Shown: piece after piece, positions 1-64,000 of the stretch
How positions within the stretch are numbered: the first letter of the stretch is position 1
Layout: every line of letters starts with the position of its first letter
Assembly: GCA_934307065.1 (NCBI GenBank)
Contig: CAKRCD010000010.1
Coordinates: 19,404-83,403 of the forward strand
Origin: an uncultured Bariatricus sp.
GTDB taxonomy: Bacteria; Bacillota; Clostridia; Lachnospirales; Lachnospiraceae
DNA: 64,000 nucleotides
Direction of reading: 5' to 3'
Made by a program: the position numbers and the translations under genes
The notes under the pieces: generated by a model
What the model was told of the DNA's origin: nothing
The model's database searches: none
Seen by the model: the letters and a program-made list of their open reading frames with translations, nothing else

Positions 1-994
1 TCAAATCCAGATATACCAAAGCACTACGAGCCTTTGTAAGCTTCGTTGTTGCTGCATCTACCGCTTCCTGAGTTGCATTTGTATCTTCATTCACTGCCTT
101 TGCTTCTGCAAGGGCTGCAGCGTATACCTGATAACTTGCATCTGTGAAAGCTTCTTTATCAACATATGCATTGATTGCGGCTTCAAGTTTACTCTTGTCT
201 ACCTTTGCTGCCTCTTTTGCAACAGTCATCGTAATTTCACTTGTATACTCATCATCATCTACATATTCCAAGTATAATTTCCAATCTTCTTCGCCAAATG
301 TCAGTACCTTTGGTTCTTTACACGTATACCCGCTCCCTTCAACCGGTAAGAGCGAGTATTCTTCTTCACTGTATAAACCAGTCAGTTTCGAAATATCACA
401 GCTGATTCTTCCATTTTCATCTGTTTTTACCGGAATTGTAACATCTGTACCAACTTTGATATCTAAGAATAATGAAAGATTTGGAACAGCATTTCCATCT
501 GCATCCACAACTTTTACTTTCAACACCTTATTATCAAAAGTATCTGGTTTGCCAGGTTCCACCGGGTCCGTTGTTTCGCTTCCGCCATTTGCTGATAATG
601 TAATTTCAGATGATTTTGCCCATCCATTTGGAACATTCTCGTAATTTACCCAAACCTTCCATTTTTCATCCTGTCCTGAAGTATTTTCCGGAATCTCAAC
701 AACAAATGTTCTAGTTGTATCAGTTCCCTGCGAAACAATTGGTGTATTATCAACCTCCCTGATACTGTCTTTGTACAGTCTGTAATACAATGTTTCCGGA
801 AGTGCTGTTCCAGTCACAGTTACTTCTACTTTTCTGTCTGCATTTGTCATGGCAGCTTTTGATGCAGTGACACCGCTGATTGCTGTATAGACTTCATCTG
901 CTGCGTATGCTACTGTTGGTACTGAGACGGAACCAAATACCAAAGCAACTGCCAATAACATAGCAAAAATTCTTTTTGTGTTACGCTTTAACAT
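1..994 (-). CDS. Secreted Ig/FIVAR-type surface protein, 3' end outside window
   Basis: The ATG is at 994-992 with AGGAGG at about 1000-1005. The reading frame stays open to base 1, so only about 331 residues are seen and the C-terminus lies outside. The first 30 residues form a signal peptide (basic start, then a hydrophobic stretch ending in VAYAADE). An Ig-like segment (GVTASKAAMTNADRKVEV and on) and a prealbumin-like segment (KVKVVDADGNAVPNL) follow. Then comes a FIVAR-like helical repeat near residues 265-330. The architecture matches the downstream gene at 1922-4759, so the two are probably tandem paralogues displayed on the surface. The ligand is unknown. Confidence 0.85.
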   Translation of the reverse strand, partial: MLKRNTKRIFAMLLAVALVFGSVSVPTVAYAADEVYTAISGVTASKAAMTNADRKVEVTVTGTALPETLYYRLYKDSIREVDNTPIVSQGTDTTRTFVVEIPENTSGQDEKWKVWVNYENVPNGWAKSSEITLSANGGSETTDPVEPGKPDTFDNKVLKVKVVDADGNAVPNLSLFLDIKVGTDVTIPVKTDENGRISCDISKLTGLYSEEEYSLLPVEGSGYTCKEPKVLTFGEEDWKLYLEYVDDDEYTSEITMTVAKEAAKVDKSKLEAAINAYVDKEAFTDASYQVYAAALAEAKAVNEDTNATQEAVDAATTKLTKARSALVYLDL

Positions 995-1179
995 ATTTCT
1001 CCTCCTTTTTCTCTTGTTAAATTTCATAAAGAATTTGCTTTAATTATAGTCATCCTGTATGTACACTGTCTAATCACTTATTTCTATATATGTATGTTCT
1101 TATAGAATTTATTTATAAATCTTCTCCCCCTCCTTTCTCTGATTATAGGACAAAGTGGGAAAGAATTTTCTTAGTATAT

Positions 1180-1236
1180 AAAAAACTGCTGACTAATAGC
1201 AGATTTATTATTCTCTTCTATTAAGTCAACAGTTTT
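1180..1236 (-). terminator. Intrinsic terminator downstream of the surface-protein gene
   Basis: Bases 1182-1194 pair with 1224-1236 with a single mismatch, and a nested stem CTGCT/AGCAG at 1186-1202 is followed on the minus strand by six U. It lies 14 bases past the TAA at 1250 and would separate this gene from the paralogue starting at 994. Confidence 0.75.
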
Positions 1237-1249
1237 GATTAAACATACT

Positions 1250-1921
1250 TTATCTTTCTTTTTTTCTCTTAACCATGAATACCAATACGGCAAATGCGGA
1301 AAGACCTGCTGCTGCGTATGGCAGTGGTGCTGCTGTATCACCAGTCTTAGGGGAAGCATCCTTCTTGCCTGCCGGTTTCTGGCTTCCATTATTATCTGTC
1401 GGAGTAACCGGAGCAGGGGTCGGAGCCGGAACTTCCGGATTCGGAGTTGGATCCGGAGTCGGAGTCTGTATCTTACGATACTCGTAAGTATATTCTCTGC
1501 CTTCCAGAACGAAATCATTGTCCTCATCGATTTCAGGAGATTTTACAAGTTCATAGTTTTCAATCTCTTTCGGTGCAATACCTAATCCGGCAACCATAGT
1601 AACCATATATCCCTTGTAAACATCAGCTTCTGCCAGTTCTTTTCCTGTTCCTTCTTCTACATATCTTACAACAACGTTTCGGATATCTTCTACACCACAT
1701 GGTGTAAATCCTGTTTCATTCATTACACCTTCGTTATCTACTGTTAATTTTACAGTTAATGCATCAATAAAGTTGACACCGTCAATGGCAACCTGAATTG
1801 TATATGTCATATTAGGACCTACAAGTCTAGGTGGAAGTACCTCAATAATCTGACTGTTTCCATCACCTTTTACACCATTCTTATTTGTTCCTGCGATTGC
1901 AACGAATCGTACAGTGCCATC
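1250..1921 (-). pseudogene. Severed C-terminus: MucBP-like domain and sortase anchor
   Basis: This stretch continues the exact frame of the gene at 1922-4759 after one in-frame TGA (1924-1922). The first 37 codons (DGTVRFVAIAGTNKNG and on) read as ordinary protein, so the coding region is continuous apart from the stop. It encodes a MucBP-like segment (VVVRYVEEGTGKELAEADVY), a Pro/Thr-rich spacer and the sortase signal SPKTGD. A hydrophobic helix and a KRKKER tail follow. Without readthrough it has no start of its own: the first ATG, at 1810, has no Shine-Dalgarno. It is therefore the lost anchor of the upstream product. Confidence 0.8.
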
Positions 1922-4759
1922 TCATTCAGGGATGTGGTGTACCGGCCAGATAACTCCATTCTGGTCAATTGCACGCACTTCTGTCTTTGTAGAATCCAGA
2001 TTAGTCCCATACAGATTCAATCTGGTCTTCAATTCTCCTTCCTGCTGAGATACTTTAACTACAATTTCTGTAGAATCTTCATTTGTATAAGTTTTATTGT
2101 TACCCGTAATTGTCAGTGCTGATAACGTCTGGTCTCTGTCTGTTGCACCATCCGGAAGTACAGACACTACAGATGAGACATACACAGGTATACCGCCTAA
2201 TGTCAGGCTAATACTGTATGACTGTGTAAGATTTGAAGTATTCTCCGGTAAATCAAATGTAATTTCCGGTCTTTCTCCAGAACCGATTGCTACCGGAATG
2301 TCTGTGGCTACGGAACTTCCTGCCATCAGAATTTTACCTTCGATATCATTTACTTCATTTAAACGCACACCTTTTAAATATCCCTTGACCGTTCCACCTT
2401 TACTGTCCAGAATGTCTTTTTTCAATATAATCCCTGTTACTCTTGGTTTTGAAGTAATCAGCCATGAGAACGCACCTACATTCACTCCATCCATATTCTT
2501 TAAAGCGCTATCTTTCACGTAAAGCTGGGATGTCGTCTTTAATTCCGGAGATTCTTTGAATGTAATCGTAACGATATTACCTTCAGCCGTAATCTCATCC
2601 TCATCCGTCAATTTAATTCTATTTGAATTTTCATTTCCGTAATCTGCGATGAAGAAGCGGCTTCTGAGGGCAGCCATGTCGCCATCCATTCCCAGTGTTA
2701 CGTTCTGTTCCATAGTAATGTTAATGGTATAGTCATCCACCATTTCTACCAATTCAGGGTAGATTCTTACGGAATTACCTTTAGCATCCTGTAATATCTT
2801 TGTGGTAGCCTGTTCTGCAATTCCGTCTTTTGTCTTTGCCCCCACTACAATCCGGTATTCCAGAGTATTCTTCATTGTATTTTCCGGAATATGAAGGGTT
2901 GCACCTGTCGCAGTAATATTTGTCACTTCAACTTTAAATTTATCCATGGCAACATCCATTCCTGCGATATATGCTTTTGCCTCAACTCCCCAGTTATTAT
3001 CAGTAAGGTCTGTACCTGTAACCTCAAGTTTTACTGTTCCGCCATAGTTATCAATCTGCTCCGGGGTTACCTTCGCAGAAGTAACCTTTGCATTTCCTGT
3101 AATTTCGCCTGGGTTATCAATTTCTTCTTTTCCTGCTACAGTTACCGTTACACTCTGTGTACTGAGAAGATCCCCCTTGATTGCAGCAGTAATCATGTAT
3201 TCCTTTGCTTCTGTACTTTCATTTGCAGGGAATGTAATGACATACTTCTGCAGCATATCAGTATCCAGTTCTTTCAGAGGCTGAATCTGTGCAGATTCTG
3301 TTACTCCTATCACACTGACATTCAGATTCGATACCAGTTTTGTTCCTGCAACCGTAAATGTTACGATACCGCCTTCACTTGTCAGACTTGCAGGCTCTGC
3401 CATAACAGACTTGATTGCCGGCTTCTCTACTTCTGTTCCACCATTTTCTGTAACCTTAATTGTAACAACCTGTGTACCATCATAAGCCTGTCCATTTACT
3501 GTAGTAAACATTCCACTCTTTGCAGTAAATGAAATTTTCTTTGGCTCGATTGTATATTTTGCAACGGATGTAGATGCAATCTGAACTTCTCCATTTTCAC
3601 AATAAGCATCTACTGTCACTTTTAATGTCCCGTTTGTTGGATATTTTGTTACGCCTGCTGCATCCGGAAATGCCAAATCTTTAATAGCAAATCCGCATTT
3701 ATCAAATGGTCTGCCATCTTTATCTACCACATTAATAAGTAATGTCTTTGTGTTTGCCACCGGAGTATCCGGTTCTGTTGTTCCACCAATTTTTGTTAAG
3801 GTAAACTGAACATTTTCTGTTCCGTTAAAATTCTTCGAATCAATCTGTACAATTTTACCGTCTGCCACCATATAAAGATATCCTTTTGATGGACTGCATG
3901 TATACTCTCCGGTAAACGGCATTTTCAGTCGGTAAGTACCATTCTGCAGATTGTCTACGGAATATTCCAGTTTTCCTTCTGCGTCACTGGTAATATCTGC
4001 AACATGTTCATCGGATGCACTTGTATCAACCAGTTCAAACTTTACGCTGGAAACAGCCTTTCCGGATTTATCAACTACTTTGACCCGAATCTTAGAATCT
4101 TCTGCATTTACAGGAGTATTCTTTACCAGTGCTGCCACTGCATTATTCAGTGCAGTTGTACTGGAATCTACCTCAGCTTTTGTTGCATCTGATTTGTTAA
4201 AAGCCGCTTTTGCTGCACTTAATGCTGTTTCCAGTCTGTTCCAGCTTTCTTCCGTATACTCAGAAGCATTCAGTGCCTCTGCCGCTTTGATTGCTTTATC
4301 AAGCTCTGTCTTGTCAACTTCCTCTGATTCATTTCCAGCCGCAGACTGAAGAATTACCGTCGGATGATAAACCATTCCTGAATTGGAATTTGTATCATTT
4401 ACACCCACACGGACCTGTCTGGCTTTTCCGGTGTTGTTCGCAGGAATGACCGCTTTAAAAACTCCTCCTGTTTTACCGATACCATTAACAGCAATTCTGT
4501 TCATCGTAAGAGCTGACCAATGGATACCTTCCTCTGCTTTTTCCTGAAACCGGTAATACACGGTTCCCGGTAAGGCAGTTCCGGCTACAGTCACTGTCAC
4601 TTCCCCACCGGAAGCAGATACCGTATCCGTAGATACCGTGACTGATTTAATTTCTGGAAATTCATCCGCTGCCTTTACACTGATGCCTGAAAAGTTACTA
4701 ATAACCAGCAACAACGCAAACAGTAATGACAGCCAACGTTTTCCACATGACTTTTTCAT
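1922..4759 (-). CDS. Large secreted Ig-like/FIVAR surface protein, truncated by in-frame TGA
   Basis: The start is the third codon of the open frame (MKKSCGKRWLSLLF), seven bases after GGAAG; the upstream ATG lies too close to it. A signal peptide of about 30 residues ends near VKAADE. In order there are an Ig-like repeat, a FIVAR-like helical repeat (about 148-212), two prealbumin/SpaA-like domains (about 220-445) and then several further Ig-like repeats with a GGxVxFxVxGT pattern. The product ends at HIPE followed by TGA. As read, it would be secreted without wall anchoring; the restored protein would be about 1170 residues. An adhesin or scaffold role is inference only. Confidence 0.85.
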   Translation of the reverse strand: MKKSCGKRWLSLLFALLLVISNFSGISVKAADEFPEIKSVTVSTDTVSASGGEVTVTVAGTALPGTVYYRFQEKAEEGIHWSALTMNRIAVNGIGKTGGVFKAVIPANNTGKARQVRVGVNDTNSNSGMVYHPTVILQSAAGNESEEVDKTELDKAIKAAEALNASEYTEESWNRLETALSAAKAAFNKSDATKAEVDSSTTALNNAVAALVKNTPVNAEDSKIRVKVVDKSGKAVSSVKFELVDTSASDEHVADITSDAEGKLEYSVDNLQNGTYRLKMPFTGEYTCSPSKGYLYMVADGKIVQIDSKNFNGTENVQFTLTKIGGTTEPDTPVANTKTLLINVVDKDGRPFDKCGFAIKDLAFPDAAGVTKYPTNGTLKVTVDAYCENGEVQIASTSVAKYTIEPKKISFTAKSGMFTTVNGQAYDGTQVVTIKVTENGGTEVEKPAIKSVMAEPASLTSEGGIVTFTVAGTKLVSNLNVSVIGVTESAQIQPLKELDTDMLQKYVITFPANESTEAKEYMITAAIKGDLLSTQSVTVTVAGKEEIDNPGEITGNAKVTSAKVTPEQIDNYGGTVKLEVTGTDLTDNNWGVEAKAYIAGMDVAMDKFKVEVTNITATGATLHIPENTMKNTLEYRIVVGAKTKDGIAEQATTKILQDAKGNSVRIYPELVEMVDDYTINITMEQNVTLGMDGDMAALRSRFFIADYGNENSNRIKLTDEDEITAEGNIVTITFKESPELKTTSQLYVKDSALKNMDGVNVGAFSWLITSKPRVTGIILKKDILDSKGGTVKGYLKGVRLNEVNDIEGKILMAGSSVATDIPVAIGSGERPEITFDLPENTSNLTQSYSISLTLGGIPVYVSSVVSVLPDGATDRDQTLSALTITGNNKTYTNEDSTEIVVKVSQQEGELKTRLNLYGTNLDSTKTEVRAIDQNGVIWPVHHIPE

Positions 4760-4876
4760 AATCATTCTTCCTTTATCCTTTCCATAATTGTAAATTCATT
4801 ACATCTACCATATCATCCGTACTATCTATTTACAAATTAATTTTTTCTATAAATCTTGAAAAAGACAATTAAGAGG

Positions 4877-4910
4877 TAAAAAAAGGACAACCTTTTGTCT
4901 AGATTGCCCT
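4877..4910 (-). terminator. Intrinsic terminator after the LCP-family gene
   Basis: On the minus strand a nine-base stem (AGGGCAATC with GGTTGTCCT, including G-U pairs) is followed by seven U. It lies about 30 bases past the stop at 4941 and isolates the LCP gene from the surface-protein gene. Confidence 0.7.
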
Positions 4911-4940
4911 CCCAATCGCTTATTTTCGCGCATTACCGTC

Positions 4941-5942
4941 CTATTCTGTCAGCTGATTAATCACTTCTGCCGTTTTTTCTACATTCTCTGTCATGGTGTA
5001 ATCCAAATCAGGGAAGAATGTTTTATGCAGCTTTTCTACATCTGCCTTGAAATCAGATGCAAGAACAGCGTCTTCCATATCTGCAACCGTCTTATCAGAA
5101 ACATTGTATGGGAATCCCTGCATTGCATCTACCTTGTAAGCCGTAATATCTGTTGCATAATCTACGATTTCTGTGTGTGTGAAGTTTGTCTCGATTTCAG
5201 GAAATACCTTGTCAATAATCTCATTTAACTTTGCTGCATTTACCTTTGTCAGCTTTTCAAGTGTCTTTGTGATTACAGTTTTCTGACGTTCGGAACGAGC
5301 CACATCTCCACCTTCCGTAGCACGGATTCTGCAATATGCAACAGCCTGTGTTCCGTTCAGTGTCTGTACTCCGGCTTCTGAAACACCTTCTGAATCTTTA
5401 CCGGTAACCTGAATCAAATCTTCTGTGTATCCGGTAATATGCATGATTTCATCTTCTTTGACATCAATATCAATTCCGCCTACAGCATCAATCACATCAA
5501 TAAGTGCCTGGAAATCAACCGTTACAAAATGTGTGATATCCAAATCCAGATTACGGTTCAGCATTTCTACTGCACTTTCTGCCCCATCTTTGTAAATGTT
5601 CTTCGCAGCAATGGCATTGTTCTGGTCATCTGTAATAACCGCATTTCCATAGACAGATAAAAGTTTTACCTCTTTTGTCTCTTTGTTCAGGCTTGCAACA
5701 ACGATTGCATCACTCTGCACATCTGTCGCATCCTTTGAATGTGCATCAATTCCGAAGAGAGCCACATTTACATAGCCTTTGTTTTCTTCTTCCATTTCTT
5801 CGTTCACACCCAGATTGTCTTCATCCAAATCTGTCTTTTTAATCTTGTCCAGCTTGCTCTTTGCGAATACCCCGATTCCTATAGCCAGTACCAGAACAAT
5901 CACAACTCCGATGATTATCCCCTTTTTCTTCTTGTCATCCAT
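4941..5942 (-). CDS. LytR-CpsA-Psr (LCP) family protein with altered active-site motif
   Basis: LCP proteins transfer polyprenyl-phosphate-linked glycopolymers onto peptidoglycan outside the cell. The chosen start MDDKKKK has AAGGAG seven bases upstream and overlaps the end of the polymerase gene by 28 bases, suggesting coupling. One N-terminal membrane helix (about 8-29) is followed by the LCP core. Visible motifs are VALFGID, a Q/D-rich QSDAIVVASLN strand and DVARSERQ. The segment that normally reads about SxxRDT is SVYGNAV here, so the arginine is missing. It may be inactive or use another residue. The neighbours support a role in surface glycopolymer attachment. Confidence 0.8.
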   Translation of the reverse strand: MDDKKKKGIIIGVVIVLVLAIGIGVFAKSKLDKIKKTDLDEDNLGVNEEMEEENKGYVNVALFGIDAHSKDATDVQSDAIVVASLNKETKEVKLLSVYGNAVITDDQNNAIAAKNIYKDGAESAVEMLNRNLDLDITHFVTVDFQALIDVIDAVGGIDIDVKEDEIMHITGYTEDLIQVTGKDSEGVSEAGVQTLNGTQAVAYCRIRATEGGDVARSERQKTVITKTLEKLTKVNAAKLNEIIDKVFPEIETNFTHTEIVDYATDITAYKVDAMQGFPYNVSDKTVADMEDAVLASDFKADVEKLHKTFFPDLDYTMTENVEKTAEVINQLTE

Positions 5943-7288
5943 CTTTTTTCTCCTTCCCATTCTTCGGATTGTTTTGTATATTTTTCTATAACAATATATA
6001 TCACACCGGTCATAATCAGCCGGAACCACACTGTTGGGTCGCTGAACCAGGTTGTGAAAAAGGACAGCATAAAGCAGATTGCAATCTGTCCATAAAACAA
6101 ATGTATCACTGGATTTTTCCCTTCGGACACACGCTTTGTCAGAACTGCCGATACCGTGCCTAATACCATGGCAAAAATCCAGAGGCCTATGATTCCAAAA
6201 TCATAATATGCATCATAAAATAATGTAAATGTAGAAAGCTCTTTCTTTACGATATAGGGTGGTCTGGAAATCTGCACCGGGAACAGGAACTTCAGTCCCG
6301 TCAATGCCCAGAACGGATACAACATTCTTACCCCGTCATAAAGATGACTTGTCATACTCTCTACCATATAATTAAAATTCTCATAGTTACCTGCAACGTA
6401 CATATAGGGCTGTGAAATCCAGATTGGAATGTCCTTGTTCTTCATTGCAAACACACCTTCCAAATAATCTGTGCTCTGGTTTCGCGCCACTGACAGCAAA
6501 ATGTAAACCGGTATCAATACAACCGCTACTGTCACAACCGTCTTCCATGTACCCTTATGATATGCAGACATATACACCAGTACCGCCAGTGCTACCATAT
6601 AAAGGAAATGAAACCGCGACACACACAATATGGGTATCAAAATGGCAATCAGATTACTGCCGCCAAGCAAAATTTTCTGCCTTCTATTGCATACTTCTTC
6701 CTGCTTCCTATAAAAATACAGCACCGATAATGCCGGAATCATCACACATTGTATTGTAAAATAATGGAGCCCCGATACATGGAATTCCAGATAGGCATGC
6801 CCTGTATCCGCAAACAAGGGAACATATTTAAGTATCACAGCTTCTGCTATGAATCCGAGAAGAGAAATAACCGCAGTTCCGACAATACTTCCAAGTAAGA
6901 TATTGGTCTGCTTTTCTCTGCTCCCTTCCCGCTCTTCACACTTTGACTTTCCCTGCGTCCTCTGCCTTCTCTTGGCACACAGTTCGTAAGCAAGAACAAA
7001 GGTTGGGTAAATCAGTAGAAAACACAGCCATGTTTTCCAGCCCCACATTTTCTGCAGTCTGCTCAGTCTTAAGCACGCAAGCCCCATTCCGCCAATCCAG
7101 GAAAATCCTAAGATTCCTTTTAGGGAAATAACAGAACCGCTTTCACGAATCTCTATCCCATAAATGAACAGAGCCATTATCAGCAGTAGACCTGCTGCCC
7201 ATATATTATGTCCCTTCTCATAAGCTGCAAACGCTGTAATTCCTATTACTATATAAACGATTGTCTTCCACAAATACACTTTCTTCAT
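5915..7288 (-). CDS. Wzy-like O-antigen/oligosaccharide repeat-unit polymerase
   Basis: This 457-residue protein is almost entirely hydrophobic, with roughly ten to twelve membrane helices and a basic cytoplasmic loop near residues 105-130 (KRRQRTQGKSKCEEREGSRE). This is the pattern of Wzy/O-antigen-polymerase-type membrane enzymes, which join lipid-linked repeat units. Sequence conservation in this family is low, so the call rests on topology, length and position: it precedes and overlaps an LCP gene and lies beside three glycosyltransferases. A RodA/O-antigen-ligase relative is a possible alternative. It ends in a hydrophilic, basic tail. Confidence 0.7.
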   Translation of the reverse strand: MKKVYLWKTIVYIVIGITAFAAYEKGHNIWAAGLLLIMALFIYGIEIRESGSVISLKGILGFSWIGGMGLACLRLSRLQKMWGWKTWLCFLLIYPTFVLAYELCAKRRQRTQGKSKCEEREGSREKQTNILLGSIVGTAVISLLGFIAEAVILKYVPLFADTGHAYLEFHVSGLHYFTIQCVMIPALSVLYFYRKQEEVCNRRQKILLGGSNLIAILIPILCVSRFHFLYMVALAVLVYMSAYHKGTWKTVVTVAVVLIPVYILLSVARNQSTDYLEGVFAMKNKDIPIWISQPYMYVAGNYENFNYMVESMTSHLYDGVRMLYPFWALTGLKFLFPVQISRPPYIVKKELSTFTLFYDAYYDFGIIGLWIFAMVLGTVSAVLTKRVSEGKNPVIHLFYGQIAICFMLSFFTTWFSDPTVWFRLIMTGVIYIVIEKYTKQSEEWEGEKRWMTRRKRG

Positions 7289-7321
7289 TTTGCCTGCTTA
7301 GAGTCATTTTATTACAAATGC

Positions 7322-7350
7322 TTTACCTTTCCAAGTATTTCTGATAAAAT
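7322..7350 (+). promoter_or_regulatory. Predicted sigma-70-type promoter for the GT2 gene
   Basis: TTTACC (7322-7327) and TAAAAT (7345-7350) are separated by 17 bases and lie about 30 bases before the ATG at 7383. No other gene could use it in this direction. Confidence 0.55.
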
Positions 7351-7382
7351 ATTCTAAAAATTTGCACGGAAAAGGAGTTCTT

Positions 7383-8390
7383 ATGAAGGTCACAATCGTT
7401 ATTCCCAATTACAATGGCTGCCATTTTCTGAAACGCTGTCTCCCATCACTGGCAAGACAGTCTTTTTCTGATTTCACAACCATCTTAGTTGACAACGGTT
7501 CCTCTGACACAAGTATCTCCTATGTGGCGGAGCATTTCCCTGATATTCAGATTCTTCCTCAAAACTCCAATCTTGGATTTGCCAAGGCAGTAAATATCGG
7601 AATCCGTGCCTCGCAGACTCCCTATGTACTACTCTTAAATACAGATACTGTCCTGCACCCGGATTTTCTTCTCCATATGATAAGATGTATGGAAAGCTCT
7701 GATGATATTTTCTCCGTCAGCAGTAAAATGCTTCAGGCAGACCATCCAAAATACATCGACAGTGCCGGGGATCTATATACCCTTCCCGGCTGGGCAGTAT
7801 GCCGTGGGAAAGGACTTTCGTCCTCTTGCTTTCGTAAAAACAAAACGGTATTTTCTGCCTGTGCAGGTGCTGCGCTCTACCGTCGCTCTGTTTTTGCAGA
7901 AATCGGGCTCTTTGACTCCGGTTTTTTCGCCTATCTGGAAGACGTTGACCTTGGCTACCGCGCACAACTTCACGGTTGGAAAAATGTATACTGCGCAGAT
8001 GCACTGGTGCTTCACACCGGAAGCGGAACCACTGGACACGGCTATTCCGATTTCAAAGTATACCACTCTGCCCGCAATAACATTTACCTGCTTTATAAAA
8101 ATATGCCTGCATCACAGCTTCTTTTGAACCTCCCGTTTTTCACTCTGGGAAGTCTGTTAAAGTACCACTATTTTAAGAAGCGTGGATTTGGAAAAGCCTA
8201 CCGTAATGGCCACAAAGACGGACTGCGTACTTTCCACACCCGTCAAAAATTCCCTTTTGATAAATCTAGCCGCCTCCGTGCATGGAAACTGGAAGAACAG
8301 TTATTTAAAAATACGTTCGTTTATCTGAAAGACTATTTACTACGGCAATTATTTTCCTTTACTGCATTTTCAAAGAAAAATCATGCTTAA
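7383..8390 (+). CDS. GT2-family glycosyltransferase (rhamnosyltransferase-like)
   Basis: The start MKVTIVIPNYNG is preceded by AAAGGAG at five bases; the ATG 21 bases upstream has no ribosome site. It has the GT-A fold opening IVIPNYN, then LVDNGSSD, the NSNLGFAKAVN stretch and the metal-binding LLNTDT motif. The acceptor-side EDVDLGYRAQLHGW is typical of WcaE/rhamnosyl-type GT2 enzymes. It would add one sugar to a lipid-linked surface polysaccharide in the cytosol; sugar and linkage cannot be told. It is the only gene of this polysaccharide group on the plus strand. Its last 32 bases overlap the convergent gene ending at 8359. Confidence 0.85.
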   Translation: MKVTIVIPNYNGCHFLKRCLPSLARQSFSDFTTILVDNGSSDTSISYVAEHFPDIQILPQNSNLGFAKAVNIGIRASQTPYVLLLNTDTVLHPDFLLHMIRCMESSDDIFSVSSKMLQADHPKYIDSAGDLYTLPGWAVCRGKGLSSSCFRKNKTVFSACAGAALYRRSVFAEIGLFDSGFFAYLEDVDLGYRAQLHGWKNVYCADALVLHTGSGTTGHGYSDFKVYHSARNNIYLLYKNMPASQLLLNLPFFTLGSLLKYHYFKKRGFGKAYRNGHKDGLRTFHTRQKFPFDKSSRLRAWKLEEQLFKNTFVYLKDYLLRQLFSFTAFSKKNHA

Positions 8391-10809
8391 TTAATGTGAG
8401 ATTCGGATTGTAATACGGATCTCCTTTTTTCAGGAACTCCTGCCATCTTGTTGTAAACAGATTGCTTTCTTTCTGGAAAAGCTTCCACTTCTCATCTGTA
8501 TCATCCTTTCCCCTGGTCTTGGACTCGTAATGATATAACATAGCAAATGGATTATATACAATCTGATAACCTGCTTCCTGAAGTCTCATGCAAAAGTCCA
8601 CATCATTATATGCCACCCGGAACTCCGCATCAAATCCCCCTATTTTTTCAAAAGCCTCTCTTTTGACCATCATACAGGCTGCCGTAACTGCGCTATACTC
8701 CTGTGCACAAATTGCTCTTGCAAAATAGCCCGAATCTTCCTGATTTAATCCCAAAAATGCATGACCTGCAATTCCACCGAGTCCTACGATCACACCCGCA
8801 TGCTGGATATCTCCATCCGGGTAAAACAATCGTGCTCCGACCGCCCCTGTACCTTCCCGCATACAGAACGTCAGTAATTCCTCTATACAATCCTCATTTA
8901 TCATCTCTGTATCATTGTTTAAAAGCAACAGATAATCCCCCGTGGCCTGTGATGCCGCAAAATTATTAATTAAAGAATAATTAAATCGTGATTCCCAGTG
9001 CAGAATCTTAATCTCTTTATCCGCATATTTTTTCTTTATTTCATCGTAAAATAAAAATGTTTCCTCCTCTTCACTGTTATTTTCCACAATCAGATACTCA
9101 ATATTTCTATATGTAGTTTTTTCTATTATAGATGAAATACAACACTCCAAATCCTTTACATGGTCTTTGTTCGGAATAATAACGGACACCCGTGGTTTCC
9201 CCATCAGCTTATAATGTGTCCGATAGGCTTCATGAGTAATCCGCTCTACTTCTGCCTCAATTCCCAGCCTCTGATAATGTGCTTCTATTGCCCTTTGTCC
9301 TGCCAGATACGCATACTCTTTACTGTCCGGGTTGCTTGCAGTAGAATCCATATGCGCTCTCCAGTGATAGAGCACCTTTGGAATATGTGCAATCCGATTG
9401 GTTTTTTCCACGCATCTCAAGATAAAGTCATAATCCTGCGAACCCTCATATTCACTCCGCATCAGTCCCACAGTATCCATCAGGCTTTTCTTGACAACTA
9501 GCATATGACATATATAATTAGTACTCCGCAATAAATCCAGATTGAAATCCGACTTGAAATGTGGTTGGTAATAGGTTTTTCCATCTCTAGTCACTTTGTC
9601 CTCATCTGTATAAATCATATCCGTATCCGGCCTCTGATTCAAGGTCTTCGTACATTCATACAGGCTATCCGGCGCCAACAAATCATCATGATCCATGAAG
9701 ACCACAAAATCTTCCTTTACCTCCTTAAGTGCAGCATTGGTATTTTCCACAATCCGTAATACTTGCTTATTATTAATGACGCAAATTCTTTCATCTTCTT
9801 TCGCATACTTTAGAATCCGTTCTAACACTTCCGAATTTTCTCCACTCCCATCCGAAAGATACAATACCCATTTGCTGTATGTCTGTTCTCTGACTGAATT
9901 TATCATTTCCTCCAGAAACTTAATACGGGTTTTATATAAAGGAACAACAATGGCATACGATGGCTCATATGCAAAATGATGACTTACCTGCTGCTGCAAA
10001 TCCCGTCTGGTAGAACAGTGTCTGCGTCTCCATTCCTGATAAATGGTTGTCTCTTTTCTAGTAATCTTCTCCCATGCACGGATTATCGTTTTGGTTCCAC
10101 CGAACTGCTGATAATAAACCTGTACTTTACGGAACATCTCTCTGCATTTTTTCTGCCTGTACACCATGTTTGCGTTGCGAATCGACACTTTGTGAGCATG
10201 CTGTCCATTTTCATCCTCAAGCACACACCACACAGTTCTTTTATTTACATGTCCGGTAATCTCGAATCCAAAAACTGCTTCTGCATCACAATCCGGACAC
10301 TCTTTTTCTGAATCTACTCTACGCACTCTCTTTATTTGAACCGGCAATATATCTTTGCTGTCCTTATGACTGCACAAATACATTTTCGCCTCTCCTACGC
10401 ATGTACACCAACCACAGATTCGGAAATCATGATTTCCCCATATTGCCTCATCTACATGAAAATCATCTTCCGCTTCCTTCTTCGCAAGCCACTTAGTTGG
10501 TAGAGAAAACAGTTCTTCAATTTCCGCATCTTCATATTGGAAACAACGCAGCTCATTAAATTCTTTATAATTTTCCGGTAAAGTAACCACAAGAAAATAT
10601 CGCTTTGTCTGTCTCCCAAACTCTGTATACTCTAATGGATTGTCCAAAATGGTCCGTGTAATCACTTCGTATTCCAGCAATTGATAGTCCAACGAAACAA
10701 TTGGTCTGCATCCCTGCCATTTATTCTGCTCGAAATAGCCTTGAATCAGAAGTTTTCTCTTATTCTTTTTGTCAAATCTGCAATTAAGCAGACAAAATTT
10801 GTTTTCCAA
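8359..10809 (-). CDS. Large bifunctional GT2 glycosyltransferase (two catalytic domains)
   Basis: This 816-residue protein starts at a TTG (10809-10807) placed eight bases after AGGAGG; no ATG fits. Residues 1-280 form a poorly conserved N-terminal region with paired cysteines (CPDC). The first GT2 domain (about 283-500) has YAIVVPLYKT, FMDHDDLLAPD and YTDEDKV. The second (about 545-790) has VSVIIPNKDH, LLLNNDTEMI and AYNDVDFCMRL. Two-domain GT2 proteins commonly alternate two sugars, as in rhamnan-type polymer synthesis. The 3' end overlaps the convergent GT2 gene, so the transcripts are complementary there. Donor sugars are unknown. Confidence 0.85.
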   Translation of the reverse strand: MENKFCLLNCRFDKKNKRKLLIQGYFEQNKWQGCRPIVSLDYQLLEYEVITRTILDNPLEYTEFGRQTKRYFLVVTLPENYKEFNELRCFQYEDAEIEELFSLPTKWLAKKEAEDDFHVDEAIWGNHDFRICGWCTCVGEAKMYLCSHKDSKDILPVQIKRVRRVDSEKECPDCDAEAVFGFEITGHVNKRTVWCVLEDENGQHAHKVSIRNANMVYRQKKCREMFRKVQVYYQQFGGTKTIIRAWEKITRKETTIYQEWRRRHCSTRRDLQQQVSHHFAYEPSYAIVVPLYKTRIKFLEEMINSVREQTYSKWVLYLSDGSGENSEVLERILKYAKEDERICVINNKQVLRIVENTNAALKEVKEDFVVFMDHDDLLAPDSLYECTKTLNQRPDTDMIYTDEDKVTRDGKTYYQPHFKSDFNLDLLRSTNYICHMLVVKKSLMDTVGLMRSEYEGSQDYDFILRCVEKTNRIAHIPKVLYHWRAHMDSTASNPDSKEYAYLAGQRAIEAHYQRLGIEAEVERITHEAYRTHYKLMGKPRVSVIIPNKDHVKDLECCISSIIEKTTYRNIEYLIVENNSEEEETFLFYDEIKKKYADKEIKILHWESRFNYSLINNFAASQATGDYLLLLNNDTEMINEDCIEELLTFCMREGTGAVGARLFYPDGDIQHAGVIVGLGGIAGHAFLGLNQEDSGYFARAICAQEYSAVTAACMMVKREAFEKIGGFDAEFRVAYNDVDFCMRLQEAGYQIVYNPFAMLYHYESKTRGKDDTDEKWKLFQKESNLFTTRWQEFLKKGDPYYNPNLTLIKHDFSLKMQ

Positions 10810-10836
10810 CTACTTTTCCTCCTGAAACTGCATCCG

Positions 10837-12213
10837 CTATTGAGCTCTTTTATTTGGACGCAGTTGTTTCCTTCCTTTTATATCCAGCAGTTTTACGTTT
10901 TCCAGCACTTGCAATTCTAGAGTATGCAACGTGCGGCTGTTCTCCTGTCGTTGTTCTTCCAGTATATTCTGTGTCTTTCTATATTCTGCATTTACCTGTA
11001 CAATCTGTTTCTGAAGGCTCTCTATTTGTTTTTGCAGTTCTTCCATTTCTTTGAGTAATTCTTTTCTATCTGCCTGCAGATTCTGACACTCTTTCAGTAA
11101 TTCTGCTCTGGTGTTCAGCAAATTCTGACGTTCTATTTCCCTGTGTACGATCTGCTGCTCCAACTCTTTCTGACGGTTTTCCAGACTATTCAGGCGCCCC
11201 TGCACCCCATGATCTACATAAAAATGCCCCAGATTCCACGCATAGATATCCTGGACTTTCGTGTGATACTCCTCTTCCAGAGCCTGAACCGCTTCTTCTC
11301 CATATGCTTCCAGTATCTCTTCGAATTTTTCAATTCCAAGCACACGGATATCCGGCAGTTTATCAACAGAATCCATCAACAAAAATGCTCGTTCTATTTC
11401 CAATTCCAGATGTGTCTGTGCATCTTTATTGCGAAAATCACAGCGGAAATACTTTACCAGTTCTGTATCTGTCAACATTTTCATCATTTTTCTACGGATA
11501 ATCATGTGCTCGTTCATGAAACGGGCTGCCTTTAACTCATTACCACCGCTGATTTGATTCTGAGGATTACGATGACACCGGAACTTAATCAAATACTCCT
11601 GCATAACGTAAATCGGTGCTTCTCTTAAAATCCGGAACCACATATCCAAATCGGCTCCCTGGCACAACACCAGATTAAACCCGCCTATTTTCTCTATCAT
11701 CCATGCGGGTACCACTGCAGATGGATGACACAACCGGTTCCCATCTCTCAGAAAATTCCGCATCCACTCCCCGGAAGTCGCAAAGCTGGTGCTAAAACGC
11801 GCTGCCGTATCCGGAAAATCTTCTGCTGCCGGTTCTCCGTTCTCATCAATAATCTCTGCATAAGTAAAGCATGCTCCGCACTCCGGGTGTTCTTCCAGAT
11901 ATTCCATCTGGCGCTCCAGCTTCGTCGGATACCAGAGGTCATCACTGTCTGCCATGGCAAGATAATCGCCCTTCATCTGGCTGATTCCGAAATTTGCCGC
12001 CCTGCAGTAAAATTTATTTTCTTCACACAAAAATAAGCGGATTCTTTCATCTTTATATTTATAGGACTTTAAAATTTCTTTTGCCTCTTCACTTGTAGAA
12101 CCATCGTCTACAATCAGCAATTCAAAATCGGTATAAGTCTGTGCCAGAATACTGTCTATCGTCTCCCGAATCAAATTTTCTCTATTATAAGTGCATAACA
12201 AAATACTAATCAT
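10837..12213 (-). CDS. GT2 glycosyltransferase with long C-terminal coiled coil
   Basis: Residues 1-230 form a GT2 domain: ISILLCTYNRENLI, LIVDDGS and the metal motif MADSDDLWYPTKL, plus CQGADLDMWFRIL on the acceptor side. Residues 330-445 are a Glu/Lys/Gln-rich heptad region (for example QKELEQQIVHREIERQ and LLKEMEELQKQIESL) that should form a long coiled coil. Such a tail could measure polymer length or tether other transferases; that is inference. It lies 27 bases upstream of the 816-residue transferase in the same direction, so the two are probably cotranscribed. Confidence 0.85.
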   Translation of the reverse strand: MISILLCTYNRENLIRETIDSILAQTYTDFELLIVDDGSTSEEAKEILKSYKYKDERIRLFLCEENKFYCRAANFGISQMKGDYLAMADSDDLWYPTKLERQMEYLEEHPECGACFTYAEIIDENGEPAAEDFPDTAARFSTSFATSGEWMRNFLRDGNRLCHPSAVVPAWMIEKIGGFNLVLCQGADLDMWFRILREAPIYVMQEYLIKFRCHRNPQNQISGGNELKAARFMNEHMIIRRKMMKMLTDTELVKYFRCDFRNKDAQTHLELEIERAFLLMDSVDKLPDIRVLGIEKFEEILEAYGEEAVQALEEEYHTKVQDIYAWNLGHFYVDHGVQGRLNSLENRQKELEQQIVHREIERQNLLNTRAELLKECQNLQADRKELLKEMEELQKQIESLQKQIVQVNAEYRKTQNILEEQRQENSRTLHTLELQVLENVKLLDIKGRKQLRPNKRAQ

Positions 12214-12384
12214 TTATTTTTCTCCGTTCAGTCAATCAAAACTCCTGAAAATATCTTACTCTTCATGGTAACATGCTCGATTCTTTTCTTCAAATAGATA
12301 TCATCTATAGGGAAAGACCTATTGTTTTTATCAATATATCCCGGTATTGTCTTCTATGTTCCGCTATAATTTTCCATTTTCTAC

Positions 12385-12413
12385 TTGCCCCTTTTGACAA
12401 GCTTATGTATACT
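12385..12413 (+). promoter_or_regulatory. Predicted promoter of the 96-residue gene
   Basis: TTGCCC (12385-12390) and TATACT (12408-12413) have a 17-base spacer and lie 36 bases before the ATG at 12449. A second TTGACA lies inside the spacer but has no properly placed -10. Confidence 0.5.
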
Positions 12414-12448
12414 ATAGATAGGCTTTCGTAAAAAAGGAGGATTTTGCG

Positions 12449-12739
12449 ATGAAAGTATACGATACAATCTACAAGATGGAATTAGATATCGAAGATTTTG
12501 AGCTTTTCCGTTATATGCAGGAAGGTCGTCAGGTTGACCTCGAGCTCGGAAAAGAGGTATGGGATGCTGACGGATACATCTGCTGGGATACAGAGCATTG
12601 GACAGCTATCGACAGGAGAAGATTTATTCGTACCTACACACACAACGGTGTATATATGAAAGAATCTACCGGACATAACGAGTACGATCTTATGAACGAT
12701 TTCCATCCAGAAAAGGCAATCAGAATTACTCTGAGCTAG
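12449..12739 (+). CDS. Small conserved-looking protein of unknown function
   Basis: This 96-residue acidic soluble protein starts at an ATG with AAGGAGG about eight bases upstream. I do not recognise a family. It has a Trp/Tyr-rich middle (VWDADGYICWDTEHWTAI), no signal peptide and no membrane helix. It has its own promoter and terminator, so it is a single-gene unit. It lies between the glycosyltransferases and metG without an obvious link to either. Codon use and the clean ribosome site support a real gene. Confidence 0.75.
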   Translation: MKVYDTIYKMELDIEDFELFRYMQEGRQVDLELGKEVWDADGYICWDTEHWTAIDRRRFIRTYTHNGVYMKESTGHNEYDLMNDFHPEKAIRITLS

Positions 12740-12758
12740 TAAAACAACGTGAACCATG

Positions 12759-12787
12759 AAAAGGACCATGAATCAGGTCCTTTTTAT
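12759..12787 (+). terminator. Intrinsic terminator of the 96-residue gene
   Basis: AAAAGGACC (12759-12767) pairs with GGTCCTTTT (12776-12784) and is followed by a U-rich tract, 20 bases past the stop. Confidence 0.85.
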
Positions 12788-12793
12788 TTTGCT

Positions 12794-12824
12794 AAAAAGG
12801 GACTCTTTAAAGAGTCCCCTTTTT
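12794..12824 (-). terminator. Intrinsic terminator of metG (works in both directions)
   Basis: A nearly perfect palindrome, AAAAAGGGACTCTTT with AAAGAGTCCCCTTTTT, has A/T runs on both sides. It lies about 40 bases past the metG stop and also backs up the terminator of the convergent small gene. Confidence 0.85.
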
Positions 12825-12865
12825 CATATCAACATTTTCATGTCAATTTGAAATTCGATATGCTT

Positions 12866-14788
12866 TTAGCAGATTTCTGCTCCTGACGGCATATTCTTTT
12901 CCGGTGTCATCAGTGCAAGATTTCCGTCTGCGTCTTCCGCACACAGCAACATTCCTTCTGAAAGCACACCTGCAAGCTTTGCAGGTTTTAAGTTCACAAG
13001 AACCATAACTTTCTTGCCAACCATTTCTTCCGCAGTGTAATGTGCTTTGATTCCAGATACAATCTGTTTTACCTGACTTCCGATCCGTACCTGTGAGCAA
13101 AGAAGCTTTTTCGATTTCTTCACTTCTTCGCAGGCAATGATTTCTCCTACCTGGAATTGCATTTTCATGAAGTCATCGTATTCAATCTCTGCCTTTGGCT
13201 CAATATCAATGCCGGCTTCTTCTGCTTTTTCTGCCTTTTCTTCTTTGGCAGCTACCGGTGGATGAAGTTCGGCAACTTTCTCCATCACTTCTGCCAAATC
13301 CAGTCTCTGGAACAAAATTTCCGGTTTGTCTGTCACATGTCCATCCCCAAGCTGTGCAAGAATCTTTTCTGCTGTTTCCGGCATAAAGGAAGCAAGAAGG
13401 CGTGCACCTGCGGAAATGCTCTGAATCAGATTCCAGAGAACAGTTTCCAGACGGTCTTTCTTATCTTCTTCTTTTGCCAGTGCCCAAGGCATAGTTTCAT
13501 CAATATATTTATTGCAGCGTTTGAACAGATTGAAAATTTCGGTAATCGCATCTGCCACACGAAGTTCGTCCATCTTCTTGTCAACCAGTCCCGGAGTTGC
13601 TTCCGTTAAGGCTTTCAGTTCTGCATCAACATCTTCCACAACACCTTTGTTTGTAACGGTTCCGCCAAAGTATTTATTTGTCATAGAAACGGTACGGTTT
13701 ACCAGATTCCCAAGGGTATTTGCCAAATCGGAATTCATACGTTCTACCATGAGTTCCCAGGTAATTACACCATCATTGTCAAATGGCATTTCGTGAAGGA
13801 CAAAGTAACGCACTGCATCTACGCCAAAGAAATCAACCAGTTCATCGGCATACAGTACATTTCCCTTAGACTTACTCATCTTGCCATCTCCCTGGAGCAG
13901 CCATGGATGTCCAAACACCTGCTTTGGAAGTGGAAGATCGAGTGCCATCAGGAAGATTGGCCAGTAAATGGTATGGAAACGGATAATATCCTTTCCAATC
14001 AGATGAAGGTCGGCAGGCCAGTTCTTGTTGAACAGTTCACTGCTGTTTCCATCACAGTCATAACCGATTCCGGTAATATAGTTTGAAAGTGCGTCTAACC
14101 ACACATAAGTTACATGCTTCGGGTCAAAGTCAACCGGAATTCCCCATGTAAAGGAAGTTCTTGACACACAGAGATCCTGAAGTCCCGGAAGCAGGAAATT
14201 ATTCATCATCTCATTCTTTCTTGCTACTGGCTGAATAAATTCCGGATGAGTATTAATATGTTCAATCAGTCTGTCTGCATATTTACTCATTTTGAAGAAA
14301 TATGCTTCTTCCTTTGCAGGCTGTACCGGGCGTCCACAGTCCGGGCATTTTCCATCTACAAGCTGGGATTCTGTAAAGAAAGACTCACACGGTGTACAGT
14401 AAAGTCCTTCATAATATCCTTTGTAAATGTCGCCCTGATCATATAATTTCTTAAAAATCTTCTGAATCTGTTTCTCATGGTAATCATCCGTAGTACGGAT
14501 GAATTTATCATAAGAAGTATTCATCAAATCCCAGATTCGCTTAATCTCCGCAGACACATTATCTACAAATTCCTTTGGAGTAATGCCGGCTTCCTGCGCT
14601 TTCAATTCAATCTTCTGTCCATGTTCATCTGTTCCAGTCTGGAAAAATACGTCATATCCCTGACTTCTCTTATAACGGGCAATTGCATCTGCTAAAATAA
14701 TCTCATAAGTATTTCCAATATGAGGTTTTCCTGAAGTATACGCAATCGCTGTTGTAATATAATATTTTGGTTTCTTACAATCACACAT
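12866..14788 (-). CDS. metG: Methionyl-tRNA synthetase
   Basis: Charges tRNA-Met with methionine in the cytosol. I chose the start MCDCKKPKYYITTAIAY, which has GGGAGG ten bases upstream; the longer frame runs into leader RNA. Visible motifs are the HIGH-type signature GKPHIGNTYE, the Zn-knuckle cysteines (CTPC and CPDC) and KMSKSKGN. The C-terminal OB-fold tRNA-binding domain (about residues 535-640) begins near YDDFMKMQFQVGEII. The length of 640 residues is normal for the class with this appended domain. Expression should be controlled by the upstream methionine T-box. It appears to be transcribed alone. Confidence 0.97.
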   Translation of the reverse strand: MCDCKKPKYYITTAIAYTSGKPHIGNTYEIILADAIARYKRSQGYDVFFQTGTDEHGQKIELKAQEAGITPKEFVDNVSAEIKRIWDLMNTSYDKFIRTTDDYHEKQIQKIFKKLYDQGDIYKGYYEGLYCTPCESFFTESQLVDGKCPDCGRPVQPAKEEAYFFKMSKYADRLIEHINTHPEFIQPVARKNEMMNNFLLPGLQDLCVSRTSFTWGIPVDFDPKHVTYVWLDALSNYITGIGYDCDGNSSELFNKNWPADLHLIGKDIIRFHTIYWPIFLMALDLPLPKQVFGHPWLLQGDGKMSKSKGNVLYADELVDFFGVDAVRYFVLHEMPFDNDGVITWELMVERMNSDLANTLGNLVNRTVSMTNKYFGGTVTNKGVVEDVDAELKALTEATPGLVDKKMDELRVADAITEIFNLFKRCNKYIDETMPWALAKEEDKKDRLETVLWNLIQSISAGARLLASFMPETAEKILAQLGDGHVTDKPEILFQRLDLAEVMEKVAELHPPVAAKEEKAEKAEEAGIDIEPKAEIEYDDFMKMQFQVGEIIACEEVKKSKKLLCSQVRIGSQVKQIVSGIKAHYTAEEMVGKKVMVLVNLKPAKLAGVLSEGMLLCAEDADGNLALMTPEKNMPSGAEIC

Positions 14789-14817
14789 CTCTTTCTTTTC
14801 CTCCCTAAACACTATGA

Positions 14818-14950
14818 GAAACACGCTTTGCGAGTTTCTCAAGTTATCGCAACATCTACACTTTGTTCCGGTCGTTGCCGAACAAGCGTCACTGGCGCTT
14901 GGCAACGCCAAATTCTCGTGCAAGCACAGACTTTGGCTCGTTGCTTCGCG
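14818..14950 (-). repeat. Hairpin-rich insert between T-box terminator and metG
   Basis: This stretch lies after the T-box terminator and before the metG ribosome site. It contains two strong hairpins: GTTGCC..CAAGCG pairing with CGCTTGGCAAC (about 14868-14907), and GAGAAAC pairing with GTTTCTC (about 14817-14840). A T-box leader does not need it. It looks like a small mobile or structural repeat that inserted into the 5' leader. I cannot name its family. Confidence 0.45.
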
Positions 14951-15235
14951 TAAAATATAAAACGCCTTCTTGGCAGTTATGCCAAGAAGACGATATTATC
15001 GTGTTACCACTCCTCTTCCATCCTGCCTCACAGCAGAATGCTCATTAAGTATAAACCTTTAAAAATTATACTTACCGCTATAAAGGGCGGTCCCTTCAAC
15101 AGCTTACTGAAAATTTTTTCCAGCTCACAGTGACGCTCCGAAGCCATCTTCAACCAGTCTTTCTTCATCCCTCTCAGCAACCGGGAATTCTCTGTAAAAG
15201 TCCAAAAGGCCTACTCTCTTCATCCTTGCATTCTC
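14951..15235 (-). promoter_or_regulatory. Methionine T-box leader with terminator
   Basis: In the RNA sense the leader shows an AGAGAGTAG stem I opening, GGTTGCTGAGAGG and a candidate specifier ATG at 15147-15145 in a GAAGATGGCTTC context. The T-box core follows as GAGTGGTAACACG (15010-14998 region). A terminator comes next with stem CGTCTTCTTGGCA/TGCCAAGAAGGCG (14963-14992) and a U-rich run. Uncharged tRNA-Met would pair with the specifier and the T-box loop to favour antitermination and metG expression. The specifier assignment is by eye. Confidence 0.85.
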
Positions 15236-15252
15236 TTATTCATATATGTGGA

Positions 15253-15282
15253 ATCGTATCACATTTATCCTACTCTTGTCAA
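15253..15282 (-). promoter_or_regulatory. Predicted metG promoter
   Basis: TTGACA (15282-15277) and TACGAT (15258-15253) have an 18-base spacer, placing the start of transcription just before the T-box stem I. Confidence 0.75.
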
Positions 15283-15311
15283 GAAACCCGGCAGTTTCTT
15301 CTTAATTCTTC

Positions 15312-15821
15312 TTAATGACTAACCAAATATCCACGCTTATTCAGTTCTTTTCCTATCAAATCCAGTACTTCCTCTGAATCTGCTTCCACAGTGTGATAAT
15401 GATAATTTGATGTAATATTTTTCAATGGGCTGGACTTCCCACTGCGTATTTCTTCTATAAAGTCCTGCACCTGTTTTCTGGAATGAATCCCAAGGTCTGC
15501 TTTCATCCTGCCATACACCTTATGATTTATCTGCACATCCAGCACTTTGCCACCCAAGTCCACAATCAGATTCAGTTCATCCGCGATTTCCTCATCTGTA
15601 TGGCTTACCTTGAATATTCTTGTCACAGAATTCTTCTGTCCAAGCAAATATCCACGGTGTGTAGACAAAACTTCATATCCTGCTGCCCGTATCAGCGCAA
15701 TATCCTGCACAATTACCTGACGGCTGACTGCAAACTGTTTTGCAAGTGCAGTTCCCGACACCGGTTTCTCACTATTTTGAATGATTTCTATCATGGCATC
15801 CCGTCGTTCTTGTCCAGTCAT
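15312..15821 (-). CDS. niaR: NiaR, niacin-responsive transcriptional repressor
   Basis: This 169-residue protein has an N-terminal winged helix-turn-helix of the biotin-repressor-like type (about 1-60: SGTALAKQFAVSRQVIVQDI). A C-terminal 3H domain (about 70-169) follows. The 3H family is named for conserved histidines, seen here in QINHKVYG, LGIHSRKQ and NYHYHTVE, which bind metal. The family represses NAD-salvage and niacin-transport genes when nicotinic acid is plentiful. No nad or nia structural gene is adjacent, so its targets must lie elsewhere. It is divergent from the DUF885 gene, with 94 bases between them that could carry an operator. Confidence 0.9.
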   Translation of the reverse strand: MTGQERRDAMIEIIQNSEKPVSGTALAKQFAVSRQVIVQDIALIRAAGYEVLSTHRGYLLGQKNSVTRIFKVSHTDEEIADELNLIVDLGGKVLDVQINHKVYGRMKADLGIHSRKQVQDFIEEIRSGKSSPLKNITSNYHYHTVEADSEEVLDLIGKELNKRGYLVSH

Positions 15822-15915
15822 ATTCCTTTCACCTCAACTTCTGCATGTTAATATCCATTATAGCATTTTTTTCCATGTTTTCACATATATTTTCAAAAAG
15901 ACATTTGAGGTCTCT

Positions 15916-17658
15916 ATGCGCACTTCGAAACGAAGTTTTTGGATTTCCTGTTTCCTCATTTTCGCTCTCCTTCTCTCCGGATGCAATGTTTTCCAATCAT
16001 CTGCGTCAGAAAATACACGTTTTTCCAGATTTACCAACGATTTATTCTGTCAGGAAGTATCTTCCAACACTATCAATTTACATTACACTCTTCAAAATCC
16101 ATCCACCTATGGTTTGGAAAATGTACCTGTCACTTATGGACAGCTTTCTACAGATGACACGGCTGCCCGCGCTTCTGTAGAAAATTATCAGTCTGTCCTC
16201 CACTCTTTTCAGCGCAAGAAATTATCATCCGACAACCAGCTTACCTACGATGTACTGGATTTTTATCTGGATGTCTCTGCCCTTGGTGCAAAATACCTTC
16301 TGTATCAGGAGCCTCTTTCTCCGGTCAGCGGCACCCAGTCCCAGCTTCCCGTTGTGTTGTCCGAATATCAATTCTACTCGGCAGCAGACGTGGACACTTA
16401 TTTAGCTCTCCTCGCAGATACAACTACATATTTCCAGTCTGTCATTGACTTTGAGCAGGCAAAAGCAGATGCCGGACTTTTCATGTCCGATGACCAGTTG
16501 GAGGAAATTCTCTCCCAGTGTCAGGCATTTGTAAATTCCGGCACGGACAACTATCTCTATACTACCTTTGAAGAACGGATTGAAAAATTAGATGAACTAT
16601 CTGCAGAAGAAAAAAATGCTTACATTACATCCAATGCCAATGCCATAGAGTCCGACATTTTTCCTGCCTATCAATTATTAATCGCCGAGTTGAACAGGCT
16701 GTATGGGAAAGGATTAAACGAGAAAGGTCTCTGCTATTTACCGCAGGGAAAGAAATATTATGAATATCTGGTCCGCCAGTCTGCAGGACTTACCGAATCC
16801 ATACCGGAACTTCAGAAACTGGCAAAAAACCAGATGTTATCCGATATGCAGGCAATCGAAGAAATCGCACTTACCACAAGCACTACCGACGAGTCCGTCT
16901 TAGACCTTGCCAAACCTTCGTCTCTGTTAGATGATCTGAAAAAGAAAACAGGTTCTGCCTTCCCGGCTATCCCGGAAGTTGCGGCAGAGATTAAATATGT
17001 TCCCGACTCCATGGAAGAATATTTAAGTCCTGCCTTCTATATGATTCCTGCCATTGATAATGCTTCGGAAAATGTCATTTACATCAATCAGGGGCAGGTG
17101 CTTACGGGTCTGAATCTCTACACTACTCTGGCCCATGAAGGTTATCCGGGACACCTCTACCAGACTGTGTACTATCATGCCAAAAATCCGGACCCTGTCC
17201 GCAATCTTCTGGACTTTGGCGGATATGTGGAAGGATGGGCTACTTATGCGGAAATGATGTCGTATTACATGGCACCACTTACTAAGACGGAAGCGACGAT
17301 TCTGCAGAAAAATAATTCCCTGATTCTAGGTCTTTATGCCTATGCTGATATGGGAATCCACTATGACGGTTGGAACTTCAATGAAATGGCACACTTCTTC
17401 CGCAATTACGGAATCACAGATGCACAGGCTCTGCAGGCGATTTACCGGCTTATCATCGGCAGCCCTGCCAACTATTTGAAATACTACCTAGGCTATGTGA
17501 AATTCTATACCCTAAAACAAGAAATCGCCGCCAGGCTTGGCGACGATTTCTCACAAAAAGCATTTCATCAGACCGTACTGGATATCGGTCCCGCTCCATT
17601 TTCCATGGTAGAAACATATACCCGGGAACATTTACTTCCCGCAAAATCCAGATTATAA
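15916..17658 (+). CDS. DUF885-family lipoprotein, probable zinc peptidase
   Basis: The start MRTSKRSFW has a weak TGAGG site and begins a proper lipoprotein signal: a basic start, a hydrophobic run and the lipobox LLSGC. The mature protein would be lipid-anchored outside the membrane. Near residue 410 it carries HEGYPGH followed about 27 residues later by EGWATYAE. This HExxxxH-type arrangement is typical of DUF885 proteins, thought to be metallopeptidases, though substrates are mostly unknown. The length of 580 residues is normal. The 3' end overlaps the convergent EIIC-like gene by six bases. It stands alone, without an operon partner. Confidence 0.85.
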   Translation: MRTSKRSFWISCFLIFALLLSGCNVFQSSASENTRFSRFTNDLFCQEVSSNTINLHYTLQNPSTYGLENVPVTYGQLSTDDTAARASVENYQSVLHSFQRKKLSSDNQLTYDVLDFYLDVSALGAKYLLYQEPLSPVSGTQSQLPVVLSEYQFYSAADVDTYLALLADTTTYFQSVIDFEQAKADAGLFMSDDQLEEILSQCQAFVNSGTDNYLYTTFEERIEKLDELSAEEKNAYITSNANAIESDIFPAYQLLIAELNRLYGKGLNEKGLCYLPQGKKYYEYLVRQSAGLTESIPELQKLAKNQMLSDMQAIEEIALTTSTTDESVLDLAKPSSLLDDLKKKTGSAFPAIPEVAAEIKYVPDSMEEYLSPAFYMIPAIDNASENVIYINQGQVLTGLNLYTTLAHEGYPGHLYQTVYYHAKNPDPVRNLLDFGGYVEGWATYAEMMSYYMAPLTKTEATILQKNNSLILGLYAYADMGIHYDGWNFNEMAHFFRNYGITDAQALQAIYRLIIGSPANYLKYYLGYVKFYTLKQEIAARLGDDFSQKAFHQTVLDIGPAPFSMVETYTREHLLPAKSRL

Positions 17659-18705
17659 ATCCAGTTTTAAGTCATTTTCCTTAATCCATCCGTGCTTCCG
17701 CATTGGTGCTGCGAATAACATCGTAAGCACTGCCGGAAGCACAAAGCAGATGAGAACCAGACCCATCCAGTCCATTCCCGTGATTGCCGTTTTGGTTCCT
17801 TCTGCAATATCATTCAGCCATCCGGTATACACCCCAATCTGTCCGACCAGTCCACAAGTACCCATTCCGGAAGCTACCGCAGCCCCATTCATTTCCATAT
17901 GAAATACACAAGTTGCAAGCGGACCTGTCACAGCAGATGCCAGAATTGGTGGCAGCCAGATTCTCGGATTCTTCACAATATTTCCCATCTGCAGCATAGA
18001 AGTTCCTATTCCCTGGGCGAACAGTCCGCCCCATTTATTTTCTTTGAAGCTCATTACTGCAAATCCTACCATCTGCGCACAGCACCCGGCAACCGCAGCT
18101 CCTCCGGCAAGTCCGGTAAGGGAAAGTGCTGCACAGATTGCTGCACTGCTGATTGGAAGGGTAAGGGCGATTCCCATAATTACGGAAATCAGAATTCCCA
18201 TGAAAAATGGCTGTAATTCTGTCGCCCACATAATCGCAAGTCCTACACTGCTGGCTGCTTTTCCAATGGTCGGTGCACAGACATCTGCAAGCAATACACC
18301 CACCGCAATGGTCACAAATGGGGTAACGATAATATCGATTTTTGTTTCCTTGGAAACCAGTTTGCCACACTCTGCTGCCACAATCGCAACAATAAGTACT
18401 GCCAGCGGTCCCCCCGCTCCCCCAAGTTCATTTGCCGCCATTCCTACGGAAACCAATGAAAACAGAACCAATGGAGGGCACTGCAGTGAAAATCCAATTG
18501 CAACCGCCATAGCTGCTCCCGTTGCACCTTTCGCATAACCGCCAACCAGAACCAAAGCTTCTATCCCAAGCTGTTCTCCTAATGTACTGATGATTGTACC
18601 AATAAGCAATGACGCAAACAATCCCTGTGCCATAGCTCCCAGACAATCAATCCCATATCTTTTCGCTGAAAAAATTACATTTTTTCTTTTTAAAAATTCT
18701 TTCAT
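17653..18705 (-). CDS. PTS_EIIC_2-type membrane transporter, orphan
   Basis: I use the start MKEFLKRKNVIF because GGGG lies four bases before it; earlier ATGs have no ribosome site. The protein has about 350 residues, with roughly nine to ten membrane helices rich in Gly and Ala (AMAQGLFASLLIGTII, GGAGGPLAVLIVAIVAAE). It resembles the PF13303 EIIC_2 family, which looks like a phosphotransferase permease but usually occurs without EIIA or EIIB partners, as here. The substrate is unknown. The niaR gene is not in operon with it. A different transporter family cannot be excluded from composition alone. Confidence 0.7.
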   Translation of the reverse strand: MKEFLKRKNVIFSAKRYGIDCLGAMAQGLFASLLIGTIISTLGEQLGIEALVLVGGYAKGATGAAMAVAIGFSLQCPPLVLFSLVSVGMAANELGGAGGPLAVLIVAIVAAECGKLVSKETKIDIIVTPFVTIAVGVLLADVCAPTIGKAASSVGLAIMWATELQPFFMGILISVIMGIALTLPISSAAICAALSLTGLAGGAAVAGCCAQMVGFAVMSFKENKWGGLFAQGIGTSMLQMGNIVKNPRIWLPPILASAVTGPLATCVFHMEMNGAAVASGMGTCGLVGQIGVYTGWLNDIAEGTKTAITGMDWMGLVLICFVLPAVLTMLFAAPMRKHGWIKENDLKLDL

Positions 18706-18862
18706 TTTCCCCTGTCTCTCTTTCTGTATTCTCATATGTGTTTTCATGTGTCTTGTCATATGAGTTTACAGATTATTATCCACATTTTTCTCGATTCGTC
18801 AACCTTAAATTTTCATGATATGCGAATATCATGCTGAATCGCATAGATAAAATGAATGTCTT

Positions 18863-19390
18863 TTATCCCATCATACCTGCCAGAATCACACTGACAATCA
18901 GCCCTCCCAGCGTGGAAAGTAATGCCCCCGCCAAAGTATATCTGGTTTTCTTTATCTTTGCAGTCATATAATACACAGACATGGTATAGAAAATCGTTTC
19001 CGTACAGGACATAGAAATAGATGCAATCCGCCCAAGATAGGAATCCGTTCCAAATTCCTTATATACATCCAGCAACAGCCCTGTTGCTGCGGAGGAAGAA
19101 AACATTTTCACTAAGGTTAACGGCACAAGTTCTCCGGGGAATCCAATATTTTCACTAAATCTCCCCAGAAATGCGCCCATCCATTCCAGAAACCCCGAAG
19201 ACCGTAAAACCCCCACGCCTACCATCAGTCCAATCAAGGTCGGCATAATCTGAATCACGGTTTTAAATCCACTTTCCGCCCCCTCAATAAAGGCATGGTA
19301 AACCTCCACCTCCATGCTGATTCCGTACACTACAATACCAAGCAACAGGCATGGCACAATAAACTCCGATACATACAGAAAAATTTTCAT
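18863..19390 (-). CDS. spmB: Spore maturation protein SpmB
   Basis: This membrane protein of about 175 residues starts at ATG 19390, nine bases after GGTGGAG; a TTG directly before it is an alternative. It has the nucleoside-recognition-type gate motif (MPTLIGLMVGVGVLRSSG) and four to five membrane helices. With SpmA it acts during spore-core dehydration in Bacillus; loss gives less heat-resistant spores. spmA lies 83 bases upstream in the same direction, as is usual for the pair. It indicates that this organism, or a recent ancestor, makes endospores. Confidence 0.93.
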   Translation of the reverse strand: MKIFLYVSEFIVPCLLLGIVVYGISMEVEVYHAFIEGAESGFKTVIQIMPTLIGLMVGVGVLRSSGFLEWMGAFLGRFSENIGFPGELVPLTLVKMFSSSAATGLLLDVYKEFGTDSYLGRIASISMSCTETIFYTMSVYYMTAKIKKTRYTLAGALLSTLGGLIVSVILAGMMG

Positions 19391-19473
19391 CAAAAAAACT
19401 CCACCAAATCACTCTTTACAAGTGTATTCAGTGAAGTTTTCTTCCATGCCCTCTTCCATCATGACCTTTTTCA

Positions 19474-20076
19474 TTATCGTTTATTCCAGTCCATTATTTT
19501 ACAGAAAATTACCGCAGTGAAAGTACTGATCAAAGTAGCCAGAATCCCCGGACCTACAATGGCAGCCGGACTCACACTTCCGTACTGGCTCCGATAGGCA
19601 ATTACTGTCATCGGTATCAACTGCAAAGAGGAAATATTCAGAATCAAAAACGTACACATCTCATTGCTTGCTGCCTGTGCCTCTCCTCCATATATCCTGC
19701 ATCGCTCCCGGTGCAGTTCCCCCAGAGACTCCATTGCCTTCAGTCCCGCAGGCGTAGCCGCCCATCCAAGTCCTAACACATTGGCGATGAAATTTGTCGC
19801 AATCAGCTGCCTTGCTGGATGATACTTCGGAAGCCTTGGAAACATAAATGAAAGAAACGGATCCAGCTTTCTCGCGGCACTTTCTATAATCCCTGCTTTC
19901 TTTGCAATTTCCATAAAGCCGGACCAGAAGGACATGACTCCTGCCATGGTAATGCACAAACTTACTGCCTCCTTGGAGGAATCCAGGGCAGCATCCGTAA
20001 GCTCCGGCACTTTTCCGGTAAACGAAGCGAAAATGACACCTATAATAATCATGCCCGCCCACAAATAATTCAGCAT
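19474..20076 (-). CDS. spmA: Spore maturation protein SpmA
   Basis: This 200-residue membrane protein opens with MLNYLWAGMIIIGVIFA and has five or so membrane helices. It contains the characteristic stretches SFWSGFMEIAKKAGI and NVLGLGWAATPAGLKAM. It is the partner of SpmB in spore-core dehydration in the forespore of Bacillus. It lies directly upstream of spmB, and the two are most likely one transcript. An upstream gene for an AI-2E-type permease lies 66 bases away in the same direction and might share transcription, although functions differ. Confidence 0.93.
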   Translation of the reverse strand: MLNYLWAGMIIIGVIFASFTGKVPELTDAALDSSKEAVSLCITMAGVMSFWSGFMEIAKKAGIIESAARKLDPFLSFMFPRLPKYHPARQLIATNFIANVLGLGWAATPAGLKAMESLGELHRERCRIYGGEAQAASNEMCTFLILNISSLQLIPMTVIAYRSQYGSVSPAAIVGPGILATLISTFTAVIFCKIMDWNKR

Positions 20077-20142
20077 TTCAGCCTCTTAACATCATTCTTC
20101 TTTTCATTATATGAATGATTTTCCAAAGATATGGTGCAAATT

Positions 20143-21423
20143 CTAAACTTCCGACATTTCTTCCGCTAAAGCTGACTTAGCCTCTAAAGCTTTCTTATCC
20201 TTCGCATGTTCTGCTTCGAAAGCAAGCCGCATCTGCTCTACCTCTTCCTCGGTATATTCTTCCACCTCTTCTATAGTAACTTTCTTAATATGCTGCTTCT
20301 TCAGCCGCAGATAAACCACTTCACGAAACAAGGTATAGAACACCGACACAAGCGGAATAAAAATCAACATTCCTACAATTCCCATTAATTTTCCGCCAAT
20401 ACTGACTGCTGCCAACACCCAAATCGACGGCAGACCAACTGAACCGCCAACCACATGAGGATAGATCAAATTTCCCTCTATTTGCTGTAAAATCAAAAAC
20501 AAAACCAGGAAGAAAACTGCCTTTTCCGGGCTGACCATAAAAATCATAAAAAAGCCCACCCAGCATCCGATAAAACCGCCAAACACCGGAATTAATGCCG
20601 TAAATGCAATGATAATGCCAATTAAAAGCGCATAAGGCAGGCGGAAAATGGTCATGGATACCACAAACATACTGCCTAAAATCACGGCCTCCACGCACTG
20701 TCCTGCCAGGAAACTGGAAAATATTTTATAGGCAAGAGAGCAGACTTCCAGTACTGCCTCTGCTTTTCCCTTTGGCAGAAAGGCAAATATAATTTTCCGC
20801 ATCTGCAAATGCAGCTTTTCCTTCTGAAATAAAATATAAATGGCAAAGGAAAATGCAATAAAGAAGTTCGCCACTCCGCTTACCACACTGCTTACTGCAC
20901 TGACCGTGGTAGACATCATGCTCTCTGCGCCATTGCCCAGAAATCCCATAGCCCAGGACATAATTTTCTGCGGGTCGTATTCAATCTTATTTACCACACT
21001 CATCACTTCACTGTTATTATGGGTAAATTCTTTTACACACTCCTGAAGCTTCGGCAGAAATTCCGCGATGTTGCTTCCAAGTGAAGAAAAGGTCTCGCCA
21101 AGCTGCGGCACCAGCACAAACAGTACCAGTACAATCACAGCAATTACCAAAAGCAGGGTTACCACAAGACTCACTAGTCTCGCAAACCGTTCTTTCTTCT
21201 TGCCTTCCTCCTCTTTTTTCCCAAACAGCCTCTTTTCCACAAAGCTCATAGGCACATTGATGATAAAGGCAATTGCTCCTCCAAGCGTAAACGGAAACAC
21301 AATATCCCACAAAAAACTTAATACATCCAACACCACATCAAATTTCCAAAGTCCAACAAGACAAAGGATGGTAAATACAATCAGTTCCCTGATTTGTTTA
21401 AATGTCATCTGTTTTAAATCCAT
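20143..21423 (-). CDS. AI-2E family (UPF0118) membrane permease
   Basis: The start is ATG 21423 with AGGAGAG five bases upstream; a TTG just before gives one extra residue. The product of about 426 residues has an N-terminal pair of helices, a long periplasm-type loop with VPQLGETFSSLGSNI and a C-terminal helix cluster. That cluster holds the family stretch PVFGGFIGCW and the EGNLIYPHVVGGSVGLP motif. Family members have been assigned to AI-2 export, Na+/H+ exchange or other fluxes, so substrate is left open. The tail (about 390-427) is strongly acidic with a heptad-like EEVEEYTEEEVEQ. Confidence 0.85.
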   Translation of the reverse strand: MDLKQMTFKQIRELIVFTILCLVGLWKFDVVLDVLSFLWDIVFPFTLGGAIAFIINVPMSFVEKRLFGKKEEEGKKKERFARLVSLVVTLLLVIAVIVLVLFVLVPQLGETFSSLGSNIAEFLPKLQECVKEFTHNNSEVMSVVNKIEYDPQKIMSWAMGFLGNGAESMMSTTVSAVSSVVSGVANFFIAFSFAIYILFQKEKLHLQMRKIIFAFLPKGKAEAVLEVCSLAYKIFSSFLAGQCVEAVILGSMFVVSMTIFRLPYALLIGIIIAFTALIPVFGGFIGCWVGFFMIFMVSPEKAVFFLVLFLILQQIEGNLIYPHVVGGSVGLPSIWVLAAVSIGGKLMGIVGMLIFIPLVSVFYTLFREVVYLRLKKQHIKKVTIEEVEEYTEEEVEQMRLAFEAEHAKDKKALEAKSALAEEMSEV

Positions 21424-21593
21424 CAAATCTCTCCTACTCTTATTACCGATTATAGGTATATTTCCACATTTTCATACAGTTAAAGAAAACTATATCTGTT
21501 TTTTATGATACTGTCAATTTCACTCGGTATTTCTTAATAAAGATTTAACTTTGTTCTATGATGAATAAATTAGGAAAGAATTTTCCTAATAAA

Positions 21594-21633
21594 CAAAAAA
21601 GGATACCCGACCTATATCAGCCGAATACCCTTT
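21594..21633 (-). terminator. Intrinsic terminator of the MsmX/UgpC ATPase gene
   Basis: On the minus strand AAAGGGTATTCGGC pairs with GTCGGGTATCCTTT (with G-U pairs) and six U follow, about 40 bases past the stop. A second hairpin, ATTAGGAAA/TTTCCTAAT, lies at 21570-21590. Confidence 0.8.
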
Positions 21634-21672
21634 GATGCTTTTTTATTTACTCTTCTATCTTACCTACTCCGA

Positions 21673-22785
21673 TTAGTTGGTAATTACCATTTCTGTCTCT
21701 TTATCAAATACATGAATCTTTTCTGCATCAAATGCAAAGGAAACCGTATCTCCGGTTCTTGCTGTAGTTCTAGGATCTACTCTTGCAGTCATACTTGCAC
21801 CTTCATAGTCAAAGTATAAGTATACTTCTGCGCCGAGCATTTCATAGACACGAATCTTTGCATCAATTACAGTGTGTGGAGATGCCTGGATAAATGCAGG
21901 TTCGTCATGTACATCTTCCGGACGAATACCGAGAACGACCGTCTTTCCGTCATATCCGCCTTCGATTAATTTCTTTGCTTTTGCTTCCGGAAGCTCGATT
22001 CCTGCCTGACCAACCTGAAGTGTCACTTTTTCGCCTTCTACCTTGCATACAGCATCTAAGAAGTTCATCTGTGGCGAACCGATAAATCCGGCAACAAACA
22101 AGTTGCATGGGGTATCATAAAGTGCCTGTGGGGTATCTACCTGCTGCACAACACCACCGTTCATAACAACAATTCTTGTTCCAAGTGTCATAGCCTCTGT
22201 CTGGTCATGGGTAACATAAATGATGGTAGAACCAAGTCTCTGATGCAGCTTGGAAATCTCAATACGCATCTGTCCTCTTAACTTTGCATCCAGGTTAGAA
22301 AGTGGTTCATCCATAAGGAATACCTTTGGATTACGCACAATTGCACGACCCATGGCAACACGCTGTCTCTGTCCACCGGATAATGCTTTCGGCTTACGGT
22401 CTAACAGATTTTCCAAATCCAGAATCTTTGCTGCTTCACGCACCATCTTATCAATCTGGTCTTTTGGAACCTTTCTTAACTTCAGACCAAATGCCATATT
22501 CTCATATACGGTCATGTGTGGGTATAATGCATAGTTCTGGAATACCATTGCGATATCTCTGTCTTTTGGTTCTACATCGTTCATTACTTTTCCGTCAATC
22601 AGAAGTTCTCCTCCTGAAATCTCTTCCAGTCCGGCAATCATTCGAAGTGTGGTTGATTTTCCACATCCGGATGGTCCTACGAAAATAATAAATTCTTTAT
22701 CTGCAATTTCTAAATCAAAGTCTTTTACTGCTTCATATCCGTTTGGATATACCTTCTTAATATGCTTTAATGATAAGCTTGCCAT
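21673..22785 (-). CDS. ugpC: MsmX/UgpC-type sugar ABC transporter ATPase
   Basis: This 370-residue ATPase has Walker A GPSGCGKST, the Q-loop QNYALYP, signature LSGGQRQR, Walker B VFLMDEPLSNLDA and the switch His in YVTHDQTEA. The C-terminal regulatory OB/MOP region (about 240-370) ends in the family-typical GIRPEDVHDE and FDAEKIHVFD. Proteins of this type are shared ATPases serving several carbohydrate ABC importers. No permease genes are adjacent, and it has its own terminator. The importer at 60861-63919 lacks an ATPase and is a natural client. Confidence 0.95.
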   Translation of the reverse strand: MASLSLKHIKKVYPNGYEAVKDFDLEIADKEFIIFVGPSGCGKSTTLRMIAGLEEISGGELLIDGKVMNDVEPKDRDIAMVFQNYALYPHMTVYENMAFGLKLRKVPKDQIDKMVREAAKILDLENLLDRKPKALSGGQRQRVAMGRAIVRNPKVFLMDEPLSNLDAKLRGQMRIEISKLHQRLGSTIIYVTHDQTEAMTLGTRIVVMNGGVVQQVDTPQALYDTPCNLFVAGFIGSPQMNFLDAVCKVEGEKVTLQVGQAGIELPEAKAKKLIEGGYDGKTVVLGIRPEDVHDEPAFIQASPHTVIDAKIRVYEMLGAEVYLYFDYEGASMTARVDPRTTARTGDTVSFAFDAEKIHVFDKETEMVITN

Positions 22786-22908
22786 TGTTTTGCTTCCTCC
22801 TGTTACCCGGCTGTGTTCTCACACAACGCTCATGAAACACATTATAAATCTATCTCTTTCTTTCTGCCATAGCAGAACTGACCATTTTTTTACGAAAAAG
22901 ATGTACAA

Positions 22909-22939
22909 ATTGCCCCAGTCTTTCAAAGACCGGGGCAAT
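22909..22939 (-). terminator. Intrinsic terminator of the udk cluster
   Basis: ATTGCCCCGGTCTTTGAAAG pairs with the complementary half ending in GGGGCAAT to make a stem of about 14 base pairs, directly after the udk stop codon. The following run is only partly U-rich. Confidence 0.75.
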
Positions 22940-22943
22940 TTTA

Positions 22944-23561
22944 CTACTGTTCCAGATGATTTTTAATGTGATTTCTTATCATTTCCATTGCCGCCTGATT
23001 GTAACCACCCTCCGGCACAATCACATTGGCATTTTTCTTACTCGGTTCTACATACTGTTCATGCATAGGTTTTACCGTCTCAATATACTGGTTGATAACC
23101 GATTCCAGACTTCGTGCACGTTCCATAACATCGCGCTGGATTCTGCGGATAATACGCAAATCTGCGTCTGTATCTACGAAAATACGGATATCCATCAAAT
23201 CGCACAAATCCTTATTTTCAAAAATCAGGATTCCTTCTACAATAATTACCTTGTTCGGTACAATGGTAATGGTATCCTTACTACGGTTATGAATGGTGTA
23301 ATCATAAATTGGACATTCAATACTCTCGCCTTTCTTCAATGCCTTTAAATGTTCAATCATCAGTTCTGTATCAAAAGCATTGGGATGATCGTAGTTTAAC
23401 CGGCTTCTCTCATCATAATCCATGTCATCATGTGCTTTATAATAATTATCATGCTTGATGACGGTTACCTGCTCCAAAAACTGTGCGGCAATCTGATTCG
23501 TCAGTGTGGTTTTTCCGCTTCCTGAACCGCCTGCAATTCCAATAACCAAATAATCTCCCAT
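22944..23561 (-). CDS. udk: Uridine kinase
   Basis: Phosphorylates uridine and cytidine in pyrimidine salvage. The start MGDYLVIGIAGGSGSGKTT has AGGAGG eight bases upstream; the longer frame begins within the ribosome site. Motifs: P-loop GGSGSGKTT, DNYYKAHDDMDYDERSRLNYDHP for substrate binding and IFVDTDADLRIIRRIQRD. The length of 205 residues is standard. It follows rsmI by 26 bases and ends the rsmI-trmN6-yaaT-holB-type run, followed by a terminator. Cytosolic enzyme. Confidence 0.96.
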   Translation of the reverse strand: MGDYLVIGIAGGSGSGKTTLTNQIAAQFLEQVTVIKHDNYYKAHDDMDYDERSRLNYDHPNAFDTELMIEHLKALKKGESIECPIYDYTIHNRSKDTITIVPNKVIIVEGILIFENKDLCDLMDIRIFVDTDADLRIIRRIQRDVMERARSLESVINQYIETVKPMHEQYVEPSKKNANVIVPEGGYNQAAMEMIRNHIKNHLEQ

Positions 23562-23587
23562 TCCGGTTTCCTCCTTCTGCATCTTCT

Positions 23588-24430
23588 CTATTCCAGTAAC
23601 GCCTTGTATACATCACGTTTTGCCATTCCTCTGTCCTTGGCAACCCGTTTCATTGCTTCTTTTTTGTCGATTCCCTGACCGGTATAATAATCCATATGTT
23701 CCGAAAGACTCATTTCCTCCCATTTGTCCACGGCTTCCTGACGAATCTGTTCCCGGCTCTTTCCTTCCACTACAAGCACACATTCCCCTTTTGGCTCTGT
23801 GCTCTCATAATAGCTGACCGCCTCGGCAAATGTGGTCCGGAATGCAGTCTCATGCTTCTTCGTCAGCTCCCGGCATACAGTCAGTCTCCGCTCAATGCCA
23901 AATACTTCCTGCAATTCTTTTAAGGTTTTCACAAGTCTGTGCGGTGCCTCATACAAAATGATTGTCCGGGTTTCTTCTTTCAACTCATCCAGAATCTCCT
24001 GACGTTCCTTTTTATCTGTAGGAAGAAACGCTTCAAATGCAAATCTTCTGGTAGAAAGACCAGATAAGGTAAGCGCAGTAATGCATGCTGCCGGCCCCGG
24101 AAGTGAAGTCACTTCAATTCCGGCTTCATAGCACATTTTTACCAGTTCCTCCCCCGGGTCAGAAATGCCCGGTGTCCCTGCGTCTGTAATGAGGGCAATA
24201 TTGATACCCTCCTGCAGCTTTTCAATTAACTTATGCCCTTTTTCAATTTTATTATACTCATGGTAACTGGTCATCGGCGTTTTAATTTCAAAATGATTCA
24301 GCAGCTTGATGCTGTTTCTCGTATCTTCCGCTGCAATCAAATCCACCTCTTTTAAAATGCGGATTACCCGGAATGTCATATCCTCCAGATTACCAATGGG
24401 CGTTGCACATAAATATAATGTTCCTGCCAT
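23588..24430 (-). CDS. rsmI: 16S rRNA (cytidine-1402-2'-O)-methyltransferase RsmI
   Basis: Modifies C1402 in the ribosomal decoding centre. This 280-residue protein opens with GTLYLCATPIGNLEDMTFR and has AEDTRNSIKLLNHF and DAGTPGISDPGEELV. The SAM-binding LPGPAACITAL stretch is clear. It ends with a small basic domain (DRGMAKRDVYKALLE). It lies two bases after trmN6, so translation is probably coupled. The order holB, yaaT, trmN6, rsmI is a well-known gene cluster in Firmicutes. Confidence 0.96.
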   Translation of the reverse strand: MAGTLYLCATPIGNLEDMTFRVIRILKEVDLIAAEDTRNSIKLLNHFEIKTPMTSYHEYNKIEKGHKLIEKLQEGINIALITDAGTPGISDPGEELVKMCYEAGIEVTSLPGPAACITALTLSGLSTRRFAFEAFLPTDKKERQEILDELKEETRTIILYEAPHRLVKTLKELQEVFGIERRLTVCRELTKKHETAFRTTFAEAVSYYESTEPKGECVLVVEGKSREQIRQEAVDKWEEMSLSEHMDYYTGQGIDKKEAMKRVAKDRGMAKRDVYKALLE

Positions 24431-24432
24431 AG

Positions 24433-25200
24433 TTACTCCTTGTTCTTCTGTGCCATATGATAAAGTTCCAAAAGCTCCTCTGTGTACGCTCCGCTCCTGC
24501 TGCCGTCCTTCTCATACACAATCAGCGGTGCATCAACACTCATGCGGGATTTGGCCCCCTTAATTCCCTCAATCAGCACCATATTCGGTTCTTTGTCCAC
24601 ATAAGGATACACAAGCCGCATCCGCTTTGGCTCCAGTTTCATTTCCACCATTTTCGAAAGAATCTCTGCCAGCCGGAAAGGTCTGTGAACCATATAGAAT
24701 CTTCCTCCCGGCTTCAGTACCCTGGCACTCTCTCTTAAAATATCATCCAAAGTACAAAGTACCTCATGCCTTGCAATGGCCTTGGCACTCTCTGCATTTG
24801 CCATACCGTGACCGCCAATCATATAGGGCGGATTGGTGGTAATCACATCCATGGATTCTGCGCCAAATATAACAGAGGCTTCCTTGATATCCCCAGTGAC
24901 AATATCCACCCTGTCTTCCATCTGATTGTGTTCCACACTTCTGTGCGCCATATCCGCACTCTCTTCCTGAATTTCCAATCCGGTAAAATGCTTTCCTTCG
25001 GTCTTCGCAGCTAAAAGAATCGGGAGAACTCCCGTTCCTGTCCCTAGGTCAAGAACACATTCTCCCGCTTTTACCTTTGCGAACGCACTAAGTAGTACCG
25101 CATCCATTCCAAAACAGAACCTTCCCGGATGCTGTATTACTTCGTAGCCTTTTATCTGCAAATCATCTAATCGTTCACCCGGTTTCAGATTAATTGTCAT
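24433..25200 (-). CDS. trmN6: tRNA1(Val) (adenine-N6)-methyltransferase-like enzyme (TrmN6/YabB)
   Basis: Class I SAM-dependent methyltransferase of 255 residues. Visible are the SAM motif LDLGTGTGVLPILLA (about 48-62), LEIQEES and the N6-adenine catalytic motif NPPY (TTNPPYMIGG, about 126). The family methylates A37 of tRNA1(Val) in E. coli, and the Firmicutes members (YabB) are the accepted orthologues. It overlaps yaaT by 11 bases and sits two bases before rsmI, so all three are one transcript. Confidence 0.88.
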   Translation of the reverse strand: MTINLKPGERLDDLQIKGYEVIQHPGRFCFGMDAVLLSAFAKVKAGECVLDLGTGTGVLPILLAAKTEGKHFTGLEIQEESADMAHRSVEHNQMEDRVDIVTGDIKEASVIFGAESMDVITTNPPYMIGGHGMANAESAKAIARHEVLCTLDDILRESARVLKPGGRFYMVHRPFRLAEILSKMVEMKLEPKRMRLVYPYVDKEPNMVLIEGIKGAKSRMSVDAPLIVYEKDGSRSGAYTEELLELYHMAQKNKE

Positions 25201-26101
25201 CTAACTTTGACGCTCCTTCGTTCTTCTCCAAAGCCGCAAGTTCTCTCATTTCCTGCTTGGTAAGCTTCATCTCTGATTTCTTACGTTTTGGCTTGAATTT
25301 CAATTCATCTACTTTGTATTCACGAATCTCTTTTTCATCATTTTCCAGAGTCACAATTACCTTAACCTGCTGGCGAAGTACACTCAAAGAAGAAACCTCG
25401 CCCTTCAGTCCTTCCGGTGTGGTCACATAATCACCAACCGATGGAAGATGGCTGTTGAGTTCTTCGTATGTTTCCTCCTCATTGGTAAGACAGCACATCA
25501 GTCTTCCGCACACACCTGAAATCTTCGATGGATTCAAAGACAGGTTCTGTTCCTTTGCCATCTTAATCGAAACCGGTGCAAACTCCGACAAATACGTATG
25601 ACAGCAAAGTTCTCTGCCACATACACCGATACCGCCGCGAATCTTTGTCTCGTCACGTACTCCAATCTGACGCAGTTCAATTCTGGTGCGGAATACTGCT
25701 GCCAAATCCTTTACCAGCTCGCGGAAATCAATTCGTCCGTCTGCCGTGAAATAAAACAGTACTTTATTATTATCAAAGGTATATTCTGCATCAATCAGTT
25801 TCATTTCCAATCCATGCTTATGAATCTTCTCTAAGCAGATATCAAACGCTTCTCTCTCTTTCTTGCGATTTTTTTCTTCTGTCTTGCGATCCTCATCTGT
25901 TGCCACACGAATAACTGACTTCAGCGGCTGTGTAATGTCACCGTCTTCCACTTCTTTCGGTCCGCTTACTACATTTCCAAATTCTACCCCGCGGGCAGTT
26001 TCAACGATAACTTGATCGCCTCTTTGAATCTCTAATTTCCCCGGCGAAAAGAAATAAATCTTTCCTGCCTTGCGAAAACGAACTCCGATTACTTTCGTCA
26101 T
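25190..26101 (-). CDS. ricT: YaaT/RicT, PSP1-domain regulatory protein
   Basis: This 303-residue protein has the PSP1 core KAGKIYFFSPGKLEIQRGD and GVEFGNVV, plus the cysteine set typical of the family (GVCGRELCCHTYL, then GVCGRLMCCLTNEEETYEEL). In Bacillus, YaaT forms a complex with YlbF and YmcA that affects sporulation, biofilm formation and RNase Y, and the cysteines bind Fe-S clusters. AAAGGAG precedes the ATG. It lies two bases after holB and overlaps trmN6, consistent with the usual Firmicutes cluster. Confidence 0.93.
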   Translation of the reverse strand: MTKVIGVRFRKAGKIYFFSPGKLEIQRGDQVIVETARGVEFGNVVSGPKEVEDGDITQPLKSVIRVATDEDRKTEEKNRKKEREAFDICLEKIHKHGLEMKLIDAEYTFDNNKVLFYFTADGRIDFRELVKDLAAVFRTRIELRQIGVRDETKIRGGIGVCGRELCCHTYLSEFAPVSIKMAKEQNLSLNPSKISGVCGRLMCCLTNEEETYEELNSHLPSVGDYVTTPEGLKGEVSSLSVLRQQVKVIVTLENDEKEIREYKVDELKFKPKRKKSEMKLTKQEMRELAALEKNEGASKLDDN

Positions 26102-26103
26102 CT

Positions 26104-27093
26104 TTAATTCTCCTTTATTGTCAGCAACAGAAGTTCCATTACCAAGTCAAAATTAACATTTGCCCTGAGACGCGCTTTGGCATTCTCAATGGCTTTGAGA
26201 ATATTTTCAATACCCTCATATGAGCTCTTTCTTGCACGCTCCTTGATATAATTGAGCTGTTCTGCAAAAATTACCCGGTCAATATTCTTTGTTGCTTTAT
26301 AGATTAATACATCCCGATACCAGATTGCCAGTACATCCAGATAGTCATCCACATCCATCTTGTACTGAGAGCAGCGTTTTACCGCTTCTATCATATCGCT
26401 CACATCCATAGTATCAATATTCTTCAGAAGCTGAATGGCTTCCTCTTTAATTTCATTAAAATGTTCTGAATTGGCAAGCAGAATTGCACGTCCGATATTT
26501 CCCTGTGCAAATGCAGTACACACATCTGCCTTATAATCCGGAATCTGCAGATTCTCCATCAGATATTTTTTTACTAGCTGGTCCTTAATATTCCGAAGCT
26601 TCAGCATAACGCATCTGGAGCAGATGGTTGGCAGTAATTTCTGTGCATTCTCCGTAAGCAGAATAATAATCGCGTATGACGGTGGCTCTTCAATGGTCTT
26701 CAGCAGGGCATTCTGTGCCTGTTGTGTCATAAGGTCTGCCTCCGGGATAATATAAATCTTATATTTGCTGCTATATGGCTTTACCTGAATATCCTCGTTT
26801 ACCTGAACTCTTATTTCATCTACACTGATTGAAGATGGCTTCTCATGCTGAACCGTGATAATATCAGGATGATTGCCGGAAAGTGCCTGCTTGCAGGAAT
26901 GGCACTCGTAACAAGGCTCATTACCTCCTCGCTCACACTGTAATGTCTGTGCAAACAAATTGGCAAGAAGCTTCTTTCCCGAACCACGTTCCCCATTCAT
27001 AATGTATGCATGGGAAACCTTGTCCTCAGTAATTGCGTTCTGTATATATTGAATGATATCTGCATGGCCTACTACATCTTTAAAACCTGACAT
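26104..27093 (-). CDS. holB: DNA polymerase III delta' subunit
   Basis: Component of the clamp-loader complex that places the sliding clamp on primed DNA. The 329-residue protein has a modified P-loop (GERGSGKKLLANLFAQ), four zinc-binding cysteines (CERGGNEPCYECHSC), the DEIR element and the sensor-type LLKTIEEPP motif. It begins the holB-yaaT-trmN6-rsmI run. The region upstream, 27094-27723, holds only a repeat and a transposase scar, so a promoter probably lies close before 27093. Confidence 0.95.
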   Translation of the reverse strand: MSGFKDVVGHADIIQYIQNAITEDKVSHAYIMNGERGSGKKLLANLFAQTLQCERGGNEPCYECHSCKQALSGNHPDIITVQHEKPSSISVDEIRVQVNEDIQVKPYSSKYKIYIIPEADLMTQQAQNALLKTIEEPPSYAIIILLTENAQKLLPTICSRCVMLKLRNIKDQLVKKYLMENLQIPDYKADVCTAFAQGNIGRAILLANSEHFNEIKEEAIQLLKNIDTMDVSDMIEAVKRCSQYKMDVDDYLDVLAIWYRDVLIYKATKNIDRVIFAEQLNYIKERARKSSYEGIENILKAIENAKARLRANVNFDLVMELLLLTIKEN

Positions 27094-27186
27094 ATCTTCA
27101 CCCTCTTTAAAATTTATTACACTTCAGTATAGCATAAATCTCGTGGAATACCTAGAGAAATTTTGATAGTATTGCATACAGAATTG

Positions 27187-27352
27187 TGAGCCGCCAGACA
27201 CCACAATAGAGATTGCCTCGGAGACCGCTTACGCTTTGTTCTCGCCTAACGGTACTAACCTTCGAGCTGCGCCCTGCAGCTTGCTCTCAGGAAGTGCCGA
27301 GGCTGCGAATGTCCCCTCAGCAATCTATTGCGATGTTGTGGTCTGTGCAAGT
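27187..27352. repeat. Structured inverted-repeat element of unknown family
   Basis: The outer ends are imperfectly inverted (about CAGACACCACAATAG near 27187 and its rough complement near 27345), and an inner CCTCGG/CCGAGG pair lies at about 27216 and 27297. GC content is higher than the flanks. There is no convincing ORF. It resembles a small folded intergenic repeat rather than an insertion sequence. Confidence 0.5.
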
Positions 27353-27406
27353 TCTGGGTAGTCTGTAAATATAAAGAAACGCAAGTCACACTTTATGACC
27401 TGCGCT

Positions 27407-27526
27407 CTACTCTGATTCCTTGCGAATCTCTTTCATATACTCCTGCATATCTTCTTCTATCTCAAACTCTGCCGCCTTAACTGCCTCTCCTACAAATGCA
27501 TCTTCCGCACATTTGAAAGCAAGCAT
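27407..27526 (-). pseudogene. Remnant of a small ORF (C-terminal 39 codons)
   Basis: An open frame of 39 codons (MLAFKCAEDAFVGEAVKA then a Glu-rich end) lacks a ribosome binding site, and the frame stays open a few codons upstream into the IS66 remnant junction near 27535. It looks like the tail of a gene cut by the transposase insertion. Family not recognised. Confidence 0.35.
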
Positions 27527-27539
27527 AGCTAAATTTTCT

Positions 27540-27680
27540 GTTGAAATTCAGGATTTAAACAGAAAGATGGAACTCCTGATTGAACAGATTGCTTTAGCAA
27601 ACAAGAATCGATTTGGACGTTCTTCTGAAAAGTTGGAAGATGCCAATCAAATCTGTTTCAAAGAAGTTGATGGAAACAAA
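27540..27680 (+). pseudogene. IS66-family transposase (TnpC) N-terminal fragment
   Basis: About 47 codons match the start of IS66 TnpC proteins by eye: EIQDLNRKMELLIEQIALA, then NRFGRSSEKLEDANQICF. The fragment is cut on both sides; the rest of tnpC and the tnpA/tnpB partners are absent. It shows that an IS66 element once inserted here and decayed. Confidence 0.75.
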
Positions 27681-27723
27681 ACCACCACTAAAATTTACTT
27701 TTTCAAATCAGTTTTACACCGAA

Positions 27724-28497
27724 TTAATTACAACCTCTTACTTGAATCAGTATCACCGTCACATTGTCATGCCCGCCATTTTCAAGTGCATAACTTACAA
27801 GTTTCCGTGCACTCTCCGCATCAATAGTGGACAATGTTTCTTTAATCACCGCTTCATCTACCATATCTGTCAATCCATCGCTACAGATTAAAAAAACATC
27901 CCCGTCTTGTATCTCGATTTCTTCCAGATAGGGAAGAATCTGTAATCCTTCCTCCGGCATACCTATATGTTGCGTCAAACGGTATTTCTTCCTTTTTTTC
28001 AGAATCTCCTGGAGTCCCATTTCCTCATATAGTTTTTTCTCTGTCTGTTCTTCATAGATTGCTCTCAATACTCCATCCCTATAAAGATAAATCGGACTGT
28101 CTCCTACGTTACAAGCAACTACTGTCTCATCAAAAAGCAACATGCTTGCAGTGGAGCCCATGGAAAGCCCTCGTTGTTTTTCTTCTCTTACTACAAGTTC
28201 ATTACCGTTCTGGCAAAGAGCTATTGCATCCTCTTTCAAATGCCCGGTATGCAGAGGGTATTTCTGACATGTCGCGGCCATAAGAGAAGAGGCAACTTCT
28301 CCATATGCTTCTCCTCCCATGCCATCAAAGACTCCATAAAGTACTGGTTCTGTAATACATATGTGGTTTTCGCATTCCATATGGTCTTCGGATTTTTCAT
28401 TGTATCTTCCATGAAACATAAAATTATCTTCATTCTTCTTCCGAATCATCCCCACATCACTGACCAGATAGGTTTGTAAATAATATGCTTTTTTCAT
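27724..28497 (-). CDS. PP2C-type Ser/Thr protein phosphatase of the T7-like locus
   Basis: Removes phosphate from Ser/Thr residues, with two metal ions bound by aspartates. Motifs in order: KKNEDN, GVFDGMGGEAYGEV, MGSTASMLLF, VACNVGDSPIYLY, LICSDGLTDMV and GGHDNVTVIL. The length of 257 residues is normal; an unusual acidic segment (GRYNEKSEDHMECENH) lies near residues 30-45. No membrane helix, so cytosolic. It is the last gene of the locus, four bases after the zinc-ribbon gene, and should reverse the action of the kinase at 35466-37634. Confidence 0.92.
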   Translation of the reverse strand: MKKAYYLQTYLVSDVGMIRKKNEDNFMFHGRYNEKSEDHMECENHICITEPVLYGVFDGMGGEAYGEVASSLMAATCQKYPLHTGHLKEDAIALCQNGNELVVREEKQRGLSMGSTASMLLFDETVVACNVGDSPIYLYRDGVLRAIYEEQTEKKLYEEMGLQEILKKRKKYRLTQHIGMPEEGLQILPYLEEIEIQDGDVFLICSDGLTDMVDEAVIKETLSTIDAESARKLVSYALENGGHDNVTVILIQVRGCN

Positions 28498-28501
28498 AAT
28501 C

Positions 28502-29272
28502 TTATTTCTTTATATAACCTTGTGAAAGAAGACTATTCTCGGTAAGTGTAATATCAAGTACACCTGTACCCGTACCTGTGAGTGTAAGCAATCCCTGGTC
28601 TACAAAATTTTTCACTACATCTTCATCCTCCAGATTCTTATATTCTAAACAAAACTTATAATAAGAATTAAGAGTCTCACCCTCAAAGGTAGCCGAAAAA
28701 TTTTCCCCCTCATATCCTTGAAATGCTTCCTGTATTTCAGTCTCCACGCTCTCTAATTCTTCCTGTGTAAAACTCGAAACATCTATATATCCGACATCCG
28801 TAAGATTTGAGATAATACCCGTATCTGCATCATAGGCTATGTCAATGCAGTCAATTGTTTCCAGTCCTTCGTCAGTGACTCCCACTTTCGCATAGCTTGC
28901 ACTGTCCTTTCCCAAAACAAGCATCGAAGGTTTGATAATACCTCTCTCTGTAAATATCTTGGTGTACTCTGGATTATCCTCTTTCTGTGTATCATCTTCC
29001 ACACTAGTCTCCACAGGCGTAGACGAATTAGATCCGCCTGACATATTTTCTCCGAGTTTTTTTCCTGCCGCCTGTCCAATCACATATGCCAGCAGTGGAA
29101 TTCCAATGATCAACAAAAGGCTTTTCTTTTTCATGACATTTTTAGATGTCTTGTTCTTGGACTCCTCCTGTTTTACCGGGTTTTGTGCAGTACTCTCCTC
29201 AAGTGGCATCCCGCATTGCTTGCAAATTCTGGTGTTATCTGGATTTTGTGTTCCACAATGTTTACAAATCAT
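28502..29272 (-). CDS. Zinc-ribbon membrane protein of the T7-like locus
   Basis: This 256-residue protein opens with a zinc ribbon (CKHCGTQNPDNTRICKQCG), then has a charged linker, one membrane helix (about 50-67, LLLIIGIPLLAYVIGQAAG) and an extracellular acidic domain of about 180 residues. I do not recognise the outer domain. The ribbon should face the cytosol. The cluster position, between YukD-like and PP2C genes, suggests it is a membrane component or sensor of the secretion system. Such zinc-ribbon plus membrane-helix proteins are common in Clostridia, so other roles are possible. Confidence 0.8.
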   Translation of the reverse strand: MICKHCGTQNPDNTRICKQCGMPLEESTAQNPVKQEESKNKTSKNVMKKKSLLLIIGIPLLAYVIGQAAGKKLGENMSGGSNSSTPVETSVEDDTQKEDNPEYTKIFTERGIIKPSMLVLGKDSASYAKVGVTDEGLETIDCIDIAYDADTGIISNLTDVGYIDVSSFTQEELESVETEIQEAFQGYEGENFSATFEGETLNSYYKFCLEYKNLEDEDVVKNFVDQGLLTLTGTGTGVLDITLTENSLLSQGYIKK

Positions 29273-29299
29273 ATTCTCTCTCCATTTCCTTCTCTTTCC

Positions 29300-29551
29300 T
29301 TACATCATCAGGAGCAGATCTCCATTTTGCATCCCATAATCCTGAGGGGTCTGGTCATAATCCAATATCTGCTCCTTATCTTTCAAACATAAAATCTCCT
29401 TGCCGGAAGCGCAATATCTTCCATTGGATAAAGTTTCTACAGCCTGTCCTAACAATTTTACCAAATCCAGTATCATCATAGACAAAGGAATCTTCAGATC
29501 AAAATTTTCACCAATTGCCGGTACATAAAGCTGTATGATGATATGTTCCAT
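29300..29551 (-). CDS. YukD/EsaB-like ubiquitin-fold protein
   Basis: This 83-residue protein has the features of the YukD/EsaB family found with type VII secretion: IIIQLYVPAIGENFDLKIP for the first beta hairpin and helix, and YDQTPQDYGMQNGDLLLMM for the ubiquitin-like end. YukD/EsaB proteins are required for T7SSb secretion or its regulation in Staphylococcus and Bacillus. It lies four bases after a small helical protein and 28 bases before the zinc-ribbon gene, so it is in the same operon. Confidence 0.8.
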   Translation of the reverse strand: MEHIIIQLYVPAIGENFDLKIPLSMMILDLVKLLGQAVETLSNGRYCASGKEILCLKDKEQILDYDQTPQDYGMQNGDLLLMM

Positions 29552-29554
29552 AAT

Positions 29555-29887
29555 TTATGAATCTCCTTCAATCGATAACGCACTTACCTTTGCTTTTAAC
29601 AAGTCTGCCGTTTCTTCAATCAATGCTTCGGTCTTAGTCATATCTCCAGTTGAATCCATCCAGATTACACGCATTCTCCTGATTTGATTGTTGGCATTTT
29701 TACAGGACTGTATCAGCTTATTAATCTCCGCATAATAAGCTAATCCATTCTCATCGTCCCATATATTTTTTAATTTTTCCTTCAAATTCTCCAGATTTTG
29801 AATATGTCCATCCAACTGTGCCGCATATTCCTCCATAATAGTAATCTTCTTTTCATAATGTGCTTTGGTATATTTAATAGTTGCCAT
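29555..29887 (-). CDS. Small helical WXG100-like protein
   Basis: This 110-residue, alpha-helical, cysteine-poor protein has the size and helix-turn-helix plan of WXG100 proteins: a first helix (about 8-40), a turn holding LKNIWDDENGLAYY, and a second helix. A clear W-x-G is absent; NIWDDENG takes its place. Candidates for its role are secreted substrate or substrate partner of the FtsK-type ATPase. It is four bases upstream of the YukD-like gene. The call is by architecture and neighbourhood, not by a recognised family match. Confidence 0.6.
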   Translation of the reverse strand: MATIKYTKAHYEKKITIMEEYAAQLDGHIQNLENLKEKLKNIWDDENGLAYYAEINKLIQSCKNANNQIRRMRVIWMDSTGDMTKTEALIEETADLLKAKVSALSIEGDS

Positions 29888-29972
29888 GATTCATGTTCTC
29901 CTTCCTACCATATCAGGTACTAAGTCACTGCTTATTCCTGACTATTCTTTTCCATCTGTGATTGCAGGGTTC

Positions 29973-30281
29973 CTAATTCGTAATCTTGGATACAAAATCT
30001 CCTACTGCCTCTACTTGCTTCTTGACCCAGTCTTCCAATGCATTTATTGACTTTTCGAATGCATTAATTGCATCCTTACACACATCTTCCAGCTTTCCCC
30101 AGTTCTCTTCCAACTGATTTCCTGCGTCTTGAATTGCTTTTAACACATCATCATCCTCTACAGGATCCCCAGAGCATTCTTCGTGGACTTTCCTCAAAAT
30201 CTGCTCCACCTCTGCAAATTCCGTTTCCATTTCTACCCGAAGGGCTTTGGCATCTTCAATGTTAATTTTTGTCTGATCCAT
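29973..30281 (-). CDS. Small acidic helical protein of the T7-like locus
   Basis: I use the start MDQTKINIEDAKAL, eight bases after GGAGG. The product of about 102 residues is acidic and mostly helical, with a turn region (GDPVEDDDVL) and a second helix containing ENWGKLEDVC, loosely like W-x-G. It ends in a hydrophobic KKQVEAVGDFVSKI. It could be a WXG100-type substrate or chaperone; I cannot recognise a family. Twenty-two bases separate it from the upstream coiled-coil gene. An 85-base gap follows before the next gene. Confidence 0.6.
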   Translation of the reverse strand: MDQTKINIEDAKALRVEMETEFAEVEQILRKVHEECSGDPVEDDDVLKAIQDAGNQLEENWGKLEDVCKDAINAFEKSINALEDWVKKQVEAVGDFVSKITN

Positions 30282-30303
30282 ATCATTTTCCTCCATTTCT
30301 CTT

Positions 30304-30564
30304 TTACATAATCTTGAAATCTTTCAACTGTTTATCCAGCTTCCGATACTCCTCTGGAAGATTTTCCAGGAAGTGCTGTCTTGCTTCAACGCTTTCTCTC
30401 AAGCGTCGAATTCGTTCTCTTTCTCCCCTCGATTCGCCAGGATCCATCATATTGACCATCTCATACCGTTCAAAATGGTCTTCGAATTTCCTGAGCTCAC
30501 GAAGTTCTTCCTCGATGAGAGATACATGTTCTTCTACTCCCCGTATCTCTATTCTAAGTTCCAT
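30304..30564 (-). CDS. Small coiled-coil protein of the T7-like locus
   Basis: The start MELRIEIRGVEEHVSLI is chosen because AGGGGAG lies nine bases upstream. About 86 residues, highly charged, with heptads (VSLIEEELRELRKFEDHFE and a second helix ending in YRKLDKQLKDFKIM). No signal peptide or membrane helix. It lies 53 bases after the 56-residue gene. Predicted to be a structural partner of the other small proteins; no known family is recognised. Confidence 0.6.
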   Translation of the reverse strand: MELRIEIRGVEEHVSLIEEELRELRKFEDHFERYEMVNMMDPGESRGERERIRRLRESVEARQHFLENLPEEYRKLDKQLKDFKIM

Positions 30565-30617
30565 AAGATTTTCTCCCCTCATAACAGTAAGGCTTAAACC
30601 GTTATCCTGTTGCCTGT

Positions 30618-30788
30618 TTATAGATTCTGTCTGATTTCCTGTATCACCAATTGTTCTTCTTTCACAACTTTCTGGTATTCCACGTAGATTTCTCCATCAA
30701 GAAATCTGTGAAGCTCCCTTAAGTCTTCTTCCCATCGCTGATACATACGATCACACTCTCTCATCAGCTCCATCTTTTCTTCATCCAT
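30618..30788 (-). CDS. 56-residue coiled-coil protein between EssC-like and small proteins
   Basis: The ATG at 30788 begins three bases after the EssC-like stop codon and reads through 56 codons to TAA at 30620-30618. The product is highly charged and helical (MDEEKMELMRECDRMYQ; RWEEDLRELHRFLDGE) with Trp and Tyr near the middle. Tight spacing implies translational coupling with the ATPase. It is short enough to be missed by automated gene callers. Function unknown; it may be a small subunit or adaptor. Confidence 0.65.
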   Translation of the reverse strand: MDEEKMELMRECDRMYQRWEEDLRELHRFLDGEIYVEYQKVVKEEQLVIQEIRQNL

Positions 30789-30791
30789 CTG

Positions 30792-33700
30792 CTACACCAC
30801 CGGTTTATCATCTTCATCTAAATAGGCAGATTTTAAAATGCCACAAGGCATTTGCATGGAATAAACTTCTCCCCGATACTGGAATACAAATCGATTGTAT
30901 GGAATTTCCTTTTTTATATTCAGGAACTCCGGGGCTAACCCACGAATGAGTCCTGCCTGGTCAAAACATCCACCGAAAAGCAGTGTCATTTCATCTTGCA
31001 GGAAACGCTTAAATGCCTCATTCCCGATTACTTTTTCTGCATCTTTGGCATAGAATCCACCGATAAAATACACATTGCATCGCTTGGCAATCTGAAAAAT
31101 CTGTGCAATCGTCGATGCCTGATTCTCCAAAAGATTCACAAAATCCACAAACCGCTCAATCAGAATCAAAATAGCTCCTGTCTTTTCTTCCATATAACTA
31201 TGCGCTGCCAGGCCGCTTCTTGAAAGACCCGGTGCCAGGCCTTCCTTCTCACAAAAATCAAGATAGATTTTTCTTCTTGCCAGAAGCTCATCCGTCAATT
31301 CGCTAAGATATGCTTCTGTACTTTCTTTTTTGCATGGTATCCGGCGAAGTTTATTTCTGTTTTTCATTCTCATCATAGTGGAAGATTTTGCCTCCAACAG
31401 ATGTATCTCCATTCCCTGCCGCTCTGCCGCATCCAGAATATTTTCAAAAATATCTTCCACACCCAGGGGATTACCCAAATACACCGGCAAGGTAGAGAAC
31501 TGACGAAGTGGTAAAGCCACCGGCTTCATATTCTTCAGATTATAACCCAATGGAAGTCTTCCTGCCTGGAACCTTTTACAGAAATCCTCATATGTCTCTG
31601 TTTCATCCAGATGCGGGAAGGCTTTTCTCCATCTGTAATCTCCCTTTTCTTTACTCTTTTCAATCCTTTCCCGGTAAAGCTGATAACGCTGCTCCGCTGT
31701 ATCCCACGGACGGTCCATGCAAAGCTGTAAAGCCAGCCCATCTTTTTCCTGAACTACCATACCGCGTCCTGCCCTCTGTTCCGGCAGACATTTGTTGCGA
31801 ATTCCCAGAACATCGTCATACTCATACCGATCCTTTAATTGTAAGGCAATACGTTGCGGAAGTTCCTGCTTGATTCTTGCTGTCAGTTCATTAAGATGAT
31901 CGGTAAAAATCAGGTACCGAATGCCATAATCTGTACTGCTTTTGATCTGATCCGCCAGATTGTAAAAATATGTGTCTCCTGATTTTGAAGCTTTTAATGC
32001 TCCTGCATTATCAATACATACAAGAATTAACGGCAGTTCTCCTATTTCCCTGTTCCGGCATGCTTCCTCATAACGAGTAATTCCATATTGTGCAAAAAGC
32101 TTTTTCCGCTCCGAAATAATCTCTTGTAACAATTCTTCAAAAGCCTTTAACTTTGCAACATTTTCTTCCTGAATCACCACTCCGCAATAAGGCGAATCCT
32201 CATACATCTCAAATCCACGTCCCGCAACATCAATCAGGTGAAATTGTACTTCCGATTCTTTGTAATGCTCTATTACATATTGTAAAATCGTATGTAGCAA
32301 AGTTGTTTTTCCGGAGCCTGCCTTTCCTACAATCCACATATGCTGCATCTTTCGCAAATACAGATACACCGGTTTCTGTAGCTGATGAGCCGGGTCATCC
32401 AGTATTCCAAGAGGAATTGGCAGATCTTCTATTGGCGCCTGATCCATTGATATGCTTTCCAAATCCAATTTTTGCGGAAGCGGATCCATCCATAAATACT
32501 TAGGCTCCAGACCGTTTCTTTTTGCAACCTCGGAAAGATAGTGCACAATCTCTGTCAACTGAGATTTCCCTGTTCCCTCTGCTTTTTCTTTTTTTCGAAG
32601 CGTTAAAACGGATTGCCCCATCATATCCAATACCTGTACACTTGCATCTTTATGATGGACTACTGTCTCCTGTGGTTTATACATGGCTCCTGCCCAGGCA
32701 GATTGTCCCATTGCAAAGTATTCATCATATCCCACCTGAAGATAGAAACGTCCTGTGTCTTTCAACGCTGCTGCCTCCGGTCTTTTCAGCATATCCATAC
32801 TGTCCGCTTTGTCTTGTACCTTCAAGCAGACACGAAACTTGGTGTTACTTCGAATCTGTTCATTTACCACACCGGAAGGCTTCTGAGTAGCCAGAATCAA
32901 ATGGACTCCTAAACTTCGGCCTATACGGGCAATACTGATTAATTTGTCCATGAACTCCGGTTCCTGCTGTTTCATTTCTGCAAACTCATCTGCTATAATA
33001 AAAAGATGCGGCATAGGTTCTTCTAATACCTTGTTGCGGTACAGACTTTGATAACTGTAGATATCGATTGAAGATTCTCCTGTCTTGCTTTTCACTTCGT
33101 TAAATATCCGCTGTCTTCTTTTCATCTCGCTTTCGATAGCAAGCAATGATCTTGTAATCATGGCGCCATCCAAGTTGGTAATCGTCCCAAGAAGATGGGG
33201 CAGACGAATTCCTCGTTCTTTATCTTCAAAGGCACCCGCCAGTCCGCCTCCTTTATAATCGATCAGAAGGAATGCAACTTCATCCGGATGGTAATTCACT
33301 GCCAATGACAAAATATATGTAATAATAAACTCACTTTTTCCCGAACCTGTCATACCGGCAACAAGTCCGTGTGGTCCCTGTGCTTTCTGATGCAAATCTA
33401 ACGTAAACAACGTCCCGTCTGTAGCCATCCCGATAGGTGCTGACAAGCTTTTCATAGGATTACTGTTTTTCCATCTCTCCAAAGGATTCAGATGTTCCAC
33501 TTTGCCTACCTGAAACATTTCCAAAAATGTTAAGGTTTTCGGAAGAGTATATCCATCCTGTATTACCTTCAGATACAGATTCGCGATTGCCTTCATAGAT
33601 TTCTGTTCCTTATATGGATCGTATGCATCTACGGAGAAAAAAACATCCTTTTTTTCAGCATCCTTAATATGAATCACTCGATGTAACCCCTGTGCATGGA

Positions 33701-35447
33701 GTTCAAATATCTTTGTGCACTCCTTCGGCACTTCCGGGAATACCGTCAAAACTCCTGCCCCTACATTTTTTTCACACCGGACTACATCCCGAATCACATC
33801 TATACTTTCATAAACCTTTTTATCTAAGGCAATAATCAGGTAAAACGGCCTTTTTCTTAAAATCTTATCCAGCTCCGTTCCAGCCTTTATATCCTCATCC
33901 AGCACCCCATGTAAGTAATCATTTAGTGCAAATCCTTCGGAGGAATCCGTAGCCAGAAAGCGGGTCGTCTTTCCATCATCCCACATATGCGGCAAATAGC
34001 GGATATATGGAATCTCATTTACCATATCCTCAGAAGCCAGAATACATATTTTCACCTCATCATAACTATGGGTCATGGCAATCTGGATTAAAACATTACG
34101 TATAAAAGACATGGTATCTTTTCGTTGTCCGGTCACACTGCAAACCGGCTCCTCCAGAAAAGAATGTAGAATTGGCACTCCTTCCAGAAGAATCTCCCGG
34201 TGTACCATCTCGTACATTTTCTTTTCCAGTTCATCCTCGTCAAGCTGAAATCTTTCTTTTTGATAATTATATTCCGCTTGTATAGGAATTTGTCCATGCC
34301 CGACAGGGATCCTCAGGAAATCATCATCCTGACTTCTTCTCTCCCAAAGTCTGAGACAGTTGTCAGGGAAATCCAATACCTGGTCTGTCGATGGATAATT
34401 ATAGGTAAGATAATGTTCTTCTTTTAATTTTTCTTCTCGAATTTCTTTCTCTTTATCCTGAAGATATTGCGTATATTTTTCTACTCTCCGTTCTTCATAC
34501 TCTTTCTTCTGCTTTTCCGTATACTTGGAATTTAAAATCGGAAAAAGTACCGAAGATACCATCGAAGTCATATTTCCCATAAACATACCACGGGCAGAGG
34601 ATACCATGGAGCCTCCCATTCGCAGCATCAGTGGTATCTGATCATGGTTCAACGACATAGGCGGCGCCTCAAATCTAATTTCTTCCGGCTTCATAGGAAG
34701 TCGCCTTCTCGGAGATCTGTGAATCAGCTTCTGGGACACATGCTCGTCCGAGCTGTCTCTGCCACTCATCAAATCATAAGGGAAAATTACCTGTTTCAAG
34801 CTCTCCTTATGAGTATGAATCCTGTTATTGCCATCGGTGATAGAAAAAAACTGATATCCTATAATCATATGCAGACCAAGAAAAGAAAGCTTATCTCCCG
34901 GATATAAACGTTTTTGTTCACTTCTTTTTCCATTGATATAAAGAAATAAACGGTCTTTACAATCAACCACTTCCCATGCTTTCCCCCTGCGTTCCAAAGC
35001 AAAGGATAGATCTGAAATCAAAGGATTATAGTAAATCAGGTCATTAGCCGGGTCTTTCCCAATACAGAGCCGATCTTTCTTTCCCGTAAAATAATTGTGA
35101 TAAATCCGACTTTCTTTATTGAAATATTCACAATACAGGAAAAAAAAGCTATCCCTTTGTTTTAGGATTGTCATTGCCCTGTCTTGTAAGGCGATTTTTT
35201 TATATTCGTTATTTTTCACATAAAAGGATACATCGTCTTTTGCGAAAGCCCGCCATTTTTCTTCCGCTCCTTCGATATAAAGCAGGTCTTCTTTTCCCTC
35301 AAAATGATAGCGGCCTTCCGGATAAATCGGAAGGGTCAGGCTCTCTACTTTTTCTCCAAGTAAATAAAGATGAATTCCCGTAGGAATGTCTGCCCGGTTA
35401 TGGCCGGTAGACATCTTCCCAAGGGTACCCTGATAGGTGTCTTCCAT
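30792..35447 (-). CDS. essC: EssC/YukB-type FtsK-SpoIIIE ATPase with FHA domain
   Basis: The 1551-residue motor of a type VII-like secretion system. Residues 124-200 form an FHA domain (CIGKDPANDL and NPLISDLS), which binds phosphothreonine. One or two membrane helices lie near 275-306. The first FtsK/SpoIIIE ATPase domain has Walker A GMTGSGKSE at about 698-706 and Walker B-like HLFIIADEF near 815; the second has GKAGSGKTT at about 1041-1049. A degenerate third ATPase-like region reaches the C-terminus. Staphylococcal and Bacillus EssC/YukBA have the same plan, with N-terminal FHA domains. It follows the kinase by 18 bases. Confidence 0.92.
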   Translation of the reverse strand: MEDTYQGTLGKMSTGHNRADIPTGIHLYLLGEKVESLTLPIYPEGRYHFEGKEDLLYIEGAEEKWRAFAKDDVSFYVKNNEYKKIALQDRAMTILKQRDSFFFLYCEYFNKESRIYHNYFTGKKDRLCIGKDPANDLIYYNPLISDLSFALERRGKAWEVVDCKDRLFLYINGKRSEQKRLYPGDKLSFLGLHMIIGYQFFSITDGNNRIHTHKESLKQVIFPYDLMSGRDSSDEHVSQKLIHRSPRRRLPMKPEEIRFEAPPMSLNHDQIPLMLRMGGSMVSSARGMFMGNMTSMVSSVLFPILNSKYTEKQKKEYEERRVEKYTQYLQDKEKEIREEKLKEEHYLTYNYPSTDQVLDFPDNCLRLWERRSQDDDFLRIPVGHGQIPIQAEYNYQKERFQLDEDELEKKMYEMVHREILLEGVPILHSFLEEPVCSVTGQRKDTMSFIRNVLIQIAMTHSYDEVKICILASEDMVNEIPYIRYLPHMWDDGKTTRFLATDSSEGFALNDYLHGVLDEDIKAGTELDKILRKRPFYLIIALDKKVYESIDVIRDVVRCEKNVGAGVLTVFPEVPKECTKIFELHAQGLHRVIHIKDAEKKDVFFSVDAYDPYKEQKSMKAIANLYLKVIQDGYTLPKTLTFLEMFQVGKVEHLNPLERWKNSNPMKSLSAPIGMATDGTLFTLDLHQKAQGPHGLVAGMTGSGKSEFIITYILSLAVNYHPDEVAFLLIDYKGGGLAGAFEDKERGIRLPHLLGTITNLDGAMITRSLLAIESEMKRRQRIFNEVKSKTGESSIDIYSYQSLYRNKVLEEPMPHLFIIADEFAEMKQQEPEFMDKLISIARIGRSLGVHLILATQKPSGVVNEQIRSNTKFRVCLKVQDKADSMDMLKRPEAAALKDTGRFYLQVGYDEYFAMGQSAWAGAMYKPQETVVHHKDASVQVLDMMGQSVLTLRKKEKAEGTGKSQLTEIVHYLSEVAKRNGLEPKYLWMDPLPQKLDLESISMDQAPIEDLPIPLGILDDPAHQLQKPVYLYLRKMQHMWIVGKAGSGKTTLLHTILQYVIEHYKESEVQFHLIDVAGRGFEMYEDSPYCGVVIQEENVAKLKAFEELLQEIISERKKLFAQYGITRYEEACRNREIGELPLILVCIDNAGALKASKSGDTYFYNLADQIKSSTDYGIRYLIFTDHLNELTARIKQELPQRIALQLKDRYEYDDVLGIRNKCLPEQRAGRGMVVQEKDGLALQLCMDRPWDTAEQRYQLYRERIEKSKEKGDYRWRKAFPHLDETETYEDFCKRFQAGRLPLGYNLKNMKPVALPLRQFSTLPVYLGNPLGVEDIFENILDAAERQGMEIHLLEAKSSTMMRMKNRNKLRRIPCKKESTEAYLSELTDELLARRKIYLDFCEKEGLAPGLSRSGLAAHSYMEEKTGAILILIERFVDFVNLLENQASTIAQIFQIAKRCNVYFIGGFYAKDAEKVIGNEAFKRFLQDEMTLLFGGCFDQAGLIRGLAPEFLNIKKEIPYNRFVFQYRGEVYSMQMPCGILKSAYLDEDDKPVV

Positions 35448-35465
35448 AGTCTTCCCTTCCTTTCT

Positions 35466-37634
35466 TTACTCTAATCGATAGAGGTCCTGTATCTCCTCCA
35501 AAATACTTTTGACTACTTTAGCATCTTTACCGGTATGCATAACGCAATCCGTTAACTGGCCCGCCTCGTTATAAAGCATTTTGGTAATTGTCAAATTTCC
35601 GCCCTGAACCACGATTTGATGACTGTCTTCGGCCAGATATGTATAATTCAAATAGTAAACACCGGTAGGTTTTTTAGACGAAATGCAATAGATTCTGTCT
35701 TCTGTCAAAACCACACCTTCCTGTGCTCCCAAATTGCGCTTCACACTGGATGTTATTGATAATATGGACGGCTTAACATGGAGATATACTCTACGCCCCT
35801 CTCCTATACTACAAAACGACCGTAACTCTTTATCCTTAATTTCAAATGCATGACCACGATTGCCGAAAGATAACTGACCGTCATATTTTTTCAGGATTTT
35901 TAAAATCTGTTCTTTTGCATAGGTACTGCCGATTTTATTTGTCGTAATCAACTCCTCTGCATCATAGCCATTCCGGCATGCCTTCAGGACATAGCGAAAT
36001 GCCATTTCGGAGTCTCCTTTTTCTTCATAAATTAATGCATAGTTTCGATACATTAATCGGTTTACTGTGCTGACAGAGCATTCCCCTTTTCTCCAATGCT
36101 GATGAGCCTTGGACTGCATTTCCAATGCCTGCTCATATTGTCCCGCATGCAGATAACAGGTTCCTAAGAAATGATAGATTGCTCCATCTCTTGAATCCAA
36201 ATCCAGTGCTCTTTCCAGCTGGATTCTGGCTCTTTCATACTCAGAAACATCAATGTAGGAAAGCCCAATGCGAAGGTGTAATTGTGCACTGTTCTCATCC
36301 TTTTGGAGAAGGTTTTCATAAAGGCGCAAGCGTTCTTTGAAAGTACTTCTTTCACTTTCCTGAAACATTCTTTTCATCTCTGTTGTCTTTGCCGTATTCT
36401 GCTCCAAAAAAATTTCTCCGCAGGAAGGACAGTAATACCCCTGGCTAAAGAACAGATAAGAAGTTCCGCCACATTGCGGACAAATACTTTGCAAAGGTTC
36501 TGGTTCAGATTCCAATTCTGGTTCCGGCTCCGGTTCTGGTTCAGGTTTCGGCGTTGGACCTAATTTCTGCTCTGGTCCTGGTTTCGGTTCTGAGCCTGGA
36601 TTTTTCTCAGGGTCACCTTTCTTCTTTTCTTCTTCCAATTTACGAAGCATCTCTTGAAGTTCTTCCAGATCTTCTGAGCCAATATGCATAGTCTTTTCAG
36701 CCGGTTCTCCATAAAACTTTTCTGAAAGAGCCTGTAAATCAGCTTTCATCTCTGCTGCACTTTGGTAACGGTCTTTTTGATCGTAAGCACAAGCTTTTCT
36801 TATAACATCATTGAGGCGTCCTATCCCTTGAATCTCCGGAAGTTCCTGACCACTAAGTCTTTTCACAATTGCCCTTTCCCGATCCATCGGGTAATATGGC
36901 TCAGGGTATGGCGGTAAAAAAGGCATCCGTCCATTGTTCAATACTTCATAAAGCGTCAGACCCAATGCATAGATATCTACAAGATGTCCATAAGGTTCCA
37001 TACGGACAATCTCCGGTGCCATATAGGTCTTGGTTCCTTTTTGTGAAAGCGTCACACTTGTGCTTTCTATTTCTCTGGATATTCCAAAATCTCCAATCTT
37101 ATATTCTCCGAAATCTGAGACAAAAATATTGTCAGGCTTAATATCTCTGTGAATCAACTTTGCCTGATGGCAAAATTCCAATCCTGTCAGAACATCTATC
37201 CCCATCTTTATTACATCCTGTGTGGACATTCCCTTTTCCTGAATAAATGTATTCAGATTCGTCAGCAATTCCATTCGAATATAGATGCTCCACCCAATCG
37301 TTTCTGGTTCTTCCACCACATCATAATCTTCAATCGCCACAACATGGCTGGCTGACTTCATTCTCTCCATCAGCTCAATCTCATTGGTTAATTGTTCCAC
37401 ACTTGCTTTATAGTACTCACGAATACTTTTTTCATCCATTCTGGAAGCCCGCATATCGCTTAATTCTGCTGGGTCATTAGGAATCCGGATCACTTTTATA
37501 GCACTATATTTCTCTTTTTGACCCAAAAGTTCTTTTCGCGCTTTATATACTTTCCCAAATCCACCGGAGCCAATCTCCGACTCTATCTTCCATCCCGACC
37601 AAATTTCTTGTATCTCATTCCTATTTTCTACCAT
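35466..37634 (-). CDS. Soluble Ser/Thr protein kinase with zinc ribbon and TPRs
   Basis: Residues 15-300 form an active-looking kinase: GSGGFGKVYKA, the lysine in AIKVIR, catalytic LIHRDIKPDN, DFG (KIGDFGIS) and APE. A Pro/Glu repeat linker (about 350-385), a zinc ribbon (CPQCGG and CPSCGE, about 389-410), TPR-like helices (about 430-560) and a C-terminal domain (about 590-726) follow. No membrane helix. Start choice is uncertain: ATG 37634 is 12 bases after GGGGG, and a TTG four codons upstream is an alternative. Its probable targets include the FHA ATPase next door, and the PP2C at 27724-28497 would oppose it. Confidence 0.9.
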   Translation of the reverse strand: MVENRNEIQEIWSGWKIESEIGSGGFGKVYKARKELLGQKEKYSAIKVIRIPNDPAELSDMRASRMDEKSIREYYKASVEQLTNEIELMERMKSASHVVAIEDYDVVEEPETIGWSIYIRMELLTNLNTFIQEKGMSTQDVIKMGIDVLTGLEFCHQAKLIHRDIKPDNIFVSDFGEYKIGDFGISREIESTSVTLSQKGTKTYMAPEIVRMEPYGHLVDIYALGLTLYEVLNNGRMPFLPPYPEPYYPMDRERAIVKRLSGQELPEIQGIGRLNDVIRKACAYDQKDRYQSAAEMKADLQALSEKFYGEPAEKTMHIGSEDLEELQEMLRKLEEEKKKGDPEKNPGSEPKPGPEQKLGPTPKPEPEPEPEPELESEPEPLQSICPQCGGTSYLFFSQGYYCPSCGEIFLEQNTAKTTEMKRMFQESERSTFKERLRLYENLLQKDENSAQLHLRIGLSYIDVSEYERARIQLERALDLDSRDGAIYHFLGTCYLHAGQYEQALEMQSKAHQHWRKGECSVSTVNRLMYRNYALIYEEKGDSEMAFRYVLKACRNGYDAEELITTNKIGSTYAKEQILKILKKYDGQLSFGNRGHAFEIKDKELRSFCSIGEGRRVYLHVKPSILSITSSVKRNLGAQEGVVLTEDRIYCISSKKPTGVYYLNYTYLAEDSHQIVVQGGNLTITKMLYNEAGQLTDCVMHTGKDAKVVKSILEEIQDLYRLE

Positions 37635-37714
37635 TTTTCTGTTCAATCCCCCTTTTTCGTAGTTTAAGCGTAACTATTCAGGTATTTATCTTTAATCACG
37701 CCTTTAAACTGCTT

Positions 37715-38989
37715 TTATATCAGGTTTAGCAGAACTTCCAGCCTTCTGTTTTTCGAGAACGCCGGGGTTCCATCTTTTTTCATAATTTGCCAGACCATGG
37801 AATAGACACCTTCAATCGGTGGGGTTGCAAATTCCACTTTGACGGAAATCTTTTCACCGGGCATGACACGTTTTTTGAATGGTACGCATAATTCCCTTTT
37901 TGCGTATGAAAAGTTATCTCCGTTGATGCACTCCAAATAATATTCATTCCATATAGTTGTTCCTGTATTTTGAATAATCCAGGTATGAGAATACAGATTT
38001 CCTGAAATGACTGTGACCGGAAGCCGAGGTATTTCTTCTATGACATTATAATTTCCACCTTTTTTTATCTTGGATACTTTCTCATCTTCATAATCCATTA
38101 CCGTGAAATGTAATCCTATTCCCAATCTATCCGGAAAAGCATCATTGCCATTACTGTCCTTCATTTTCCAGGTCATAACATAAGTTCCGGGTTTGTCCGG
38201 TGCATCAAATGATACACTTGGAGACACTTTATCCCCCGGATAAACAAATTTGGGAAGCTGGAGGATTCTGTTTCCCTCATCTAGTTCCATCATGGGCTGA
38301 TTACATTCATAATATCGATTCTCCCATAATGTATCCCCCACATTTTTCATGATCCACGTATGATTTATCCGTTCTCCCGGTGATACAATGCTCATATCTG
38401 GTGGATATTCATGTTGAAATAATGCTCCGTCTTTTCTGGTTGAACTATTACCATCCTCTTCTTCCTTAAGACGCGTATGCTGCTCCTGATTATATATGTA
38501 CTTTACATAAATCTGATTAATTTCTTCCGGAAAAATAGCCATGAGAACATAAAACGTCAGGACATTCTCCCATTTTGTTTTTAACCGGTTCGTCTCAGTA
38601 TCAAACAAATATTCCCTAAGGTTTCTGGAAATCTCGATTTCTTCTTCATTTATGATTTGTAAAAAGGCCTCATTCATGCCCTTTTCAGAGAGTTGCCCAT
38701 ATAAAAGAGCCTTTGCTTTCCCCTCTATCCTCGAAATAGCCCACGGGTGTTCGAACAAATATGTGCGCAATGTTGCAATATATCTTGCTTCTCTTTTGCA
38801 GTCCGAAAGGAATCTGCTTCTTCGCGCTTTATCATTCCAGATTTTACAATTGAGCCATCGTATTTCTATGGGAAGAAGCTCTTCAAAAAAATCTTTTTTC
38901 GAGCGATATTTTGGAGGAACTTTCCAAACAGACGGAAGTTTTTCACATTTGCCCGGATAAAAAATCTCGTAAACCTCTTTTAAATTCAT
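37715..38989 (-). CDS. Protein with two NBR1-type Ig-like domains
   Basis: This 424-residue protein starts at ATG 38989 after AGGAGG. Residues 1-190 are a helical, basic and aromatic-rich region I cannot place. Two NBR1-type (next-to-BRCA1) Ig-like domains follow, near 205-310 (HTWIMKNVGDTLW) and 325-424 (HTWIIQNTGTTIW). Each shows the Trp-containing strand and the later strand with GxYxMxWxM. The domain is known in eukaryotic autophagy receptors and in bacterial surface or kinase-linked proteins. There is no signal peptide. It precedes the kinase gene by 80 bases with its own promoter-like repeat, so it may be the first gene of the secretion operon. Confidence 0.75.
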   Translation of the reverse strand: MNLKEVYEIFYPGKCEKLPSVWKVPPKYRSKKDFFEELLPIEIRWLNCKIWNDKARRSRFLSDCKREARYIATLRTYLFEHPWAISRIEGKAKALLYGQLSEKGMNEAFLQIINEEEIEISRNLREYLFDTETNRLKTKWENVLTFYVLMAIFPEEINQIYVKYIYNQEQHTRLKEEEDGNSSTRKDGALFQHEYPPDMSIVSPGERINHTWIMKNVGDTLWENRYYECNQPMMELDEGNRILQLPKFVYPGDKVSPSVSFDAPDKPGTYVMTWKMKDSNGNDAFPDRLGIGLHFTVMDYEDEKVSKIKKGGNYNVIEEIPRLPVTVISGNLYSHTWIIQNTGTTIWNEYYLECINGDNFSYAKRELCVPFKKRVMPGEKISVKVEFATPPIEGVYSMVWQIMKKDGTPAFSKNRRLEVLLNLI

Positions 38990-39042
38990 CCCGACTGTCC
39001 TCCTCGTATTTTCAGTAAATGCGCCGCTGCTGAGCGATTAGT

Positions 39043-39118
39043 TGTATTTTACCATTATAAGGTTGTATTTGCATTGTTTTTCAAGTTGTAAAAACATTTA
39101 TTCCTTCTGTTGGAAAAC
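39043..39118 (-). promoter_or_regulatory. 76-bp promoter-like repeat before the NBR1-Ig/T7 operon
   Basis: About 68 of 76 bases match the element at 40441-40516. On the minus strand it contains TATAAT (39059-39054) flanked by two AAATACAAC copies, and TTGAAA 19 bases upstream. Transcription would start about 60 bases before the NBR1-Ig ATG. The shared sequence is longer than a promoter and may carry an operator. Confidence 0.65.
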
Positions 39119-39146
39119 ATATGTAAGGACAAGGAATGTGCCTAAT

Positions 39147-39182
39147 AAATAAAAAATAGTCCAGAATAATCTAAACTATTTT
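39147..39182 (-). terminator. Weak intrinsic terminator after the 364-residue gene
   Basis: AAAATAGT (39175-39182) and ACTATTTT (39153-39160) form a short AT-rich stem on the minus strand, followed by a U-rich run. It lies 30 bases past the stop at 39213 and suggests the gene is transcribed separately from the operon below. Confidence 0.6.
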
Positions 39183-39212
39183 CTAAATCATCATATGTAA
39201 TTACTTTCAGTC

Positions 39213-40307
39213 TTATAAGCTGAACAATCTTTTCCAAAATGATTTCTTCTCTGGAACACTTTCCGTTACTGTTTTATTATTCTCAACTTCTTCAGAAACG
39301 GATGTAATCGTTACCATAACTGGGTTCACAATCGTACATTCCCATTTATTATAGCAATCGCGGAGCAAGGACAGTGCTTCAATAAATTTTGCCACATCAA
39401 CTCCATCACCTGCATCTAACATCTGTTTTTCAAATGTTCCATTCCAGGCTGCAAACAAAAGCCCAACTGCAGGTATATACGGAATATATTTAACGAAATC
39501 CACACAAATTACCGCCTGTTTATAGAAAGTGAAAAGACCCATGGAAATAACCATTTTTTCTTTTTGAACGTTACTCAAAGCATTCCACTGATCACAAGTG
39601 AATTTCTTCTTAGTCAAGCTTGTATACAAACCGCTTTGAATAATACTTTCCATTTCGCCTTTGGCTATTTTCATAGCTTTAACAAACGCAGGCTTTTCAT
39701 TCATCTCTTTCAGAAATACATCGACTTCATTTTTTTCTTCCGTTTTTTCTTTCTCTTGCTCAGAGAGTGAAGTATCCGTCGCAACAGCCTGTTCTTCAAC
39801 AGCTTCGTTTGTCGATGTCTCTCGAACAGAAATCCACGGATATAACTGCATAATCAGCATTTCCCACTGGAAAAGACCTTGTTTTCCACCCAGTGGAACC
39901 TGCAGCTCTAAAGTCCATTTCGGAATTAGCATATTGAGAACACCATCCATTTTTTCCAGTCGGTTCAAAATATTAAAAATCGTACACCCTAACACCTTTT
40001 GAATCTTTGGAGTTAATCGTATATATAAGGTCCCAGATTCAATATCCTGATTTATTGATCCAATACCAATATTAGATATCACTCTAATCACAGTTTCTTT
40101 ATCGGCATCGCTTAATCCGTCAAACTGTTCAGAGGTAATATGCCCCCCTCCATCAGTCGTTAATAATCCGCAATTGTTCTTTGCTTCAGAAAGCGCCAAT
40201 ACTTCCAATTGTTCAAGTAATTTCTCGTTCTGCTTTCCATCTACTTTATCATATACGCGCCCTATTGCACTAAATTCTCCACTTCTCCATGCAATCTTTC
40301 TATTCAT
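39213..40307 (-). CDS. 364-residue protein of unknown function, T7-locus associated
   Basis: I do not recognise a family. The sequence opens with MNRKIAWRSGEFSAIGRVYD, has a helical middle and a Glu/Lys-rich linker (about 178-200). A second half follows with a hydrophobic stretch (YIPYIPAVGLLFAAWNGTFEK) and a basic end (KSFWKRLFSL). No signal peptide is visible. The two halves repeat a motif: EQFDGLSDADKETVIRVISN early on and CDQWNALSNVQKEKMVISMG later, hinting at internal duplication. It shares the upstream 76-bp element with the NBR1-Ig gene, which links it to this locus. AAGGAG precedes the ATG at a slightly long distance. Confidence 0.75.
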   Translation of the reverse strand: MNRKIAWRSGEFSAIGRVYDKVDGKQNEKLLEQLEVLALSEAKNNCGLLTTDGGGHITSEQFDGLSDADKETVIRVISNIGIGSINQDIESGTLYIRLTPKIQKVLGCTIFNILNRLEKMDGVLNMLIPKWTLELQVPLGGKQGLFQWEMLIMQLYPWISVRETSTNEAVEEQAVATDTSLSEQEKEKTEEKNEVDVFLKEMNEKPAFVKAMKIAKGEMESIIQSGLYTSLTKKKFTCDQWNALSNVQKEKMVISMGLFTFYKQAVICVDFVKYIPYIPAVGLLFAAWNGTFEKQMLDAGDGVDVAKFIEALSLLRDCYNKWECTIVNPVMVTITSVSEEVENNKTVTESVPEKKSFWKRLFSL

Positions 40308-40440
40308 AGCGCACTTCCCACTCCTTTGCTCTTACTATATTTTCGCCAATAGCAAATCCTTTTTTCCTGCCAGTACTAACCCTCATTTCCCAGTTCATGA
40401 CATAAGGTACTCGCTATTGAGCGTGTACCTGAATATTATT

Positions 40441-40516
40441 TGTATTTTAACATTATAGGGTTGTATTTACATTGCTTTTCATGTTGTAAAAATATTTATT
40501 CCTTCTGTCGAAAAAC
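40441..40516 (-). promoter_or_regulatory. 76-bp promoter-like repeat before the 364-residue gene
   Basis: Second copy of the element at 39043-39118. TATAAT is at 40457-40452 on the minus strand and the same AAATACAAC flanks it. Its ATG lies 134 bases downstream at 40307. Confidence 0.65.
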
Positions 40517-40580
40517 CTATGCAATAAAAAATTTCAAGTATCCCTTAAAAATTGATGTGCCTTTGCATATATTATATATT

Positions 40581-40910
40581 TTATTTCCTTGTATGAAAAT
40601 TTAACTGTTTATCTATATCTCGTCCGGCATACATTATTCTAAGAATTGTTACAACTCTTTTATCACTATCTGAAATATAAAGTACCACATAATTATCTAC
40701 AGGTAATACATGAAGTCCACGGCTTTTCCACGGTTCTTTTTCATATTTTCGATAACGCTCCGGCATAGTATCCAGACTTAATATCTGTTCTTCCAGACGC
40801 TCAAGCTGCCCGCTTGCATTTTCTGGCGATTGTAATTCAAAAGCAATATATTCAAAAATTCCTCTCAAATCATTGTCAGCCTGTTCGGATACTTCTACCT
40901 CATATATCAT
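40581..40910 (-). CDS. ParE/RelE-type toxin
   Basis: This 109-residue toxin-fold protein has the family pattern SEQADNDLRGIFEYIAFELQSP, then PERYRKYEKEPWKSRGL and DNYVVLYISDSDKRVVTILRIMYAGRD. ParE inhibits gyrase and RelE cleaves mRNA on the ribosome; sequence alone does not decide which. It overlaps the antitoxin stop by four bases (ATGA), the usual coupling for such modules. It is placed after the antitoxin and lacks a separate promoter. No membrane segment. Confidence 0.87.
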   Translation of the reverse strand: MIYEVEVSEQADNDLRGIFEYIAFELQSPENASGQLERLEEQILSLDTMPERYRKYEKEPWKSRGLHVLPVDNYVVLYISDSDKRVVTILRIMYAGRDIDKQLNFHTRK

Positions 40911-41215
40911 AAGCCATAATCCTTGCGAATGTCAGCAAATACTTTCTTCGCATTTTTTGTCCGTCCAGCTTGCATATCCGCATATCCTTTCTCCAGTTCT
41001 TCATTGAACTCTGTTTCTGATAATGTGCTGATGTCGACAGGTTTTGCAGATGGTAGTTTTACTTCAAACGGAAGTCCTCTCTGCAAAATAATTTGTTTAT
41101 AAAACATATTGATAGCACTGGAAGCAGGGATACCAAGTGCAGCCAGAATACTTTCTGCTTTTTCTTTAACATCCGGTTCAATCCTTGCATATAAATTTGC
41201 TGATTTTGTAGCCAT
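40907..41215 (-). CDS. RelB/DinJ-family antitoxin
   Basis: The start MATKSANLYARIEPDVKE has GAAAGGAG at about eight bases and agrees with the promoter at 41258-41286. The product of 102 residues has a ribbon-helix-helix N-terminus (NLYARIEPDVKEKAESILAALG) and the family stretch IPASSAINMFYKQIILQRGLPFEVKLP. The disordered C-terminus (ETEFNEELEKGYADM) should wrap the toxin. It would bind its own promoter and repress the pair. It overlaps the toxin start by four bases. Confidence 0.9.
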   Translation of the reverse strand: MATKSANLYARIEPDVKEKAESILAALGIPASSAINMFYKQIILQRGLPFEVKLPSAKPVDISTLSETEFNEELEKGYADMQAGRTKNAKKVFADIRKDYGL

Positions 41216-41257
41216 ACAAAATTTCTCCTTTCGCGAGTAGTGTTTCCATCCATTTTT

Positions 41258-41286
41258 ATTATATGTATATGTCCGCACAATAGCAA
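41258..41286 (-). promoter_or_regulatory. Predicted promoter of the toxin-antitoxin pair
   Basis: TTGCTA (41286-41281) and TATAAT (41263-41258) have an exact 17-base spacer, about 45 bases before the antitoxin ATG. Confidence 0.75.
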
Positions 41287-41321
41287 TACTTATTTCGCAC
41301 TCGCAAAAAACGATAACCAAC

Positions 41322-41366
41322 AAAAAAGGCACAACCGAGGGATTTTCTCCCGCGGGCTGTGCCTTT
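41322..41366 (-). terminator. Intrinsic terminator of the Gld-type ABC operon
   Basis: AAAGGCACAGCC pairs with GGTTGTGCCTTT (41325-41366) with one G-U pair, followed by U; about 35 bases past the DUF4340 stop. Confidence 0.85.
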
Positions 41367-41399
41367 ACATTTCTTATATATTATTTTACTCTGCTTTCA

Positions 41400-42422
41400 T
41401 TATTCTCCGTTCAGCAGTGTTTCTACAGTTGTTGCCAGTATGCGTCCTACCTGCTGTGAATCTTTCAGTTGTACATAGTAGTAGGTGCCACTTTCGTCTT
41501 TGGAGCCGATGTAAAATTCGGTTGTCTGTTCTGCGTCATCGGAATCTGACTTATAAGTTACCGTCACTTTGATCCGGTTCGCTTCATCCAGCCCATAACT
41601 GCTCAGAGTTTCGTCAGTTACATGGTAATCTGCGAAATTGGTAAAGTATGTTGTTGCCAGCGTATCGGAAACGGTTGATACAGTATCTTCCTGTTCTTCC
41701 TCCTCGGAATCATACACTTTCTGTGTGCCATCTGCCATATCTACCGTCATTTTTACAAAGCTGTCCTGAGACACATACGGGAAGCTGTCCGTTTCTGCCA
41801 ACTCATCCATGGTCCATACCATCTGCGATACAACGGTACCGGAAACCGTGTAAACGGTATCTCCATTTTCTTCCATGATATAATAATTCTCACCGGAAGT
41901 ATTTCCTATCAGGAAGGAATGTTCTTTATCGGCCGTCTGCAAGGACAATCTGTATTTTGGATTATCCAGTCCATAATCCGCAAGGGAATCTGGTTTCTCT
42001 ATTGTTTGCACTGCCTCAATACTCTTAAATGCATTTTCCATGGCAGTCATGGTATCCTGTTTCAGAGCAATCGTTTCGTCTTTTTCATATATCCATGTGC
42101 CGTTTTCTTTCAAGAAAACCCAAGTATTCGAATCATTCAAATTATCGGTAACATTGGAATTATAGGAACTATCCGAGTCACTCGAATTATAGGAACTATC
42201 CGAATTGTCCGAACTATTCGAACTAACAGAGCTGTCTGAGTTATCCAAATAAATAATTCTCTGCAGTTCCTCAGCCTGGAATAGATAAGTCTTTTCTGCT
42301 TCTTCCTTTTCGGCGTCTTTTTCCTCTTTCTTTTTGCCCCAGGTCTGAATACCCACAAGCAGGACTACCAGGAGAAGAAAGCAGCCTATGAGTATCCACA
42401 AGGTCTTTTTCTTTTTATTCAT
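41400..42422 (-). CDS. DUF4340-domain protein of the Gld-type ABC operon
   Basis: This 340-residue protein has one N-terminal membrane helix (about 7-26: TLWILIGCFLLLVVLLVGIQTW) and an outer DUF4340-type domain. Family stretches visible are KPDSLADYGLDNPKYRLSLQ, FLIGNTSGENYYIM and LSSYGLDEANRIKVTVTYK. Residues about 60-96 are a Ser/Asn/Asp-rich low-complexity insert encoded by a 27-bp repeat. It is the last gene of a four-gene operon, three bases after the GldG-like gene. Its role in the exporter is not known; it may be an outer auxiliary subunit. Confidence 0.85.
   Translation of the reverse strand: MNKKKKTLWILIGCFLLLVVLLVGIQTWGKKKEEKDAEKEEAEKTYLFQAEELQRIIYLDNSDSSVSSNSSDNSDSSYNSSDSDSSYNSNVTDNLNDSNTWVFLKENGTWIYEKDETIALKQDTMTAMENAFKSIEAVQTIEKPDSLADYGLDNPKYRLSLQTADKEHSFLIGNTSGENYYIMEENGDTVYTVSGTVVSQMVWTMDELAETDSFPYVSQDSFVKMTVDMADGTQKVYDSEEEEQEDTVSTVSDTLATTYFTNFADYHVTDETLSSYGLDEANRIKVTVTYKSDSDDAEQTTEFYIGSKDESGTYYYVQLKDSQQVGRILATTVETLLNGE
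42130..42250 (-). repeat. 27-bp repeat inside the DUF4340 gene
   Basis: The 20-base unit GAATTATAGGAACTATCCGA occurs identically at 42157-42176 and 42184-42203, with decayed copies on both sides. Its period of 27 is a multiple of three, so the frame is preserved and encodes the Ser/Asn/Asp-rich insert. Confidence 0.75.
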
Positions 42423-42425
42423 ATC

Positions 42426-43805
42426 CTACGCTTTCCTCCTTCTCATCCATACTACAAATCCAAGCAGGAGAATACCAAGCGGTACAATAAAGATTGTTAC
42501 CATACTGATACTTCCCGTATGAAGCGGTGTATTGTAGGTTGTCTGAAGGCTCTTAGATTCAATGGCCAGATTTTCCACATCATCAAAGTTTGCTGTCACT
42601 GTATTCATAAATAAAGTCAGATTATCCAAGTTGGCAAATGCGCCTGTTACCTGAGAATCAATCATAGAACCACTCGCAAGAACCGTAAGCTTTGATTCAT
42701 CCTTGGTTGCAACTGCACCTAAGATATAAGAACCTTTTTCCTCAGAATCTTCTGTTACTGCATAACTGTTTGCAGAAGAATTCATAAATGCACTTACCGT
42801 TACACTGTCATCTTCAGTATCAGTCTTCTGTAAACCAAAGGAATTCAACATCAGCACCATCTTGTTGTCGATACCATTTCCAAGGTCACCGGAGAGAGAA
42901 AGTACCGGAAAGATTGCATAATAATTTCCCTGATAGCAACGCTCCATATCCGCAATGTAACCGTCTACCTTTTCCAGTCCGTAAGATGCCATCAAAGAAT
43001 CCAGATTTGGAGTTTCCTTTGTGGTATCTCCCAGAATCAGATAAACCTTGCCGCCATTTTCCATATAAGCGGAAATCAGGCTCAGCTCATCATCCGTAAT
43101 ATCAGAAGTTGGCGCATTTAACAGTAGAAGCCGGCAATCCTCCGGAATTTCCGGATTCATACTTAAGTTCAATTCCTTTGTGGAAATATTATTCTTTGTA
43201 AGCAGCTCGGAAACAGAAGAAGAAATGGTCTCCTCTCCATGTCCGCTTGTGCGGTAAATCATGGATTCCGTCTCACTTGCCACATAATTTACTGCGCTGG
43301 TAAGCTGCCCTTCTCCGTCAAATGCAGACTCTGTCATCTGTCCTGTTGTATAATAGGAAGAATAATCGTACTGAATAATGTCTGAAAATGCAATCGTTGT
43401 TGTCTTTCCTGTTTCTTCGCAGGAAACTACGATAATATCTCCATCTGTATCATACTCCTGTAATACAGCCGGATGCTGTACACTGTCTGTCCATTCTACT
43501 TCAATATGGTCTGATAAACCTGCATACTTCTTAACAAATGTCTCAATTCGGGAGTCCATGCTGTCAAGTTCTGTGATTACCTGAACTTTGATATCCTTAT
43601 CCAGATTCTTCAGCATATCCACCGATGTATCACTGATTTCGTAAATATGTGTGTCACTGAGGTCAATATTTTTCAAGCTGTCCGGCATCTGACCCGCAAT
43701 CAGATTGATTACTACAACAATTGCAATCACGATACCTGCAAGTCCTGCACTATATGCACCATTGCGGGAATTTTTTGACTGAAACATTTCTTTTATTTTC
43801 TTCAT
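42426..43805 (-). CDS. GldG-like ABC exporter auxiliary subunit
   Basis: This 459-residue protein has an N-terminal membrane helix (about 20-42, AGLAGIVIAIVVVINLIAG), a large outer domain and a C-terminal helix (FIVPLGILLLGFVVWMRRRKA). The outer part contains the GldG stretches DTSVDMLKNLDKDIKVQVITELD and NAPTSDITDDELSLISAYMENGGKVYLIL. GldG proteins work with a GldF permease and GldA ATPase; outside Bacteroidetes gliding, their substrates are unknown. It lies between the permease and DUF4340 genes with 3- to 12-base spacing. Confidence 0.87.
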   Translation of the reverse strand: MKKIKEMFQSKNSRNGAYSAGLAGIVIAIVVVINLIAGQMPDSLKNIDLSDTHIYEISDTSVDMLKNLDKDIKVQVITELDSMDSRIETFVKKYAGLSDHIEVEWTDSVQHPAVLQEYDTDGDIIVVSCEETGKTTTIAFSDIIQYDYSSYYTTGQMTESAFDGEGQLTSAVNYVASETESMIYRTSGHGEETISSSVSELLTKNNISTKELNLSMNPEIPEDCRLLLLNAPTSDITDDELSLISAYMENGGKVYLILGDTTKETPNLDSLMASYGLEKVDGYIADMERCYQGNYYAIFPVLSLSGDLGNGIDNKMVLMLNSFGLQKTDTEDDSVTVSAFMNSSANSYAVTEDSEEKGSYILGAVATKDESKLTVLASGSMIDSQVTGAFANLDNLTLFMNTVTANFDDVENLAIESKSLQTTYNTPLHTGSISMVTIFIVPLGILLLGFVVWMRRRKA

Positions 43806-43817
43806 CTCTTATCCCTC

Positions 43818-44684
43818 CTAACTCCAGCGTCTCTTCTGAATTGACTGCATGGTCAAGAACAAAAAGACACCGATAAATGATGCATATAACACAAGTCCAC
43901 CAAGACTAAAGGTTTTATCTGTTACAATCTGATCGAAAACTGCCACGACACTTAATTTTTCAAAAAAGTTTGGAAGCAGGCTTTCGAATACTTCGCCTTT
44001 TACAAAGCTGAGTACCACAATGACAGCCACGCCAACTACCTCCACTCCGCCAGCCAGCGCCCAGTTACGGGTCAGACTATAAAGAATTGCTGCGAGTGCA
44101 GTGAGGATTAATACGCAGCCTATCATATTTCCGCTTTGGGAAGATGGAAGATAGTGGGTCAGTCCATCCCAAAGAAATGTGAGCATTAATGCGCCAAATG
44201 TAATCACGGCCGCAATAATCGTACTCTCTGTCAATGTAGAAAGAAAAGTTCCGATTGCAATGTAAATGCATCCAAGCAGGAAGAACATTCCGATTGCTAC
44301 ATAATCTACTTTAAAATACGCAGTTCCAAAACTTTTAATTATCAGTGGGAACACGCAATAAACCAGACATGGAATTGCGATGACCGTTACCATAGCCAGA
44401 TATTTTCCTATAACTACTTCTGAAAGACGCACCGGTGCACACAAAAGCAACTGGTCTGTTTTATTCTTCCGTTCTTCGGAAAAGCAACGCATGGTCAGAA
44501 GGGGAATGATAATAATCAAAATGTAAGCTGTACTGGATAGCACATAGGAAAAATATGGATATCCCGAGTACAGATTGTATGCCATAAAATAAATGCTGGT
44601 AAATGCAATCATTACAGCAATAATTAAATACCCTATCATAGAATGAAAATACGATTTCAGTTCTCTTTTATAAATCGCTGTCAT
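43818..44684 (-). CDS. ABC-2-type permease (GldF-like)
   Basis: The start MTAIYKRELKSYFHSMIGYL has AAGGAGG nine bases upstream and lies within the end of the ATPase gene, overlapping by 17 bases. The 288-residue product has six membrane helices and the ABC-2 pattern: an N-terminal helix after KRELKSYF, and a long cytoplasmic segment with ERKNKTDQLLLCAPVRLSEVV. It is the membrane channel for the GldA-type ATPase. The substrate is unknown. Confidence 0.88.
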   Translation of the reverse strand: MTAIYKRELKSYFHSMIGYLIIAVMIAFTSIYFMAYNLYSGYPYFSYVLSSTAYILIIIIPLLTMRCFSEERKNKTDQLLLCAPVRLSEVVIGKYLAMVTVIAIPCLVYCVFPLIIKSFGTAYFKVDYVAIGMFFLLGCIYIAIGTFLSTLTESTIIAAVITFGALMLTFLWDGLTHYLPSSQSGNMIGCVLILTALAAILYSLTRNWALAGGVEVVGVAVIVVLSFVKGEVFESLLPNFFEKLSVVAVFDQIVTDKTFSLGGLVLYASFIGVFLFLTMQSIQKRRWS

Positions 44685-45642
44685 GTTCTTCTTCCTCCTT
44701 CTGATTTTCATTGCCTTTCGTCAGCTCTAGGAAGACATCTTCCAGACTGGTCTGACTGTCCACAATCTGAAGGAGCGGGCATTTTGCTTCTGCAAATGCG
44801 TAGAACATTGCTTCTCTGCTATCCGTTCCCTGTTCCGAAGTGAAGACTGCTTGAGTCGTTCCTTCTTCTTTTCCTTCGGTAATTTCCACATTCTGAAGTC
44901 CTTCCATACTCTCCAGAATCTGCTGTACTGTTTCCATTTTACCCTTTGCAACCAGTTCGGTCTGTCTCTGATTGCTCAGTGTCTTTTCCAGATTCTCCGG
45001 TGTATCGCTTGCCACCAGATGCCCCTTGGAAATAATCATGATATAGTCGCATACTTCCTGAATTTCTGCCAGAATATGAGAACTTAAGATTACGGTATGA
45101 TCCTTTGCCAGTTCCCGGATAAGCTGGCGGATTTCAATAATCTGTTTCGGATCCAGACCAACCGTAGGTTCATCCAGAATAATGATTTCCGGGAAACCTA
45201 AAATCGCCTGCGCCAGCCCTACTCTCTGCTTATAGCCTTTGGAAAGATTTCGAATCAACCGTTCTTCCACATCTTCAAGCTGTACCATATCGATAACCTT
45301 ATCAATCTGTTCTTCCCGCTCGGCTTTTGGTATTTTCTTTAATTCTGCCACAAAAGTCAGATATTCTCGCACTTTCATATCCACATAAAGCGGCGGCATT
45401 TCCGGTAAATATCCAATGAAATGCTTCGCCGCTTCTGGTTCCTCTAAAATGTTGTGTCCATTAATCAGAACTTCTCCTTCTGTTGCGCCCAAATATCCCG
45501 TCATAATGTTCATGGTTGTAGATTTTCCGGCTCCGTTAGGACCAAGAAATCCATAAATCTGTCCAGACTCTACCGTAAAATTCAGGTGGTCTACCGCAAG
45601 ATGGTTTCCATATTTTTTTACGAGATTTCTTACTTCTATCAT
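44668..45642 (-). CDS. ABC transporter ATPase (GldA-like)
   Basis: This 324-residue ATPase has Walker A FLGPNGAGKSTT, the Q-loop GYLPEMPPLY, signature LSKGYKQRVGLAQA, Walker B IIILDEPTVGLDP and the switch His in LSSHILAEIQ. A C-terminal extension (about 225-324) ends in LEDVFLELTKGNENQKEEEE, as in ABC-2/GldA-type exporters. It is the first gene of the four-gene operon ATPase-permease-GldG-DUF4340. Cytosolic, bound to the GldF-like permease. Confidence 0.93.
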   Translation of the reverse strand: MIEVRNLVKKYGNHLAVDHLNFTVESGQIYGFLGPNGAGKSTTMNIMTGYLGATEGEVLINGHNILEEPEAAKHFIGYLPEMPPLYVDMKVREYLTFVAELKKIPKAEREEQIDKVIDMVQLEDVEERLIRNLSKGYKQRVGLAQAILGFPEIIILDEPTVGLDPKQIIEIRQLIRELAKDHTVILSSHILAEIQEVCDYIMIISKGHLVASDTPENLEKTLSNQRQTELVAKGKMETVQQILESMEGLQNVEITEGKEEGTTQAVFTSEQGTDSREAMFYAFAEAKCPLLQIVDSQTSLEDVFLELTKGNENQKEEEEHDSDL

Positions 45643-45787
45643 TACGCTTCCTCCCCTATATATTCTGGCATCTGGCTGTCTCTCGCCAAATACATCACAA
45701 TTATATGGGCGGTTTGTGTTCTTTCTGCGTAAAACTTTTGAACTTTTTGAGGAAATTCTGTGTTGAAAATGTGAAATTATGGAAGTC

Positions 45788-46561
45788 CTATGCCAGAAAT
45801 TCTCCCAGAATTTCTCTTATTTTTGCCTCCTTTGCTGCATCAATTCCGTCCTTTCCTTTGGAAGCTTCTTTTTCTTCCTCATGGGTCTGCGCCCCGCATG
45901 CCTTGGTTTCATAACCTTTCGTTTCGCAGTTTTTCGTTTCCTTGGCAGTTTTTTCTGTTTCCACTTCCGGGTCATCTGCTCGCGAAGCCACCGGTGAAGA
46001 AACTGCAACTGCCGGTGCTGATTCTTTCTTATTTTTCTGATTCATTTTCTCGTACCTGTGTGCATATGTATTTCCTAAGAAATCTACCATGTAAATTTTC
46101 GCTGCTTTTAATTTATATTCTTCATCAAGGAGTAAATGTAACACTGTGAGCGCCAGTACTCCGGCTGCCCCCAATACAATGTATTTTGACACCTCCAGAC
46201 GCATAAGTCCAAATGCATATGCGCCAAATGCTCCTGCAATGCAAAGCAGTGCATACAGCCAGACGCAGACCAGCTTTAATTTTCTCCACGAATACAGCCG
46301 CAATCCCCACACACGGTATTCGTAGACATATTTATCCACAAGGGCGCGAACATTTTGCACTTTGTCATTTACCATACATGCATGCTCGTATTTCGAGCGA
46401 ATCAGTTTCATCAAAGGATGATTGCTTTTTCCCATGTCCTCTGCCGCATTTACCAAACGTTTTATCGAAACAGCCGAAATAATATGCGCAATAAGCGCAA
46501 TGACAAGAATGCCTCCGGCCACGTAAAAAAGTACTTGTTGTGTAATCAATGTCCTTAACAT
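45788..46561 (-). CDS. Membrane protein of unknown function with four helices
   Basis: The start MLRTLITQQVLFYVAGGIL has AAGGAGG nine bases upstream. The 257-residue protein has an N-terminal helix (about 8-30), a cytoplasmic-type middle (KSNHPLMKLIRSKYEHACM) and two or three helices near 95-150. A long charged, disordered tail follows (Glu/Lys-rich, with AHRYEKMNQKNKK). I do not recognise a family. It lies alone between the Gld operon and mtnN, without clear partners. Related proteins seem likely in other Clostridia, but that needs a search. Confidence 0.75.
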   Translation of the reverse strand: MLRTLITQQVLFYVAGGILVIALIAHIISAVSIKRLVNAAEDMGKSNHPLMKLIRSKYEHACMVNDKVQNVRALVDKYVYEYRVWGLRLYSWRKLKLVCVWLYALLCIAGAFGAYAFGLMRLEVSKYIVLGAAGVLALTVLHLLLDEEYKLKAAKIYMVDFLGNTYAHRYEKMNQKNKKESAPAVAVSSPVASRADDPEVETEKTAKETKNCETKGYETKACGAQTHEEEKEASKGKDGIDAAKEAKIREILGEFLA

Positions 46562-46684
46562 AAAAGAACCCTCCTTCTTTGATTTGTCGCTTATTATAAC
46601 GCAAATCTCCAAAGTTGGGTTCTATAATCGTTCGCCTTATTTTGCTCTCCGTAACTGCCTTTTTGTCGAATCCTGCCCTGCACT

Positions 46685-47377
46685 CTACAGCCGTTTTAAC
46701 ATATTTTTCAACAGTTTCAATGAATGTTGTGTCGCATGCTTTTCAAATGTCGGATAATCCATTACTGCACTATTGTCAGCTTTGTCCGAAATAGCACGAA
46801 TAATGACATACGGAACTTTGTTCAGATATGCCGTCTGGGCAATGGCTGCACCCTCCATCTCAGCACATTTTCCATCGAAAGTACGCACCAGATAATCCTT
46901 CTTCTCGTTTCCTGCGATAAACTGGTCTCCACTGACCACTCTTCCGGTAAATGTATGAATATCGGTATTGACTTCTTCATTTGCCAGTCTGGCTGCTTCT
47001 ACAAGCTTTGCATCTGCCGGGAACGAAAAGGTATCCAATCTCGGAATCTGACCTACCGGGTCTCCAAATGTCGTAGCATCCATATCATGCTGTACTGCAT
47101 CGGTAGAAATCACAATATCTCCTATATCAATATCTGCGTCAAGCGAACCTGCCACACCGGTATTAATCAGTGCATCCACACCAAACATATCTACCAGAAT
47201 CTGCGCACAGATTCCTGCATTTACCTTGCCGATTCCGCTTCGCACTACCACGACATCTTTCCCGCAAAGACTTCCCTTTGCAAATGTCATAGAAGCCTTC
47301 TCCAGCATTTCTTCTATTTCCATCTCTGCCTTCAGAGCTGCTACTTCTTCTTCCATAGCCCCAATAATTCCTATCAT
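46685..47377 (-). CDS. mtnN: 5'-methylthioadenosine/S-adenosylhomocysteine nucleosidase
   Basis: Splits MTA and SAH to adenine and thioribose sugars, recycling products of SAM use and feeding AI-2 synthesis. The 230-residue enzyme opens with MIGIIGAMEEEVAALKAEM and has SGIGKVNAGICAQ, NTGVAGSLD, the DAVQHDMDATTFG loop, GDQFIA and CAEMEGAAIAQTA. The catalytic Asp is in IRAISDKAD. GGAGGACAT precedes the ATG. It is apparently transcribed alone and is not in a methionine cluster. Confidence 0.97.
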   Translation of the reverse strand: MIGIIGAMEEEVAALKAEMEIEEMLEKASMTFAKGSLCGKDVVVVRSGIGKVNAGICAQILVDMFGVDALINTGVAGSLDADIDIGDIVISTDAVQHDMDATTFGDPVGQIPRLDTFSFPADAKLVEAARLANEEVNTDIHTFTGRVVSGDQFIAGNEKKDYLVRTFDGKCAEMEGAAIAQTAYLNKVPYVIIRAISDKADNSAVMDYPTFEKHATQHSLKLLKNMLKRL

Positions 47378-47503
47378 CTTTATGTCCTCCGTAAATAAAT
47401 CTGTCCTGTATATTAATTATAATCATAAATCAGATTTTTCCTAGCTTTTTTTTACGTTTTTTGTTATCATTGTTTTGTTTCAAACGAAAGGAGATAAAGA
47501 ATT

Positions 47504-47737
47504 ATGGTATACAAAACATCAGGTGTCTGTTCCAAAGAAATTTCTTATGATATTGATGAAAACGGTTGTATTCACAATGTTTCATTCTTAGGTGGATGCA
47601 ATGGAAATCTGAAAGGAATCGGAAGCCTTGTAGAAGGCATGAAAGTAGAAGATGTCATTGCCCGTTTAGAGGGAATACAGTGCGGAAGCAAAGGAACATC
47701 TTGTCCGGACCAGCTTGCAAAGGCATTAAAAAAGTAG
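47504..47737 (+). CDS. TSCPD-domain protein (TIGR03905-type)
   Basis: This 77-residue protein opens with MVYKTSGVCSKEISYDID and ends with the domain-naming motif TSCPDQLAKALKK; three other cysteines lie in GGCNGNLKGI and IQCGSKGTSC. The TSCPD domain also occurs at the C-terminus of B12-dependent ribonucleotide reductases, and this is a free-standing small form whose function is unknown. AAGGAG precedes the ATG. The stop codon is embedded in the terminator stem. Confidence 0.93.
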   Translation: MVYKTSGVCSKEISYDIDENGCIHNVSFLGGCNGNLKGIGSLVEGMKVEDVIARLEGIQCGSKGTSCPDQLAKALKK

Positions 47738-47761
47738 AACCTGCCCGGTTCTACTTTTTTA
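47731..47761 (+). terminator. Intrinsic terminator overlapping the TSCPD stop codon
   Basis: AAAGTAGAACC (47731-47741) pairs with GGTTCTACTTT (47747-47757) and U-run follows. The TAG stop lies inside the 5' arm. Confidence 0.85.
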
Positions 47762-47848
47762 TTTGTATTGATTTACTAAGTGAGTTTGTCTTGTCATTTA
47801 ATTTTTTTGAATTGCGTTTTTAGATTTTAATTTTAAGTTTTACAAATT

Positions 47849-48787
47849 CTATTTTTCGAATAAAAGAGTGGAAAAATATCTTTCCGCTGTATCCGGGAGA
47901 ATTGTTACCACAGTTTTCCCTTTCCCAAGCTTTTTTGCAAGTCTTACAGCAGCAGCCACATTGGTTCCACCGGAAATTCCACACAAGAGACCTTCTTTTT
48001 TTGCCAGATCTTTAGCAGTCTGAACTGCTTCTTCATCTGAGACAATTACAATCTCGTCATAAATGTTCTGATCTAATATCTCAGGAATAACACCATCCCC
48101 AATTCCCATTTGAATATGTGAACCTACTTCTTTTCCGGAAAGAATGGCAGCATGCTCTGGTTCGATTGCCCAGATTACCGCTTTTGGATTTTGCTTCCGG
48201 ATTGCTGCACCGACTCCACTGATTGTTCCACCGGTTCCAATCCCAGAGCAAAAGCCATCTATTGGTTTCCCGACCTGCTCTACAATCTCTGCGCCTGTAT
48301 ATTCTAGATGGGCTCTGTAATTCGCCATATTTGCAAACTGCTGAGGCACGAATACATGGGTGTCTTCTTTTTGCATTTCAAGTGCCATCTGTATACATTG
48401 GTTAATACATTTGCCTATATCGCCATCATCATGGACTACTCTTATCTCAGCCCCGTATTGTTTTACCAGTTTCCTACGTTCTTCGCTAACGGAATCGGGC
48501 ATGATAATCACCGTCTTATAACCTCTCACTGCGCCAACCAATGCCAATCCTATTCCCTGATTTCCACTGGTGGGCTCTACAATAATCGTTTCCTTATTGA
48601 TAATGCCTTTTTGTTCTGCATCCAGAATCATATTTAACGCAGTTCTCGTTTTCACTGAACCACCTACATTCACTGCTTCGAACTTTACTAAAATTTCCGC
48701 ACTTTCCTCATCGACCATGCGATTAAGCCGAATCATCGGGGTATTCCCTACGGCTTCTAAAATATTATTGTAAACCACTTCCTGCAC
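47849..48787 (-). CDS. cysK: PLP-dependent cysteine synthase family enzyme
   Basis: Makes cysteine from O-acetylserine and sulfide, if a true CysK. This 312-residue protein has EAVGNTPMIRLNRM, the PLP lysine in GGSVKTRTA, TSGNQGIGLA for the substrate loop, VPQQFANMANYRAHL and GTGGTISGVG. The usual lysine context is SVKDR; here Asp is replaced by Thr, and the substrate loop has Gln where Thr is common. These may mark a related beta-replacement enzyme. It has its own promoter 59 bases upstream and no partner sulfur genes nearby. Confidence 0.87.
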   Translation of the reverse strand: MQEVVYNNILEAVGNTPMIRLNRMVDEESAEILVKFEAVNVGGSVKTRTALNMILDAEQKGIINKETIIVEPTSGNQGIGLALVGAVRGYKTVIIMPDSVSEERRKLVKQYGAEIRVVHDDGDIGKCINQCIQMALEMQKEDTHVFVPQQFANMANYRAHLEYTGAEIVEQVGKPIDGFCSGIGTGGTISGVGAAIRKQNPKAVIWAIEPEHAAILSGKEVGSHIQMGIGDGVIPEILDQNIYDEIVIVSDEEAVQTAKDLAKKEGLLCGISGGTNVAAAVRLAKKLGKGKTVVTILPDTAERYFSTLLFEK

Positions 48788-48852
48788 CTCCTGCTTCGAC
48801 GCGCGCCCGCTGTTTTCACAGTTCCCGGTCTTGTCGCTCCGCTCTCTCTTTT

Positions 48853-48881
48853 AGTATATTGCCAACCTGCGTCAGTTGCAA
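48853..48881 (-). promoter_or_regulatory. Predicted promoter of the cysK-like gene
   Basis: TTGCAA (48881-48876) and TATACT (48858-48853) with a 17-base spacer. TTGCAA forms the end of the small palindrome GTTGCAAC. Confidence 0.65.
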
Positions 48882-49280
48882 CCCCAAAAGAAGGCTAGGC
48901 CGGTTAAAGGTTACAGAATGTTTGTCTGCGACAGAAAGCTTGTAGTTCCGGTCACTATATCGCTTTCCTTTTCTCAATATTCAATTTTTATCAGGTTAAG
49001 TGTATGTTACAAAATCGTCTATTGAGATTGTCTGATTTGTCATCTCTTGCCTAATCATCAGGACTTACTTCCAACTGCCACACTATTTACCATCCACGCT
49101 AATGTTAATCTTAAGGCCTTTTATTTATTACATCACATGTTCGATAAATATTCGCGAAAGTCTGGTAGCTGGAAGAGCTTCCTGAGAAGCTCTCTGGCAA
49201 TGATTATTTTGTTTTCATTTTATTTCGCTTTTGTACAAATTAAAAATAAAATAGGAATTTTTGTGTTGCTTGTTTGAATG
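48882..49280. other. Intergenic stretch, no convincing gene
   Basis: Contains one hairpin, AGAGCTTC/GAAGCTCT at 49174-49193, without a U-run. A 76-codon open frame on the plus strand (49047-49277) has no ribosome site and unlikely composition, so I do not count it. AT-rich towards 49280. No riboswitch recognised. Confidence 0.5.
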
Positions 49281-49739
49281 TTAAATATAAAGTCCGTCGG
49301 TGTAAGAATCTGTCACATCCGAGTTTGCATGATGTGTACAATATACACGATAGTAATATCCTGTCGGTACAGATAAAACCTTGCTAGTACTTACATAGTA
49401 TGTATTTTCTTTAGAAGCACTCCAGCTTGTATAACGCACCCACTTTCCATTCACTAAACGCTCCACCCGCACATATACAGAAATATTATCTACCACTTTC
49501 TGTCCTGTTGTGTCTCCACCAACACCAATCCGTCCGGTCCCCTGCTTATTAATCGTAGAAGAGCCGCTCTTTAAATATACCCCTCTTGTCATCGAACCAA
49601 CTATTGCTTCAGAAGCATCCGTGTCCAACAGATAGGAACCATCAATGCAAACCGGCTCGTCAGCCGCCTGTGCATTTGCAGATATTCCTAAACTCAAAAC
49701 CATAATCATTGCCATTACAACCGATACGAGTTTTTTCAT
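49281..49739 (-). CDS. Small secreted protein (DUF6147-like)
   Basis: This 152-residue protein has a clear signal peptide (MKKLVSVVMAMIMVLSLGIS to ANAQA, cut near residue 25) and a mature beta-rich domain. Visible are VCIDGSYLLDTDASEAIVGS, TRGVYLKSGSSTINKQGTGR and a C-terminal YYYRVYCTHHANSDVTDSYTD. It resembles small secreted proteins of Lachnospiraceae grouped as DUF6147; the assignment is from memory of pattern and is tentative. No sortase or lipobox signal. Single gene. Function unknown. Confidence 0.75.
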   Translation of the reverse strand: MKKLVSVVMAMIMVLSLGISANAQAADEPVCIDGSYLLDTDASEAIVGSMTRGVYLKSGSSTINKQGTGRIGVGGDTTGQKVVDNISVYVRVERLVNGKWVRYTSWSASKENTYYVSTSKVLSVPTGYYYRVYCTHHANSDVTDSYTDGLYI

Positions 49740-49797
49740 GTTTATCCCTGCCTTTCACTATATTAACGCACGAGCAGGAAAAAACTGACGCAATTTT

Positions 49798-50697
49798 TTA
49801 AAAAAAGTATAACTTTTTTAAAATATCCTCGATTTCATCTTTTTCTATATCCGTCATAGTGTTTAAAGTATAATATGTACTTTGATATTCAAACTGTGCC
49901 ACATATAAAACTTCTTTACTTTCTGTCACTTCATAACATTTTAAATCTATCGGAATATCATCAACTATCAAAGTTTGTTCATCTAATAATTTATCTTCTA
50001 CTTCATATCCAGATGCTTGTTCTGTTGGTGAAAATGATATTCGGTATTCCAAAATGCTATCTTGGCACTGATAAAACAAACCGGCCCTTTTTAATGTGGA
50101 CTCTAATTCGTAATCTAAAAAAATAACACCTTCCGGTAAAGATTCGAGTCTGACCACATTTACCCCAAATTCTTTTTCTATTTCACCATATGCTTCTGCT
50201 TCCGTATGCTGTTCTTCTACTACCGCCTCATCTCCTTCTCTTTCGGAGTTCATTTTCACCATCCTGCTTGTTCCAAGTATCTGATTTTTAATCTCTGTCA
50301 CAAGCGGAACTTCACCGATACTCGTCATGCTCATGGCAAATGCCAGTACTGCGACAATTGCGACCAACAGATACAGTTTTTTTCTACGTTTCTTAAATGG
50401 AATTGTCTTATGTGTATCAACCTCGTTTTCATCCGAAACTGTTTTTCCATTTTCCTGCAGTGCCTGCATTTCCCTGCCAAGCCGGAATGCTTCTCTGTCT
50501 TTTTCAGGCATTTCTTCGCAAGCTGCCTTCTTTTCTTCTAGTTTCTGAATCTTCTGCATAAGCACTTCTTCATTCTCATCCGGAAGCTTAAGATCTTTCA
50601 GGGACTCATCGGCTTCTATTTCTTCCAGAATCGCCTGTGCTTCCTTATCGAGTTCTCCGCGCAGAAGTTTCTCCATTTCCTCATGTTCTTTCTTCAT
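49798..50697 (-). CDS. Membrane-bound probable anti-sigma factor (DUF4367-like)
   Basis: The start MKKEHEEMEKLLRGELDKE follows AGGAGG at eight bases. The 299-residue product has a cytosolic coiled N-terminus (about 1-95), a single membrane helix (about 105-123: LYLLVAIVAVLAFAMSMTS) and an outer domain ending in STYYTLNTMTDIEKDEIEDI, like DUF4367 in membrane anti-sigma factors. The nearest sigma gene is at 51964-52506 in the same direction with murG between. A partnership is inferred from type and proximity. Confidence 0.75.
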   Translation of the reverse strand: MKKEHEEMEKLLRGELDKEAQAILEEIEADESLKDLKLPDENEEVLMQKIQKLEEKKAACEEMPEKDREAFRLGREMQALQENGKTVSDENEVDTHKTIPFKKRRKKLYLLVAIVAVLAFAMSMTSIGEVPLVTEIKNQILGTSRMVKMNSEREGDEAVVEEQHTEAEAYGEIEKEFGVNVVRLESLPEGVIFLDYELESTLKRAGLFYQCQDSILEYRISFSPTEQASGYEVEDKLLDEQTLIVDDIPIDLKCYEVTESKEVLYVAQFEYQSTYYTLNTMTDIEKDEIEDILKKLYFF

Positions 50698-50755
50698 TAG
50701 TGACCTCCTCGCCACTGCTTTCTCATTTTGCATTTCATTTCTTGCCCCATTCATC

Positions 50756-50784
50756 TTGACCTTTCCATGCACAGTGATTAAACT
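50756..50784 (+). promoter_or_regulatory. Predicted murG promoter
   Basis: TTGACC (50756-50761) and TAAACT (50779-50784) with a 17-base spacer, starting transcription about 30 bases before the murG ATG. Confidence 0.6.
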
Positions 50785-50820
50785 GTAACTATGAACGCTC
50801 TAAAAACAGGAGGCAAATCC

Positions 50821-51891
50821 ATGAAACGAATTATCTTAACCGGTGGTGGTACCGCCGGCCATGTGACACCTAACATTGCATTATTACCCAGATTAAGAGA
50901 ACTTCAATATGACATACACTATATCGGTTCTTACACCGGAATCGAAAAAGAACTGATTGAAAAACAGCAGATTCCATACCACGGAATTTCTTCCGGGAAG
51001 CTTCGCCGTTATTTCAGTCTGAAGAACTTTACCGACCCATTTCGTGTACTGAAAGGCTTCAGTGAAGCGAACCACCTGATTAAAACGCTGAAACCTGATG
51101 TGATTTTTTCCAAGGGTGGCTTTGTCAGCGTTCCTGTTGTCATTGCCGGGAAACGGAATCATGTTCCGGTCATCATCCACGAATCGGATATGACTCCGGG
51201 ACTTGCCAACCGCATTTCCATTCCATCTGCTTACAGGGTATGCTGTAACTTTCCTGAAACTTTAAAAGCACTCCCGGAAGATAAAGCCGTATTAACCGGC
51301 TCTCCTATCCGACAGGAACTTATGACCGGGGACCCGGAAAAAGCCCGTGCTTTCTGTGGATTCAAGGATGAAAAACCAGTGATTCTTGTAGTTGGCGGGA
51401 GTCTGGGAGCTACTGCTGTCAATCAGGCAGTGCGTGCCATTCTACCGGAACTATTAAAAGATTTCCAGGTCATTCATCTGTGTGGGAAAGGTAAGCTTGA
51501 TACCAGTTTAAACAACTTAGAAGGCTATGTCCAGTTCGAATATATTCAGGATGAACTGCGTCATTTATTCGCCCTCTCTGACATCGTAATTTCCCGTGCA
51601 GGTGCAAATGCTATTTGTGAACTTCTGGCTCTCCAGAAACCAAATCTTCTGATCCCACTTTCTGCCAGTGCAAGCCGTGGAGACCAGATTTTAAATGCCC
51701 GTTCTTTCGAGCGTCAAGGTTTCAGCAAGGTTCTAGAGGAAGAAACACTAACAAATGAATTGCTTCTTGACACGGTTCATGAACTTTACGATAACCGTCA
51801 GCAATACGTAACCGCTATGCAGCAATCCTCCCAGCAAAATCCGATTGAAACAATTATCCAGTTAATCGAATCCGCTTCAAAAAATAAATAG
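50821..51891 (+). CDS. murG: UDP-GlcNAc:lipid I transferase MurG
   Basis: Adds GlcNAc to undecaprenyl-PP-MurNAc-pentapeptide (lipid I) to make lipid II, on the inner face of the membrane. The start MKRIILTGGGTAGHVTPN has AGGAGG eight bases upstream; the earlier ATG lies at the transcription start. The 356-residue protein has the N-terminal G-loop TGGGTAGHVTPN, FSKGGFVSVPVVIA, HESDMTPGLANR, VVGGSLGA and ISRAGANAICELLAL. It lies outside a dcw cluster, alone on the plus strand between the anti-sigma and sigma genes. Confidence 0.95.
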   Translation: MKRIILTGGGTAGHVTPNIALLPRLRELQYDIHYIGSYTGIEKELIEKQQIPYHGISSGKLRRYFSLKNFTDPFRVLKGFSEANHLIKTLKPDVIFSKGGFVSVPVVIAGKRNHVPVIIHESDMTPGLANRISIPSAYRVCCNFPETLKALPEDKAVLTGSPIRQELMTGDPEKARAFCGFKDEKPVILVVGGSLGATAVNQAVRAILPELLKDFQVIHLCGKGKLDTSLNNLEGYVQFEYIQDELRHLFALSDIVISRAGANAICELLALQKPNLLIPLSASASRGDQILNARSFERQGFSKVLEEETLTNELLLDTVHELYDNRQQYVTAMQQSSQQNPIETIIQLIESASKNK

Positions 51892-51910
51892 TATATATGC
51901 CATATTTGAA

Positions 51911-51938
51911 AAACAGGTGTCGATTCGACACCTGTTTG
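51911..51938 (+). terminator. Bidirectional terminator between murG and the sigma gene
   Basis: AAACAGGTGTCGA and TCGACACCTGTTT form a perfect 13-bp stem with a one-base centre, 20 bases after murG and 26 bases beyond the convergent sigma gene. Flanking A and T runs make it usable from both sides. Confidence 0.8.
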
Positions 51939-51963
51939 TTGCTAAATCGGTTCCTTCGCCGTC

Positions 51964-52506
51964 CTATTCATTGTCTGATTTTATATGTTCTCTTACCCAT
52001 TTTCGTGCTCTGTATAACACACTTTGCAATACTTCCAGACTGATTCCCATCTTATCCGCGACATCTTTCTGTTTCATTTCCTGACAGTATACCAGCATCA
52101 CTGCTTCATACCATCGTTCGTTTGTTGTATAAAGCCTATCCAGAATATATTCACTTCTGTGAATCCGTTCTTCTACATTGATTTTCTCAAATACCGTTTC
52201 TTCTGCTCCAGGCAATAATTGATGCCGGAGCAGCTTCATATCCACTTCCTCATCCGGAACTTCACGAAGAACCCGTCTTAAATAGGAACAGGCTTCATTC
52301 TTTGCCGTTACGATTAACCACTGCAGGAGATATTCTTCTGTGTATGTATCAAAGTGCTCATACAGTTTCACAAAAACTTCTTGTGTGATATCTTGAGCTG
52401 TATCATAATCCACGTTAGAGTATCGCATCACGATTTTAAAAACTGTATCCTTATTTTCAACATATACACGCCGAAAATGTTCTAAATTCTTTTCCCTCAT
52501 AACCAT
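51964..52506 (-). CDS. ECF-type RNA polymerase sigma factor
   Basis: This 180-residue protein has region 2 near residues 10-80 (FRRVYVENKDTVFKIVMRY, DYDTAQDITQEVFVKLYEHF) and region 4 near 125-175. Region 4 includes AVMLVYCQEMKQKDVADKMG and the recognition helix ISLEVLQSVLYRARKWV. GAGG lies seven bases before the ATG. It follows the HIT-family gene by 37 bases. The presumed anti-sigma gene (49798-50697) is on the same strand but is separated by murG and its terminator. Confidence 0.9.
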   Translation of the reverse strand: MVMREKNLEHFRRVYVENKDTVFKIVMRYSNVDYDTAQDITQEVFVKLYEHFDTYTEEYLLQWLIVTAKNEACSYLRRVLREVPDEEVDMKLLRHQLLPGAEETVFEKINVEERIHRSEYILDRLYTTNERWYEAVMLVYCQEMKQKDVADKMGISLEVLQSVLYRARKWVREHIKSDNE

Positions 52507-52543
52507 GTGCTTTCCTCTATCTTATTACTCTATTTCTCCTTTT

Positions 52544-52960
52544 TTATTTTGCTGCAGCAAACTTTGCCAAAATTTCATCTCTATCAGCATCGGTAAGTTC
52601 GCCACTCTTCCATCCAAATCCGGCATCGTCATTTTTATAACGCGGAATCAGATGCATATGGAAATGAAATACCGTCTGACCGGCAGCCTCTCCGTTATTC
52701 TGTACAATGTTGTATCCATCACATCCAAGTACCTCTGTCAGTTTCGTTACCATCTTCTTGGCAAGTTTAAATGCTCTTCCGGCAACCTCTTCGTCAATTT
52801 CATAAATATTTGCATAATGCTCTTTTGGTAAAATCAAAGCGTGTCCCTTTGTAGCCGGTCCAAGATCGAGAATGACTCTGAACTCATCATCTTCATAAAG
52901 TGTGGCAGTCGGAATTTCACCGTTTGCAAGCTTGCAAAAAATGCAGTTATCGTTTTTCAT
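52544..52960 (-). CDS. HIT-family nucleotide-binding protein
   Basis: The start MKNDNCIFCKLANGEIPT has GGAGG eight bases upstream. It is a 138-residue Hint-type histidine-triad protein with the metal-binding N-terminus CIFCKLA, then GHALILPKEHY and the active-site triad HFHMHLIPR. Family members hydrolyse nucleoside phosphoramidates. It is the gene just upstream of the ECF sigma gene and could share its transcript, though no functional link is known. Confidence 0.95.
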   Translation of the reverse strand: MKNDNCIFCKLANGEIPTATLYEDDEFRVILDLGPATKGHALILPKEHYANIYEIDEEVAGRAFKLAKKMVTKLTEVLGCDGYNIVQNNGEAAGQTVFHFHMHLIPRYKNDDAGFGWKSGELTDADRDEILAKFAAAK

Positions 52961-53040
52961 AATACCTTCCTCCATTCAAAAAAAACATTTGATTATCCAT
53001 ATCGCCAATGCTACACTATCTTCAGAAAGGCGGTATGAAT

Positions 53041-53772
53041 ATGTCATTTACAACCAGTGATTATGAACAATTACAAGTTCTTATGGACGAAAGTCCTGAA
53101 AATAAAGCTTTGATTCAGAAGCTTCTGGATTCTCATCGTTATACAGTAAGCAAGATTAGTCATGAAATCCGAAACCCGTTGTCACTCATCTACAGTATGT
53201 TCCAAATTACGGAAACCCAGCATCCGGAAGTAAAGACTTTCAAATACTGGGGTCAAATTTGTAATGATTTAGAATTTATTAATCAGCTCCTGACCGAACT
53301 TTCAGCCTACAATAACAGCGAGCAGCTGCGCATGGAAACATTCTCTTTCACAGAATTATTGAAGAAAATCTGTCTCTCCTTTGCGGCTTCCTGTACCGAC
53401 ACAGATATTGAATTTACTTCTCTCATTATTCCTGAACCCGTAATATATAACGGTGACCCGGTAAAGTTAAGAGAAGCTATTCTGAATCTTCTGAAAAATG
53501 CCAAGGAAGCCATTTCCGGAGAAGGCTCTATTCGTCTGGAATCCATCCTTACCGAAAAGCACTTCATTGTCCGCATTATCGATACAGGATGTGGAATTGC
53601 TGCTGAAGATTTGGACAGCATTTTCGATACTTTCGTAACACATAAGACCGGTGGAACCGGTCTTGGACTTGCGATTGTCCAAAAGACCATTATGGCTCAC
53701 AATGGTTGCATCTCGGTTGATTCTTCCCCCAATAAAGGAACAACCTTTGTCCTGCAATTTCCAATCACTTAA
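53041..53772 (+). CDS. Soluble histidine kinase without sensor domain
   Basis: The start MSFTTSDYEQLQVLMDE has AAAGGCGG at about seven bases (an ATG two codons upstream is an alternative). The 243-residue protein has a short N-terminal helix, a dimerisation domain with the phospho-accepting His (KISHEIRNPLSLI), and HATPase boxes: N NLLKNAKEAI, G1 DTGCGIA and G2 GGTGLGLAIV. There is no membrane helix or PAS-like domain, and no response regulator nearby. It resembles soluble kinases that feed the sporulation phosphorelay, which is an inference. Confidence 0.87.
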   Translation: MSFTTSDYEQLQVLMDESPENKALIQKLLDSHRYTVSKISHEIRNPLSLIYSMFQITETQHPEVKTFKYWGQICNDLEFINQLLTELSAYNNSEQLRMETFSFTELLKKICLSFAASCTDTDIEFTSLIIPEPVIYNGDPVKLREAILNLLKNAKEAISGEGSIRLESILTEKHFIVRIIDTGCGIAAEDLDSIFDTFVTHKTGGTGLGLAIVQKTIMAHNGCISVDSSPNKGTTFVLQFPIT

Positions 53773-53879
53773 TTACGGACTTATTATAGTGAATAACCAT
53801 TACTTTGACAAGAAAAACTTTTGTTTTTTAATTTTCCAGTAATTCTTTTAATGGTTTATGTAATGTTTTCTCGAAAAAT

Positions 53880-53909
53880 ATCGGAATTTATCGGAATTTA
53901 TCGTAATTC
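53880..53909. repeat. Three tandem 10-bp units upstream of the Rpn-type gene
   Basis: ATCGGAATTT occurs at 53880 and 53890 with a decayed third copy ATCGTAATTC at 53900. A helical-turn period of ten could place protein sites on one DNA face. The rest of 53773-54058 holds no gene that I can see. Confidence 0.5.
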
Positions 53910-54058
53910 ACACAAGTCAAAAAAATTGTGGTATGCTTGCCAAAATCAATGTTCTAACAAAAGATTCGCGGGCATTTGGAACTGTTAAAACCCATAAATA
54001 TGTGTTATGATAAATATAACAATATCGCTCGCAGAACTAAGAAAGGCGAGGGATACCA

Positions 54059-54949
54059 ATGAGTAGCAACAATCAATTTATTATGTCACCGACTAACGAT
54101 TTCTGTTTTAAAGAATTGATGCAGAATCCAAAAATAAGAAAGGGATTCATTGCAGGTATTCTGAAAAAAACACCGGAAGAGATTACAGAGACCATTTTGC
54201 TCCCGGCTGAAACCAGAAGAGATTACGCAGACGAAAAACTATCTATTTTAGACGTGAAAGTTTTATTAGCAGATGATACAAGGATGGATTTGGAAATGCA
54301 GGTAGCATACTTCGGTTCATGGGATAAACGAGTTCTATTCTATTTATCTAAACTGTATACAGAACAAATTCAAAAAGGCGACGACTACGAAAAGCTGAAG
54401 AAATGTATTCACGTAGGAGTACTTGACTTCATACGTTTTCCGGAAAGCGAAGAATGTTATCACAAAATCAATCTTTGTAATTGTAAAAGCGGAGAAATTT
54501 ACACTGATTTGTTAGAATTACACATTCTGGAACTTCCCAAGTTACCAAAGGTACGTGCAAAACTGGAACAGGGCGAAATGGTTTCCGATGATGAGATGGT
54601 TCTTCAGTGGATGGAATTCTTTAGTTGTAAGACGCAGGAGGATTTTGAGACTATGGCAAAACAGGATGAATATATGGAAGAAGCTGTAAATACCTTATTT
54701 AAGCTGAGTGCAGACGAACAAAAACGAGTGGACTACGAAGCAAGGGAAAAGGCAATCAGAGATGACAGAGCCAAACTTGACTGGGCAACGAAAGTTGGGC
54801 TCGAAGAAGGACTCGCAAAAGGCAAGGCTGAAGGTTTGGCTATAGCTGGCAAGATTGTTCGATTAAAATTAGCTGGAAAGACACCGGAAGAAATTTCCAC
54901 TGCCTGTGACTTACCGTTGGAACAAGTAAAAGAAATTTTAGGTGAATAA
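54059..54949 (+). CDS. Rpn-family PD-(D/E)XK nuclease/putative transposase
   Basis: This 296-residue protein has the Rpn/PDDEXK_2-type plan: MSPTNDFCFKELMQNPKIR at the start, then KLSILDVKVLLADDTRMDLEMQV with the catalytic D-x(n)-ExQ pattern (LDVKV and MDLEMQV). A helical part and a C-terminal amphipathic region rich in GLAKGKAEGLA repeats follow. Family members promote RecA-independent recombination in E. coli. Usually scattered in many copies in Lachnospiraceae; here a single, intact copy. GAGGGATACCA precedes the ATG. Confidence 0.85.
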   Translation: MSSNNQFIMSPTNDFCFKELMQNPKIRKGFIAGILKKTPEEITETILLPAETRRDYADEKLSILDVKVLLADDTRMDLEMQVAYFGSWDKRVLFYLSKLYTEQIQKGDDYEKLKKCIHVGVLDFIRFPESEECYHKINLCNCKSGEIYTDLLELHILELPKLPKVRAKLEQGEMVSDDEMVLQWMEFFSCKTQEDFETMAKQDEYMEEAVNTLFKLSADEQKRVDYEAREKAIRDDRAKLDWATKVGLEEGLAKGKAEGLAIAGKIVRLKLAGKTPEEISTACDLPLEQVKEILGE

Positions 54950-54960
54950 TAATATTAAAG

Positions 54961-55005
54961 AGATGCTGCTATACTCTCTTTTAGTCTCCCGGCAGCATCT
55001 TTTTA
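54961..55005 (+). terminator. Terminator between the Rpn-type and methyltransferase genes
   Basis: AGATGCTGC (54961-54969) pairs with GCAGCATCT (54992-55000), followed by five T. Symmetric enough to serve the convergent methyltransferase operon as well. Confidence 0.8.
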
Positions 55006-55009
55006 TAAT

Positions 55010-55879
55010 CTATTTCAAAACAACTTCTTTTATCTTCCCCTCTGCAAGCATATAACCCACATTTTTTACGCACTGCTGTCCGACTATTTTCGCCTTGCCA
55101 AGAGCTTCTATGCACCCCTCTGTATATCGCATTGGTCCGGAAAGTTCTACCTCCACAAGTTCTGCCTTATCGGTGCCAAGAAGTGCAAAGGTTGTTTTCG
55201 GGCAAAGCATAATCATAGTCTTATCATCTGCCAGTTTCTCAGCTTTCTTCAGAAATTCATATGAAAAATCTTCCACCATCTGCTCCGCCATCTTCGGTCC
55301 CAGGATATTGACCCCTCCGGCAGAATCCGCATAACTAATGAAATTCACACCATATTTTTTTGCTTCTTCCATATAGCGCAATATCTCATTTCCAAGCTTT
55401 TCAAATACCTGTTTCATAAGTTCTGGATTCTTTCTCATTCCCTTGAAAATGTATTTCGTATCTATCAATACATTCAAAATCGTAATCGGTCCGCACACTT
55501 CCAGTACCACATATTCGCCTTGCTCTTTTAACATTTTACAGGCCAGCAGCACCTCGTGAATTCTCCTTTCATCCAGATTGATGGAAGGCAGATTTACCAG
55601 TTCTTCATAACTCGTATAAACATACTCCTTTGCCCTTGGTCCTGCAACCTCATTTCCAAGCGTAATGATTCCGCCCATCGCCTCTGCCTCTACCGTATGG
55701 CAGAACGGCAGAATACATACTGCATTTCCCGAGCCTTCTTTATTCGCTTTTGACAGTGCTGCCATGGTATCCGCATGTAAATACGCATCTGGAAAGGCAA
55801 GCCCCAGTTTCTTTGCTATCTCCGGGCTGTTCTCCGATGCATTATCATAAGTACACTGAAAGTCCTTGATATCTCCCAT
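55010..55879 (-). CDS. UroD/MtaA-superfamily methyltransferase, short and divergent
   Basis: This 289-residue TIM-barrel protein resembles corrinoid-dependent methyltransferases of the uroporphyrinogen-decarboxylase superfamily: LEVCGPITILNVLIDTKYIF, YADSAGGVNILGPKMAEQM. Where relatives carry a zinc-binding His-x-Cys, it has MLCPKTTFALLG, so the histidine is replaced. The C-terminal Cys-containing segment also differs (GQQCVKNVGYML). About 60 residues shorter than its paralogues in this operon. It is the last gene of the group, 96 bases after the activator gene. It may use another metal set or have lost activity. Confidence 0.82.
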   Translation of the reverse strand: MGDIKDFQCTYDNASENSPEIAKKLGLAFPDAYLHADTMAALSKANKEGSGNAVCILPFCHTVEAEAMGGIITLGNEVAGPRAKEYVYTSYEELVNLPSINLDERRIHEVLLACKMLKEQGEYVVLEVCGPITILNVLIDTKYIFKGMRKNPELMKQVFEKLGNEILRYMEEAKKYGVNFISYADSAGGVNILGPKMAEQMVEDFSYEFLKKAEKLADDKTMIMLCPKTTFALLGTDKAELVEVELSGPMRYTEGCIEALGKAKIVGQQCVKNVGYMLAEGKIKEVVLK

Positions 55880-55975
55880 TTTCTTTCACCTTCCATTTAT
55901 AAAATGATGTTGGAATCAAAAGTCCGAGGCTGTGATGCCTGCGGATTGTTCCGTGCTTCGCGCTCCCACAATCAC

Positions 55976-57778
55976 TTACTGCTCCGCAATATCAGGGAAA
56001 ATCAGGCAATCCGAGAACAGTCTCTCATATCCTTCCGTTGCTCCCAGTTCCATATAGTCCATATAGCTTGCCAGTTCTTCCATCTCAGCTTTAACCTTTG
56101 ATGACATCAATGCCATATAGGCTCCTGTTTTGGAAGAGTTCCCTACATATACTAACCTATCTTCTACTTCTTTTGGAAGAATCCCGGTTCCAACCAGACT
56201 CTCTGCCGGGAGATGGGCTCCAAACTGTCCAGCAATCATGACCTTATCCAAATCCTCCATCCTAATGCCAGCCTTATTTAAAAGCGCAATAAATCCCGAC
56301 AGAATCGCGCCCTTCGCAAGCTGGACCTGCCGCACATCCCCTTGGGTGATAAGCAACTTTTGCGGCTTCTTGGTCATGATAAATTCTCTTTTTATTCCAT
56401 CCAGTTGAAGCATCGGATAACGGTAATCTGTCTCCTCCAACTGTTTCAGCTTAATAAATGCTCCTTCTTTGCGAATCAGCCCGACGCGAAGCAATTCTTT
56501 GATAACTGCAAGGATTCCGCTTCCGCAGATACCAATTGGTTCCTCATTCCCGATGACCTTTAACCGAACGCCTTCTTCTGTTATCTTCACATCTTCGATG
56601 GCACCCTCTGCTGCACGCATACCTGAGCTGATATTCATTCCTTCCAGAGCCGGTCCTGCCGCACAGGAACAGCAGAGCAGACGGCCTTTGTTCGAAAGCA
56701 CAATCTCACCGTTCGTTCCGATATCGATAAAAAGTACGTTACCCTTTTCTTTTTTCAATTCACAGACATAGGCACCTGCCACAATATCTGCTCCAATATA
56801 CGCAGACACAGACGGGAGACAGTAAAGCCTTGCCCCCTCTGCCACATGGATGCCAATTTCACTTGCTTTTATATCTTTCGCTCTCACAAACATTGGTGCA
56901 TAAGGTGCTTTACCAATGGATGTTGCATCCACCCCAAGCAGCATATGCATCATAGTACAGTTTGCCCCAACCGTCACTTCATAAATCTCTTTCGGGTCTA
57001 CACTTGCCTGATGGCAGGCTTCTGCAATCATATCGTTCACGGAATCGACGATTGCTTTCTGCAGCTTTTCTGCTCCATCCTCCGGATGTTCCAGTTCATA
57101 AGAAATACGTGTCAGCACATCCAGACCAAAGTGCTTCTGCGCATTGATCATGGAAGCATTTGCCAGTTCCTTTCCGTTCAGCATATCAATCAGCGTACAC
57201 ACAACCGTTGTTGTTCCAATATCAATTGCCACTCCGTATAACGAACCGGTGGTATCTCCTTCTTCTACCTGAATGACCTGCTGCCCGTGCAGAACCACTG
57301 TCGCTTTGCCCGACTGAAACCTTGCGTTCTTCAGACTCTGAAACAAGAGTTCCCCTCCTGTCTGGTTCTTAATCTGGTCTTCATATGGTGTCTGGTCTTC
57401 TAAGGTAGGCTTATGGATTTCAATAACCTGTTTCCGGATATCCACATCAAATTCAAACTTCGGTACATAACCATCCGTCAAAACTTCGTGTTTTCTTTCC
57501 TTTTGCATTAATTCGATTTCTAAATCATTTTCCGGTTTTACAAGACAGGAAAGTCTGACTCCTTCCCGTAGTTCTTCCTGCTTTAAAAGCTTCTTTTCTG
57601 TTTCTGTCGGCTCAGGAAGTGCTCCCTTTTGGATTTTTACCCGGCATTTCCCGCAGACACCTTTCCCGTTACATGGGTTATCCACAAAAATACGCTGAGC
57701 CAGGAGAATCTCTAAGAGCGTTCCCCCGGCTTCATATTCATATACCTTGTCTGATGGCTTTACAGTTATTTTCGGCAT
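55976..57778 (-). CDS. RACE-type corrinoid activation protein (RamA-like)
   Basis: Reductively reactivates the cobalt of corrinoid methyl carriers, using ATP. The 600-residue protein has an N-terminal [2Fe-2S] ferredoxin domain (CNGKGVCGKC, then RLSCLV near residue 76). A linker and the DUF4445/ASKHA ATPase domain follow, with GVAIDIGTTTVVCTLID near 178, FIDIGTNGEIVL and AAGPALEGMNISSGMRA. Such proteins accompany B12-dependent methyltransferases in acetogens and methanogens. Gene order (methyltransferase, corrinoid protein, methyltransferase, activator) supports one transcript. Confidence 0.92.
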   Translation of the reverse strand: MPKITVKPSDKVYEYEAGGTLLEILLAQRIFVDNPCNGKGVCGKCRVKIQKGALPEPTETEKKLLKQEELREGVRLSCLVKPENDLEIELMQKERKHEVLTDGYVPKFEFDVDIRKQVIEIHKPTLEDQTPYEDQIKNQTGGELLFQSLKNARFQSGKATVVLHGQQVIQVEEGDTTGSLYGVAIDIGTTTVVCTLIDMLNGKELANASMINAQKHFGLDVLTRISYELEHPEDGAEKLQKAIVDSVNDMIAEACHQASVDPKEIYEVTVGANCTMMHMLLGVDATSIGKAPYAPMFVRAKDIKASEIGIHVAEGARLYCLPSVSAYIGADIVAGAYVCELKKEKGNVLFIDIGTNGEIVLSNKGRLLCCSCAAGPALEGMNISSGMRAAEGAIEDVKITEEGVRLKVIGNEEPIGICGSGILAVIKELLRVGLIRKEGAFIKLKQLEETDYRYPMLQLDGIKREFIMTKKPQKLLITQGDVRQVQLAKGAILSGFIALLNKAGIRMEDLDKVMIAGQFGAHLPAESLVGTGILPKEVEDRLVYVGNSSKTGAYMALMSSKVKAEMEELASYMDYMELGATEGYERLFSDCLIFPDIAEQ

Positions 57779-57841
57779 ATTTCATTTCCTCTTTTGTATC
57801 ATTTTATATCACATTTTAGATTACAAGTCTGGCTGATACAC

Positions 57842-58876
57842 TTATGGTGCCAGTTGTTCATTCTGTTCTTTCTTCAATGTTTTCAGCATAGCCTGAATAT
57901 TCCGAAGTGGTGATTTCGTTCCCAGACCACAGGCCGGTGAAATAATATTAGATCCACTTTCCACACAAAATTTCGTCAAACTTGCCACCTTTTCCTCATC
58001 CCCAAACTCCAGAGCAAAAGTACTTACATTTCCCATCAGGACACGGTCCCCCAGATTGCGTCTTGCCTCTTTCATAGGAACAATCGCATCAAAGCTGAGC
58101 GCATTGGAATGAACCATATTAATCTGCTGATAGACACTGCGCATCTGTCCGCAGATATGTACAATGGTTTTCGTCTTTCCATCCTCAATGCCATCCAGCA
58201 GCATGTTCAAATATTTTACTGCATACTCCTCAAAAAATCGCGGTCCCAGAATCTCACCTGTTCCGCTCGGGTCTGATATGGCAATCACATCTGCCCCAGC
58301 TTCCACCATGGCTCTCGCAAATGTGATAAGCTGTTCTGTCACAAAGTTCAGATATGCATGTGCTTCTTCTTTATGCTTTCTCAAATCCTTGTAAAACTTT
58401 ACAGGATCAACCACAGAACTGGCTGTACTGATTGGACCTGTAATATTTCCAATAATTGGAACATCAAGATTTTTATCCTTTAAAATGCGGATTGCATCCA
58501 GCACCACCTTTACCCGGCCTTTCGTCTCATCCATCTTGCCAAGCTTCTCCCACTCAACAACAGAATCTGCAGCATATGCGGTTACATGCGGCTCAAAGCA
58601 TTCACTTCCCATGGTAACCTCTGCTCCCATTTCTTCCGCTTCAATCGTCATGCAGAATGGAACCCCCACATTTTCAAAACAGCCATACTCGTAACTGGCT
58701 AATGCCAGATTCGCCATCATCTCCGGATCTGTATGGGCTTTCGGCCATGTGATCCCGCAGGACTCCATCAGGTCTACCGTAATCATATTCATCATACCGC
58801 CAGGGCAGATGCAGGGTGGTCTGTCCACTTCCTCATGGCAAAATGCCCTGTTTAAACGTTCTTTCTCCGTAAGCAT
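57842..58876 (-). CDS. Corrinoid-dependent methyltransferase (MtaA/CmuA-type UroD superfamily)
   Basis: This 344-residue TIM-barrel enzyme opens with MLTEKERLNRAFCHEEVDRPP, has IISDPSG-type DPSGTGEILGPRFFEEYAVKY and carries zinc-ligand signatures HICGQ (His-x-Cys) and SPACGLG (Cys). MtaA/MtbA enzymes move methyl groups between a corrinoid protein and a thiol or tetrahydrofolate acceptor, and CmuA works directly on a methyl substrate. Which side it serves is open. It follows the corrinoid protein gene by 12 bases. Confidence 0.85.
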   Translation of the reverse strand: MLTEKERLNRAFCHEEVDRPPCICPGGMMNMITVDLMESCGITWPKAHTDPEMMANLALASYEYGCFENVGVPFCMTIEAEEMGAEVTMGSECFEPHVTAYAADSVVEWEKLGKMDETKGRVKVVLDAIRILKDKNLDVPIIGNITGPISTASSVVDPVKFYKDLRKHKEEAHAYLNFVTEQLITFARAMVEAGADVIAISDPSGTGEILGPRFFEEYAVKYLNMLLDGIEDGKTKTIVHICGQMRSVYQQINMVHSNALSFDAIVPMKEARRNLGDRVLMGNVSTFALEFGDEEKVASLTKFCVESGSNIISPACGLGTKSPLRNIQAMLKTLKKEQNEQLAP

Positions 58877-58888
58877 CCGTATTCTCCT

Positions 58889-59545
58889 TTATGCAATATT
58901 CAATAACCGCTTTGCCAGTTTCACTGCCTCTACCGCATTCACGGAATAGCCGTCTGCCCCTATTTCATCTGCATACTTCTGCGAAATAGGACTTCCGCCA
59001 ATCATTACCTTCACTTTATCACGGAGCCCCTTTTCCTCCAGCTTTTCAATAACCGTTTTCATACCAACCATAGTAGTTGTCATAAGGGTTGACATACAGA
59101 TAAGGGATGCTCCCACTTCCTGCGCCTTGTCCACAAAGGCATCAAGAGGCACATCACGTCCTAAATCATACATCTCAAATCCTGCCGTATCCATCATAAT
59201 CTTGACAAGGTTCTTTCCGATATCATGGGTGTCACCCTCTACAACGCCAATCACAGCCTTTGGCTTCTCTCCCGCATTTTCATTTTCCGGAAGATACGGG
59301 CGAAATACTTCCAGTCCTGCATACATGGCATCCGAACACAGTAAGATGTCTGTTACAAAATATTCCTCTGCATCATAAAGGTCTGAGGCTTTGTTCATGC
59401 CATCCACCAGTCCTTCCATGATACCGTCAAAGGCCGGATACCCGGCTTTGATATATTCCTTTGCCACATCAACAACTTCTTCATCTTCCATCTCAACAAC
59501 ACATTCCGATAATTTTGCTAACAATTCTTCCTTAGATTCTGCCAT
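58889..59545 (-). CDS. Corrinoid (B12-binding) methyl carrier protein
   Basis: Accepts a methyl group on cobalt and hands it to a second methyltransferase. The 218-residue protein has a helical N-terminal cap (about 1-90) and the B12-binding Rossmann domain with EGDTHDIGKNLV, the DxHxxG motif whose His binds cobalt. Further family stretches are LICMSTLMTTTM and KVMIGGSPISQKYADEIGADGY. It resembles MtaC/MtbC/MttC carriers. The methyl donor substrate cannot be read from this protein. It lies 65 bases after the first methyltransferase gene. Confidence 0.95.
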   Translation of the reverse strand: MAESKEELLAKLSECVVEMEDEEVVDVAKEYIKAGYPAFDGIMEGLVDGMNKASDLYDAEEYFVTDILLCSDAMYAGLEVFRPYLPENENAGEKPKAVIGVVEGDTHDIGKNLVKIMMDTAGFEMYDLGRDVPLDAFVDKAQEVGASLICMSTLMTTTMVGMKTVIEKLEEKGLRDKVKVMIGGSPISQKYADEIGADGYSVNAVEAVKLAKRLLNIA

Positions 59546-59610
59546 TTTGCCATCCTCCAGTTCTTTCCATAATATTTCATTATTCTATCTTAACCTAATA
59601 TAAGTATCTC

Positions 59611-60678
59611 TTATTTTTCCCTTCCATATAATCTTGCTGCTTCCATAAACCACTTTACATTTTCTACTGCAGTTCCATCCGGAATATCACAACCGGTTGT
59701 CAGATGAAACCCTTTCGCTGCCTGTTTTCCCTTCTCAATACAATTTTTAACATCTGTAAAAATAGCTTCTTTATGCCCTTTCAGCATACTTTCCACTGGG
59801 TCGACATTTCCAGCTACCGGAACATATCCTCCCAATTCTTTTGCAGCCCTTTCCAAGTCAACCACATTGTCCAGACTTATCTCATTTAACTGATATTGAG
59901 AAATATACTTCCAAATACTATATGTTTCCCCACACATATGAAGAGATACCTTTTTCCCCGTTCTTTCAAATGCATAATCCGTCAATTCCTTCGTATACGG
60001 AAATACAAACTTTTCATATAACCTTGGTCCAATTAAAGATGGATTAGCAACCGGATCCGCCATTGCAATCCCTACTCCATACTTTGCCAACGCATCTATA
60101 CAGCTTTTTTGCGAATCCACAATAATACGCAACAACTTGTGAATTTCGTCGCCTTTTTTTCTACAATCCCGAAGTAACACTTCTATTCCCCGCAAAAAGG
60201 ATGCAATAGTAAATGGTCCACCAATACTCGCTTCTATAGGTACAATTTTTCCCGCCGACTCGGCCAACAATTCTGCCGCATTAAGAAACCTTTGTATAGA
60301 CGGATGTGTCTCTGCGCGAATTGCTTCCATCACACCTAACTTTGAATAATCATCCAAAACATATCTTTCCTTTTCAGGAAAAGGGAATTGGCTCGCAAGT
60401 GCCTCTGATATCCCTTTTGTGTTTGGTCCAATTCCCAATCGGTCTAACCCAAAGGTCTCATAAGACATCACTTCCGCGCGAGCCATATTTTCTGCATCAT
60501 TCCACCACTCTTCTTCTGTTATCCCAAGTAATACACATCTCATATTTCCAATAAACGGAACACATGGAATCCTGTCATAGGACATCCCGCTTTCATACGC
60601 TTTTATGCGTTCTACAGGTGTCATATCATCGCCTGCATATATATGAGCTCTCACTTTATCCAATACCCCCTGTTTCAT
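59611..60678 (-). CDS. UroD/MtaA-superfamily methyltransferase, first gene of operon
   Basis: This 355-residue protein has the UroD/MtaA fold: MTPVERIKAYESGMSYDRIP near residue 19, ADPVANPSLIGPRLYEKFVFP, the zinc-site His-x-Cys in LHMCGETYSIW and a later Cys in TTGCDIPDGTAVENV. It may be the substrate:corrinoid enzyme of the pathway. The start is uncertain: ATG 60678 is nearly leaderless and lacks a clear Shine-Dalgarno, and ATG 60624 (residue 19) is an alternative. It is divergent from the ABC-importer gene, with 182 bases between. Confidence 0.85.
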   Translation of the reverse strand: MKQGVLDKVRAHIYAGDDMTPVERIKAYESGMSYDRIPCVPFIGNMRCVLLGITEEEWWNDAENMARAEVMSYETFGLDRLGIGPNTKGISEALASQFPFPEKERYVLDDYSKLGVMEAIRAETHPSIQRFLNAAELLAESAGKIVPIEASIGGPFTIASFLRGIEVLLRDCRKKGDEIHKLLRIIVDSQKSCIDALAKYGVGIAMADPVANPSLIGPRLYEKFVFPYTKELTDYAFERTGKKVSLHMCGETYSIWKYISQYQLNEISLDNVVDLERAAKELGGYVPVAGNVDPVESMLKGHKEAIFTDVKNCIEKGKQAAKGFHLTTGCDIPDGTAVENVKWFMEAARLYGREK

Positions 60679-60696
60679 TTACATAATCCAACTTAA

Positions 60697-60725
60697 AGAT
60701 AACATATTCTTTCCTGAAATATCAA
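60697..60725 (-). promoter_or_regulatory. Predicted promoter of the methyltransferase operon
   Basis: TTGATA (60725-60720) and TTATCT (60702-60697) with a 17-base spacer on the minus strand. Transcription would start near 60690, about 12 bases before ATG 60678. Confidence 0.6.
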
Positions 60726-60773
60726 CGTTTTGTCTCATCTGCTTATAGTTTTTTTCTATTTACCTCCCCCTAT

Positions 60774-60817
60774 ATTGAATATATCAATTTTACTTTTCTA
60801 TATTTCACAAATATAAT
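60774..60817 (+). promoter_or_regulatory. Importer promoter with abutting palindromic operator candidate
   Basis: TTTACT (60789-60794) and TATAAT (60812-60817) have a 17-base spacer. Directly before the -35 lies the palindrome ATTGAATATATCAAT (60774-60788; arms ATTGA and TCAAT). A regulator there could act on both divergent promoters. GGAGGA at about 60846 precedes the ATG. Confidence 0.65.
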
Positions 60818-60860
60818 AAATAGGTACAAATAACATAATAATATACGGAGGATATTAACT

Positions 60861-62174
60861 ATGAAAAAGAAACTTTTGAGTATTTTACTCTGCGCTTCCA
60901 TGGTTTCCACTCTCGCCGTTGGATGCGGAAGCAACAACTCTTCTGATGGCGACAAATCTTCTGACAGTAAAGAAGCCACAACACTTACTATGTGGATGCC
61001 ACCACTTGATGAAGACACAGAAGGAAATTTTTCAAAATTATTAGCAGACTGGGAAGAAGAAAATAACTGTAAAGTTGAAATGGAAATCATTCCTTGGGGA
61101 AGCTATGAAGAAAGATGGTCAACAGGAGTTTCCAATGGTGAAACACCTGATATTGGATATATGTATGTAGAAATGTATCCTACTTACATTGCTTCTGGTC
61201 TTGTTCAGGATTTAACTGATATGGTAACAGACGAAGATTATGATGAATACCTCTTCTTAAACCGTGGAGAAATGATGGGCGGATTATATGGTGTGCCAAT
61301 CGTAACCGGTGTTCCATTCGTACTTTACTACAATCAGGACATCTTAGACTCTCTTAATGAAACCGCTCCAGAAACTTGGGAAGATTTTGCACGTATTTGC
61401 GAAGAAGCAACTCAGGATACAGATGGAGATGGAAAAATTGACCAGTATGGTTACGCTGTAGGTCTTAACAGTGGTGATATGAGTAATCTCTATATTCTTA
61501 ACTCATATATCTACAGCTTATTATGGCAGGCAGGTGGAGACATCTATACAGATGACTTAAAGCAGGTTGCATTCAATAATGAAGCCGGTGTGAAAGCCCT
61601 CGAATTCTTCAAGAGTCTTCAGCCATATATGCCAGAAAATGTAATGTCACTTTCTGGAACAGATGCTTTCTCTACTATCTTCGCAGAGGGAAAAGCCGCA
61701 TTTGGAGTAACTCGTTCTTCAAGTTCAAACGAAACAACATTTGCAAGCAATTATCCAAATCTTAAAAACTGGAATTATGTAACATCATTAAAAGATGTTG
61801 ACTACGGTACATTCGGTGCTGCTGACTGCTTATCTGTTATGTCAACTTCTGAACACAAAGAACTTGCTTTAGATTTAATTAAATACATCACAGGTTCTGA
61901 ATTTATGACAGAATACCACAAAGTAGCTCCTGGTGCTCCTCTTACTGCAAGTGAAAAATACACTGGAGACCCTAAGATGGAACGTATCGTTAGTGAAGAC
62001 CGTGATAAATGGCGTCCACTTCAGGCCGGTCCATGCGGAAGCGAAATTCTTGAAAACTATGCTTCTCACGTTCAGTCAATCATTGAAGGTACAATGAGTG
62101 TCAAAGATGCATTAGATGAATCTGCAAAATACGGAAATGAAGTATTAGACGAATACTATTCTGAAAACGAATAA
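60861..62174 (+). CDS. Sugar-type ABC importer, solute-binding lipoprotein
   Basis: The 437-residue protein has a lipoprotein signal (lipobox VGC near residue 22) and the family-1 extracellular binding fold: TTLTMWMPP, IIPWGSYEERW, GLVQDLTDMV, YGVPIVTGVPFVLYYNQDIL and ETWEDFARICEEAT. The stretch TQDTDGDGKIDQYGYAVG resembles a family-typical calcium-like acidic loop. Binding proteins of this type usually take oligosaccharides, polyols or glycerophosphodiesters. It heads a three-gene importer operon divergent from the methyltransferase operon, which suggests a methylated substrate. Confidence 0.93.
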   Translation: MKKKLLSILLCASMVSTLAVGCGSNNSSDGDKSSDSKEATTLTMWMPPLDEDTEGNFSKLLADWEEENNCKVEMEIIPWGSYEERWSTGVSNGETPDIGYMYVEMYPTYIASGLVQDLTDMVTDEDYDEYLFLNRGEMMGGLYGVPIVTGVPFVLYYNQDILDSLNETAPETWEDFARICEEATQDTDGDGKIDQYGYAVGLNSGDMSNLYILNSYIYSLLWQAGGDIYTDDLKQVAFNNEAGVKALEFFKSLQPYMPENVMSLSGTDAFSTIFAEGKAAFGVTRSSSSNETTFASNYPNLKNWNYVTSLKDVDYGTFGAADCLSVMSTSEHKELALDLIKYITGSEFMTEYHKVAPGAPLTASEKYTGDPKMERIVSEDRDKWRPLQAGPCGSEILENYASHVQSIIEGTMSVKDALDESAKYGNEVLDEYYSENE

Positions 62175-62191
62175 AAAGAAATGAGGCTCGT

Positions 62192-63076
62192 ATGAAAAAA
62201 AAGAAAGGTTTATCCGTTCTTGCGCCTTATCTCTACATAGCACCAATATCATTGATCCTGCTTACTTTTGTGGCAGGATCTTTGATCATTGCGATAGGGT
62301 TCAGTTTTACCAAATATAACATTATTACACCCGCGCAATTTAACGGACTATACAATTACCAAAAATTATTCCATGACACTAAACTGCGTCTCAGTATTAT
62401 GAATACACTAAAGATTACCGTTATTGTAGTCCCTCTTCAGGTACTATGTTCTACATTATTTGCAGTTTTAATTTCTTCCCGGCAGAATACTATCCTAGGC
62501 AAATTAGCAAAAGCTGCAATTTTTATTCCTGTATTGTCTTCCAGTGCTGTTGTTGGAACAGTTTGGAAAGCAATTCTTAACGGAGGAAATCCTGCTGTAA
62601 AAACAATATTCGGTATTTTCGGAATTGACCCTGCCATGTTATTAGGAAGCAGTAAAACAGCCATTGTCACTGTTGCTTTATTAATGGTTTGGAAAGGAAT
62701 GGGCTACTATATGATTATTGCTCTTTCATCATTGATGTCCATCTCCGGAAGTTACTATGAAGCCGCAAGGGTGGATGGTGCAAACACTTGGGATTTACTT
62801 ACAAAAATCACATTGCCACTAATGAAACCGACAATTATTATGAATACATTTCTTGCAACCATAAGCTCTATGCAAGTATTTGATTTAGTTTATACCATGA
62901 CCGGAGGCGGACCATCCATGTCAACCACAACTCTGGTTATGTATGCTTATCAGTTAACATTTAAAAATGCTAAAAGTGGCTATGCAATGACTGTATCAAA
63001 TGTATTAATGTTAATTATTTTAATTATTGTATTATTCCAACAGCGCTTTATTAAGCGGGATGCTTCAGAAATTTAA
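62192..63076 (+). CDS. Sugar-type ABC importer permease, MalF/UgpA-like
   Basis: This 294-residue protein has six membrane helices and the cytoplasmic EAA loop that docks the ATPase (YYEAARVDGANTWDLLTKITLPL, about 185-207). It pairs with the second permease at 63095-63919. It starts 17 bases after the binding-protein stop with GAGG close to the ATG. No ATPase gene follows in the window, so a shared MsmX/UgpC-type ATPase is expected. Confidence 0.95.
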   Translation: MKKKKGLSVLAPYLYIAPISLILLTFVAGSLIIAIGFSFTKYNIITPAQFNGLYNYQKLFHDTKLRLSIMNTLKITVIVVPLQVLCSTLFAVLISSRQNTILGKLAKAAIFIPVLSSSAVVGTVWKAILNGGNPAVKTIFGIFGIDPAMLLGSSKTAIVTVALLMVWKGMGYYMIIALSSLMSISGSYYEAARVDGANTWDLLTKITLPLMKPTIIMNTFLATISSMQVFDLVYTMTGGGPSMSTTTLVMYAYQLTFKNAKSGYAMTVSNVLMLIILIIVLFQQRFIKRDASEI

Positions 63077-63094
63077 AGGGAGGGGAATTAACAA

Positions 63095-63919
63095 ATGAAA
63101 AAAAGTATAAAATTAAAAGTTTCACATTTTGTTGTTGATATATTTTTAATCTTTGTAATTTTGCTTTGCACTCTTCCATTTCTGTATATGATATTAATGT
63201 CATTAAAAAGTACAGTAAATGCATATGATATATCTTTGAATTTCTCCAGTATGTCCCTTGGACATTACAAAAAGATTTTCTCGGACCCAACATTTATTCG
63301 TTACTTTGCCAACAGTGTATTTGTAGCTTTCGCAGGTGTCCTATTAACATTGTTTACAAGCTGCACTGCTGGTTATGCATTTGCAAAATTAAATTTCAAA
63401 GGAAATGACAAAATCTTCTTTTTACTTTTATTGACAATGCTGGTTCCATCAGAAGTAATTCTCGTTCCATTATATCTGCTTGTCCGTGGATTTGGATGGG
63501 TCAATACATTTAGAGCGTTAATACTTCCACTTCCAACTGCATTTGGAGTATTCGTCATGCGTAATGCCATTATGGCTGTACCTACAGAATTGATTGAATC
63601 AGCACAGATTGATGGCGCAAGTAATTTTAAAATTTTGCGGAGCGTTATTTTGCCATTAGTGAAATCCGCTATGCTAACTGTTGCTATCTTCACTTTTATT
63701 GGTGCATGGAATAACTTCACATGGCCACTGATTATAACAACAAATAAAGCATACCGAACACTTCCTATTGCGCTTACATCAATGAAAACACAATATGATT
63801 CAGATATCGGACTTACAATGGCATGTGCTGTAGTCACATTCCTTCCACCATTTATCTTTTATCTGCTTCTCCAGTCAAAGTTTGAAGAAGGTATGGCTCT
63901 TAGCGGTCTCAAAGGTTAA
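63095..63919 (+). CDS. Sugar-type ABC importer permease, MalG/UgpE-like
   Basis: This 274-residue protein has six membrane helices, the inner-membrane permease opening LFVILLCTLPFLYMILMSLK, the EAA loop ELIESAQIDGASNFKILRSV (about 167-186) and a C-terminal KFEEGMALSGLKG ending typical of MalG/UgpE permeases. GGGAGG precedes the ATG. It completes the membrane channel with the upstream permease. A terminator follows at 63924-63964. Confidence 0.95.
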   Translation: MKKSIKLKVSHFVVDIFLIFVILLCTLPFLYMILMSLKSTVNAYDISLNFSSMSLGHYKKIFSDPTFIRYFANSVFVAFAGVLLTLFTSCTAGYAFAKLNFKGNDKIFFLLLLTMLVPSEVILVPLYLLVRGFGWVNTFRALILPLPTAFGVFVMRNAIMAVPTELIESAQIDGASNFKILRSVILPLVKSAMLTVAIFTFIGAWNNFTWPLIITTNKAYRTLPIALTSMKTQYDSDIGLTMACAVVTFLPPFIFYLLLQSKFEEGMALSGLKG

Positions 63920-63923
63920 AATC

Positions 63924-63964
63924 AGGGGCTGTCGCACTAAGTAATTAGTGTGCAGCCTCTTTTC
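63924..63964 (+). terminator. Intrinsic terminator of the importer operon
   Basis: GGCTGTCGCACTAA and TTAGTGTGCAGCC form a stem (about 63927-63957), followed by TCTTTT, right after the last permease stop. The remaining 36 bases of the window show no gene. Confidence 0.8.
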
Positions 63965-64000
63965 TATGCAAAAAATTACAGCCAGGCTTCGAAAAGTCTG

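Follow-up and report, generated by a model that had tools for sequence, protein, structure and literature searches.

A candidate type VII-like locus with a kinase, a phosphatase and an EssC motor of shortened membrane segment in an uncultured Bariatricus sp.

Introduction

Is a run of genes that sets an EssC-type ATPase beside a soluble Ser/Thr kinase and a PP2C phosphatase a protein secretion system, and is its switch a phosphothreonine-binding FHA domain? The question is raised by a gene cluster of an uncultured Bariatricus sp. (Lachnospiraceae), probably a gut bacterium, found in a 64,000 nucleotide stretch of contig CAKRCD010000010.1 that is termed here the window. WXG100-like and YukD genes beside EssC are the standard signature of type VII systems, and in these systems the membrane motor that forms the pore is taken to be EssC/EccC. 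The cluster is read here, with chances put at about even, as a type VII-like protein-translocation system built round an EssC with a shortened hairpin, a sibling of T7SSd, T7SSe and T7SSj, kinase/phosphatase subtypes already published.

Gene content of the locus

Ten co-directional genes form an operon, with intergenic gaps of at most 85 bp, and all ten reading frames are open (Table 1). The genes listed in the preliminary description are all present at the coordinates given there, on the minus strand, with profile matches for EssC, the kinase, PP2C and the NBR1-Ig protein. An IS66-like fragment, recognised by eye, is located directly downstream of the operon.

Table 1. Features of the operon (27724..38989) in window coordinates; L numbers denote loci of relatives
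Feature	Position	Strand	Remarks
NBR1-Ig (FW) protein, 424 aa	37715..38989	-	N-terminal region of ~200 aa and two N_BRCA1_IG stretches
Ser/Thr kinase, 726 aa	35466..37646	-	kinase domain, linker, TPRs, C-terminal region
EssC-type FtsK/HerA ATPase, 1551 aa	30792..35447	-	twin FHA (about 24-220), membrane segment 272-309, ATPase domains
Small helical protein, 56 aa	30618..30788	-	ORF; phmmer matches 3' of EssC in L035, L002, L143
Small helical protein, 92 aa, start uncertain	30304..30582	-	relatives in L035, L008
Small helical protein, 107 aa	29973..30296	-	relatives in L035, L002, L142
WXG100-like protein, 110 aa	29555..29887	-	possible hinge WDDENG; relatives in L035, L002, L005, L008, L142
YukD/EsaB-like ubiquitin-fold protein, 83 aa	29300..29551	-	YukD profile
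Zinc ribbon, one TM helix, YehR-fold domain protein, 256 aa	28502..29272	-	
PP2C Ser/Thr phosphatase, 257 aa	27724..28497	-	PF00481 and catalytic motifs
Terminator-like hairpin after operon	27377..27407	-	14-pair stem, T-rich tail; a match to consensus alone, 11 sites of this type vs 8.3 expected

The small proteins and YukD are not chance open reading frames, since they are found again beside EssC in relatives such as L035. Only the 110-aa protein is matched by the WXG100 profile (3e-4, below the cut-off); the YukD match is below the Pfam cut-off (7.7e-5), and a local profile gives 3.9e-23. A zinc ribbon profile is matched among the cluster proteins at 4.5e-7. The protein with the zinc ribbon and YehR-fold domain is the sole one-TM protein of the cluster; it alone passes a simple test for transmembrane segments, which the kinase and EssC fail. 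Its homologs number only 43, none below 45% identity, a rarity that was counted against type VII-like translocation.

A plasmid origin was rejected, as the 698 plasmid records of a tblastn search were all below 60% identity and none covered 80% of the query, and so was a viral one, viral contigs having yielded three remote loci only. These searches gave no sign of mobility, though the distribution is sporadic.

An EssC motor with a shortened membrane segment

The ATPase belongs to the EssC family by the equivalog profile TIGR03928 (875.7 bits, cut-off 778.4). It matches the FtsK_SpoIIIE profile at 1.7e-46 and the YukB structure 9qks at 4.7e-115, aligns with YukB over the FHA, stalk and D1 regions, and has intact Walker motifs. 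In three trees its clade stands apart with a split support of 1.0, beside the T7SSd/e-like EssC proteins, which form the nearest large group; it is not inside the Neobacillus/Bacillus or the Coriobacteriales groups, where the labels d and e rest on taxon and gene content and not on named reference proteins. These trees cover homologs of more than 1400 aa and about one third of those after P0025; seven loci outside them (L181, L183, L185 and L220-L223) have sister-clade tips as best matches.

The membrane segment of the clade comprises 38 residues in 63 of 65 members vs 60-61 residues in 101 of 106 sisters. The short segment is also supported without an alignment, and the 120 homologs listed and aligned, of 6148 in total, all have the short segment or less. 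The clade is well represented in metagenomic proteins. In the window EssC the 38 residues appear weakly hydrophobic and would be short for two transmembrane helices; the AlphaFold2 model has no TM helices at 269-306, where pLDDT is below 50. The segment is collapsed in two EssC clades. This shortened EssC membrane segment is new here, and a cut of 22-23 residues in the anchor raises the question of whether the motor itself must be the channel.

A shortened segment could also mean decay, the locus being the remnant of a T7SSe/j-like system in which erosion affects both the phosphothreonine site and the membrane hairpin. The lost FHA residues described below, a second Arg in the window EssC segment and the downstream IS66-like fragment are in keeping with erosion, but the ten frames are open, the kinase, PP2C and Walker motifs are intact, and the EssC sequence cluster P0001 (96%) represents 169 member sequences. 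The segment itself reflects conservation and not decay, because it is uniform in 63/65 members and R276, G278, G291 and P303 are invariant in 26 sequences. Decay is considered very unlikely.

A wider proposal, which we regard as doubtful, is that a class of EssC motors has lost the two-helix membrane anchor in two lineages, both of which would retain kinase and PP2C and include one or more loci where NBR1-Ig adjoins EssC. The pump of this type VII-like translocase would be peripheral or soluble and docked by other proteins, its membrane engagement controlled by phosphorylation and, in some members, its cargo picked by an FW-domain adaptor.

Kinase, phosphatase and the FHA domain

The kinase matches PF00069 (3.2e-43) and TPR_12 (PF13424, 1.8e-8). 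The preliminary description had placed an active kinase in the locus, and this is upheld insofar as the protein looks active by its residues: K51, D168 of HRD and DFG at 186-188 are intact. It is predicted to be soluble, with no TM segment; its linker holds a possible zinc ribbon, and its start is TTG, with an ATG 12 bases further in. The phosphatase (PF00481, 1.6e-10) has the motifs DGMGG, SDG and GHDN.

The expectation that kinase, PP2C and ATPase occur together in relatives is borne out fully in the second short-segment clade, where kinase and PP2C are both present in 5/5 loci, and partly in the window's own clade, where loci with flanking sequence, some of it one-sided, have the kinase in five of eight cases and PP2C in three. 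The same-clade figures, together with an NBR1-Ig count of 0/8, were counted against type VII-like translocation. In the GC-rich loci L142 and L143, neighbours were found by tblastn. The closest named locus, L035 of a Massilimicrobiota MAG, has EssC together with four small proteins, YukD and PP2C; its TPR kinase has 800 aa and no TM.

The FHA profile matches the window EssC at 1.9e-4, just above the Pfam cut-off, and an AlphaFold2 model of residues 1-420 matches the twin FHA structures of EssC (5fwh/1wv3). It had been proposed that this domain reads phosphothreonine: the kinase would phosphorylate a threonine, EssC would bind it through FHA and open secretion, and PP2C would reset the switch. 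Kinase/FHA gating has been raised as a possibility for related subtypes in the published account (PMC11217815). The full G-R-S-H-N phosphothreonine set is present in 79 of 120 EssC homologs, and the closest named relative, L146 of Massilimicrobiota, keeps it alongside the same kind of TPR kinase. But in the window EssC, residues 131, 148 and 167 are K, S and L in place of R, H and N, and the 10/120 homologs that have lost the residues are the ten nearest to it. Nor was a second FHA gene detected in the window by FHA profile, EssC being the only match. Since the residues are replaced, the window protein offers no support for gating by FHA, and the proposal as a whole is judged quite improbable. 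The loss of these residues in the window EssC and in 10/120 homologs is new here. Because relatives with kinase and phosphatase of one kind divide naturally into those that keep the site and those that lost it, a direct test of phospho-gating in type VII secretion is possible.

The NBR1-Ig protein

The first gene of the operon encodes a protein with PF16158 matches in two stretches (3.1e-27). In two other genomes, G153 and G283, copies 84% and 80% identical are located directly upstream of another EssC, which is remote, also short-segmented and accompanied by PP2C and kinase. This NBR1-Ig gene directly upstream of a remote short-segmented EssC in two other genomes is new here. A further homolog, P0222 of a Blautia MAG, is 50% identical. 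An obligate role was rejected, because the gene is missing from 8/8 same-clade loci (in five of these, the sequence 5' of EssC extends for about 6 kb or more) and from 3/5 loci of the second clade, and because three of the five NBR1-Ig genomes (G398, G764, G755) have no EssC beside it in the stretches examined. The absence of an adjoining EssC in 3/5 genomes was counted against type VII-like translocation.

In G764 the gene adjoins those of a HerA/DUF87 ATPase, an SPFH protein and a TIR-TPR protein. Another reading is that nothing is secreted and that the products assemble in the cytosol, about an FtsK/HerA pump, into a complex of the conflict or defence type, in which kinase, phosphatase and ubiquitin-like protein take part and NBR1-Ig is the recognition module. 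The G764 neighbourhood, the collapse of the membrane segment in two EssC clades, the lack of LXG genes over cut-off in 14 genomes and the sporadic distribution are consistent with it; the recurrence of WXG100-like and YukD genes beside EssC, PADLOC matches at domain level only and the presence of a TM protein in the locus argue against it. On this evidence such a complex appears unlikely.

Missing components and substrates

The preliminary description saw no EsaA, EssA or EssB. For EssB and EsaA this is confirmed within the cluster, and none is over cut-off in the relatives' genomes examined; for EssA it holds among the ten proteins of the locus searched. Those ten, nine of the cluster (all but the 56-aa ORF) and one upstream, gave no NCBIfam match to EsaA, EssA or EssB. 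EssB (TIGR03926) was found in 0/8 relatives' genomes, with a positive Bacillus subtilis control. EsaA (TIGR03929) was over cut-off in 0/11 genomes, seven having matches below it; the control was positive in B. subtilis and also, under the cut-off, in three other genomes.

LXG genes over cut-off were absent from 14 relatives' genomes (B. subtilis control positive), and no toxin-like substrate was recognised in the window cluster. Both results were counted against type VII-like translocation. The large envelope protein TsxI was not found in the cluster, where the largest protein other than EssC has 726 aa (the largest other open reading frame of the window has 947 aa), and the separate FHA protein TsxJ was not found in the window by FHA profile. 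As to TsxK, the small single-TM component of T7SSe and T7SSj, the zinc-ribbon/TM/YehR protein is the one protein of the cluster with a single TM helix.

A possible mechanism

If the locus does encode a type VII-like translocation system, EssC would act as a hexameric pump, with cargo delivered or escorted to it by the small helical proteins, the WXG100-like one included, and YukD may dock onto its first ATPase domain. Kinase and PP2C would set pump activity by way of phosphorylation of some component and not through phosphothreonine binding by the EssC FHA; for the twin-FHA module a role as constitutive docking platform, like that in T7SSb, is more likely. The zinc-ribbon/TM/YehR protein could supply membrane attachment or serve as an outside sensor. 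NBR1-Ig might be a facultative adaptor or cargo receptor; in eukaryotes the FW domain can bind cargo (PMC9582228). On balance the locus reads as one for a type VII-like motor tuned by phosphorylation, which is perhaps no self-contained channel.

Comparison with known systems

For the MADS defence system (mad6, mad8), partial domain matches only were obtained, with two of the mad set's families matched. In open-access literature, among the matches listed, no report was found that deals with this EssC clade or links NBR1-Ig to type VII systems. N_BRCA1_IG domains are common to the window protein, NBR1/ILRUN and bacterial FW proteins; the window protein differs from NBR1/ILRUN in being bacterial and in its location beside a type VII-like motor.

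With T7SSb (EsxA/EssA/EssB/EsaA/EssC) the locus shares the EssC fold, a twin FHA without phosphothreonine residues, YukD and a WXG100-like protein. It differs in that EsaA and EssB were not found, in the presence of an active-looking kinase and PP2C, and in an EssC segment of 38 residues vs 50 in L112, the single T7SSb EssC for which the length was taken.

Type VII systems with kinase, phosphatase and FHA were described in 2024 as T7SSc-j (Garrett et al., 2024, PMC11217815). The preliminary description left open whether this subtype had been named: the general kind has been published (PMC11217815), and this EssC clade falls outside each T7SSd/e-like group tested. T7SSe and T7SSd of the same paper share with the window kinase, PP2C (e), YukD (e), WXG100 and an FHA-EssC; the window differs in its separate EssC clade, with a segment of 38 vs 60-61 residues, in missing I and J components and in a kinase without TM.

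T7SSj of Clostridium is described without EsaA, EssA or EssB (PMC11217815). In a comparison with that description, neither TsjI (large envelope protein) nor TsjJ (DUF6382-FHA) was found in the window, which has NBR1-Ig and the zinc-ribbon/YehR protein. A conserved phosphothreonine site marks the TsjC FHA by the same description, whereas the window EssC has lost those residues. The kinase (D) and PP2C (F) of T7SSe and T7SSj are both present in the window locus. Shared with T7SSj are an EssC with N-terminal FHA, a TPR-bearing kinase, PP2C, YukD and WXG100.

Organization of the operon

The ten genes form one minus-strand run with no long gap between any of them. Their order is NBR1-Ig protein, kinase, EssC, four helical proteins of 56, 92, 107 and 110 amino acids, YukD, a zinc-ribbon/transmembrane (TM) protein and PP2C, and the successive intergenic spacings are 68, 18, 3, 35, 7, 85, 3, 27 and 4 bp. 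The domains named in a preliminary description were borne out by profile searches (Pfam, NCBIfam); YukD and WXG100 matches score below Pfam cut-offs. Among the operon proteins, a TM segment was detected by a simple hydropathy test in the zinc-ribbon protein only. In the kinase, residues 590–726, after the TPRs, resemble by eye a PH-like beta domain, with no Pfam match.

The next upstream gene, 223 bp from the operon, encodes a protein with no match in Pfam, NCBIfam or PADLOC at the limits used. Flanking genes are ordinary chromosomal ones (MetRS, PTS, DUF4340 and ABC auxiliary by Pfam), and the frames below the operon are what we take to be holB-like and PSP1-like. Two flanking features were seen by eye: a transposase fragment directly downstream of PP2C, beyond which the minus strand carries the end of an open reading frame of no assigned family, and a toxin–antitoxin pair upstream.

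Coordinates of features in the window and in related loci
Feature	Sequence	Positions	Strand
Ten-gene operon	window	27724–38989	minus
Kinase gene	window	35466–37646	minus
Upstream gene, 364 aa	window	39213–40307	
IS66-like transposase N-terminal fragment	window	27500–27720	plus
RelE/RelB(DinJ)-like pair	window	40581–41332	
EssC locus, Faecalibacterium MAG	L003	16410–21957	
FHA protease, EssC and kinase	L001	6813–12192	
NBR1-Ig cluster of genome G764	L172	848–8336	

Type VII components

The window EssC scores above the cut-off of the NCBI EssC equivalog profile, and among solved structures it matches B. subtilis YukB of the T7SSb core unit best (E 4.7e-115). The AlphaFold2 model of residues 1–420 matches the twin FHA domains of Geobacillus and S. 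aureus EssC. EsaA and EssB, which the preliminary description did not see in this run of genes, were sought in relatives, several of whose genomes are MAGs and possibly incomplete: EssB was found in none of eight (G001–G007 and G291, G007 being a sister-clade member) and EsaA above cut-off in none of 11, with positive B. subtilis controls; weaker EsaA-N-terminal matches, below cut-off, occur in seven of the 11. Since LXG-domain genes above cut-off were found in 0/14 genomes (control positive; one sub-cut-off match, in G811), effectors typical of T7SSb are not apparent.

The zinc-ribbon protein, which combines its ribbon with one TM helix and a YehR-fold domain, has 43 homologs, every one at least 45% identical. 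As a candidate EssB, EssA or EsaA it was negative in all tests made. Database homologs P0002 and P0159 each lie on a 33,699-bp contig, and P0153 and P0191 each on one of 54,897 bp. These equal sizes, which are not proof, hint that the protein travels with EssC (first pair) and with NBR1-Ig (second pair).

EssC phylogeny and the membrane segment

In three EssC trees of 147, 179 and 205 tips, the window's clade comprises 63, 65 and 65 tips; the split separating it has support 1.0 in each, including the one from which the FHA and membrane regions were left out. Members are mainly unnamed metagenomic proteins, the named ones coming from gut Bacillota, and three are Coriobacteriales sequences (Adlercreutzia and its order). 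Leaving out the genome at the centre of each set, clade members were found in 0/42, 1/396 and 0/390 genomes (every match placed in the last, by tree or best-tip comparison), in at least 2 of 296 in a fourth set with 15 weaker matches unplaced, and in 0/393 at E ≤ 1e-240 in a fifth. The clade is therefore sporadic in species-level genomes.

The span from P272 to Y309 is 38 residues long in 63 of 65 clade sequences; of 106 sister sequences, 101 have 60 or 61. An alignment-free motif-to-motif distance gave medians of 86 versus 109 (63 versus 65 sequences measured, 2 versus 41 missed), with one long uncharged run versus two. The segment's best 19-residue hydropathy has a median of 1.56 versus 1.84 and is borderline, 1.6 being reached by 25/65 clade members versus 95/106 sisters; in the window EssC the best 19 residues (1.35) sit outside the segment, in an ATPase domain. 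R276 is invariant across 26 sequences. Residues 269–306 are modeled with pLDDT <50 and no long helix, in an EssC fragment without partners, which limits the reading. Judged by length, some 33 residues would not fit two ordinary TM helices; the segment may be peripheral, cross the membrane once or form a re-entrant hairpin.

A short segment recurs in a separate group (support 0.987) formed by EssC of genomes G153, G283, G869, G811 and G995: 43 residues in the first two and 32 in the others, with hydropathy of at most 1.43. The remaining measured sequences outside the window's clade have at least 48 residues. At each of the five loci, WXG100-like genes are accompanied by PP2C, a kinase and a DUF4176-like gene.

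The FHA domain

The phosphothreonine-binding FHA domain usually has G, R, S, H and N at five positions. The EssC search scored 7995 candidates, 6148 of them at E ≤ 1e-3; among the 120 matches listed, 79 keep all five residues, and the window EssC has G130, K131, S145, S148 and L167. The K/S/L state is common to exactly P0001–P0010, the window's ten nearest homologs in that list. The EssC N-terminus of a Massilimicrobiota relative (L146) has the complete G-R-S-H-N set. The phosphothreonine switch envisaged in the preliminary description is thus implausible for the window protein, because K131, S148 and L167 replace R, H and N; from residue conservation, it is plausible for parts of the clade.

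Gene neighbourhoods

Nine same-clade loci lie outside the protein list; one (L100, on a 3.8-kb contig) was dropped and eight were counted, five with nearly one-sided flanks (L001, L002, L008, L035, L143). The expected association of kinase and PP2C with EssC held in part, with a kinase in five (L001, L002, L003, L005, L035; that of L001 only distantly similar) and PP2C in three (L002, L003, L035), while NBR1-Ig was in none of the eight. YukD is present in six; L142 has YukD and small proteins, with a kinase absent across 17 kb. The closest locus, Massilimicrobiota L035, whose contig begins within EssC so that only its downstream side is visible, has the whole set except for the zinc-ribbon protein, its TPR kinase being soluble. 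A TM segment is predicted in the kinases of L001, L002, L003 and L005, and in neither that of the window nor that of L035.

The L003 locus, where a TPR-NPCBM kinase and two PP2Cs are encoded together with a VWA-FHA membrane protein, is a further variant of the same gene grammar. In L001, EssC adjoins the gene of a trypsin-like protease that carries an FHA domain at its C-terminus, and the kinase there has weak beta-propeller matches.

The NBR1-Ig protein

NBR1-Ig occurs in three of 397 genomes of the family of relative G006 (G153, G283, G398) and in three of 20 of the genus of G398 (G398, G764, G755). It lies directly upstream of EssC in G153 and G283, a pair with nearly identical EssC that counts as one event. 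The NBR1-Ig proteins of G153 and G283 have 84% and 80% identity to that of the window, but G153 EssC shares only 36% identity with the window EssC over the best part; NBR1-Ig is therefore linked to two distant EssC lineages.

In G764, NBR1-Ig adjoins an SPFH-SHOCT protein, a HerA/DUF87 ATPase and a TIR/TPR membrane protein, in what looks, by gene content, like an uncharacterised conflict system; a MetRS-like frame lies next to this cluster. In G398 one frame links NBR1 to the C-terminal portion of a HerA/DUF87 ATPase. These two arrangements speak for the alternative that the window system is not secretory, and they suggest that NBR1-Ig may partner FtsK/HerA pumps in general. FW domains of eukaryotes can bind cargo (PMC9582228), and FW proteins have been described from bacteria (PMC9233695).

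Comparison with known type VII systems

The sister clade includes a Neobacillus/Bacillus/Paenibacillus group and a Coriobacteriales group, to which we give the labels T7SSe and T7SSd by gene content and taxon. Loci L010 and L018 of the former match the T7SSe gene set, with EssC, YukD, WXG100-size genes, an FHA protein, PP2C and a TM kinase. A TsdI-like protein of 1400–1900 amino acids, as in T7SSd, is found in five of eight fetched stretches of the latter, to whose order Olsenella belongs. T7SSb EssC, like the window EssC, has an FHA domain without the phosphothreonine residues, a loss that in T7SSb accompanies phosphorylation-free docking of FHA on EssB (PMC11217815; PMC4925161). What the preliminary description observed was, in our judgement, right, and the window system belongs, as a variant, to a kind already published; its new elements are an anchor cut in two clades, a naturally lost phosphothreonine site and an occasional NBR1-Ig partner.
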